DNA of 38,391 nucleotides from Candidatus Hydrogenedentota bacterium (GTDB lineage: Bacteria > Hydrogenedentota > Hydrogenedentia > Hydrogenedentales > CAITNO01). The notes under the pieces were generated by a model. That model saw only the letters and a program-made list of their open reading frames with translations, ran no database searches and had not been told where the DNA came from. The stretch spans positions 1 to 38,391 of the forward strand of contig JAKJCY010000018.1 of NCBI GenBank assembly GCA_022706235.1, read 5' to 3'. This document shows, piece by piece, positions 1 through 38,391 of the stretch; position 1 is the stretch's first letter; every line of letters starts with the position of its first letter. The translations under genes and the position numbers were made by a program.

Positions 1-1221
1 TGTCTCCGCCGCATCGGAAGCCAACCGGTCCGGCGCGTGGATATCCATCTGATAGGTGGGCGGTCGGCCGGACGCGCGGTAGGCCAAATCATAGGCGGCA
101 CCGTCAATGGTGAGAATGGAATACCCCTTGGGTGTGCCGTCGTCCATAACGGATTCCGGGATGCCTACGGCGTTGTAAAACCCGCCGTACCAGGAACCGC
201 AGGCGGTACCCTGCACGATATGATGATGAGGCGCTTCCCCGGGCCAGCCATCATCGGCGTCGAGGAAAAAGTGTCCATGGCTGTGGGTGTGCGCGGACAG
301 GGAAATACAGTTCTTAAAGGGTGCAATAATTTCGAACAGGGCGGCTTTGTCCTTGATGCTCATGATGGGAATGTGCATCATCAGGACGATGAATGCCTCG
401 GAAGAGACCCCTGCGAGATAGTTCCGGATAAAAGCGAGTTGCCGTTCGCCGAGTTCCGCGTGATAATCGCTGGAAGGCAAGTCATAACAAATGTCGTTCA
501 GGACCAGGATATGCGCGTTTCCGTATGCGGCCGCATAATAAGACGGCCCCACGTGCCGTTGATAGGTCTCGTAAGAATATTCCCGCGAAGGGGCGTCATA
601 ATCCGTGTCATGGTTGCCGGGCACATAATGCCAGGGCAGGCCCGCCCGGCCGATCCCCTGCACCAGTTCATCGAATACACGGAGGTTGTCAAAGGCATTG
701 TCGCCGAGGGTCAGGCCGAAATCCACCTCCATGCCCGTCACTTCCGCAATGATGTCCCGCAGCAGGTATTGCACTTCCTGGAAGTTGCGGGTTTGGGGAT
801 CTCCCAGGACCAGCATGCGGACGGGGCCGGTTTCCTGGCGGGGCTGCAAGGGGAAATCAAGGGTTCTCGGCAGCGGTCCGGTCGGAGAAAATCCGCCGAA
901 TTTAAGTTTCGGCGAGCCGTTCGGCCGGTGCATGTAGTAAAACTTCAGTGTATTGGTAACAGGGTCCGGCGGCGGTGACCATCCGGTCGGTTTCACCACG
1001 AATACGATACCGGGGTCGGTTATTTCCAGGGTGTAGTTGCCCCCCTCCGCGGTCACTACAACGTCCGCGCCGTTGGATACCGCCACGCCGGCAATCCCGG
1101 GTTCGCCATCCTCCCGGGTTCCATTGGTGTTCAGATCGTGGAATACCACGCCGGAGACCGGATTGGCGCCCGCGCAAAAGGCCAACGTAAGGGCGGCGCA
1201 AAAAACAAAAATCGTTCTCAT
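1..1221 (-). CDS. Secreted calcineurin-like metallophosphoesterase (3' end beyond window)
   Basis: The minus-strand reading frame is open from an ATG at 1221 to the window edge, giving 407 residues with no stop, so the C-terminus is missing. Residues 1-19 form a signal peptide (MRTIFVFCAALTLAFCAGA). Residues 21-70 resemble the SdrD-B/MetallophosN beta-sandwich that precedes this enzyme type (VFHDLNTNGTREDGEPGIAG). The catalytic domain follows, with the metal-binding blocks LGDPQ (139-143), LGDN (172-175), PGNHD (201-205), MMHIP and AHTHSHGH. It should hydrolyse phosphomonoesters or diesters outside the cytoplasm; the substrate cannot be read from sequence. The ribosome site AAGGA lies 8-9 bases before the ATG. 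It is the last visible gene of a minus-strand run and starts 42 bases after the preceding gene. The family assignment is secure, the exact role is not. Confidence 0.85.
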   Translation of the reverse strand, partial: MRTIFVFCAALTLAFCAGANPVSGVVFHDLNTNGTREDGEPGIAGVAVSNGADVVVTAEGGNYTLEITDPGIVFVVKPTGWSPPPDPVTNTLKFYYMHRPNGSPKLKFGGFSPTGPLPRTLDFPLQPRQETGPVRMLVLGDPQTRNFQEVQYLLRDIIAEVTGMEVDFGLTLGDNAFDNLRVFDELVQGIGRAGLPWHYVPGNHDTDYDAPSREYSYETYQRHVGPSYYAAAYGNAHILVLNDICYDLPSSDYHAELGERQLAFIRNYLAGVSSEAFIVLMMHIPIMSIKDKAALFEIIAPFKNCISLSAHTHSHGHFFLDADDGWPGEAPHHHIVQGTACGSWYGGFYNAVGIPESVMDDGTPKGYSILTIDGAAYDLAYRASGRPPTYQMDIHAPDRLASDAAET

Positions 1222-1263
1222 TGTCAGGATTCCTTTTTTTTAGCCCCGAGTTTCATCAATGCT

Positions 1264-2298
1264 TCAACGGGTTTTGCATATAGGCAGCCGGAACCGCCGG
1301 ATTTCATTGGTACCTTCCGGGGTGGCGACTTCGGCGTAAATCCAGATCTCGTCCCCGACCCACATCCAGTGGGAATAGCGCCACGTATGATGGGTGGGAC
1401 CGGGCGTGGCGCTTTTCAGCAGGGGAGACTGGGGCGTCAGGTCGATAATGGTGTGCAGGTCGAAGGTGAACCCGATACCGGTCAGGATATTGTAGACAGG
1501 CTCGAACCAGCTGACCGTGGAGCCCTCATAAATAAAAAGATACCCGATCCCCACCGGTAATACGCTCGCCGGGCGCACATAGAAATTATGCCAGTCCTGG
1601 AGATGCATGATGGGTTCATAGGGGTTGCCCGCCGGCCTCCAGGCCTCACCGTCGGCGCTGGTGAAATGGAAGATGCGCTCGGTACGGCGCACGACACCGA
1701 TGACATAGCAATGGTAGGCGCCGTTCGCGTAAAGGATCACCGGATCTTTATATTCGTCAGGGGGCACATCAAAGGGGTGCGTTTTGTCAGGTGGGCCGAT
1801 AACCACCCGGGCCGTATCCGCGCGGAACGCGTCCGGGCTGTCCGCATCGTCAAACTTGATGATGGACCAGGGGCCGCCCTGCCAGGGGCCGCACCCGTAC
1901 AGTTTGAACCGCCCGGTAGCCGGGTCCGTCAGCAGGGCAGGCCGTTCAAAGCCCGGGATGGGCACATCTTCCCGGCGCAGTTGATGAACCTTTTCAAAGT
2001 GGATGCCGTTTTCGCTGCGCAGGATGCGAATTTCGTAACCGCGCAATCCGCGCTCTCCCTCGGCGGTACGCATGCGACAGGCGAGCCAGAAGACACCGTC
2101 CTTGTCCTGCACGACGGAAGGCGCGCCTGCCCACCAACCAGGCGCAATGGTATCCGGCCTGAGGATAAGATCGTAGGAATCAAACTGCCGCGTAACGGAG
2201 CGAAATCTGTCGTGGATTTCCGGCACCGTTCCCTTCCAGTCGGAAGGCAGGGCGGTCAGGCTCATCGCAGTACAAATAAGGTAAGGTTCTGCAAGCAT
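1264..2298 (-). CDS. Five-bladed beta-propeller glycosidase-like protein (GH43/GH32/GH130 fold)
   Basis: The product has 344 residues. Repeating blades with Trp/Asp-rich motifs are visible: WWAGAPSVVQDKDGVFWLA, SENGIHFEKV, ERPALLTDPATGRFKLYG, EYKDPVILYANGAYHCYV, TSADGEAW and YLFIYEGS. Blocks such as 'DPVI...NGAYHCYV' and 'SADGEAWRP' are typical of GH43/GH32/GH130-like five-bladed propellers acting on sugar residues. No clear signal peptide is present, so it may be cytoplasmic. The start at 2298 is preceded by AAAGGGA at a suitable distance; an in-frame ATG 11 codons later has no such site. It lies 54 bases after the E3 gene and 42 bases before the phosphoesterase, all on the minus strand. The specific sugar and the catalytic acids cannot be assigned without alignment. 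Confidence 0.7.
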   Translation of the reverse strand: MLAEPYLICTAMSLTALPSDWKGTVPEIHDRFRSVTRQFDSYDLILRPDTIAPGWWAGAPSVVQDKDGVFWLACRMRTAEGERGLRGYEIRILRSENGIHFEKVHQLRREDVPIPGFERPALLTDPATGRFKLYGCGPWQGGPWSIIKFDDADSPDAFRADTARVVIGPPDKTHPFDVPPDEYKDPVILYANGAYHCYVIGVVRRTERIFHFTSADGEAWRPAGNPYEPIMHLQDWHNFYVRPASVLPVGIGYLFIYEGSTVSWFEPVYNILTGIGFTFDLHTIIDLTPQSPLLKSATPGPTHHTWRYSHWMWVGDEIWIYAEVATPEGTNEIRRFRLPICKTR

Positions 2299-2352
2299 CA
2301 GCGGTCCCTTTCGCTTTCTTGCTCGTGGCTGGTGTACCTCTATGAAGACGTG

Positions 2353-3750
2353 TCACTTCTTTTTTACGGTGGGTTTGGAGTGGATGCCCATGCCGTAATA
2401 GTCTTCCGCCGCTTCCAGCAGTGCTTCGGACAAGGTGGGGTGGGTGTGAATGGTGTTTACAATCTCTTCCACGGTTGCCTCCATGCTCATGGCGAGGGCG
2501 GCGGCCGCAATCAGTTCCCCGGCCTCGGGTCCCAGGATGTGGACCCCCAGGATCTCGTCCGTGGCGGCGTCTCCGATGATCTTGACCATGCCGTCCGTGC
2601 TGCCGATGGAATGGGCGCGCCCATTAGCGGCGAAGAGGAAACGGCCGGTCTTTGCCGTGTATCCCTGTTCCACCGCCTGCTTCTCGGTCAGCCCTACGCT
2701 TGCCAGTTCGGGCGAGGTGAAATTGCAGGCGGGCAGTACCCGGTAATTCATCGTTTTGGAACCCCCCGTGCAATTGGTCGCGGCGACAATACCCTCGGTG
2801 GACGCTCCATGGGCGAGCCAGGTGCGGTTGATGACGTCGCCGACGGCATAAATGCCGGGCGCATCGGTCTGCATCCGGTCGTTGACCAGAATGCCGCCCC
2901 GCTTGTCCAATTGAATGCCGAGGCCGGGATTGGCCGCGACCAGTTCCGAGTTACATTGCACGCCGATGGCGACCAGGACGATTTCGGCGTCCACCGTGCC
3001 GGGCTGTTTCCCTTCTAGATGGAGCCGTGCGCCGGATTCGGATCGCTCGATTTTGGATACGCTGGTGCCCGTTCTTACATCCATGCCGTTTTTCTTGAAG
3101 ACACGCTCCAGCAGTTTGGCGGGTTCCTCATCGGCGCGGGGCAATACGGTCGGCATCAGCTCGATGAGCGTTACCTTCGCGCCGAAGGCGTTCCAGATGC
3201 AGGCAAATTCGGCGCCGATGGCACCGGCGCCGATAATGGCGACGCTTTCGGGGACCCGGTCCATGCGCAGCGCATCCGTGCTGCCAATGACCACTTTGCC
3301 GTCAAACTCGAAGCCTGGCAATTGGGCAGGCCGGCCGCCCGTGGCGATGATGATAGTCTTGGCGTGCAGTTCATCCTTGCCGACGCGTACTACGTCCGGG
3401 GCGGGGAGGGACGCCTCTCCCTGGAACAAGGCAATACCATTGGCCTTGAAGAGTCCCTGGATGCCGCCGGTGTTGATGCCCACCACCTTGTCCTTGCGTT
3501 CCAGGAGCCGTTTCATATCGAGTTTCGGGTCTTTGACAATTACGCCGAACTCTTCCGCGTGCTGCAGATTGTGATACAGTTCCGCGGTATGTATCAGCGT
3601 CTTGGTGGGAATGCACCCGATGTTCAGGCACACCCCGCCCAATGGGCCCCGTTCGACCACCGCCGTTTTCGCTCCGCGCTGGGCAGCACGAATCGCCGCC
3701 ACATACCCGCCGGGACCCGCACCGATGACTACAACATCAAATTCGTTCAT
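2353..3750 (-). CDS. lpdA: Dihydrolipoamide dehydrogenase (E3)
   Basis: This 465-residue FAD flavoprotein reoxidises the dihydrolipoyl arm of E2, passing electrons to NAD+. The N-terminus has the FAD dinucleotide motif GAGPGG (10-15) and the redox disulfide in GGVCLNIGC (Cys41 and Cys46). The NAD motif is GAGAIGAEF, the second FAD motif is GIYAVGD, and the C-terminal active-site base lies in HTHPTLSEALLEA. Length and motif order are standard. The frame stays open to 3801, but the ATG at 3750 is chosen because AAAGGA lies 8 bases upstream and the protein begins directly at the conserved strand (MNEFDVVVIGAGP). It follows the E2 gene on the same strand with a 124-base gap that holds an inverted repeat. 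A mercuric or glutathione reductase is unlikely, given the C-terminal LSEALLEAAEDYYG. Confidence 0.95.
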   Translation of the reverse strand: MNEFDVVVIGAGPGGYVAAIRAAQRGAKTAVVERGPLGGVCLNIGCIPTKTLIHTAELYHNLQHAEEFGVIVKDPKLDMKRLLERKDKVVGINTGGIQGLFKANGIALFQGEASLPAPDVVRVGKDELHAKTIIIATGGRPAQLPGFEFDGKVVIGSTDALRMDRVPESVAIIGAGAIGAEFACIWNAFGAKVTLIELMPTVLPRADEEPAKLLERVFKKNGMDVRTGTSVSKIERSESGARLHLEGKQPGTVDAEIVLVAIGVQCNSELVAANPGLGIQLDKRGGILVNDRMQTDAPGIYAVGDVINRTWLAHGASTEGIVAATNCTGGSKTMNYRVLPACNFTSPELASVGLTEKQAVEQGYTAKTGRFLFAANGRAHSIGSTDGMVKIIGDAATDEILGVHILGPEAGELIAAAALAMSMEATVEEIVNTIHTHPTLSEALLEAAEDYYGMGIHSKPTVKKK

Positions 3751-3768
3751 TTTCACTATCCTTTGGTG

Positions 3769-3849
3769 GGCGTACCTTCCCAGGTGCGCCGTATGGAACA
3801 CTATTCCGGATTGTTGTATCGCACTATGGCGCGCCCTGGAAGGTACGCC
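3769..3849. repeat. Paired-hairpin inverted repeat between E3 and E2 genes
   Basis: Two 22-base arms, 3769-3790 and 3828-3849, are near reverse complements with 38 bases between them. The first 12 bases of the left arm (GGCGTACCTTCC) match the right arm exactly in reverse complement. The left arm also folds on itself: GGCG-T-ACCT pairs with AGGT-G-CGCC around a TCCC loop, with one T:G wobble. This doublet design is that of REP/BIME-type elements. It lies between the E2 and E3 genes, where it could act as an mRNA stabiliser or attenuate E3 expression. Confidence 0.7.
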
Positions 3850-3874
3850 TGCGTAATTGTTGTTGTGGGCTGCC

Positions 3875-5194
3875 TTAAAAGGCGGCCTCTTCCAGTATCG
3901 CTTTCAATCGGCCCATGAATTGTGCCGCAACCGCGCCGTCCACGACCCGGTGGTCGCTGGACAGAGTCAGTTTCATGATGGGCCGGATATGGATGCCGCC
4001 GTCTATCACCACCACCCGGTCTTTGATTTGGCCGATGGCCAGGATTGCGCTGTCCGGCTGGTTGATGATGGCGGTGAAATGGTCCACGCCATAGGCGCCC
4101 AGGTTGGATACCGTAAAGGTGTTTCCCTGGTAATCATCGGGTAGCAGTTTCCCGGTCTGGGCTTTTTCCGCCAGCGCCTTGGACGCCGCGCACAACCCTT
4201 CCAGCGACAGCAGGTGGGCCTGGCGGATTACCGGCACAATCAGGCCGGTCGGCAAGGCCACCGCCATGCCCAGGTTGACATCGCCGCCCTGTTCAATGGC
4301 ATCGCCCAGCCAACGGGCGTTTACATTGGGAAATTCCCGTAGTGCCTTGGCTGTTGCGAATAACACCAGGTCGTTAAAGGATGCCTTGAAGGCCTTGTTA
4401 CGGGCGCGAAATTCCCTCGCCCCCTTCATGTCTACTTCCACGGTGACATAATAGTGCGGCGCGCTGTATTTGCTGGCGCTCATACGTTCGGCGATGATGC
4501 GGCGCATGGGCGTCAGCGGCACACGTTGGAGCGATGCAACTCCGGGTGCTGCGGCCGGTGCGGGTGCGGCGGGTTTTGCCAGGGCCTGGCTTACGTCGGC
4601 CTTGGTAATCTTGCCGCCGATGCCCGTGCCGGCAATACCGGCGGCGGCGATGCCCGCATTCTCAATCATACGTTTTGCCGTGGGTGTTATTTTTGCGGCG
4701 CTCTCCGGCGCCGCCGCCAGAACATCCGCCTCCAGAACACGGCCGCCCACGCCTGAACCCGCAAGCGCAGCGGCGTCAATGCCCCGTGCCGCCGCCGCCT
4801 TCCGCGCGCGCGGTGAAACAGGCACTTTGCCAGCGGGAACCGGCTGCACGGAAGCACTTTGCGGTGTCGGCGTGACGGATGCGACCGTGATTTCGGACTG
4901 TACCGCCATCGGCACACTGCCGCCCGCGCCGTACTGTGACAAGTCCGGAAGCGGTTCATCGGCCGTTCCCACGAGGGCAATGACCGTCAGTACCGGCACC
5001 TCCACACCTTCCGGCACCAGTATCTTGCGCAGCACCCCGGAGGCGGTGCTTTCACATTCCACTTCAGCCTTGTCGGTTTGAATCGAGAAGAGTGCTTCGC
5101 CCGTCTCGACCGGTTCGCCTTCCTGTTTGAACCACTTTACAATTTCCGCTTCTTCCACCGAGTTGCCCATTTTTGGCAATAAAATTTCCTGCAT
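3875..5194 (-). CDS. 2-oxoacid dehydrogenase E2 acyltransferase with two E3/E1-binding domains
   Basis: The product has 439 residues and transfers acyl groups from lipoate to CoA in a pyruvate- or branched-chain-type dehydrogenase complex. The lipoyl domain spans 1-80 with lipoyl-lysine Lys42 in TDKAEVE. Two peripheral-subunit-binding domains follow: about 126-161 (SPRARKAAAARGID...GGRVLEADVL) and 169-206 (TPTAKRMIENAG...GGKITKADV). An Ala/Pro linker leads to the catalytic domain from about 222, with the active site DHRVVDG (His415, Asp419). Most E2 proteins have one such binding domain. The frame extends upstream to 5281, but the ATG at 5194 has AAGGA before it and starts at MQEILLPKMG. It begins two bases after the mtlD stop, so translation is probably coupled. 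No E1 gene lies in the window, so pyruvate versus another oxoacid is undecided. Confidence 0.92.
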   Translation of the reverse strand: MQEILLPKMGNSVEEAEIVKWFKQEGEPVETGEALFSIQTDKAEVECESTASGVLRKILVPEGVEVPVLTVIALVGTADEPLPDLSQYGAGGSVPMAVQSEITVASVTPTPQSASVQPVPAGKVPVSPRARKAAAARGIDAAALAGSGVGGRVLEADVLAAAPESAAKITPTAKRMIENAGIAAAGIAGTGIGGKITKADVSQALAKPAAPAPAAAPGVASLQRVPLTPMRRIIAERMSASKYSAPHYYVTVEVDMKGAREFRARNKAFKASFNDLVLFATAKALREFPNVNARWLGDAIEQGGDVNLGMAVALPTGLIVPVIRQAHLLSLEGLCAASKALAEKAQTGKLLPDDYQGNTFTVSNLGAYGVDHFTAIINQPDSAILAIGQIKDRVVVIDGGIHIRPIMKLTLSSDHRVVDGAVAAQFMGRLKAILEEAAF

Positions 5195-5196
5195 TA

Positions 5197-6381
5197 TCAA
5201 GATTCCTTTACATTCTTGCGTAGCGCTTGAAACGCCCTTTGTATCATTATGTACGCTGTCGAATCCGGAGACAGGCCGCAAATTTCCCGCAGCACGGCGG
5301 CAACGCCGCCTTTCCGCAGCAGGGCCTGCACCTGCATGGCTGCCTCATCCCCGGGATTGTCATACAGGATGGCCGCCGCGGCGGCCATCGCCACCGCATG
5401 GGAGGCAATGTTCTGGGAACGGCACAGGCCCATGGCGCCGACCAGCCTGTCCTCCGGGCCCAGTTTGCGCACCGGGTCCCGCCCGACGCGGGCAATGGGG
5501 TCCGCGAGCGCCCGGTTATGGTACCGGTATATCAGGTCCTGCAGGTGCACTTCCAGGGAGGCAGCGTCCATGCCGTACTTTTTCACCAATGCACGGCACG
5601 TCTCCCGACCCGCAGCTTCCACCCGTGCCCGTACCGTGTCATCGCGTATCGCTTCATAGACATAGGCGTAACCCCGCAGGTGCCCCAGGTAGGCCGTGGC
5701 CGCATGGGTCAGGTTGTGGACGAAGAGTTTCCGCTCCACATAGGCGCCAAAGTCCGATGACGGCTTGAGATTCTTCAGCGGAGGAATGGGGCCGCGAAAG
5801 CCGCGCGCGTCCACCGGCAGTTCACAATAGGGTTCCACCCAGACCGCCAGCGGGTCCTCGGCGCGCTGTTCCGGGGTGATTACCGGCACCATCCGCCCGA
5901 TGCTGGCCTCGATGAAACCGACGCGCGTTTCCAGTGTTTCCAGCAGAGACGGGGCGAGATGCCCGGCGACCAGTCCGCGTACGTGCGCTTCGCCGTCTTT
6001 CAGGTTTTCGCAGATGAGGATATCAAGGGAGGCGGCATCTTTGTTTTCAAAGCGCAGCGCCACCGCACGCGCAATCACCGGGGCAATGTGCGGCAGTGCG
6101 TGGAGGCCTACCGCGGTGGAAGCGATGTCGGCACGGGCCAGGGCGGCGGCCGCATCCTCCAGCGACGTGCCGCTGATGGCGCTCACATCGGTAATGTGCG
6201 TGGTTTCCATGCCGGTGTCGGAAACGATGTGCAACGGATAGTTTCCCCGTTCGTTAAGCGCGTTTACAACGGAAGGCACCACATCGATAAAGGTGGTGTG
6301 GTACCCGCTTTCGCAGTAGATTTGCCCCAAAAATCCGCGGCCGATACTGCCCGCGCCGAAATGTACCGCCTGACCCTTCAA
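5197..6381 (-). CDS. mtlD: Mannitol-1-phosphate 5-dehydrogenase
   Basis: The product has 394 residues. The N-terminal Rossmann motif VHFGAGSIGRGFLGQ (6-20) is the signature of the MtlD branch of the mannitol dehydrogenase family. Further family blocks include ICENLKDGE, VGFIEASIGRMVP, ERKLFVHNLTHAATAYLG (substrate-binding Asn and His with the catalytic Lys) and the C-terminal helical domain. It interconverts mannitol-1-phosphate and fructose-6-phosphate with NAD(H) in the cytoplasm. GGAG precedes the ATG by 8 bases. It is the first gene of a five-gene minus-strand run, with its TGA two bases before the E2 start. No mannitol PTS genes are near, so its role may be in making or recovering mannitol. 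Joining mannitol metabolism to E2-E3 is uncommon. Confidence 0.93.
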   Translation of the reverse strand: MKGQAVHFGAGSIGRGFLGQIYCESGYHTTFIDVVPSVVNALNERGNYPLHIVSDTGMETTHITDVSAISGTSLEDAAAALARADIASTAVGLHALPHIAPVIARAVALRFENKDAASLDILICENLKDGEAHVRGLVAGHLAPSLLETLETRVGFIEASIGRMVPVITPEQRAEDPLAVWVEPYCELPVDARGFRGPIPPLKNLKPSSDFGAYVERKLFVHNLTHAATAYLGHLRGYAYVYEAIRDDTVRARVEAAGRETCRALVKKYGMDAASLEVHLQDLIYRYHNRALADPIARVGRDPVRKLGPEDRLVGAMGLCRSQNIASHAVAMAAAAAILYDNPGDEAAMQVQALLRKGGVAAVLREICGLSPDSTAYIMIQRAFQALRKNVKES

Positions 6382-6433
6382 CAGTATCTCCTTCAGTCTT
6401 TAAGATGGTTTATGGGGAATCGAATGGAACGAT

Positions 6434-6439
6434 AGTATA
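6434..6439 (-). promoter_or_regulatory. Possible -10 element of the mtlD-E2-E3 operon
   Basis: On the minus strand TATACT (6439 to 6434) follows GG, 52 bases before the mtlD ATG. No good -35 box lies at 16-18 bases, so only the -10 is supported. Confidence 0.35.
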
Positions 6440-6574
6440 CCAATTGGGATGCCGGAATTGCTAAATCGGGGCGATGGCAATCAATCTGACGGCTTCTGCC
6501 GCCGCCCTTTGGCGTATTGCACTATCGATCACGGCAGGCTTTTGCCTATACCCCGGACAGAAACGATTTCCTCT

Positions 6575-6599
6575 GGTTCCCAAATTTCATTTGGCAACC
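6575..6599. repeat. Single hairpin, 11-base stem
   Basis: GGTTCCCAAAT at 6575-6585 pairs with ATTTGGCAACC at 6589-6599 around a three-base TTC loop, with one mismatch. There is no T run after it on either strand, so it is not an evident terminator. The form recalls short GTTCCCAA-type dispersed hairpins seen in many genomes; only one copy is visible here. Confidence 0.5.
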
Positions 6600-6702
6600 C
6601 GCTCTCTCTTGAAATTCCATTTTCTTCCCGCCGCGATATCCCCGTGCTCGAGGTCCGGGCACACTCCCCGTTGCCCGGTGTGAACCGGTGCCCTGTATGA
6701 GC

Positions 6703-6732
6703 TTGCATTAATCCGGAAATTTTTGGTATACT
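6703..6732 (+). promoter_or_regulatory. Sigma70-type promoter of tRNA-Arg
   Basis: TTGCAT (6703-6708) and TATACT (6727-6732) are separated by 18 bases. The expected transcript start, near 6739, is about 14 bases before the mature tRNA 5' end. Confidence 0.6.
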
Positions 6733-6752
6733 TTTTACAACAGGGCGCCAGC

Positions 6753-6829
6753 GTACCCGTAGCTCAATTGGATAGAGCGTCTGGCTACGGACCAGAAGGT
6801 TAGGGGTTCGATCCCTCTCGGGTACGCCA
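6753..6829 (+). tRNA. tRNA-Arg (anticodon ACG)
   Basis: A full cloverleaf is visible. The acceptor stem pairs GTACCCG (6753-6759) with CGGGTAC (6819-6825). The D stem is GCTC/GAGC. The anticodon stem TCTGG/CCAGA encloses loop CTACGGA with anticodon ACG at 6787-6789. The T stem AGGGG/CCTCT encloses loop TTCGATC. The discriminator is G (6826) and CCA is encoded (6827-6829). The wobble A would be deaminated to inosine to read CGU, CGC and CGA. Confidence 0.97.
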
Positions 6830-6901
6830 TTTTTATGCTTTTCCGGGCGCTTTTGGTTCCCGGCGGGATGTCGGATTGATTTTATTCACCGTGCTGAGGT
6901 A

Positions 6902-6930
6902 CCATATCAACTCCCGTATTGTTGATATGG
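6902..6930. promoter_or_regulatory. Perfect 10-base hairpin upstream of rpsD
   Basis: CCATATCAAC (6902-6911) pairs perfectly with GTTGATATGG (6921-6930) around a 9-base loop. It lies 84 bases before the rpsD start. No T run follows, so it is a poor terminator. It could be an operator, a processing site, or part of an rpsD leader if transcription starts further upstream. Confidence 0.45.
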
Positions 6931-6950
6931 GGGTGGTATGCATATCTAAG

Positions 6951-6977
6951 TTCTGCCCGTGTCGCGGGATGTATACT
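6951..6977 (+). promoter_or_regulatory. Possible rpsD promoter
   Basis: TTCTGC (6951-6956) and TATACT (6972-6977) are 15 bases apart. The -10 is good; the -35 and spacing are weak. A start near 6985 would give a leader of about 30 bases carrying the ribosome site. Confidence 0.4.
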
Positions 6978-7014
6978 GCGCCAAAGTTGTTTTTAGAAGG
7001 AAAAAATCAAGGTT

Positions 7015-7626
7015 ATGGCAAAATATCGCGGTCCGAAACACAAACTGAGCCGTCGCGTGGGTGAATGTATCTGGGGGCGTTCCAATAGCCCCGCCGTAAA
7101 GCGCGATTATCCGCCGGGACAGCATGGCAGAACCCTGCGCCGCAAGTTGTCTGTATATGGTATTCAGTTACTGGAGAAGCAAAAACTGCGGATGTATTAC
7201 GGCGGGATCATGGAACGGCAGATGCGCCGTATTTTCGACCAGGCCCGGCGTCTTGGCGGTAATACAGGCACCAACCTGTTGATGCTCCTTGAATGCCGTC
7301 TGGATACGGTCGTATGGCGGCTGGGTTTCGCGCCGACTATTTTCGCCGCGCGCCAGATGGTGAATCATTGCCATGTTCTCGTAAACGGCCAGAAAGTGAA
7401 TATCCCCTCTTATCTTGTGAAGCCGGGCATGGTCATTTCCATACGGCAGCGCAGCCGTGATATTGGTATTATCAAGGACGGTGTGGAAAATCCGCCCCTT
7501 GCATTACCGGAATACCTGCAGCGTGAAGCCAAGTCTTTTGAGGGCAAACTGATCGCCACACCGAACAGCGCCACGATACCGGTGAAATTCGATACCACGA
7601 GCATTATCGGTTTCTACTCGCGTTAA
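7015..7626 (+). CDS. rpsD: 30S ribosomal protein S4
   Basis: The product has 203 residues, normal for bacterial S4. It binds 16S rRNA early in 30S assembly. The N-terminal block MAKYRGPKHKLSRRVGE, the helical part QLLEKQKLRMYYGGIMERQMRRIF and the S4 RNA-binding domain LECRLDTVVWRLGFAPTIFAARQMVNHCHVLVNGQKV are all present. The N-terminus lacks the four-Cys zinc site, so it is the zinc-free form. AGAAGGA precedes the ATG. It stands alone, not in the alpha operon with rpsM, rpsK and rpoA, and has its own terminator. This resembles the isolated rpsD of Bacillus, which is autoregulated. Confidence 0.97.
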   Translation: MAKYRGPKHKLSRRVGECIWGRSNSPAVKRDYPPGQHGRTLRRKLSVYGIQLLEKQKLRMYYGGIMERQMRRIFDQARRLGGNTGTNLLMLLECRLDTVVWRLGFAPTIFAARQMVNHCHVLVNGQKVNIPSYLVKPGMVISIRQRSRDIGIIKDGVENPPLALPEYLQREAKSFEGKLIATPNSATIPVKFDTTSIIGFYSR

Positions 7627-7654
7627 TTCGGTCTTTTGTGCACTTGTCTATCTT

Positions 7655-7691
7655 CGGCGGACCGCTTATAACGGTTCGCCGTTATTATTTT
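7655..7691 (+). terminator. Rho-independent terminator after rpsD
   Basis: CGGCGGACCG (7655-7664) pairs with CGGTTCGCCG (7672-7681), with one G:T wobble and a 7-base loop. TTATTATTTT follows directly. It ends the rpsD transcript 30 bases after the stop. Confidence 0.85.
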
Positions 7692-7749
7692 GTCATAGCG
7701 ACTATCAATTGCGTGGAGCGTACGCAAGCGTCACAGGGAATCGTTCGTC

Positions 7750-9018
7750 ATGAGTATTATGGTCGTCGTTGGAGCGAATTGGGGGGATGAAGGCAAGGGG
7801 CGTATGGTGGATTACCTGGCTCGGGACGCGTCTTTCGTGGTCCGGTATCAGGGCGGCAACAATGCCGGCCATACGGTCGTCAATGAATTTGGCGAATTTA
7901 AACTGCACCTGCTGCCCTCAGGCGTCTTTTATCCGGAGGTTGTCAACATCCTGGGCCCGGGCATGGTCATTGACTTGGAAGGCCTGGTTACGGAGCTGGA
8001 CGAACTTGCCGCGCGCGGCATTCATCCCAACATGCGGGTTTCGGACCGGGCCACCATCTGTTTTCCCTTCCATCGCCTGGAGGACGGACTTGAAGAAGAC
8101 CGGCTCGGCAAAAACGCTTATGGTTCCACGCGCCGGGGGATTGCTCCGGCCTATGGGGATCGCACCATCAAGAAAGCACTGCAGGTGGGAGAACTGCTTT
8201 ATCCTGAGCGTTTCAGCGAACGCCTGAAGCAGATCTGTGCTTGGAAAGCGGAGCGCCTGGAAGCCTTTTACGGCAAGAAGAACCTGTTTTCCCCGGAGGA
8301 CATGGCGGACTGGGCACGCCGTTGCGGCGACCGGCTCGGTGCCTATATTACCGATACGTCCGTGCTGCTCGAAGAAGGCGCCGAACAGGGGAAATCCATT
8401 CTGTTCGAGGCTCAGCTGGGCACCTTGCGCGACCTGAATTTCGGAATCTACCCGTTTACGACGTCCTCGTGCACCCTGGCCGCCTATGCGCCTATCGGCG
8501 GCGGCTTGTTTGGCCACCACGTTGACAAGGTGGTGGCTGTGGTCAAGGCCTTCTCCACGTGTGTGGGCGAGGGGCCTTTTGTTACGACCATGGACAAGGA
8601 AGAGGCGGACGCGTTGCGGGAATTTGCCAAGGAATACGGCGCCGCCACGGGACGCCCCCGGACCATTGGCCATTTTGACGCCGTGGCCACCCGTTATGGC
8701 GTGTGGGCGCAAGGCGCCACGGAAGTGGCGGTCACCAAACTGGACAGCCTGAGCGGCCGGAAAACCCTCAAGATATGCACCCATTACGAATGGCGTGGAA
8801 AGCGCTACGACCGGTTCCCCTTGAATGCCGTGCTGGAAGAAGCCTCGCCTGTATACGAGGAAATGCCCGGATGGAATGAGGACATTACCGGTGTGCGCGA
8901 ATTCGATGCCCTGCCCAAAACCGCCCAAGCCTACATTCTCAAGATAGAAAAGGTCATAGGCTGTCCCGTCCGCTTTGTTTCCGTGGGTCCGGAACGGGAG
9001 GCGTTGATCGTGCGCTGA
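7750..9018 (+). CDS. purA: Adenylosuccinate synthetase
   Basis: The 422-residue enzyme joins IMP and aspartate using GTP, the first step from IMP to AMP. The phosphate loop GDEGKG lies at 12-17 with catalytic Asp13. His41 in GGNNAGHTV matches the second catalytic residue of the E. coli enzyme in the same position. Other family blocks are YGSTRRGIAPAYGDR, FEAQLGTLRDLNFGIYPFTTSS, TCVGEGPF, GAATGRPRTIGHFD and the guanine-binding TKLDSLSG. The start MSIMVVVGANWG is the natural one; an AGGGA lies 11 bases upstream. It follows the rpsD terminator, so it has its own transcript. Confidence 0.97.
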   Translation: MSIMVVVGANWGDEGKGRMVDYLARDASFVVRYQGGNNAGHTVVNEFGEFKLHLLPSGVFYPEVVNILGPGMVIDLEGLVTELDELAARGIHPNMRVSDRATICFPFHRLEDGLEEDRLGKNAYGSTRRGIAPAYGDRTIKKALQVGELLYPERFSERLKQICAWKAERLEAFYGKKNLFSPEDMADWARRCGDRLGAYITDTSVLLEEGAEQGKSILFEAQLGTLRDLNFGIYPFTTSSCTLAAYAPIGGGLFGHHVDKVVAVVKAFSTCVGEGPFVTTMDKEEADALREFAKEYGAATGRPRTIGHFDAVATRYGVWAQGATEVAVTKLDSLSGRKTLKICTHYEWRGKRYDRFPLNAVLEEASPVYEEMPGWNEDITGVREFDALPKTAQAYILKIEKVIGCPVRFVSVGPEREALIVR

Positions 9019-9116
9019 TGGGGTTCTGAGACAGGCGGTGTCTTTGATGCGCAGAAAGAAAACGGGCGGGTGTTTGCCCTTGCGAAAGGGGCGTCCCCGA
9101 CTGTGGCCTTTTGAAG

Positions 9117-9145
9117 TTGAAGCAGGGCCGCCCTTTCGCTAAAAT
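9117..9145 (+). promoter_or_regulatory. Promoter of the oxidoreductase-aminotransferase cluster
   Basis: TTGAAG (9117-9122) and TAAAAT (9140-9145) are separated by 17 bases. A start near 9152 gives a 28-base leader with AAAGG before the ATG at 9180. Confidence 0.55.
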
Positions 9146-9179
9146 GACGTGAACAACCACATAGAGAAAGGGCATTTCC

Positions 9180-10280
9180 ATGGTAGAAAAGAAACTCGGG
9201 GTGTTGATACACGGCGCGGGATGGGTTTCCGGGGAGCATATCAGGGCATTCAACAACAACCCCCATGCGCGCGTGGTGGCCATCTCCAGCCGCAGGCTGG
9301 AAAGTTGTCAAAGGCGTGCCGAGGAAGCCGGGTTGCAGAATGTGGCCTTCTACACCGACTATGAGAAGGCACTTGCCCACGAAGGCGTGGACATTGTTTC
9401 CATTTGTACGCCCCAGCAACTCCACCCGGAGAATACCATTGCGGCGGCCGAGGCGGGCAAGCATATTGTTATCGAAAAAGCCATCGCCAATGCGCCCGAA
9501 GACATGCGCGCCATGGCCGATGCGGTAAACAAGGCGGGTGTCAAAACCGTGGTCAGCTTCGTGCTGCGCTGGAACCCGCTGTTCACCAGCCTGAAATCCC
9601 TTATCACCGACGATGCCCTCGGTGATATTTTCTACGTGGAGGCGGATTACCAGCATGATATCGCCAGCTGGTGGACGGGTTATGAAGAGGGGCGTACCAA
9701 GGCGCTGGGGGTGAGCGCCGCGCTGGTGGCCGGCTGCCACGCCCTGGACGCGTGCCGCTGGTTCGCGTCAAAGGACCCGAACGCGGCCGCCGTGCCCGTG
9801 GAGGTGTTCGCCTATTCCGGCGGCTACCGCAAAGGCCTTGAAGTCGAATACGATTATTTCGCCAATACCTGGAAGAAGGCACCGCCCCTGGAATACGACG
9901 ACCTGGAGGTGATGCTGGTCAAATTCAGTAATGGAGTGTTGGGCAAGGTATGCACCAACTACGGTTGTGTCATGCCCTATGCGTTCCCCGTGGAAGTGTT
10001 CGGTACGCGCGGCACCATCAAGGATAACCGTATCTGGTCGCATAAGTTTCCCGGTCAGAATGACTGGGTCACCATTCCGAGCATTCAGCCTGTAAGCAGC
10101 GATGTGAAACACCACCCCTTCCAGGGAGAGATGGACCACTTCGTGGATTGCATCCTCAATGATCGGGAATCCCACTGCAACCTGACCGATGCCATTCACA
10201 CCCATTCGATTGTATTCGCGGCACTGGAATGCTACGAGACAAAACAACCGGTTAAATTGCCGCTGCCGGAAATGGCGTAA
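9180..10280 (+). CDS. Gfo/Idh/MocA family oxidoreductase
   Basis: The product has 366 residues. The N-terminal Rossmann fold carries HGAGWVSGEH (11-20) and the ICTPQQLHPENTIAAAEAGKH block. The usual EKP triad appears as EKA (Glu99, Lys100), which is tolerated in the family. The C-terminal alpha/beta domain follows, with GCHALDACRWF bearing the catalytic His-x-x-Asp pattern. These NAD(P)-dependent enzymes oxidise or reduce sugar or cyclitol hydroxyls. No signal peptide is present, so it is cytoplasmic. It is first in a group with an aminotransferase and a second oxidoreductase, suggesting production of the keto group that is then aminated. The substrate is unknown. Confidence 0.85.
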   Translation: MVEKKLGVLIHGAGWVSGEHIRAFNNNPHARVVAISSRRLESCQRRAEEAGLQNVAFYTDYEKALAHEGVDIVSICTPQQLHPENTIAAAEAGKHIVIEKAIANAPEDMRAMADAVNKAGVKTVVSFVLRWNPLFTSLKSLITDDALGDIFYVEADYQHDIASWWTGYEEGRTKALGVSAALVAGCHALDACRWFASKDPNAAAVPVEVFAYSGGYRKGLEVEYDYFANTWKKAPPLEYDDLEVMLVKFSNGVLGKVCTNYGCVMPYAFPVEVFGTRGTIKDNRIWSHKFPGQNDWVTIPSIQPVSSDVKHHPFQGEMDHFVDCILNDRESHCNLTDAIHTHSIVFAALECYETKQPVKLPLPEMA

Positions 10281-10330
10281 CCGTTTCAACGCGGGTGTTG
10301 CCTGCGACACAAAGAGAAAATATTCCGTGT

Positions 10331-10405
10331 ATGTTGTTCACACTTTAGTGTGCGTGCTGGCACAAGGGTCTCGAACGGCAGAGCACGCTAAAGCGTGAAC
10401 AACAT
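10331..10405. repeat. Paired-hairpin repeat, copy 1
   Basis: The 23-base arms 10331-10353 and 10383-10405 are inverted copies differing at two positions. Each arm is itself a hairpin: CACAC-TTTA-GTGTG on the left and CACGC-TAAA-GCGTG on the right. The two changes in the right arm lie opposite each other in the inner stem and keep it paired. Copy 2 is at 32029-32110. The core GTTGTTCACACTTTAGTGTG is shared by both left arms. It lies between the first oxidoreductase and the aminotransferase. Confidence 0.85.
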
Positions 10406-10464
10406 ACGAATATACTGTTATGAGGAAACAAGACCTGTGTGGTTCCAACAAAGGAGACGATACG

Positions 10465-11739
10465 ATGTCAGATAAACTAGCGATTCACGGCGGATCGAAG
10501 GCGCTTGACCTGCCCCTGCCGCCCTGGCCGTGCCTGGACGACAACGCGATTACCAGGGTGACGGACACGCTGCGCAGCGGCAAGGTCAACTACTGGACCG
10601 GTACACGGGGTATGGAGTTCGAAAAGCGCTTTGCCGAATGGCAGGGCGCGAAGTTCGCCATCAGCACGACCAACGGCACCAGCGCGCTGCATACCGCACT
10701 GGCGGGATTGAATATCGGCCCGGGTGATGAGGTCATTGTCCCGAGTTATACCTTTATCGCCAGTTCCTTTTCGATTGTCCAGGCGGGCGCCGTGCCGCGT
10801 TTTGCCGATGTCAACCGCGAAGACCATTGTATCAGCGTGGAAAGTGTTGAGCGCCTGATTACCCCACGCACGAAGGCCATCATGCCCGTCCACTTGTACG
10901 GTAATGTGGCCGACATGGATCCTATCCTGAAACTGGCGAAAGCGCACAACCTGTATGTCATTGAAGACAATGCGGAAGCCTTCGGCGGTTCCTACAAGGG
11001 ACGCAAGACGGGTTCCGTGGGGCATGCGGGCGCCTGCAGCTTCTGCCAGAACAAGACTTTTACCACGGGCGGTGAGGGCGGCATGGTCACCACGGACGAC
11101 GAAGAGGTGGCCTGGCGCTGCCGCAGCTTCCGCGATCACGGGTACGATGTGCGCGAGCGGCTGCGGCTCTTGGAGATGGAGCAAAAACTCCCGTACATTC
11201 ACAACATGGTCGGGTTCAACTACCGCATGACGGAGATGCAATCCGCTATCGGCCTGGCGGAACTGGACCGCATGGACAATTGGAATATGCCCCGTCGCCG
11301 CCGCAACGCGGGCATCCTGATGGAAGCGCTCGCGGATATTCCCCAGATTCTATATCTGCCCGTGGATACGCCCGATCGCCAGAACGGCTGGTATGTGTTT
11401 CCCATTACCCTGGATATCGACAACCTGTCTTGTGATGTGGACACCTTCCTGAAAGCCCTCGGCGCGGAAGGTGCGCCCTGCTGGAAGGTATTCTGGCCGC
11501 AGTGTCACACGGAGGCCGCTTTCCAGAAGCACCAGGCCTACGGGGCGTCGGGCTTTCCCTTTACCTCGAAAGAATATGCCGATCCGGCATCGGTGGATTA
11601 CACGAAGGTGGAGGTGCCCAATGCGGTGTGGCACCAGGACCGCACCTTCATCACCTTTATTTTCCCGACCTATGAAGAGGCTCATATGCACGGCATCGCC
11701 GAAGGCATTAAAAAAGTCATCGCCGCTTATTCCGCATAG
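10465..11739 (+). CDS. DegT/DnrJ/EryC1/StrS-type PLP aminotransferase
   Basis: The product has 424 residues. These enzymes transfer an amino group from Glu or Gln to a keto-sugar or keto-cyclitol. PLP contacts are visible: TNGTSALHTAL (70-80), PSYTFIAS, the pyridine-nitrogen Asp168 in VIEDNAEAFGG, and Lys197 in CSFCQNKTFTTGGEGGM, which forms the aldimine. The C-terminal block MVGFNYRMTEMQSAIGLAELDRM is typical. The frame opens at 10420, but AAGGAG lies just before the ATG at 10465, which is chosen. It is followed 24 bases later by a second Gfo/Idh/MocA gene. The context suggests amination of a sugar or inositol-derived ketone; pairing of inositol dehydrogenases with such aminotransferases is known from aminocyclitol pathways, but this is inference here. 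Confidence 0.92.
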   Translation: MSDKLAIHGGSKALDLPLPPWPCLDDNAITRVTDTLRSGKVNYWTGTRGMEFEKRFAEWQGAKFAISTTNGTSALHTALAGLNIGPGDEVIVPSYTFIASSFSIVQAGAVPRFADVNREDHCISVESVERLITPRTKAIMPVHLYGNVADMDPILKLAKAHNLYVIEDNAEAFGGSYKGRKTGSVGHAGACSFCQNKTFTTGGEGGMVTTDDEEVAWRCRSFRDHGYDVRERLRLLEMEQKLPYIHNMVGFNYRMTEMQSAIGLAELDRMDNWNMPRRRRNAGILMEALADIPQILYLPVDTPDRQNGWYVFPITLDIDNLSCDVDTFLKALGAEGAPCWKVFWPQCHTEAAFQKHQAYGASGFPFTSKEYADPASVDYTKVEVPNAVWHQDRTFITFIFPTYEEAHMHGIAEGIKKVIAAYSA

Positions 11740-11763
11740 CACCAACAACAGGGAGTCAGGAAC

Positions 11764-12798
11764 ATGAAACTGAAATGGGGCGTTATCGGGTCGGCCGGCA
11801 TTGCCCGGCGCAGGACCATTCCGGAAGGCATCGTAAGAGCCGGTAATGCGGAATTGACCGCCGTGTATGACATCAACGCCGGGGCGAACGGGGAAGTGGC
11901 CGTCGAATATGGCGCGCGCGCCTGCGCCAGTGAAGCGGAACTGCTCGGCGCGGAGGTGGACGCGGTCTACATCGCAACGCCCGCTTTCGAGCATTTCGGG
12001 CAGATCCAGCGGGCGGCCCGCGCGGGCAAGCATGTGCTTTGCGAGAAACCGTTATCCCTTACGATGGAGGAATGTGGTCGGGCGATGGAAGTCTGCGCCG
12101 ATCACGGGGTACAACTGGGCACGGGGCTCATGATGCGCTTCCATGCGCAGCATCAGGCCGCACTCGGACTCCTCCGGGAAGGTCATCTTGGCGTTCCCGT
12201 GCTGGGCCGCGCCCAGCTGTCTTGCTGGTATCCGCCCATTCCGGAAGCCTGGCGCCAGGACCCCGAAAAGGGCGGTGGAGGCAGCCTCATGGACATGGGG
12301 GGGCACTGCATCGACCTGCTTGAAATGTTCTTTGGCCGCGCCAGGGGCGTTCTCTGTATTACCGGTAATCTGGTTCAGCAGTATGCCAGCGAAGATACGG
12401 CGGTGGTGCTACTGGATTTTGAATCGGGCGCCAAGGGCATGGTGGACTGCCTTTTCAACGTTCCCGATGCCAGTTCGTTAAACCGCCTGGAACTGTACGG
12501 GTCTCTTGGCAGCATTCTCGCGGAGGGCACTATCGGACAAGGGGAGTCCGGCAACATGGTCGCGCGCCTGGAATCCTGCGGCGGCGCCTATGCGGCGGAC
12601 CAGGTCCGCGGTGCTGATGGAGGTATCCTTTTAAACCCGCCGCCGGTAAATATGTACCGGGCGGAAATCGAAGCCTTTTCACAGGCGATTCTGGACGGCA
12701 CACCGCCACCGGTCAGCGGTGAAGACGGCCGCTGGAGCCAGGTGGTGCTGGCCGCGTGCTATGAAAGCGCCCGAACCGGCAGGCGCATCTCCTTTTAA
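11764..12798 (+). CDS. Gfo/Idh/MocA family oxidoreductase
   Basis: The product has 344 residues. The Rossmann motif is VIGSAGIARR (7-16) and the canonical EKP lies at 94-96 (HVLCEKPLSLT). The substrate domain contains GGGGSLMDMGGHCIDLLEMFFG, with the catalytic His and Asp. It is an NAD(P)-dependent sugar or cyclitol dehydrogenase in the cytoplasm. CAGGA precedes the ATG. It is cotranscribed with the DegT aminotransferase upstream (24-base gap). It is not a close copy of the oxidoreductase at 9180, so the two probably act on different steps. A G7 run lies in the codons GGG GGG near 12297-12303. Confidence 0.88.
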   Translation: MKLKWGVIGSAGIARRRTIPEGIVRAGNAELTAVYDINAGANGEVAVEYGARACASEAELLGAEVDAVYIATPAFEHFGQIQRAARAGKHVLCEKPLSLTMEECGRAMEVCADHGVQLGTGLMMRFHAQHQAALGLLREGHLGVPVLGRAQLSCWYPPIPEAWRQDPEKGGGGSLMDMGGHCIDLLEMFFGRARGVLCITGNLVQQYASEDTAVVLLDFESGAKGMVDCLFNVPDASSLNRLELYGSLGSILAEGTIGQGESGNMVARLESCGGAYAADQVRGADGGILLNPPPVNMYRAEIEAFSQAILDGTPPPVSGEDGRWSQVVLAACYESARTGRRISF

Positions 12799-12860
12799 TC
12801 GCAGCGTCCCCCTGCCCGCCTCATCGGACCGGAGGACGAACATTCGGGCGACTACTATGA

Positions 12861-12886
12861 CGGGCGCAGCCTTCGGGCTGCGCCCG
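12861..12886. terminator. Bidirectional hairpin between convergent genes
   Basis: CGGGCGCAGCC (12861-12871) pairs perfectly with GGCTGCGCCCG (12876-12886) around a TTCG tetraloop. No T run follows on either strand. Its place between the ends of two facing genes suggests transcription termination or 3' end protection. Confidence 0.6.
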
Positions 12887-12912
12887 CGCTATGTCCGGTG
12901 CGGGATTCGCGG

Positions 12913-15900
12913 TCAGGCCGTGAAGGTGATTTCCAACGTTAAGGGTTCCGATTCCGTTATGGTAGCGGGCGGGGCAAAAAGGACGTCCATCCATCCCTTA
13001 CCGTCGGCGGCTGCCTGTACGGCGCTCTGCCGGTTCACCGATACCGCCGGCACGGCGTTGCCGTCATGGACCAGGCGCAGGTTGCCGAGTTCAACAGTAC
13101 CCGCCTCCAGGCGTACAGAGATGGAAGTGCTGTTTTCGCCGCGTACCTGGCTGATGACGCCCCAGCCTTGTGCACAGGTCAGAAAGGTCGTAAAGTTTTC
13201 AGGCCGGAACCTGGGCGCAAAGATAATACGCTTGTCCGGCGCGTCGTATTCGAGTCCTGCGGCGGCGAACAGCAGCGACCACGAGGACATGGCCCGGGCG
13301 TAATGGTCCCCGCATTCCACTTCAGAGAGGGGATTGCGCTGTACGCCGGTATACCGGTCCCGTGCTGCCCTGATGACCTGGAGCGCCTGTTCCGCTTTAT
13401 TGTTCTGGAATAGCAACGCCGCGACTTCGTATTCGATGCCGGTCCAGACTTCATCGCAGTACAGGATAGGATGCTCAGGCCGCCCGCCCTTGGGCCACGC
13501 GCAGTTGAGGAGGCCCCGCTCCCAGGGATGGGCAAATACCCGCTGTTTGTGTTCGGGCAGGTCCAGCCGTCCGCGCCAGCAGTATTTGTAAATACTCTCC
13601 AGTGCCCGGGTGGTATGATCCTCGGGCAGCAGGGGGCCCAGACCGAGGAGGTTCGCCCACCACTGTCCCAATAGTTGGTCGGCATGACAGCCCGGACCCC
13701 AGCAGTTGGAACGGTTATAGTCCCTGTCTTTGGATTCGGGCGCGTCATAGACGTTGTAATAGTACTCACCGTCCCAGCAGGCGGCATCATATCCCGCGCG
13801 GCCTGTTTCATACCGCTGGCGGCATTGTTCCGCGAATTCAGCATCCTCCATGGCTTTTGCCATCCGTTCCGCAGCCAGCAGCGCGGCCAGGTACAGGGTG
13901 CCGATAAACGTATTGCTGCCGTAGAGGTGCGTGTCGTAGGTGTTGGGCTGTTCTCCCCGGATAACACCGGTACCGTCCGGGTCATGGGTAGCCATGATAT
14001 ATTGCAGGTGGGTTTTAACCGCCGGCCACAGTTTTTCAAGCCAGGCCGTGTCGCCGCTCTGACGCCACTCGCGGCATGTTTTCAGAATCGTGCCGAGTTC
14101 GCCGTCCAGCGCGGGGTGGTGGGGGCCGCCAATCGCGTCGCCCAGCCGGGGCGCGGACAGGGGCAGCACGGTGCGGTGGGGGATATAATGATCCTTGGGA
14201 TGCATCTGCACCAGCAGGTCCGTCTCGCGTACGTTCCGTTCCAGGTCGGGGAAAAGAAACGCGGGGGTCATGACGTAATTGAACACATGGGTGCAGTTCA
14301 TGGGACAGCAGCAGTCCGTTCCCTCGTAAGCGGCCACAGTCCCGTCTTCAAGCCACATATACAACGGGGAACGCAGGTTCGCTATGTTGGCGCTCATCGC
14401 GTCCAGGAGCCAGCGGGGCAACGTGGTGGCGTAAAACGCGTCATGAAACGCACGCGCCGCCTTTTCCAGTCGTGCCAGATTTTCCAGGGTGTAATCGGCG
14501 ACTTCCCCGGCGTTCGCGAACCAGTTGTTATACCTGTTGCCGAGACGGTAGTCGTGCACCAACGGCGGGGGACCCGCGATATAGCGGTGGTCCCGCATGC
14601 GGTTCGGGAAATGCCATGCCAGGAGGAAGGTGACGGTTTTGGTTTCTCCGGGGCGCAGGCTGACCTTTGCGGTCAGTGCGCCATTCCAGGTGCGTCCCGG
14701 GGAGGCAGGCCCTTCCGGGGAGGATAGGCCTTCGAAGGTGCCCTGTTCGGAAAAGCCTTTCCACAGGGCGTTTTGGTCTTCCCATTGCGGCAGGGCGGCA
14801 ACCGCCTGCGGCCCGTCCCCGCCGGTGGCGCACAAGGCCATGGTGCCGTAGGGAAGGGCATCTTCGCTCCACCCGGTTTGCGGACGGTAGTCCGCGTCGC
14901 GCGCCAACGCGACCAGAGCGCCCGCCAGGCGCCGCGCTTCCTGTGTCGGCAATGTGCGGGCGTATAGACCGTTGCAGACGACAACCCGTCCCTCGCCGAA
15001 GAGGCCCGAGATAACCAGGGGTGCGCCGTCTTCCGCCTCGGCCAGCACCCGGGCGCCGGGTTTTAATTGGAAATCCTTGAAGTGCAGGTGTTCTGAAACC
15101 AAGGGCAGTGAACCAGGCAGCGCGCCCGCATCGGCCTCCACGGTCAGGCGCGCTGTGGCGGGTACGCTGACCCGTTCAGCCGTTGAAAACTGGAAAGGAA
15201 GCGCCTCGCGGTAGCGTTCCAGCAGCGCAGGGTCCAGAAACAGGGTCAGTGCGGAGTCGCTGAATACAATATGATCGATGTTGATATGCCCCCATCCGTC
15301 TTGCGCGGTGTCAACGATTTCCAGTAAGGCTTCCCTGCCCCGGAACTCGGAAACGTTCCAGTGCTCGGCGAGCAGGCGTTCCTCGTTGCGTCCTGTGGCG
15401 GTGCGGACGGGTTGCCCGTCAATAACGAGATTAATGCAGGTTTTCTCGGGATGTTTTCCACCGCCGATTAAGAAGTGAATGTAGTTGCGGGTAATTACAA
15501 AAGACCGAGAAACCGCCTTGCCCGTGGTGGCGTCGCCGTTGTAAAAGGTATTGGCCAGAAACTGTCCCCGGTACCCTTCGACGGGCTGCTGCGCGGACAG
15601 CGTTCCCGTGGTCGGCGCCGCGCCGAAACAGTCGCCGGTAATCTGCCAGTTCCCGTAGCCGCCCGATTCGAAATCTTCAAAGACCTCCATGTCTTTGGAG
15701 CCTTCCCCGGAGGAACCCAGATAGGGCAGGATACCGTCTCCGCTGTCGGCAAGAACCAGGCCCGCGCCTCCGGCCACGCGTTCAAGCAGCGCCTTCTGTT
15801 CCGCATCCACGGGACAGGCCGCTCCCGGCCCCAGCCAGAATACCTGTGTGTCCTCCGCCCCTTCAATATCTTTGAATTCCCGGTAGACACGCGTTTGCTC

Positions 15901-16782
15901 GCAATAGCGCATCAACTGGGCGGTGCGCAAATCAGGGGCGAAGAACGAACAGGGTTTGCCCAGCCGGGGCATGTCGCCGGTTCCGGTACAGAAATGAAGC
16001 CGTGCGGCGTCACCGTCCCGTTCAAAGTGGTTCTCATTGCCCAGGTAGTCCGGGAAGGACAACCCCTCGTCCCTGAGTTCACTGTAACCGTCCCATCCGA
16101 TCTTGTTCTGCATGGAAACCAGTAAGGCCGCCTCCACCGGCAGGTTTCCCGGGTTGCCCAGGGTGAAGGTGAAAAGGGCTGCCGGCAGGCCGGAATCCTT
16201 GGCGTTGAGCGGTTCAAAGGGGGACCAGGCATCGAGTTGCACGGTGATGGGCAGCGCTGCATCCAGGTAACGGAGGCGGCAAAAGGGGTATTCACATTCC
16301 GCCTCAATGGCCTTGACCGCATCCGGGTCGTCCGGGTTCTCATGGAGCCATCGTGTCGCCGCAACGCCTTCCGCTGGGACGGCACGTACGGCGAAGAGCC
16401 CGCCGGGCGCCTTCAGGTCGTGCCGGAAATTATTCTGGACCTGCCAGGAGGTCAGCCGGCCGCGTCCCGTGAGATAGACCTGGCCCGCGCCAATACCGCC
16501 GAGGGGGAAGGCGATATGTTCCAGAGCGGCTTCCCGGTAAACGTGCGTTGCGCCAAGTTCCCGAAGCTGACGGGTCCATTCTTCCAGCGCTTTTCCCACG
16601 GCGGCGGCATCTAACCCCTTGCCCGCGGCGTACAAGGCCTCGATCTCCGCGGACCCGAAACGGGATAGCAGGGTGCCGGCCGCGCCCGCCGCCAGCACCC
16701 GCTTTAAAAACGCGCGCCGCGCTATTTCAGTTGCCTGCGGATCAATTGCCTTGCACTTGCAGGGACGGTATTCCTGTGCCAT
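12913..16782 (-). CDS. Tat-exported GH116-like glycosidase with inserted beta-sandwich module
   Basis: The product has 1289 residues. A twin-arginine signal lies at about 22-45 (ARRAFLKRVLAAGAAGTLLS), so the protein folds in the cytoplasm and is exported. The N-terminal GH116 domain starts near 90 with IAFPLGGIGAGQVYLTGRG. Near 365-510 lies an extra module (FEDFESGGYGNW, NTFYNGDATTGKAVSRSF, HINIDHIVFSD) of the galactose-binding sandwich type found beside glycosidases. The helical catalytic domain has the likely nucleophile Glu820 in AAYEGTDCCCP and acid/base Asp950 in PNTYDTHLYG. Their 130-residue spacing is near the 127 I recall for the archaeal GH116 enzyme SSO1353. Family members cleave beta-glucosides or beta-xylosides. 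It is longer than usual (about 800-950). CAGGAGGAG precedes the ATG. Confidence 0.88.
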   Translation of the reverse strand: MAQEYRPCKCKAIDPQATEIARRAFLKRVLAAGAAGTLLSRFGSAEIEALYAAGKGLDAAAVGKALEEWTRQLRELGATHVYREAALEHIAFPLGGIGAGQVYLTGRGRLTSWQVQNNFRHDLKAPGGLFAVRAVPAEGVAATRWLHENPDDPDAVKAIEAECEYPFCRLRYLDAALPITVQLDAWSPFEPLNAKDSGLPAALFTFTLGNPGNLPVEAALLVSMQNKIGWDGYSELRDEGLSFPDYLGNENHFERDGDAARLHFCTGTGDMPRLGKPCSFFAPDLRTAQLMRYCEQTRVYREFKDIEGAEDTQVFWLGPGAACPVDAEQKALLERVAGGAGLVLADSGDGILPYLGSSGEGSKDMEVFEDFESGGYGNWQITGDCFGAAPTTGTLSAQQPVEGYRGQFLANTFYNGDATTGKAVSRSFVITRNYIHFLIGGGKHPEKTCINLVIDGQPVRTATGRNEERLLAEHWNVSEFRGREALLEIVDTAQDGWGHINIDHIVFSDSALTLFLDPALLERYREALPFQFSTAERVSVPATARLTVEADAGALPGSLPLVSEHLHFKDFQLKPGARVLAEAEDGAPLVISGLFGEGRVVVCNGLYARTLPTQEARRLAGALVALARDADYRPQTGWSEDALPYGTMALCATGGDGPQAVAALPQWEDQNALWKGFSEQGTFEGLSSPEGPASPGRTWNGALTAKVSLRPGETKTVTFLLAWHFPNRMRDHRYIAGPPPLVHDYRLGNRYNNWFANAGEVADYTLENLARLEKAARAFHDAFYATTLPRWLLDAMSANIANLRSPLYMWLEDGTVAAYEGTDCCCPMNCTHVFNYVMTPAFLFPDLERNVRETDLLVQMHPKDHYIPHRTVLPLSAPRLGDAIGGPHHPALDGELGTILKTCREWRQSGDTAWLEKLWPAVKTHLQYIMATHDPDGTGVIRGEQPNTYDTHLYGSNTFIGTLYLAALLAAERMAKAMEDAEFAEQCRQRYETGRAGYDAACWDGEYYYNVYDAPESKDRDYNRSNCWGPGCHADQLLGQWWANLLGLGPLLPEDHTTRALESIYKYCWRGRLDLPEHKQRVFAHPWERGLLNCAWPKGGRPEHPILYCDEVWTGIEYEVAALLFQNNKAEQALQVIRAARDRYTGVQRNPLSEVECGDHYARAMSSWSLLFAAAGLEYDAPDKRIIFAPRFRPENFTTFLTCAQGWGVISQVRGENSTSISVRLEAGTVELGNLRLVHDGNAVPAVSVNRQSAVQAAADGKGWMDVLFAPPATITESEPLTLEITFTA

Positions 16783-16976
16783 GGATGCTCCTCCTGATGG
16801 TTACCTGTTCTGAAACAATACCCGACGCCTTATTTTACACAAACTGTCCGGGCCAATATGAGCCGCTTTTTTAAGACAGTCATCTCCGCGCGGTGCAAGA
16901 GCGGGCTGTAGGTTCCATAACAGACACCATGGTATACTCTTTTCCGTACGGTCTTCACCCGAAAGGTTCCCGCTCC

Positions 16977-18044
16977 ATGTCCCAAAAACGTAACAATTCC
17001 TACGCGAAAAAAGTCGCCCTTCCTCCGGGGTCGCTGATCCATTTGGGTAAAGCCAGCGAAACCGGGGTGCAACTTTCCGTCATTACTTACGATGCCGACC
17101 GGTTTGAACGCAGGACGGTTACTACCTCGGCGGAGCCGAGCGCCCTTGTCCGGCCGGGTTCCGTGACCTGGCTGGACGTCAACGGTTTGCAGGACACCGG
17201 TCTGCTTGAAGCGATTGGCGGCGCCTACGGCATCCATTCCCTGACCCTGGAAGATATCTTAAATACGCACCAGCGGACCAAGGCGGACTTTTTCGATGGT
17301 TATGTGTACTTCGTCCTGAAGATGATACGGTATGATGCGGAACATAAAAAACTTGATGTTGAACAAGTCAGTCTGGTGCTGCTTCGCGATATGGTCATTA
17401 CCTTTCAGGAACGCCCCGGCGACGTACTGGAACCCTTACGGCAGCGCATTGAAAAGTCAAAAGGCAAGATACGTCATGAGGGGGCGGACTTTCTGTTTTA
17501 TTCCATCATAGACATCATTATTGACAACTATTTCCTCTGTCTGGAAGATGTGGGCGAAGAAATCGAGCAGTTGGAGGAACGGGCGCTGCAGCATCCGGAA
17601 CCCGGCCTGGTGCCCCTGCTCCAGGGGGTAAAGCGGGAACTGTTGTCCCTGCGCAGGGCGGTGTGGCCCCTGCGCGAAGAAATCACCCTGCTGCTGCGGG
17701 AGGAACACCCCCTGATAAAGGCCGCCACAACCCCCTACCTGCGCGACCTGTACGACCATACCATCGCCATCATGGATACCGTGGAGAGTTTTCGAGACAC
17801 CACCTCCGGTCTGCTGGACGTATACCTGTCCAGTCTCAGCAACCGCATGAATGAGGTGATGAAAGTCCTGACGATTATCGCTACCATCTTTATACCGCTT
17901 TCCTTCATTACGGGCATTTATGGCATGAATTTTGTCAATATGCCCGAATTGCAGCTGCCATGGGCTTACCCGGTGATCCTGGGAATATGCATGGCGGTTG
18001 CCGTGGCCATGCTGATTTATTTCCGGCGCAAGCACTGGCTATAA
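16977..18044 (+). CDS. corA: CorA-type magnesium/cobalt channel
   Basis: The product has 355 residues. A cytoplasmic alpha/beta funnel domain is followed by a long stalk helix (about 200-290) and two C-terminal membrane helices. The signature Gly-Met-Asn lies at 316-318 (YGMNF) after the first membrane helix (VLTIIATIFIPLSFITGI). The second helix is YPVILGICMAVAVAMLIYF, ending in the basic tail RRKHWL. It carries Mg2+ and possibly Co2+ inwards, as a pentamer. The frame opens at 16893, but the ATG at 16977 after AAAGG fits the family; TATACT at 16933-16938 may be its -10 box. It lies 62 bases before hslU. Confidence 0.95.
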   Translation: MSQKRNNSYAKKVALPPGSLIHLGKASETGVQLSVITYDADRFERRTVTTSAEPSALVRPGSVTWLDVNGLQDTGLLEAIGGAYGIHSLTLEDILNTHQRTKADFFDGYVYFVLKMIRYDAEHKKLDVEQVSLVLLRDMVITFQERPGDVLEPLRQRIEKSKGKIRHEGADFLFYSIIDIIIDNYFLCLEDVGEEIEQLEERALQHPEPGLVPLLQGVKRELLSLRRAVWPLREEITLLLREEHPLIKAATTPYLRDLYDHTIAIMDTVESFRDTTSGLLDVYLSSLSNRMNEVMKVLTIIATIFIPLSFITGIYGMNFVNMPELQLPWAYPVILGICMAVAVAMLIYFRRKHWL

Positions 18045-18106
18045 TACCGGCAAGGGAGCACAGAAACCTGTCGGGGAAAACCCTAGCGCAACAAGAGGAT
18101 CATTTC

Positions 18107-19498
18107 ATGCAGCATTTAACGCCCAAGGAGATTGTCCGGGAACTGGACAAATACATTATCGGACAGGACAAGGCCAAGCGGAAGGTGGCTATCGCCCTGC
18201 GCAACCGGTGGCGGCGGTTACAACTGCCCGAAGACATCCGGGACGAAGTCATTCCCAAGAACATCATCATGATTGGGTCCACCGGCGTCGGCAAAACGGA
18301 AATCGCGCGCCGGCTGTCCAAAATGGCCGATGCCCCCTTTGTCAAGGTGGAAGCCAGCAAATTCACGGAGGTGGGCTACGTGGGCCGTGACTGTGAATCC
18401 ATGATTCGTGAACTCACCGAGGTCGCCGTCAAAATGGCCCGGGAGGAACTGCGCGCGGAATGTGAAGAAAAGGCCCGCGAACAGGCGGAACGTCGCCTGT
18501 TGGACCTTCTGCTTCCCCCGCGCCGCATGAAGGAAAAGCGGGCGGAATTCAATCCCATGGACCCGGGTGCCGGCGACGAGCCCGCCATCGAACCGGGACA
18601 GGCGGCCGAAGAAAAAGCGCGCCAACTTATCGCCAGAAAACTGGCCTCGGGGGAACTGGACGACCGCGAGGTGGAATTGACCGTATCCGAATCCAATCAG
18701 AACGCCATGCTGCAGGTCTTTGCGGCAAGTGGCATGGAAGAGATGGGCTTGAACTTGCAGGACATGTTCAGCCACATGTCGCCCCGGAAACAAAAGAACA
18801 AAAAGGTCAAGGTCTCGGAGGCCCGCGAAATCCTGCTGCAAGAGGCGTTGCATGAAATGATTGACATGGATCTGGCGGCCCGGCGCGCCATTGAACGCGT
18901 GGAAAGCAGCGGCATTGTTTTCCTCGATGAAATTGACAAGATCGCCGGGCGCGGCGGTTACAGCGGACACGGTCCCGACGTTTCCCGGGAAGGGGTGCAG
19001 CGCGATATTCTGCCCATCGTGGAAGGGAGTACGGTCATTACCAAGTACGGGTCGGTGCGGACCGACCATATCCTCTTCATCGCCGCAGGCGCCTTTCACA
19101 ATGCCAAGATATCCGACCTGATCCCGGAACTGCAGGGACGCTTCCCCATACGGGTGGAACTGGACAGCCTGCACACGGGCGACTTCATACGCATCTTGAC
19201 CGAAACGGAATGCTCGCTCGTCAGGCAATACCAGATGATGCTGGAAACCGAAGGCGTGTCACTGGTCTTTGAAGAGCAGGCCGTGGCGAAGATCGCCGAA
19301 ATCTGCGAACGCGTGAACACCGAATCGGAAGACATCGGCGCGCGGCGCCTCCACACCATCATGGAATACCTGCTGGAGAACGTGGCTTTCACCGCCTCTG
19401 AACGTCAGGGCGAAGAAATCATCATTACCCCCGAGTTTATCGAAGAACACCTCGCGGGCATTGTCGAACGCCAGGACCTGAACCAGTACATCCTATAA
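18107..19498 (+). CDS. hslU: HslU, ATPase subunit of the HslUV protease
   Basis: The product has 463 residues. This AAA+ unfoldase feeds proteins into the HslV peptidase. Walker A GSTGVGKT lies at 57-64 (Lys63), and the pore motif GYVG at 90-93 carries Tyr91, both at E. coli positions. The intermediate I domain is at about 110-245, Walker B is IVFLDEIDKI, and sensor 2 is in EDIGARRLHTIME. The C-terminal tail DLNQYIL is the type that docks into HslV. The frame is open from 17960, overlapping corA, but AAGAGGA before the ATG at 18107 and the conserved start MQHLTPKEIV decide the start. hslV, usually directly upstream, is absent: corA lies there instead. Confidence 0.96.
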   Translation: MQHLTPKEIVRELDKYIIGQDKAKRKVAIALRNRWRRLQLPEDIRDEVIPKNIIMIGSTGVGKTEIARRLSKMADAPFVKVEASKFTEVGYVGRDCESMIRELTEVAVKMAREELRAECEEKAREQAERRLLDLLLPPRRMKEKRAEFNPMDPGAGDEPAIEPGQAAEEKARQLIARKLASGELDDREVELTVSESNQNAMLQVFAASGMEEMGLNLQDMFSHMSPRKQKNKKVKVSEAREILLQEALHEMIDMDLAARRAIERVESSGIVFLDEIDKIAGRGGYSGHGPDVSREGVQRDILPIVEGSTVITKYGSVRTDHILFIAAGAFHNAKISDLIPELQGRFPIRVELDSLHTGDFIRILTETECSLVRQYQMMLETEGVSLVFEEQAVAKIAEICERVNTESEDIGARRLHTIMEYLLENVAFTASERQGEEIIITPEFIEEHLAGIVERQDLNQYIL

Positions 19499-19587
19499 AA
19501 AGCCGCTTTATCCCAGTCGTGACTGGAGGCCGCGTCGCCTGGTAGGGCGCCTGCCGGATGGTGAGCAAAAAAATGTGGTATTGAGTT

Positions 19588-21546
19588 TTACTGATCTAGC
19601 ACGGGAAACTCCGTGATGCGCAGTTTTGCACAGCCGTAAGGGATGAGTTCGAGTTCTGTAACGGGTTCCGTGGAAGTAACCGGACTTTGCGGCGGCGGCG
19701 CGGCTGCGTTGTGTTCGATGTCCCATCCTGGAAGTAGTTTTCCTTTTACATACGCGCGCAGGGGCGGCGTGGCGGGATCGAAGGGGTTGGCGCCGATAGG
19801 CGCTTCTTCAAACCGGAACGAGGCTTCCGGCTTGGCGGCATCCAGTTCCAACGCGTAATTCCAGGGCGTTGTCGGCAACACTTCAAAGTCATTGTGCGGC
19901 GCCTCACCGCGCAGGGGTTTCCACTCCGCGCCGATGCGCAACGAATAGACGAGAGGGCCCCGGGACACGGCGGCACTGTCATTAAAACGACGTTCAACCG
20001 TTGCGGTCATCGGGAAACGCAGGGTAACAACCGTATCCCCCTGCCATGTGCGGCTGAGGGTATGAAATGTTCCAGGAGTGACGGACACCGCCGCTTCGTC
20101 ACCGATTTGCAGGGTAGCATTCTGAGTCCAGCCAGGGACGCGGAAGGCGACCGGAAACTCCCCGTCGCCCGTAACGGTTACCCGCACCGTGTCCCGGAAG
20201 GGATAGTCGGTCTCCACGCGCACGCGCACGGGCTTCCCGTTCACCTCCGTGTTGAGCCGGCAGGGCGCATAGGCGACGGCCGCAAGTCCGACCGGCATGC
20301 CCAACGCTTTTGACGGCATGCGCATCCAGCAATGGGCGGAAAACTTGGGCCAGCCCTGGTGCATGTTGGCCGTACAGCAGCCGTAATTGGGTTCCAGGCC
20401 GAAGAGGTTCGCGTCAGGGCCGTTGTTGGTGTAGACCCGGTCTTCGGACACACGGCAGACGACCTGGTTCGCCTGCTGCACATACTGGTGCGCCCACATG
20501 TCCGGCGAGAAGGTGCCGGGGAGGGCGTTGAAGGCGATGCGCTCGAGCCGGTCCGCCAGGTCCGCCCGGCCTAGAATCGCTATCGTGTTTTCAAGAGAAA
20601 ACATATATTCTACTACGGCGCACAGTTCGGTACCCTGGGACGGGCTCAATCCCGCATAATGCTCGTCGCCGGTCAGGATGCCGGTTATTTGCCCGTGATA
20701 GTTGTCGAGTGTGTTAAGTATGGTATCCAGCGCGGCGGCTTCCGCAGCGTCGCGTGACTGGCGATACCAGGCCGCTGGCGCTTTCACGGCCATGGCGTTG
20801 TTCACCACGTGCGTGTCGAGAATACAGTCCTTCGCATTCATCTTTTCGGGATACTTGAAGTTTTCAAAGTGGTCGCGCCAGTTGAAACCTTGTTCATGGG
20901 CGTGGGCCGCCACATCCAGCAACCACGCTTCGCCGGTCATTTCGTACAGCCAGTGTAACGTGATGACCAAATCCATCCAGCGGTACTTTCCCCAATCGAA
21001 CAGCGGTGTTTCCCTCAGCACGGAGTCGATGCAGCGGACATTCTTCAGCATGGCGGGAATCACACGCGCAGCCGCGGTGGCTTCGTGGTATTGGCGGAGT
21101 GCCTTGAGAATAACAAACTGCGGCCAGGGATCGAGGTCCCGGTAGCCTTCGCTCTTGCGCGGACCGAGCCAGCCGTCCCCGTGCTGATGGCCGATAATGT
21201 AATCCATCCAGCGTTTCACATCGGCCTTCAGCGTGTCATCATTCAGGATCCACGCCAGCGGAACCATGCCGTCCAGCCAGTAGGGCGCGCGCTCCCACCC
21301 TTCCGCTTTACCACCTATCCAGCCGCTGTCCTTGATGTCCGGCCAGAACTTCTCCAGGTTTCCCGACAAGCCGTCCGCCTGGATACGCAGCTGCCGCTGC
21401 AGCCAGCCTTCCGCAGTAATCGCGCCGACGGGCAGCGGTTCCAGCGCAAGAGGCGCCAGGCGTGCGGGTTCTTTTTGTGCGCCGGAAACGGTGCTTATCA
21501 CTATAACCGGCAGTATCATGACGTAAAGTCCTTTCCCTAAATCCAT
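19588..21546 (-). CDS. Secreted GH127-like (DUF1680) beta-L-arabinofuranosidase-type enzyme
   Basis: The product has 652 residues. Residues 1-23 form a signal peptide (MDLGKGLYVMILPVIVISTVSGA). The helical barrel of the family follows (GWLQRQLRIQADGLSGNL, DGWLGPRKSEGYRDLDPW, DTHVVNNAMAVKAP). The zinc-thiolate site of GH127 is complete: Glu307 and Cys309 in GTELCAVVEY, and Cys390-Cys391 in PNYGCCTANMHQGWPKF. In the Bifidobacterium enzyme the first Cys of this pair is the nucleophile. Expected activity is release of L-arabinofuranose or a related sugar from plant glycans. GAGGAG precedes the ATG. It converges with hslU, with 89 bases between the stops. Confidence 0.9.
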   Translation of the reverse strand: MDLGKGLYVMILPVIVISTVSGAQKEPARLAPLALEPLPVGAITAEGWLQRQLRIQADGLSGNLEKFWPDIKDSGWIGGKAEGWERAPYWLDGMVPLAWILNDDTLKADVKRWMDYIIGHQHGDGWLGPRKSEGYRDLDPWPQFVILKALRQYHEATAAARVIPAMLKNVRCIDSVLRETPLFDWGKYRWMDLVITLHWLYEMTGEAWLLDVAAHAHEQGFNWRDHFENFKYPEKMNAKDCILDTHVVNNAMAVKAPAAWYRQSRDAAEAAALDTILNTLDNYHGQITGILTGDEHYAGLSPSQGTELCAVVEYMFSLENTIAILGRADLADRLERIAFNALPGTFSPDMWAHQYVQQANQVVCRVSEDRVYTNNGPDANLFGLEPNYGCCTANMHQGWPKFSAHCWMRMPSKALGMPVGLAAVAYAPCRLNTEVNGKPVRVRVETDYPFRDTVRVTVTGDGEFPVAFRVPGWTQNATLQIGDEAAVSVTPGTFHTLSRTWQGDTVVTLRFPMTATVERRFNDSAAVSRGPLVYSLRIGAEWKPLRGEAPHNDFEVLPTTPWNYALELDAAKPEASFRFEEAPIGANPFDPATPPLRAYVKGKLLPGWDIEHNAAAPPPQSPVTSTEPVTELELIPYGCAKLRITEFPVLDQ

Positions 21547-22038
21547 GATAGTCTCCTCAACGCTTTATCTGTACACGCAGGCGTCGCGTTGGTTGGTCGC
21601 CGTGAAAGCCAGAGAGATGGAACAACATCGTTCCGGCAGGCTTGTCCTGGTTTCATGGTCGCATGACGGGCCGGTTCGTTTCAAAATGACAGGCCCATGC
21701 CGCTGCACAAACTTGGTATTGCCCATCTCTGGAAATTCATGAATACATGGTGCAGCCGACACCGGGCGATGGCATGTGTCGCTTTTTCCCAAGGATTTTT
21801 ATTGGTATGGTCAGGGTGATACAATAGGGAGCGCATAGGAAAGACAAGGACCTTCTCACATAAAGGGTTCTTAAACGCCGGAGTAAGGAAAATAACGGCA
21901 GGAGTTGCCAGAGACATGACTTAAACCGGGCTCCTGCCATGTTCTGGCCTCGGGGACGAACATGGTTATCGTGGCGCCGCCTCTTTGGGCAGGTTTGCTA
22001 CTGTCTTCAGTCGCCTGGCGCCAAGGAGGTAGTGTGCT
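21547..22038. other. Divergent intergenic region, no gene seen
   Basis: These 492 bases separate the GH127 gene (minus) from the EIIA-CBS gene (plus). The short frames have no ribosome sites or recognisable features. I found no convincing promoter pair, riboswitch or repeat. The last 15 bases hold a strong AAGGAGGT ribosome site for the plus-strand gene. It is long enough to hide a small RNA. Confidence 0.5.
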
Positions 22039-22962
22039 ATGCCCGTGATTCAAGAAATCCAATTCGTACAATTTCTTGAGCCCAAGAATATTCTGTGCCG
22101 GATGCAGGCAACCTGCTGGCAGGATGCGATAACGGAATTGGCCTGCCTGTTGCATCGTAACGAGGGGGGGTTCGATCTGAATGAAGTGGTGGCCTCCTGT
22201 ATTCGCCGGGAAGAGGCGACCTCCACCGTGATTGCCCCGCGGCTTGCGTTGCCCCATGCCCGCGTCAAGGGACTGGACCGGGTCCTGGTTGCCATTGGTA
22301 CCCTCGACGCGGGAATCCTGTTTGCCTCGCCCGACCATGGCCTGGTGCAGGTGGTTATCCTCATCCTGACACCTCATGAAGATCCGGGACTGTATTTGCA
22401 GGTTTTGGCGGCGCTTACGCGCAACCTGGGGGCTCCCGGGGCACCGGACCATCTTGCGGAATTTGTCTCCTCCGATGAAATTTATCATGCATTTGTCAGT
22501 AACGGCGCCGAACTGCCGCCTTATCTGAAAGCCCAGGATCTCATGGAACGCGCACCGGTGACCCTCCTAGAAACCGATTATCTCAAAGATGCGATTGAGA
22601 CGTTTTGTACGCGAAAAGTCATGGATATTACCATTATCGATGAAGAACGCGACGTGCGGGGGGTTCTTTCCGTGGAGGACATCCTGCGGCACAGCCTGCC
22701 CGGGCACCTGCTCTGGATGCATGATCTTTCCCCCATACTCCGGTTTGAGCCCTTCGCCGATCTGCTCAAGCGCGACCATGACAGTAAGATTGCGGATTAT
22801 ATGCGTGAAGAGTATGTGTCCGCCGAACCGGGCATGCCGGCGGTACAGCTGGCCAAACTGTTCATCAACGAAAATGTCCGGCAGATTGTGGTCCGTAATC
22901 AGCGCCGGCTGGCCGGAATCGTGGATTTGCACGCCTTTATGGCTAAACTCTTTTGGCGATGA
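22039..22962 (+). CDS. PTS EIIA-like domain fused to tandem CBS domains
   Basis: The product has 307 residues. Residues 1-150 form an EIIA domain of the fructose/nitrogen type, with phosphorylatable His73 in APRLALPHARV. Residues 165-305 form two CBS units: LMERAPVTLLETDYLKDAIE...VRGVLSVEDIL, and IADYMREEYVSAEPGMPAVQLA...LAGIVDLHAFM. CBS pairs bind adenosyl compounds. No PTS permease, HPr or enzyme I lies in the window, so it is probably a regulator that reads phosphorylation and nucleotide state. It is followed 89 bases later by an ion or carboxylate transporter, its likely target. A perfect AAGGAGG site precedes the ATG. A G7 run codes for Gly-Gly near 22164-22170. Confidence 0.88.
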   Translation: MPVIQEIQFVQFLEPKNILCRMQATCWQDAITELACLLHRNEGGFDLNEVVASCIRREEATSTVIAPRLALPHARVKGLDRVLVAIGTLDAGILFASPDHGLVQVVILILTPHEDPGLYLQVLAALTRNLGAPGAPDHLAEFVSSDEIYHAFVSNGAELPPYLKAQDLMERAPVTLLETDYLKDAIETFCTRKVMDITIIDEERDVRGVLSVEDILRHSLPGHLLWMHDLSPILRFEPFADLLKRDHDSKIADYMREEYVSAEPGMPAVQLAKLFINENVRQIVVRNQRRLAGIVDLHAFMAKLFWR

Positions 22963-23051
22963 GTGCCGAGGCCGCAGCAGTTCATTCCCACTGGAATTTG
23001 CGGTAGTGACAACCCTGTCCCTCCTCCGCATCGTTATAGGAATCAACACAC

Positions 23052-24473
23052 ATGCACGCTGAAGAACAAGAACAGACAATGAGCGCCGTAACCCTTTCGA
23101 TCCGCCTGGTGGTGTTGCTGCTCTTAAGCACCCTGGCCGGAGTGGCGGGAGGGGCTATTGGTCTGGAATTTCATCAACAGGTGGCGACCGCCGTTTTCCT
23201 GTCTATTATTCTGGGGACCCTTTTTTTCTGGTCTTTCCGCCTTGCCATCGCCTTTCTGGGTGTGGCGGTCCTTATTTTCTCAAAGTCGCTGAACATACCC
23301 CATTTCGTGGAATCCGCGGCGCTGCCGGTGATTTTGTTTTTGGTGGGCATGATGATTGTCGTGGGGGCATTGCGGGACTTGGGCTTCTTCACCTGGGTGG
23401 TGCAGATGATTGTATCCATGCCCAACATGACCGCCCACAAGTTTATCATAACCTTATGCCTGGCCTCATCCTTGCTGGCCTGTGCTGTGGACGAAGTGAC
23501 CTCGATAATCTTTATTTCCACGCTGGTGTTCCAGGTTTGTGAACGCCTGAAATTGAATCCGGCGCCTTACCTCATTTCCTGCGTGCTCTGCACCAATGTG
23601 GGAAGTGCCGGTACCATGCTCGGCAACCCGGTGGGGATTTACATCGGCACGCAGGCGGGGTTTTCGTTTCATGATTTCCTCTTCTGGGCCTTCCCTATCA
23701 TGCTGGTATCCCTGGCGGCGACCGTGATGGTCACCATGCTCTGGTACCGCAAGGAAATGCGGGAGTTTGACGAACGCCTGGCTGATCGCTTAAGCCATAA
23801 TCTCAGCCTCGCGCCGCGCGTGGACATCCCTTACAAAAAGGGGCTGGTCATACTGCTGCTCACGGTCCTTTTCATCGCCTCGCACCACAGCCTTGAAGGG
23901 GCGCTTGGCCTCGACAAAAACAGTATCCTGTTGATTGCCCCGCTGATATGCGCCGGGGTCATCATGATCATGCGCCACAACCGCGCCCGCCACTACGTGG
24001 AGCATGAAGTGGACTGGTGGACCTTGCTCTTTTTTATGCTGCTTTTCGCCGTTGCCGGAACCTTGGAATATACCGGGGTCACCGTGTTCATGGCACAACA
24101 TTTCCAGCATAGTTTCGGCGATAGCCTGGCTGTTCTGGTGCCGGTCATCCTGCTGATGACCGCAGTGGGCTCCGCTTTCGTGGATAATGTGGTGTTCGTA
24201 GCGGCCTTCGCCCCCATCATCAAGGAATTGGCAACCACCCTGCCGGCGATGCCCCTGTGGTGGGCGTTGCTGTTCGGGGCTTGTTTCGGCGGAAACATTA
24301 CCATGATTGGAAGCACGGCCAATATCGTTGCGCTGGGTATGCTCGAAAAACATTCGAAGATACAGGTCTCTTTTTTCAGCTGGCTTAAAATCGGTCTGCT
24401 GTCCGCCCTTGTCAGCTGCCTCATTGCCTGGCTGGCCCTCGTGGTTCTTGGCCCATACATGGGAACGATGTGA
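23052..24473 (+). CDS. ArsB/NhaD/SLC13-superfamily membrane transporter
   Basis: The product has 473 residues and about 11-12 membrane segments. Two inverted halves show the superfamily signatures NVGSAGTMLGNPVGIYIGT and FGGNITMIGSTANIVALG. Other features are AVDEVTSIIFISTLVF in half one and SAFVDNVVFVAAFAPII in half two; the conserved Asp residues in the membrane favour ion antiport of the NhaD/ArsB kind. It could be a Na+/H+ antiporter or a dicarboxylate or anion carrier; sequence alone does not decide. It follows the EIIA-CBS gene and is probably cotranscribed and regulated by it. The start at 23052 has AGGA 12 bases before; an internal ATG at 23079 is possible. Confidence 0.85.
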   Translation: MHAEEQEQTMSAVTLSIRLVVLLLLSTLAGVAGGAIGLEFHQQVATAVFLSIILGTLFFWSFRLAIAFLGVAVLIFSKSLNIPHFVESAALPVILFLVGMMIVVGALRDLGFFTWVVQMIVSMPNMTAHKFIITLCLASSLLACAVDEVTSIIFISTLVFQVCERLKLNPAPYLISCVLCTNVGSAGTMLGNPVGIYIGTQAGFSFHDFLFWAFPIMLVSLAATVMVTMLWYRKEMREFDERLADRLSHNLSLAPRVDIPYKKGLVILLLTVLFIASHHSLEGALGLDKNSILLIAPLICAGVIMIMRHNRARHYVEHEVDWWTLLFFMLLFAVAGTLEYTGVTVFMAQHFQHSFGDSLAVLVPVILLMTAVGSAFVDNVVFVAAFAPIIKELATTLPAMPLWWALLFGACFGGNITMIGSTANIVALGMLEKHSKIQVSFFSWLKIGLLSALVSCLIAWLALVVLGPYMGTM

Positions 24474-24690
24474 ATGGAATCCGGCCGGTCAGGGGGTTGA
24501 AGTATATCATCACTCCGCGATGGTGCCGCCTTTCCAGGCGCCGCTCGAGATATGAAACGTGCACGACGCTTCCGCATTTCTTTTCAATCAGTGCCCTGAC
24601 AGTTGCGGATAGGGTAATCATGCGGGTGCGAAGGGCATGATACGCCCGAGGGGACAGGCTTCACAGGTATTTACGCAAACAAAACAGGCA

Positions 24691-24716
24691 AGAGCCGGAA
24701 GGTTTCTTCGGCCTTT
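24691..24716 (+). terminator. Possible terminator after the transporter gene
   Basis: GCCGGAAG and CTTCGGC form a stem with one bulged G around a GTTT loop, followed by CTTTT. It is about 220 bases after the transporter stop and immediately before the next promoter. Confidence 0.5.
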
Positions 24717-24721
24717 TGCTG

Positions 24722-24727
24722 TATAAT
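24722..24727 (+). promoter_or_regulatory. Consensus -10 box of the ThuA-like gene
   Basis: TATAAT, 37 bases before the ATG. No good -35 box is seen at 16-18 bases, where the terminator hairpin lies; an activator or another start mode is possible. Confidence 0.4.
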
Positions 24728-24763
24728 GGGAGCATCTTTGTAAACCTATGAAAGGGATTCGTC

Positions 24764-25501
24764 ATGCATGTCAAATCCGTTATCGCACTGTTTATCCTGG
24801 GCGCGGCCGCTCTTTCCTTAATAGGAAACGGTTTCGCGGAGGATACACTGAAGGTCGCCGTGGTCACCGGCGGTCATTCCTATGAGAAGAAACCCTTTGA
24901 AGCAATGTTCAGGAATTTCGAGGGGCTGGAATGCGTGTTCCTGGAAATGGAAGACCAGCGTGGGATTTTTGAAGATATCTCGCAGTGGCCGTACAAGGCC
25001 GTGGTCCTCTATAACATGACGCGCGAGATTTCTGAAAAACAACAGGAAAACTTCATTAAACTGTTGGAGCAGGGTGTGGGTTTTGTGGTGTTGCATCACG
25101 CCATCGCGGCATTTCCGGACTGGCCCGAGTATCGTAAAATCGCCGGCACGAAGTACTGGCTGGAAGATACGGTGGAGAACGGGGTTATGCACCCGAAAAG
25201 CCAGTGGGAGGAAGGCGTGGATATGCGGTTGCATGTGGAAGACCCGGCTCATCCCATCATGGCGGGCGTCAACGATTTTACCGTGCACGATGAAACCTAC
25301 AAGGGCTATGATCTCGAGCCGGATAATCACCTGATTCTGTCCTGCGGCGAGCCGGGCAGCCAGAAGGAAGTGGCCTGGACGAGAACGTACCGAAACGCGA
25401 AGATTTGCCTGATACAGCCAGGGCACGGTTCGGGTGCCTACAGTAACGAAAACTTTCAGCGGATGCTGCGTCAGGCGATTCAATGGGTCGCCTTGAAATA
25501 G
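24764..25501 (+). CDS. Secreted ThuA-like protein
   Basis: The product has 245 residues. A signal peptide lies at 1-25 (MHVKSVIALFILGAAALSLI..GFA). The remainder is a ThuA domain, a class-I glutamine-amidotransferase-like fold: VAVVTGGHSYEKKPFEAMF, YKAVVLYNMTREISEKQQENF, GVGFVVLHHAIAAF, HPIMAGVNDFTVHDETYKGY and CLIQPGHGSGAYSNENFQRML. The domain is named for trehalose utilisation in rhizobia and is common in PVC-type bacteria beside sugar oxidoreductases; its reaction is not settled. The conserved His pair in VLHHA and the His-x-Glu-x-Tyr block are present. AAAGGGA precedes the ATG. It ends 142 bases before the first sulfatase-like gene, in the same direction. Confidence 0.88.
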   Translation: MHVKSVIALFILGAAALSLIGNGFAEDTLKVAVVTGGHSYEKKPFEAMFRNFEGLECVFLEMEDQRGIFEDISQWPYKAVVLYNMTREISEKQQENFIKLLEQGVGFVVLHHAIAAFPDWPEYRKIAGTKYWLEDTVENGVMHPKSQWEEGVDMRLHVEDPAHPIMAGVNDFTVHDETYKGYDLEPDNHLILSCGEPGSQKEVAWTRTYRNAKICLIQPGHGSGAYSNENFQRMLRQAIQWVALK

Positions 25502-25534
25502 TGCCGCAGGAAAAATAAGGTTGTATATTTTTTT

Positions 25535-25575
25535 GGTTAACCATGGAACGCACAGAACGCACGGAAAAACAGAGG
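25535..25575. repeat. Short 9-base periodic repeat (GAACGCAC type)
   Basis: After GGTTAACCATG, the unit GAACGCAC occurs twice with 9-base spacing, then decays into GGAAAAACAGAGG. A related block, AACCACGAAGTTCACGGAAC, lies at 29275-29294. Both sit just upstream of a gene start. Similar AACCACGAA-type periodic repeats occur between genes in many bacteria of this kind. Confidence 0.4.
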
Positions 25576-25643
25576 ACTTGTCGGGGCACTCGGAGCACAA
25601 TTACTGATACGGGTATCGGTTGTGTGCTTGCAGGAGGTTATAC

Positions 25644-27470
25644 ATGCTCTTCAGAGTTGTAATGCGTTTTGGGGCCGTGATGTGTCTGTTACTTTTTGCT
25701 GCAGCCTTGTCAGGCGTCATGAGGGTGGTGACGGCGCAGGAAGAGCCGGAAACGCGGATCATTTCCACCGGGGGAGAAGAAACCCCGTTATTTCATCCTG
25801 CGGACATGAATGCGGACTGGCGGTTGGTAATGAATGAAACCATTGCCTATCTGGCCGGATGGCAACAGGGCGGCAATCCCATAGATTATGCCATACGCGC
25901 AGCGTATTTGTGGCAGAATGGTGAATATTATATCTTCGAGGATGATGGTGGGGGGGCTCCGCTTTGCTGGGCGCTTCCAAAACCTGTCGAAGGGGAGGGC
26001 GAAAATAGAAATGTTGTATTCGTATTGATCGATGCCTGCCGCGAAGACAGGGTGGATGCGTTTCGTAACGGCGTTCCCGTGATGCCGTATCTATCGAGTT
26101 TGCCTGCCGTGCGCTTTCGCAATGCCTATGCGCCTGCCCCCTGGACGGCAGCCTCCATGATCAGTATATTTTCTTCCACCCATGTGGACACGCACCAGGA
26201 GCATATAGGCGCGTGCCCCTTTCCGGAAACGATGGAGACCATGGGCGAATATTTCAAGTCGGCGGGGTTTTCCACCTTTGGGGTCCAGACGAACGGTAAT
26301 CTTACCGAGGACCTGGGGCATGCACGGGGATATGACCAGTATGTGTATAATTCCAACGCGCCCGCGGATGTGGTAACCAGCACCGCTTTGTCACTTGTCG
26401 AAGAGGCTGCCTCTCCTTTTTTCCTCTACGTTCATTACATGGAGCCCCATGTTCCCTATACGCCGCCGCCGGTGTATCAGACGCTGATGGGGTATCCTCA
26501 TCCGGACCTGAGCCCGGAGGAACAGGCCATCGCCGAGGACTATATACCCTATCATCTCGACTATCTTCGGTATTATCTGGGATTACAGCCAGAGCTGACG
26601 TATGAACCATTATCCCCCCTGGGCTGTGACGCGGTCCGTTCGTTATATGACGGGGAAGTGCGTTTTGCCGATGATCAGTTGAACCTTCTGATAACGGGAA
26701 TATTAGAGGAGTATCCTGACACCATCATCGTTATTGCCGCCGACCATGGCGAACATTTCTGGGAACACAACTTTCTGGGGCATTCCCTTTCCCTGTATCA
26801 GCCGCTGGTTCATGCTCCCCTCTTCATCAAAGTACCCGGATATCCGCAAGCGTCTACGGACACCTTCGTAAGTGTCCTGGATTTGATGCCCACTCTGGCC
26901 GCCCTGTTGAATACGCCTGTGCGTTCCTGGTGGGAAGGACGTGACTTGTTCGGGGCGCGGGATCCCGAAGGTCCGGTATATGCCTGCGGTAAGACCCGGC
27001 CTCCCTGGCTGCGCGATTTGGAAATGGTATGCGCTGGCGGCATGAAACTGATGCGAGAATCCAATACAGGCCGGACTGAGTTGTATGATATATCATCGGA
27101 CCCGGAAGAACTGACGAATCTGGCTGATGCGCAGCCTGATGTCGTGGCAGCGATGACATCGCTCCTGCTGGTGCATCTGCTGGAAAATGCGCGGGCCAAT
27201 GGCCCAGACGTTGTCGTCAGCGTGTCACCGGAAGGCCCGTTAGTGGCGGGCGCTACGGTCCAGTTGACGGGACCCGAAGGCATGGGGCATAAGTGGTTCA
27301 AGGACGGGGCGCCCCTAAAAAATATTGTGTCCCGCATCGGCGGCTCCAATACCCGGATACTCACCATTCAGGGCCTGGTACCGGGGGATTCGGGGCAATA
27401 TGAGTGCATTGCCAATGATGAATCCTTGCATCTTGCCGTTACTTATCCGTACACGCTCAATGTGCTTTAG
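25644..27470 (+). CDS. Secreted sulfatase-like hydrolase with EF-hand-like N-terminal module and C-terminal Ig-like domain
   Basis: The product has 608 residues. A signal peptide covers about 1-31. Residues 51-108 form a small module opening with an EF-hand-like loop (D-x-N-x-D-W-R-L-x-x-x-E, Asp54 to Glu65), also found at the start of the protein at 36401. A Glu-Gly-Glu linker leads to an alkaline-phosphatase-superfamily domain: metal Asp130 in VFVLIDACREDR, nucleophile position Thr168 in APWTAASM, HYMEPHVPY, and metal site AADHGEHFWEHNFLGH. FGly sulfatases have Cys or Ser where this has Thr, so phosphoester or phosphonate hydrolysis, or phospho-transfer, is as likely as sulfate removal. The last 90 residues resemble an Ig domain (KWFKDGAPL, GDSGQYEC). 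AGGAGG stands 7 bases before the ATG at 25644. Confidence 0.85.
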   Translation: MLFRVVMRFGAVMCLLLFAAALSGVMRVVTAQEEPETRIISTGGEETPLFHPADMNADWRLVMNETIAYLAGWQQGGNPIDYAIRAAYLWQNGEYYIFEDDGGGAPLCWALPKPVEGEGENRNVVFVLIDACREDRVDAFRNGVPVMPYLSSLPAVRFRNAYAPAPWTAASMISIFSSTHVDTHQEHIGACPFPETMETMGEYFKSAGFSTFGVQTNGNLTEDLGHARGYDQYVYNSNAPADVVTSTALSLVEEAASPFFLYVHYMEPHVPYTPPPVYQTLMGYPHPDLSPEEQAIAEDYIPYHLDYLRYYLGLQPELTYEPLSPLGCDAVRSLYDGEVRFADDQLNLLITGILEEYPDTIIVIAADHGEHFWEHNFLGHSLSLYQPLVHAPLFIKVPGYPQASTDTFVSVLDLMPTLAALLNTPVRSWWEGRDLFGARDPEGPVYACGKTRPPWLRDLEMVCAGGMKLMRESNTGRTELYDISSDPEELTNLADAQPDVVAAMTSLLLVHLLENARANGPDVVVSVSPEGPLVAGATVQLTGPEGMGHKWFKDGAPLKNIVSRIGGSNTRILTIQGLVPGDSGQYECIANDESLHLAVTYPYTLNVL

Positions 27471-27482
27471 GCGGAAGCAGTC

Positions 27483-28916
27483 CTAATTCATATAGCCCAG
27501 ATTGCGCAGCTGTTCCAAGGTCGCCGTATCCATTTCCGCCTGTTTGCCCTTGGCCCGGCGTGCCTGAAGGTTCTTCAGGTGATGCTGCCGAAGGAGTTCT
27601 CTCAATCTGCCAACGGTTGTGGGGTCTTCCTTTCCCAAGTCTTCGGATTCCAGCCCGTCTTGCGGAAAAGTGAACAAGTGGGCTGTGCCGTCCTTGTGAT
27701 TCAGCACCAGTTTCTTTCCTTCCGAAATCACCATTTCCCAATCGGTATTCCACCGGGGATTGGACGATTTCGTCTTCGCGTAGACCGGCTTGTCCTCGGA
27801 ACGGAAAGCATCCGCTCCCTGCCAATTGTGCTCTCGGGGAAGTCCCAGTAAACCCGCCACCGAGGGCAACACGTCCACCAGTTCGACGACATGGTCGTAT
27901 TCTCCCGGAGGTACCCCTGCGCCCAGAAAGAAAAGAGGGACGCGCAGTTCGCAATTGTAAAGGGTAAGACCGTGCCCCAAAAATTCATGGTCCCAAAAGT
28001 GTTCGCCGTGGTCGGCGGTGATGATGAACAGGGTATCCGGCGCTTTTTCCCGGATGGTCTTGACCAGCCGGCCTACGTGATCGTCGGTATACCGTATCGA
28101 GGCGTCATAAAGGAGTTTTACCGCTTCCTTGCCTGCATCCGACAAGGGGGCAAAGGGTGAATTTGGCGTCTGGCCCGTCATGAATTCACAGTGCGCCCTG
28201 TAATAGTCACGAAAGTTCTCCACAACCGCGCGCTCTTCGTTTGACAGGGTTTCGGGCGCATAGCCTACCATATCCCGGTGCTGCTGCGGGGGCTCATAGG
28301 GCAGATGGGGATCCATGTAATGCGCATAAAGAAAGAAGGGGGTACGGGCACGGTTCCATTCTTCCAGTGCCCAATCCGTAACCTGGGTCGCGTCTGCATC
28401 CAGGGAAGTCCGATAGACATCGAATCCTTTGCTGAAACCCAGTTCCGGAAACAGATTTCCATTGGTCTGGATGGCAAGGGTGTTGTAACCGTATGCTTTC
28501 AGGACCGTGGCCATGGTGGGTATTTCAGGAGCCAGCGCATTAAACGCATCCGGATCCTCCTTGACCAGCGCCCCATAAATCACCTGGTGCGCATCCACAT
28601 ACAGGGAAGTCAACAGGGAAGTCATGGACGGGCGCGTCCACGTGCAGTTGCTGACCGCAGACCTGAAAACAGCGGCCTCGCCTCCCAGAGAATCCAAAAA
28701 TGGAGTCAACGGTACACCGTTCCGAACCTGACCGACCCGGTCCGCGCGAAAGGCGTCCATGACGATCAGGACAACATTTGTGGTTTTAACTGGCGCCCTT
28801 CGGGATCTATTCAATTCAGTAGAAGTCTTATAAAGACCGATGCCAAGGCCTATAAGTACCACTCCGACGCCAAGCAGGCAACAAATAACAATTATTGGCG
28901 CGAATTTTTTTTCCAT
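27483..28916 (-). CDS. Membrane-anchored sulfatase-like hydrolase (Thr at the nucleophile position)
   Basis: The product has 477 residues. An uncleaved N-terminal membrane anchor (about 5-29) places the domain outside. The fold is that of the alkaline phosphatase superfamily: Asp54 in VVLIVMDAFRADR, Thr94 in CTWTRPSMTSLL aligned with the Cys of CxPSR sulfatases, HYMDPHLPYEPP, and the metal site TADHGEHFWDHEFLGHG. It is a clear relative of the hydrolase at 25644, with which it converges 12 bases apart, but lacks the EF-hand-like and Ig-like modules. With Thr it should not need formylglycine. The ATG at 28916 has only a weak ribosome site; a TTG four codons upstream is the alternative. The substrate is unknown. 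Confidence 0.85.
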   Translation of the reverse strand: MEKKFAPIIVICCLLGVGVVLIGLGIGLYKTSTELNRSRRAPVKTTNVVLIVMDAFRADRVGQVRNGVPLTPFLDSLGGEAAVFRSAVSNCTWTRPSMTSLLTSLYVDAHQVIYGALVKEDPDAFNALAPEIPTMATVLKAYGYNTLAIQTNGNLFPELGFSKGFDVYRTSLDADATQVTDWALEEWNRARTPFFLYAHYMDPHLPYEPPQQHRDMVGYAPETLSNEERAVVENFRDYYRAHCEFMTGQTPNSPFAPLSDAGKEAVKLLYDASIRYTDDHVGRLVKTIREKAPDTLFIITADHGEHFWDHEFLGHGLTLYNCELRVPLFFLGAGVPPGEYDHVVELVDVLPSVAGLLGLPREHNWQGADAFRSEDKPVYAKTKSSNPRWNTDWEMVISEGKKLVLNHKDGTAHLFTFPQDGLESEDLGKEDPTTVGRLRELLRQHHLKNLQARRAKGKQAEMDTATLEQLRNLGYMN

Positions 28917-29320
28917 TCTCAAAACCAATCCATTTTTTCTTTAAATGATTCCAACAGTGTTCTAAACGCCTATGGAGGTGCTAAACGTTTCTTTTGGTTT
29001 GGCTGCAAAAAAGAAAACAAAATTACCAATACACAACCTGCCCCCCTCGCCTGGGTCCTTGAGGGGAAGACCTTTTTCGGATACAGAGATAATACCCCCT
29101 TTGTTACTTCAAAACAAAGGAGATCTTGTACGCTCTGGATGCCTTGCAGCCCGCGATAGAACAGCTTCTTGTGGTTGCCGCTCATGGGACTATTATGAAC
29201 GAGTGCGGCTGGAACAGTATCATTGGATAGATTTTGTATAATGGTCTTGGTCGCAGACGGTTTGTGTCTTTTTTAACCACGAAGTTCACGGAACACATGG
29301 AAAAAAACGAGGAGGTCATT
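28917..29320. other. Divergent, locally AT-rich intergenic region
   Basis: These 404 bases separate the minus-strand hydrolase from the isomerase gene. The part near 28900-29030 is richer in A and T than its surroundings. I see no credible gene. TATAAT at 29237-29242 is a possible -10 for the isomerase, without a clear -35. The AACCACGAAGTTCACGGAAC repeat lies at 29275-29294. Confidence 0.5.
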
Positions 29321-30163
29321 ATGATCGAACTGGGTATGCATGCGGACAACTGGCGCCCCTTGAGCGGCAATTTCAAGCAGGCGGCGGAAACGGCGGTCAA
29401 ATATGGCATAGAACATCTCGAATTCGCTGCCATTCACGGCCAGTATTTTATTCAGGCCATGGGCTATGAACCGGGGATTTCGCTGCAGTCGAATCCCCGC
29501 GCGCTCAAGCGGTATTGTGATGAAAAGGGCCTGCGGATATCGCAAATTGACGGTTCCTATCCGCTGATGGGACCGGACGGATCGGCTTTCGGCGTGCAGT
29601 ATGTCCAGCAGTCCATTCGATTCGCCGCAGAGCTGGACTGTCCCATGGTGGATACCGTGGACGGCGCTTTCGAGATAGAAGGGTTTACCCGCGACGAAGT
29701 GTTCCGTATCACCTGCGATAATTACCGGCAGGTGCTGTCCTGGGCCGAGGATTATCATATTGTCATCAATGTCGAACCCCACGGTCCCTACACCAACGAC
29801 GCGGAATTCATGCTCAATCTGTTCAAGTATTTCGATTCGGAATGGCTGCGCTGCAATTTTGATACGGGCAACAGTTTCATCGCCGGTCATGACCCGCTCG
29901 AATATCTGAAAACACTCCGGCCGTATGTATCCCACTGCCACATCAAGGACGTGAGCGCAGGGCTGGCGGCCGCGGTGCGCGGTGAGGAGACCGGTATCGC
30001 CTGCAGCGAAGTCCCCATCGGAGGTGGCGTCAACGCCGACAACATCAAGAAATGCCTCGCGTATCTGAAAGAGACGAACTGGTATGGCGTTGTTTCGCTG
30101 GAATGCTACGGCGCGGATGACAATATCCGCCAGAGCGTCGAATTTCTGCGGCCGCTTGTTTAG
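29321..30163 (+). CDS. Sugar phosphate isomerase/epimerase (xylose isomerase-like TIM barrel)
   Basis: The product has 280 residues of the AP-endonuclease-2 / xylose isomerase-like TIM-barrel family. Metal-binding residues fit the pattern: INVEPHGPYTNDA (Glu), LRCNFDTGNSFIAG (Asp), VSHCHIKDVSAG (His) and VVSLECYGADDN (Glu). Such enzymes isomerise or epimerise keto-sugars or dehydrate cyclitols, usually with Mn2+ or Co2+. No signal peptide is present. The frame runs in from 29234, but GGAGG before the ATG at 29321 sets the start. It may use products of the oxidoreductases in this region, but no operon partner is adjacent. Confidence 0.88.
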   Translation: MIELGMHADNWRPLSGNFKQAAETAVKYGIEHLEFAAIHGQYFIQAMGYEPGISLQSNPRALKRYCDEKGLRISQIDGSYPLMGPDGSAFGVQYVQQSIRFAAELDCPMVDTVDGAFEIEGFTRDEVFRITCDNYRQVLSWAEDYHIVINVEPHGPYTNDAEFMLNLFKYFDSEWLRCNFDTGNSFIAGHDPLEYLKTLRPYVSHCHIKDVSAGLAAAVRGEETGIACSEVPIGGGVNADNIKKCLAYLKETNWYGVVSLECYGADDNIRQSVEFLRPLV

Positions 30164-30196
30164 CACCTGCCGCAGGTATGCACTAAATTTTTGCGT

Positions 30197-30238
30197 TATA
30201 ATAGCTTCTCTTGATAAAGTATTACGATAAACTTATCG
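30197..30238 (+). promoter_or_regulatory. Promoter and operator of the vapBC-type pair
   Basis: A consensus -10 TATAAT lies at 30197-30202. Downstream, CGATAA (30225-30230) and TTATCG (30233-30238) form a perfect inverted repeat with a 2-base centre, 14 bases before the antitoxin ATG. AbrB-type antitoxins with their PIN toxin bind such palindromes to repress their own operon. Confidence 0.55.
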
Positions 30239-30251
30239 AAAGGTATATCGT

Positions 30252-30461
30252 ATGAAAAACGTTACGGTGTCTCCAAAGTTTCAAATTGTAATTCCGAAGG
30301 AGGTACGTCAACAGGCGGGCATTCGCCCCGGTCAGAAGATGACGGTATTCCAAATTGGCGACATTATCGAATTGGCCCCGGTTAAAGATGTTAAGACCCT
30401 GCGTGGCTCTCTGGCAGGGTTGCGTACCGAAGTGGACCGGACGGAACGTAGCGTGCCATGA
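30252..30461 (+). CDS. vapB: AbrB/MazE-fold antitoxin (VapB type)
   Basis: The product has 69 residues. The N-terminal swapped-hairpin DNA-binding domain is clear: VTVSPKFQIVIPKEVRQQAG (4-23), then GIRPGQKMTVFQIGDIIELAPV. The basic and acidic tail (about 48-69) would bind and block the toxin. AAAGG stands before the ATG. Its stop overlaps the toxin start by four bases (ATGA), the usual coupled arrangement, so antitoxin translation leads. It should repress its own promoter through the palindrome upstream. The A+T content is above that of the neighbours, in keeping with a mobile toxin-antitoxin module. Confidence 0.92.
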   Translation: MKNVTVSPKFQIVIPKEVRQQAGIRPGQKMTVFQIGDIIELAPVKDVKTLRGSLAGLRTEVDRTERSVP

Positions 30462-30835
30462 ATATAGTTGATTCCTGTGGATGGCTTGAATATTTCGCCG
30501 GGGGGCCGAATAGTGCATTTTTTGCTCCTCCTATTGAAACGGGTGGAGAATCTTTGATTGTCCCCACACTTTGTCTTTATGAGGTGTTTAAAAATATTTT
30601 GGCCCAATTCGGAAGACAGGAAGCAGTTGAAAAAATCGCAGCTATGCGTCAGGGAAACGTTGTGGAGTTGGACGCGGATTTAGCGCTAAGTGCGGCGAAA
30701 CTCAGTCTGGAGTTGCAGTTACCGATGGCGGACAGTGTTATTCTCGCTACAACGAGACGCTATAACGCCCAACTGTGGACACAAGACGCCCATTTTGAAG
30801 GGATTGAAGGTGTTCAATATCGCAAAAAAAAATGA
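30458..30835 (+). CDS. vapC: PIN-domain ribonuclease toxin (VapC type)
   Basis: The product has 125 residues. The PIN-domain acidic residues are in place: Asp5 (MNIVDSCGW), Glu42 (LCLYEVFKN), Asp92 (LPMADSVILATTRRY) and Asp110 (LWTQDAHFEG). VapC toxins cut tRNA or rRNA with Mg2+ when the antitoxin is degraded. It overlaps the antitoxin gene by four bases. The C-terminal YRKKK tail and normal length suggest an intact toxin. Confidence 0.93.
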   Translation: MNIVDSCGWLEYFAGGPNSAFFAPPIETGGESLIVPTLCLYEVFKNILAQFGRQEAVEKIAAMRQGNVVELDADLALSAAKLSLELQLPMADSVILATTRRYNAQLWTQDAHFEGIEGVQYRKKK

Positions 30836-30890
30836 CTCCAGATGGTGATTGAGAAAGCGTGTGACAGCGTACAAGAAACAGAGTATAGAA

Positions 30891-31958
30891 ATGGCACCAG
30901 GTTTTCTTAAATTTGAAGAATGTTTCATGGAACGCATCTGGGGCGGTGACCAGATGCGGCGCATGCTGAACAAGGCGGTTCCGAGCGGCAAAACGATAGG
31001 CGAGTCCTGGATGATTTCGGACCATGCCGCCCACATTAGTGTGGTGAGCGAAGGACCTCTTGCGGGCCGGACGCTGCATCAGCTGCTGGAGCGGGACAGC
31101 ATGGCCTTGCTGGGGGTGAACGCCGCTCCGACAAGAGACGGCAAATTTCCGCTGCTCCTGAAGCTCATTGATGCGGGGCAGGACCTGTCGGTACAGGTGC
31201 ATCCCGATGATGAACTGGCGTATCAACTCGGGGAACAGGACATGGGCAAGACGGAAATGTGGCATGTCCTGGAAACGGAAGGGCAGTGCCGGATTATGCT
31301 GGGGCTCCGGCGGGACGTCACGCGGGAGGCGCTCGAGCAATGCCTGCGGGACGGCGGCGATGTTATTGGGTTGATGGGGCAGTTGCCCGTGCGGGGCGGG
31401 GAATCTTTCCATGTTCCTTCGGGGACGGTGCATGCCATCGGCGGCGGCGTCCTGCTGGCGGAAATACAGCAGAACAGCAATGTGACCTACCGGTTGTTTG
31501 ATTACAACCGGCGGGACGCGGATGGCAAGCGCCGGGAATTGCATTTGGAAAAAGGATTGCAGGCGATACGCTTTCAAGAGGCGTTGGTGAGGCCTTCGAC
31601 AGCGCTGCGTGTCGTGGAGTCAGGCGCCACCCGGGAGTTTCTGGCGGCCTGCCGCTATTTTGCGGCGGAAAAGGTATGGCCTGGCGGGCGGCGCGTGTAT
31701 GTCGGTCCGGCAGGTTCATTTCATATCCTTCTTGCCCTGGAAGCATCCCTGACATTGGAGGGCGATACGGGCGCCTGCCGGTTGCAGCGCGGCGAGGCAG
31801 CGCTGGTGCCTGCGGCCATGCCCGGCTGGCATGTTGTGGGCCAGGGTGCGTATTTGGATTACTACGTACCGGATCTGAATGAAGACGTGATTAAACCGTT
31901 GAGAAGTCACGGTTATGCCGATGCCCAAATCCGGCAACTGGGCGTTGCCCTGGCATAA
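30891..31958 (+). CDS. manA: Mannose-6-phosphate isomerase, class I
   Basis: The product has 355 residues. This zinc enzyme interconverts mannose-6-phosphate and fructose-6-phosphate. Zinc and active-site blocks are ERIWGGDQM near the start, LSVQVHPDDELA (His104), GKTEMWHVL, and the cupin motif ESFHVPSGTVHAIGGGVLLAEIQQNS. The start is set at the ATG at 30891; the frame is open from a TTG at 30849, but neither has a strong ribosome site. It lies 55 bases after the toxin gene and is probably independent of it. Together with mtlD it feeds or draws on fructose-6-phosphate. Confidence 0.93.
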   Translation: MAPGFLKFEECFMERIWGGDQMRRMLNKAVPSGKTIGESWMISDHAAHISVVSEGPLAGRTLHQLLERDSMALLGVNAAPTRDGKFPLLLKLIDAGQDLSVQVHPDDELAYQLGEQDMGKTEMWHVLETEGQCRIMLGLRRDVTREALEQCLRDGGDVIGLMGQLPVRGGESFHVPSGTVHAIGGGVLLAEIQQNSNVTYRLFDYNRRDADGKRRELHLEKGLQAIRFQEALVRPSTALRVVESGATREFLAACRYFAAEKVWPGGRRVYVGPAGSFHILLALEASLTLEGDTGACRLQRGEAALVPAAMPGWHVVGQGAYLDYYVPDLNEDVIKPLRSHGYADAQIRQLGVALA

Positions 31959-31985
31959 AAACATGAATTTGTGATTCGGAGGTTC

Positions 31986-31991
31986 TATAAT
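31986..31991 (+). promoter_or_regulatory. Possible -10 box upstream of cstA
   Basis: TATAAT, without a convincing -35 at the right distance. A transcript from here would carry the paired-hairpin repeat at 32029-32110 in its leader. Confidence 0.35.
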
Positions 31992-32028
31992 AGGGGATAG
32001 CCTTTTATTCGCGATAAAAACCAAGTAC

Positions 32029-32110
32029 GTTGTTCACACTTTAGTGTGCCGGGGTTACACGTAAAGTCAAAGTCAATACAGCACGCCCGGCACACTAAAG
32101 TGTGAACAAC
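32029..32110. repeat. Paired-hairpin repeat, copy 2
   Basis: The arms 32029-32053 and 32086-32110 are perfect 25-base reverse complements, separated by 32 bases. As in copy 1 at 10331, each arm contains its own hairpin, CACAC-TTTA-GTGTG or CACAC-TAAA-GTGTG. The two copies share the arms but not the middle. Both lie in leader regions before plus-strand genes. Confidence 0.88.
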
Positions 32111-32166
32111 ATGCAACGTTTCAGAGCAGATAATCGAAGTGTCATTTTAAGAAAGGATGGCGGAGT

Positions 32167-33915
32167 ATGATTACCATACTGATAGCGGTTGCGGCGTTTA
32201 TCGGGTACATTGTCGCCTATAATACCTATGGGCGCTGGCTGGCCCGTAAAATTTTTTCATTGAACACGGAGACGGCGACGCCGTCCCATACCCTTGCGGA
32301 CGGCAAGGATTTTGTCGCGACCAAACCCGCCGTGCTTTTCGGCCACCACTTTACCTCCATCGCCGGCACCGGGCCCATTGTGGGTCCAGCCATTGCCGTA
32401 TTCTGGGGCTGGCTGCCGGCGTTGCTCTGGGTAGTATTCGGTTCTATACTCATCGGGGCCGTTCATGATTTCGGTTCATTGGTGGTGTCCATGCGCCATC
32501 AGGGGCATTCCATAGGGGATATCTCCGGCTTATTGATCAGCCGTCGTACACGACTTCTGTTCCTGACCATTCTGTTCTTTACCCTGACGATCATTATTGC
32601 CGTGTTTGGCCTCGTCATTGCCACCATTTTCTCCATCTACCCGGAATCGGTGCTGTCGGTCTGGACCGCCATGCCCCTGGCGGTTATTGTGGGTGTCTTG
32701 ATCTACCGACGCAAGATGGCCCTGTTTTTTCCGTCCTTGATGGCCCTGGTGGTCTTGTACCTGACTGTATACCTGGGGGTGTACTTTTTCCCCATTGATT
32801 TGAATCTGCCGTTATTTGCAGGCGAAGGGGCCTCATTTGTGCAATCGTTGGGCTCTTCGGTGGTGCTGTGGACCATCTTCCTCCTCATCTATTGTTTTCT
32901 CGCGAGTATTTTGCCGGTGTGGTTGTTGCTTCAGCCGCGCGACTATATTAATTCCCTGCAACTCTATGTGGCGCTGGGGGTACTGGCCGTGGGTTTGTTT
33001 GTGGCGGCGCCGCCCCTGCCGTTTCTGTTTATTACCATCGCCTGCGGTGCGGTATCGGGCTTCCATTCGCTGGTTTCCTCGGGCACGTCTTCCAAACAGA
33101 TTGATAAGGAAACGGACGCCCAGTTTATCGGCTATGGGTCCATGCTGATGGAAAGTGTGCTCGCGTTAATCGTTATCCTGAGCTGCGTGGCCGGGGTCGG
33201 CATGCTGGTGAAAGCCAACGGGGTGGACCTGTTCGGGCGCGATGCCTACATGCATTACTACGGCATGGGCTGGGAAAAGATGGGTCTGTCCCAGACCATT
33301 GGGGTGTTTGTGGAAGGCGGCGGCAATCTGATCGCTTCGCTGGGCCTGCCGCGAGAACTCGCCATGGGCATCATTGCCGTCATGGTATCGTGTTTTGCCG
33401 CGACCACGATTGATACCTCCACGCGGTTGCAGCGCTATGTGATACAAGAGATCGGCGCGGCCATACACCTCAAATTCCTCTGCAATAAATACATGGCCAC
33501 CCTGGCGGCCGTGGTCTGCGCGGGTGTGCTGGCCTTCATGCCGGGACCCAAGGGGCCGGGCTCAGGCGGTCTGATTTTGTGGCCTCTTTTCGGCGCCACA
33601 AACCAGCTGTTGGCCGGACTCGCCCTGATGGTGGTCATTTTTTATTTGCGCTGGATCAACAAGCCCATCTTCTTCGTAGTGATACCCCTCATTATGATGC
33701 TGGTCCTGCCGGCCTGGGCGCTGTTGCTTCAGATTCGGCAGTTCTGGGACCAACAGAACTATCTTCTGGTCGGGTTCAGTATTTTCATCCAACTGCTCCA
33801 GGTATGGATGGTGATTGAAGCGGTCATGGCCTGGCGCAGCGTGCATACCCGGGCCGCTGTCGCCGCGATTATGGACCAACCGCATACGAATCTGGACGGC
33901 GGGCGCGCCTGCTAG
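32167..33915 (+). CDS. cstA: CstA-family peptide/pyruvate transporter
   Basis: The product has 582 residues and about 15 membrane helices. Family blocks are clear: YNTYGRWLARKIF, FGHHFTSIAGTGPIVGPAIAVFWGWLPA, VHDFGSLVVSMRHQGHSIG, PVWLLLQPRDYINS, FHSLVSSGTSSKQI and FGATNQLLAGLAL. CstA proteins are induced by carbon starvation and import peptides or pyruvate. GGAG precedes the ATG. The gene stands alone; the paired-hairpin repeat lies 57 bases upstream, and its end faces the FAD oxidoreductase across another repeat. Confidence 0.95.
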   Translation: MITILIAVAAFIGYIVAYNTYGRWLARKIFSLNTETATPSHTLADGKDFVATKPAVLFGHHFTSIAGTGPIVGPAIAVFWGWLPALLWVVFGSILIGAVHDFGSLVVSMRHQGHSIGDISGLLISRRTRLLFLTILFFTLTIIIAVFGLVIATIFSIYPESVLSVWTAMPLAVIVGVLIYRRKMALFFPSLMALVVLYLTVYLGVYFFPIDLNLPLFAGEGASFVQSLGSSVVLWTIFLLIYCFLASILPVWLLLQPRDYINSLQLYVALGVLAVGLFVAAPPLPFLFITIACGAVSGFHSLVSSGTSSKQIDKETDAQFIGYGSMLMESVLALIVILSCVAGVGMLVKANGVDLFGRDAYMHYYGMGWEKMGLSQTIGVFVEGGGNLIASLGLPRELAMGIIAVMVSCFAATTIDTSTRLQRYVIQEIGAAIHLKFLCNKYMATLAAVVCAGVLAFMPGPKGPGSGGLILWPLFGATNQLLAGLALMVVIFYLRWINKPIFFVVIPLIMMLVLPAWALLLQIRQFWDQQNYLLVGFSIFIQLLQVWMVIEAVMAWRSVHTRAAVAAIMDQPHTNLDGGRAC

Positions 33916-33932
33916 AGCGTGTTCCGCAAGTT

Positions 33933-34132
33933 GAAGATACATCCCCCGGCGCTTCGCGCCACCCCCTTCAAAGGGGGACCTGCATGACATGTTTCCAGCG
34001 ATGAGAAATATTTTGCGCTGATAATGGGAACTCGGACCGTACCAGCAAATTACCTCTTCGCTAACACACCACCGGTACTCAAAAGGTCCCCCTTTGAAGG
34101 GGGTGGCGCGAAGCGCCGGGGGATGTATCTTC
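33933..34132. repeat. Long perfect inverted repeat (49-base arms)
   Basis: The arm 33933-33981 is the exact reverse complement of 34084-34132, with 102 bases between. Each arm holds two small hairpins: GGTCCCCCTTTGAAGGGGG and GGCGCGAAGCGCC. It lies between the facing ends of cstA and the FAD oxidoreductase. It looks like a non-coding mobile doublet (MITE or BIME type) and may also act as a terminator for both genes. No transposase gene is inside. Confidence 0.9.
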
Positions 34133-34198
34133 GGGCCATTCTTTATCTTGCCATGGCAGGTAAGTTTAAAACACCTGCTTTATTTTACGCACCTCCTG

Positions 34199-36169
34199 TC
34201 AGGCATAACACCGGATTTCGTAAATCCGCGCCTCCGGGCTTCCGTTGGTCGCGGTCACGTGTACACGCAGCGCGCCCGTGGTGATTGCCGGGAAGGTATG
34301 GCGGCGCAGGCGCTCATAGTTGCCGGTAATTTCCACGAGGGGGACCCATGCATCACTTTCCGGGGCCTGGTACAACACGCGGTAATCCCGCACGGTCTCC
34401 GGTTGCGGCCCCCGCACCTGGCCCTTTTTAACGTTGCTTTGTTCCGAGAGGGACAGTTCGCGGAAAAATCCCGTATCAAAGCAAAGCTGCACTTGCGACA
34501 GCGTTTGCGGTTCTTTCCAGCGCAGTTCGATCCAGGCGCCGTCGGAGGTCATGGGGCCGCCCCAGCGGTGGTCCCAGTGTTCGGGTATATCACGCACGAA
34601 TCCGGTAAGCACATTCGCCGCCTTGCTGCTTTCCACTTCGCCTGAAGCGACCACTTCAGAGGCCTTACGGGCCAGGTCCGCCGGGTCCTCGTTTTTCAGC
34701 TGCTTGATAGTCTGGTCGTCCCGGAGCAGGTGCTGTTGATAGGCCTTGAGCAGCGGCTTGTTGTCGAACAGCGCCTGCGGCAGGATGCCTTCTTTCACGC
34801 ACAAGGCGGCCGCGGTGCCGATGGCCTGTCCTTCCACGGAGCAGGTGCCCATGACCCGGGTGGAGGTCAGCGCCACGTGGGACGTGCTGATGTTGCGTCC
34901 CGCCATGAACAGATTGGGCACATTCACGGAGTACAGCGCGCGCAGGGGGATGTTGTAGACTTCGGGGATCTTAATGGAGTGGGAGGGGGGGATGTCGGAA
35001 TCGTAGAAGCCGCCGGAGGTGTGGTTGTCAAAGGGCCAGCCGCCGATGGCGACGGCATCCTCGAAGTCGCCGTTCTTGCCTTCGAGATCAGCCTGGATCA
35101 GGACATGGGGGCCGATGAGGCGGCGGCTCGAGCGTTTGCCCGGGATCATGCCCACCCAGTTCATGCCCCAGGTGGCGCTGTCAGGGTGGTTGCCGGAGTT
35201 CTTGATGTAATCCCACACGCCCATCACAATGGACAGCAGTTCAAAACGGATTTTCTCATTGTCGCGGATGGCGTCCAGTTGGCCGCCCCATTCGATCCAC
35301 CAGTACCCGTATTCCCAGGAGTGGGTCTTGCGCAGACGCAGCTGGTCGCTCGTGATTTTTTGCGCCCAGCGCGGCGGCGTGAAGGGGATCGGATAGCCAT
35401 AGTCGCGCGACGTAAACAAAATGCTGCTGCCCATGGTCTCCGGTCCGGCCGTTTCCGGCGCCAGCGATTCGTTGTACTGATCGCGCGCCTCGTGGCCCGT
35501 GCGGAATGCAGCGCCCGCCTCCAACCCGAGCCGGCAGTCGCCGGTGCAGTCAGCATAAAGGGTTGCCTGAATCCGGTAAATATGTTCGGTGAGATCATTG
35601 CGCACCCAGGCCCGGCGTATCGCTCCGTTTTCCATCTCCACGCGATACAAGGAGGCATCGAGGAGCAGCGTGATGTTCGGTTCGGAAACGATCTTGTCAT
35701 AAAGCATCAGGTCCCACAGTTCCCACGCCCAGTGGGGGTTGCGGACGGCGTCTTCGATGCGGAGTTCTTCGAGAATACCGCCTTCGCGCCAGCCGGGGTG
35801 GCCCTTATGATGGTTGGCGCCCACAATGTGCATGCGCACCTCGCTGCTCGCGTTGCCGCCCAGGCGCGACCGGTTCTGAACGAGCACCACCTTCGCGCCG
35901 TTACGCGCCGCCGCAAGGGCCGCGCACACCCCCGCCATGCCGCCCCCGGCGACCAGGAAGTCGCAGGAAAGGTCCACCGAGGTCATGTTCGGCTCATCGG
36001 CAGGAGGCCCCGCGGCTTTCGTGATAGCGTCAAAATCCGGCGGGGTGAAGGACGTTTCTTCCGCATGAATTTCCGGCACATGCACAGCGAGCGTATAGGT
36101 GGAAAGCGCGCCCAGAGCGCCGATGTTCCGTATGAAGTCACGACGGTTGCAGGGATGTTTTTGGGACAT
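34199..36169 (-). CDS. Tat-exported FAD-dependent oxidoreductase with C-terminal discoidin-like domain
   Basis: The product has 656 residues. A twin-arginine signal opens it (NRRDFIRNIGALGALSTYTLAVH, from residue 8). The FAD-binding motif is FLVAGGGMAGVCAALAAARNG (71-91, GGGMAG at 75-80), followed by RLGGNASSEVRMHIVG, YADCTGDCRLGLEAGA and the second FAD contact GRNISTSHVALTSTRVMGTCSVEGQAIGTAAA. This is the FAD-dependent oxidoreductase family (PF12831 type) common in PVC bacteria. The last 140 residues resemble an F5/8 type C (discoidin) carbohydrate-binding sandwich (HRWGGPMTSDGAWIELRW ... EIRCYA). It probably oxidises a sugar or glycan in the periplasm. AGGAGG precedes the ATG by 9 bases. 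The substrate is unknown. Confidence 0.87.
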   Translation of the reverse strand: MSQKHPCNRRDFIRNIGALGALSTYTLAVHVPEIHAEETSFTPPDFDAITKAAGPPADEPNMTSVDLSCDFLVAGGGMAGVCAALAAARNGAKVVLVQNRSRLGGNASSEVRMHIVGANHHKGHPGWREGGILEELRIEDAVRNPHWAWELWDLMLYDKIVSEPNITLLLDASLYRVEMENGAIRRAWVRNDLTEHIYRIQATLYADCTGDCRLGLEAGAAFRTGHEARDQYNESLAPETAGPETMGSSILFTSRDYGYPIPFTPPRWAQKITSDQLRLRKTHSWEYGYWWIEWGGQLDAIRDNEKIRFELLSIVMGVWDYIKNSGNHPDSATWGMNWVGMIPGKRSSRRLIGPHVLIQADLEGKNGDFEDAVAIGGWPFDNHTSGGFYDSDIPPSHSIKIPEVYNIPLRALYSVNVPNLFMAGRNISTSHVALTSTRVMGTCSVEGQAIGTAAALCVKEGILPQALFDNKPLLKAYQQHLLRDDQTIKQLKNEDPADLARKASEVVASGEVESSKAANVLTGFVRDIPEHWDHRWGGPMTSDGAWIELRWKEPQTLSQVQLCFDTGFFRELSLSEQSNVKKGQVRGPQPETVRDYRVLYQAPESDAWVPLVEITGNYERLRRHTFPAITTGALRVHVTATNGSPEARIYEIRCYA

Positions 36170-36299
36170 GGGTTGGAGCCTCCTGTTTTTTGCTTGTGTT
36201 TATGGGATAGTACTATGCGGGAAATCTGGTTTAAAAGCAAGTAGACACCCCAATAAACGGTAGGAGCGCCTATCCGTACATGGCCCATTAAAAAGAAAT

Positions 36300-36328
36300 T
36301 TGACAAGAGTCGGGGGGGGGGGTACAAT
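36300..36328 (+). promoter_or_regulatory. Sigma70 promoter with 11-G spacer tract, likely phase-variable
   Basis: TTGACA (36300-36305), a perfect -35, and TACAAT (36323-36328), a one-mismatch -10, are exactly 17 bases apart. Eleven of the spacer bases (36312-36322) are an unbroken G run. Gain or loss of a single G would move the boxes out of the optimal spacing. The predicted start near 36335 leaves a leader of about 65 bases before the ATG at 36401. Confidence 0.8.
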
Positions 36329-36400
36329 ACGTCGAAATAACAAGAGTAGAGGCATATTTTTAAGTGCAGGGACTTTAACAATATCAAGGATGTCAACACT

Positions 36401-38391
36401 ATGCGGTACGTAGGAATGTGTTTTATGGCGGCGTGTCTTTGTGGTTCCATCTGCGCTTTTGCGGTGACAGGTGGCGCTCCTTCGGCGGTAAGGTCGTTGG
36501 AAACCGGAGGCAGCTATGACGACACGACAGGTCTCACCGACAACGACGTTGGCAGCGCGGAGGTTAAAGACGTCATCCCCCATCCGGCGGATGGAAATAC
36601 GGACTGGCGCCTGGTATTGAGCGAAGCCATCGCCTATCTGAGTGGCTGGCAACAGGGCAGCAACCCAATGGCCTATGCCATACGGGCAGCCTATCTATGG
36701 CAGAATGGCGAGTGGTATCACTACGATGCGGAGATGATCGCCCCTCTGTGCTGGGTGCTGGGAGCTGTTGAACCCGAAGGGGAAGGCGAGGGCGAATGTC
36801 AAGATGATGAAGACTGTGACGACAGCGACCTGTGTACGGACGACAGTTGCGACCCGGCCACGGGTTGCGTGCACACGCCGATAAACTGCGACGACGGTAA
36901 TGCGTGCACGACGGATGTGTGCGATCCGCTTGAAGGCTGTGTGCACACGCCGGTGTACTGCGATGACGGCGTGGCATGCACGGTGGACAGTTGCGACCCG
37001 GCGACGGGGTGCGTGAACACGCCGGACGACACGCTTTGCGATGACGGCAACGCATGCTCGGACGGTTCCTGTGACCCGGCGACAGGCTGCGTGTTCGCGC
37101 CGATAACCTGCGACGACGGCAACGCATGCACGGAGGACAGTTGCGACCCGGCGACGGGTTGCGTGTTTGCGCCGATAACCTGCGACGACGGCAACTCATG
37201 CACGGACGACGGTTGCGACCCGGCGACGGGCTGCGTGTTCGCGCCGATAACCTGCGACGACGGCAACGCATGCACAAACGACAGTTGCGACCCGGCTACG
37301 GGCTGCGTGTCCGTGCCGATAACCTGCGACGACAGCGACCTGTGCACAGACGACGGTTGCGACCCGGCCAGCGGTTGCGTGCAAACGCCAATAGACGTGG
37401 ACGACGGCATTGAGTGTACGGTAGACACGTGCGACGCGGCGACGGGTCACGTGAACGCGCCGAACGACGCTCTGTGTGACGACCTGATAGCCTGCACGGT
37501 GGACACGTGCGACGCGGCGACGGGTTGTGTGAACACTCCGAACGACGCTGCGTGCGACGACCTGATAGACTGCACGGTGGATACGTGTGACGCGGCGACG
37601 GGTTGCGTGAACACGCCGAACGACACTGCGTGCGACGACGGAAATCCCAATACGGTAGACACCTGCGACCCGGTAAGAGGTTGCGTGTACACGCTGAACG
37701 TTATGCTACCGGGCGATGTGCCACTCGAACTGGTGTGGATTCCTTCGGGCAGTTTCCAGATGGGCCGGTACCCGGGCGAGGCGGACAGTTACATGAGCGA
37801 AGACCCGCAGCATCCGGTGACGCTGGCGTACGGATTCTGGATGGGCAAGTACGAGATCACGCAGCAGCAGTGGCTGGCGGTGCGCGGTTCGTGGCCGGGC
37901 ACGGCGCCCTCTGCCACGTATGGCTTGGGCAACACCTATCCGGCCTACTACATCTCCTGGGATGACACGAAGAATTTTATTACGTCGCTGAACGCCCATA
38001 TCGTGAGCAGCGGGCAAGGGCCGCTGACGGTGCGTCTTCCCAGCGAGGCGGAATGGGAGTATGCCTGCCGGGCGGGCACGACCACGCGCTTCTACTTTGG
38101 CGATTCCCTGGGCTGTGACGGTCTATGTACGGATTGCGCGGCGGGCACGCTGCCGGGTAACCGGACGGCCTACATGTGGTACTGCGGCAACAACAGCCCG
38201 AACGGTAGCAAGGCCGTGGGCGGTAAAACGGCGAATGCCTTTGGCCTGTACGACATGAGCGGTAATGTATACGAGTGGTGCGAAGACGATTATCATAGTA
38301 GTTACACAGGCGCGCCGACCAATGGCAGTGCGTGGGTGGATTCGCCACGGGCCTCGTACCGGATGATCCGGGGCGGCTACTGGTACTACTA
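36401..38391 (+). CDS. Secreted Cys-rich repeat protein with FGE/SUMF1-type domain (3' end beyond window)
   Basis: The frame is open for 663 codons to the window edge; no stop is reached. A signal peptide lies at 1-22 (MRYVGMCFMAACLCGSICAF). Residues 61-118 form the EF-hand-like module shared with the hydrolase at 25644 (loop Asp64 to Glu75), followed by EPEGEGEGE. Residues 139-433 are 12 repeats of about 24 residues, pattern C-x5-C-x4-C-x5-C (CDDGNACTEDSCDPATGCV), like the Dictyostelium Cys-rich repeat (Dicty_CTDC). From 434 an FGE-sulfatase (SUMF1-type) domain begins: LVWIPSGSFQMG, GKYEITQQQWLAV, VRLPSEAEWEYACRAGT, GLYDMSGNVYEWCED, RGGYWYY. The catalytic Cys region lies beyond the window. 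Such domains outside the cytoplasm often bind ligands rather than make formylglycine. AAGGA precedes the ATG. Confidence 0.85.
   Translation, partial: MRYVGMCFMAACLCGSICAFAVTGGAPSAVRSLETGGSYDDTTGLTDNDVGSAEVKDVIPHPADGNTDWRLVLSEAIAYLSGWQQGSNPMAYAIRAAYLWQNGEWYHYDAEMIAPLCWVLGAVEPEGEGEGECQDDEDCDDSDLCTDDSCDPATGCVHTPINCDDGNACTTDVCDPLEGCVHTPVYCDDGVACTVDSCDPATGCVNTPDDTLCDDGNACSDGSCDPATGCVFAPITCDDGNACTEDSCDPATGCVFAPITCDDGNSCTDDGCDPATGCVFAPITCDDGNACTNDSCDPATGCVSVPITCDDSDLCTDDGCDPASGCVQTPIDVDDGIECTVDTCDAATGHVNAPNDALCDDLIACTVDTCDAATGCVNTPNDAACDDLIDCTVDTCDAATGCVNTPNDTACDDGNPNTVDTCDPVRGCVYTLNVMLPGDVPLELVWIPSGSFQMGRYPGEADSYMSEDPQHPVTLAYGFWMGKYEITQQQWLAVRGSWPGTAPSATYGLGNTYPAYYISWDDTKNFITSLNAHIVSSGQGPLTVRLPSEAEWEYACRAGTTTRFYFGDSLGCDGLCTDCAAGTLPGNRTAYMWYCGNNSPNGSKAVGGKTANAFGLYDMSGNVYEWCEDDYHSSYTGAPTNGSAWVDSPRASYRMIRGGYWYY
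36815..37699 (+). repeat. Coding tandem repeat array, 12 units of 72-78 bases
   Basis: Units encode about 24-26 residues each. The segment CGATAACCTGCGACGACGG recurs at 37101, 37173 and 37245 with exact 72-base spacing, and with one difference at 37317. Later units carry two extra codons (NDA). Unit 9 lacks its first Cys and has His for its last; unit 12 lacks the second Cys. The near-identical central units are prone to slippage or recombination, always in frame. Confidence 0.9.

Follow-up and report, generated by a model that had tools for sequence, protein, structure and literature searches.

Close to the end of a Hydrogenedentota contig, 11 uninterrupted guanines lie between the two elements of a sigma-70-type promoter, raising the question of whether this tract acts as an on/off switch for the gene downstream. 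The window, that is, the whole stretch of 38,391 nucleotides analysed, contains the following features around it (G000 is the window's own genome, G002 a sister genome; DGR, diversity-generating retroelement).

34199..36169, minus strand: divergent FAD-dependent oxidoreductase gene, bounding the promoter intergenic region
36300..36305, plus strand: −35 element TTGACA (6/6), from the sequence
36306..36311, plus strand: 5′ part of the spacer, AGAGTC (AAAAGTC-like in the homologs G002:C9 and C257)
36312..36322, plus strand: G11 tract, completing the 17-nt spacer (homologous copies have G10 and G15)
36323..36328, plus strand: −10 element TACAAT (5/6), from the sequence
36329..36400, plus strand: discriminator and 5′ leader, from the sequence
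36401..38389, plus strand: driven gene, still open where the contig ends (domain matches; full-length copy in G002:C7)
38351..38389, plus strand: start of the DGR variable region (39 bases, 4/4 mismatches to the G002:C7 template at adenines)

The stretch 36300–36328 is the sole site in the window with an 11/12 sigma-70 match at 16–18 spacing, and no other G run there comes near its G11, the runner-up being G7. The first-pass annotation had described the consensus −35 element, the near-consensus −10 element, the 17-bp spacing and the uninterrupted, unusually long tract, all of which were found to be correct, with exact coordinates. An AAGGA ribosome-binding motif (36386–36390) is present in the leader, 72 nt separate TACAAT from the ATG at 36401, and the transcript probably starts near 36335. 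The divergent oxidoreductase gene is outside the switch.

An unstable homopolymer between the −35 and −10 elements is known from the Neisseria meningitidis porA and opc promoters and the gonococcal fetA promoter (van der Ende 1995, Sarkari 1994, Carson 2000, as cited in PMC2791445). From the known biology of these promoters, spacer slippage is the natural reading of the window's tract (PMC2791445), a homopolymer likewise found between the −35 and −10 elements of a recognisable promoter. Unlike porA, opc and fetA, the window promoter belongs to an uncultured environmental phylum, its product is a DGR target, its −35 element is the consensus TTGACA, and length-dependent expression is for it a prediction. 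What it shares with them is the homopolymer in the spacer, a secreted or surface product and a tract of ~10–11 residues, the length on which the tracts of the three Neisseria promoters are centred.

A recurring class of G-tract promoters

The G11 run alone is unremarkable, runs of at least 11 G occurring at only four places in the window's genome, about what composition gives; what stands out is that it sits within a near-perfect promoter. We have to weigh the reading that the mononucleotide run arose by chance or drift in a promoter that works in the ordinary way and may itself be weak or dispensable; the composition-like count agrees with it. Across 68 genomes of the phylum, the pattern TTGACA-N15-19-TANNAT was found at 3947 sites versus 790 in the reversed control, with a spacer peak at 17 (65% of a listed sample), and from this excess and this peak most such sites are taken to be real promoters. 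In that many promoters, 0.1–0.5 spacers with at least nine G are expected by chance, versus ~7 independent ones seen. A search for tract-bearing promoters returned 10 places in 8 genomes of the 68 and none in the reversed control, while its C-tract version gave 5 places with runs of 7–9 only. Runs of at least nine G abutting TANNAT gave 16 rows (13 places) against one in the reversed control, and an exact TTGACA stood at promoter distance in 6 of the 8 independent non-coding places (chance ~3e-16). A looser search returned further, weaker members. A chance promoter is ruled out by this class enrichment and the controls, and since long G runs joined to exact promoter elements lie far above chance, a chance run in an ordinary promoter is an improbable explanation, already disfavoured by the class itself.

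About ten promoters with G tracts (G9–G15) were retained across the 68 genomes, mostly upstream of secreted-protein genes:

Window: G11, spacer 17
G002:C9: G10, spacer 16
G009:C28: G15, spacer 19
G025:C13: G10, spacer 15
G025:C41: G9AG5, spacer 20
G045:C154: G10, spacer 15
G018:C14: GGCG9, spacer 18
G014:C759: G12, spacer 17
G023:C152: G11, spacer 14
G006 and G011: G10, spacer 18

Matches in G040, G033, G057, G061, G036, G027, G017 and G047 were excluded or kept as weak on the ground of unsuitable spacing, reading frame or downstream gene. Most members lie ~29–94 nt upstream of genes for signal-peptide-like or pilin-like N termini, the pilin-like family (N_methyl/DUF1559) being the only Pfam family among the class products scanned. 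Their spacers spread over 14–20, versus the peak at 17 for ordinary promoters, the allowed spacer ranges having differed between searches. As supporting evidence only, such dispersion would be expected if each assembly froze one among several tract lengths.

In addition to the dispersed spacers, the homologous copies of the window promoter in G002 carry G10, G11 and G15. The G002:C9 promoter and leader are 82% identical to those of the window and are followed by another mature protein; from the −35 element through the signal peptide, the two differ by a one-base tract indel (G10/G11) and otherwise by substitutions only. The third copy, G002:C257, has G15 together with an altered −10 element at a contig end, and this was counted against a switch. 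The G11 of G002:C7 was rejected as an independent observation, since positions 35.0–38.0 kb of the window are identical to it (~3 kb) in genomes that differ by 4–10% elsewhere; this identity probably reflects recent exchange, cross-binning or co-assembly. The sister species G006 and G011 both have G10 at a flank identity of 92.6%. The equal tracts in these two pairs, window/G002:C7 and G006/G011, would fit stable tracts and were likewise counted against a switch. The comparison with related genomes that the first-pass annotation had proposed gave differing lengths among homologs, but equal lengths in the closest pairs.

The same promoter is carried by the same-genus genome Candidatus Hydrogenedentota RA.bin58, and, when the species genome collection was scanned for exact flanks, the sister genome was the sole match. 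Since most related genomes do not have the locus, the evolution of the tract can be traced only a short way. For the other tract loci, a joined-query ortholog search, dominated by matches to pilin-like N termini, returned beyond self matches the G006/G011 pair and, in G026, a single short match to a flank, with no G tract in the neighbouring sequence.

These comparisons also bear on whether the promoter is real but its tract keeps a constant length, either to tune spacer geometry or as the site of a regulator or special sigma factor (TTGACAAAn-C-Gn-TA), with slippage rare and non-regulatory. The identical lengths in the closest pairs would agree with this, as would the A-rich stretch found directly 3′ of TTGACA in most class members. 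However, the homologs differ (G10, G11, G15), the spacers are widely dispersed across members, and a fixed binding site would not need a pure homopolymer; special recognition of the C preceding the tract was rejected because long G runs generally have a C there (17/26). A fixed-length tract is for these reasons unlikely, though deserving more weight than a chance run.

Coding G tracts and the question of assembly artefacts

We have also found G tracts inside genes in G024, a member of another family of the phylum, in which four secreted-protein paralogs have poly-G directly after the signal peptide:

G024:C446: G12, in frame, at least 534 aa
G024:C326: G13, out of frame, 49 aa
G024:C516: G11, out of frame, 38 aa
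G024:C543: at least 23 G, interrupted by assembly Ns

Of the four, the 12-G copy alone is in frame. As a sequence pattern, this is the usual footprint of slipped-strand translational phase variation, and, as far as a comparison of assembled paralogs goes, it shows that G tracts of such size change length in this phylum. Intragenic poly-G/C contingency genes with translational phase variation are known from Neisseria, Campylobacter and Helicobacter, and the four paralogs resemble them in the poly-G after the signal peptide and in their in- and out-of-frame lengths. Unlike such genes, the tract in the window is transcriptional, and G024 is of another family of the same phylum.

Metagenome assemblies easily go wrong at homopolymers, and two related tracts fall at a contig end (G002:C257) or an N gap (G024:C543), as might be expected if the true tract were shorter or the contig had been mis-joined at the poly-G. 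However, unique sequence flanks the tract on both sides, the tract is found again in a second assembly, many genomes have such a tract at this position of a promoter, and true length heterogeneity also yields breaks at tracts. We consider an assembly or sequencing artefact very improbable, the least likely of the explanations weighed here.

The downstream gene and its retroelement

The gene at 36401 begins with a signal-peptide-like segment (36401–36463), followed by an EGEGEGE linker, 11 Dicty_CTDC Cys repeats and an FGE-sulfatase domain of the C-type-lectin fold; the full-length copy in G002:C7 has 694 aa. The secreted, Cys-rich repeat product proposed by the first-pass annotation is thereby borne out in its N terminus and its repeats, secretion itself being predicted, and a surface location seems likely. 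A stretch of ~130 bp at 25792–25931 of the window has matches at ~30 places in G002, one of them being the N-terminal part (DWRLVLSEAIAYLSGWQQGSNPMAYAIRAAYLWQNGEWY) of the tract-driven gene, and looks like a protein module widely shared in this genus. The FGE-sulfatase domain also matches open frames of 1600–2700 aa in G000:C44, G000:C501, G003:C23 and G036:C136 (~72–87% identity), often in several copies ~1 kb apart.

In G002:C7, the target gene is followed by an HRDC accessory gene (E 4e-17), a reverse transcriptase (RVT_1, 329 aa, with DGR-type IGNLTSQ and YMDD motifs) and a template repeat. The variable region is located in the C-terminal C-type-lectin/FGE domain of the target, and all 14 mismatches to the template over 60 nt fall at template adenines; across the whole variable/template core, the only departures from this rule are a single 3-nt indel and, at the extreme end, a C/T. 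Judged by these comparisons, the tract-driven gene is the target of a DGR, a point that the first-pass annotation had missed. Its own reverse transcriptase was not found in the incomplete assembly of the window's genome, where the contig ends first, and for the window the DGR link is drawn from the near-identical copy in G002. Since G036:C136 has the variable-region 39-mer of the window in one of its FGE domains as well, and some non-adenine differences from G002:C7 appear near 38120, the extreme 3′ end of the window may come from another copy or from a switch in the assembly.

Other DGR cassettes, with IGN-TSQ reverse transcriptases and adenine-specific template/variable pairs, were seen within this genus, in G000:C534 (24000–38000), G002:C35, G002:C255 and G003, and also in G036, and the G000:C534 target ends in RGGSWDDDDGNARSADRDRDNPDDRDSDGGF. 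The idea that a G tract generally marks DGR targets was rejected, the upstream regions of the targets at G000:C534, G003:C68 and G036:C290 being without G runs. Hairpins are found after DGR variable regions, and a long inverted repeat, CCAGAAGGGATGG...CCATCCCTTCTGG, is similarly placed in G002:C7 (reverse strand, ~5610–5680), where it closely follows the stop of the target and precedes the HRDC gene.

A Treponema denticola DGR with TvpA has a C-type-lectin-fold target, a secretion signal, a reverse transcriptase and an HRDC accessory gene (PMC4891356). The present element shares with it the secreted C-type-lectin-fold target, adenine-specific differences between variable region and template, the reverse transcriptase and HRDC (PMC4891356). 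The order here is target, HRDC, reverse transcriptase and template, whereas in T. denticola HRDC lies between the template and the reverse transcriptase; here a poly-G promoter precedes the target, whereas promoters are unmentioned in that paper (PMC4891356).

The proposed switch and its meaning

In the mechanism we propose, the poly-G tract would set the −35/−10 distance of a sigma-70-type promoter, and Gs gained or lost by slipped-strand mispairing during replication would shift the spacer off 17 or back to it, reversibly lowering or raising transcription of the downstream gene. With the tract upstream of the transcript start, mRNA and protein would be unaltered and promoter strength alone would change; the assembled state, G11 with the optimal spacer of 17, is expected to be the strongest. 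Slippage would decide whether cells make the protein, the binding face of which would be separately diversified by reverse-transcriptase-mediated adenine mutagenesis.

It is rather probable that the tract is such a slippage-based on/off promoter switch. The porA/opc-type switch claimed by the first-pass annotation is the best-supported reading, backed by related loci, and can be called partly supported: the exact promoter anatomy, the recurring class, the G10/G11/G15 homologs, the spacer spread, the G024 paralogs and the secreted, DGR-targeted product argue for it, whereas the equal lengths of the closest pairs do not. Slippage within a population, its effect on expression and the surface exposure of the product are inferred. 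More tentatively, and with somewhat less confidence than in the switch itself, the locus may be a two-layer device, in which the slippage promoter switches the secreted protein (possibly the co-oriented HRDC, reverse transcriptase and template repeat too) and the DGR rewrites its ligand-binding face, as one of a phylum-wide set of promoter and coding poly-G contingency loci.

A search of open papers, an incomplete literature, gave nothing relevant on phase variation or DGRs in Hydrogenedentes/Hydrogenedentota, nor on phase variation and DGRs combined; two diversity mechanisms would here be joined at one gene, with no earlier joining found in that search. The list of loci makes tract lengths directly countable in existing metagenome reads. 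The best-known switches based on a spacer homopolymer come from host-associated pathogens and are usually explained by immune pressure. A set of such switches in an uncultured environmental phylum, with a DGR target under one of them, would point to interactions with phages, predators or neighbours as a driver.
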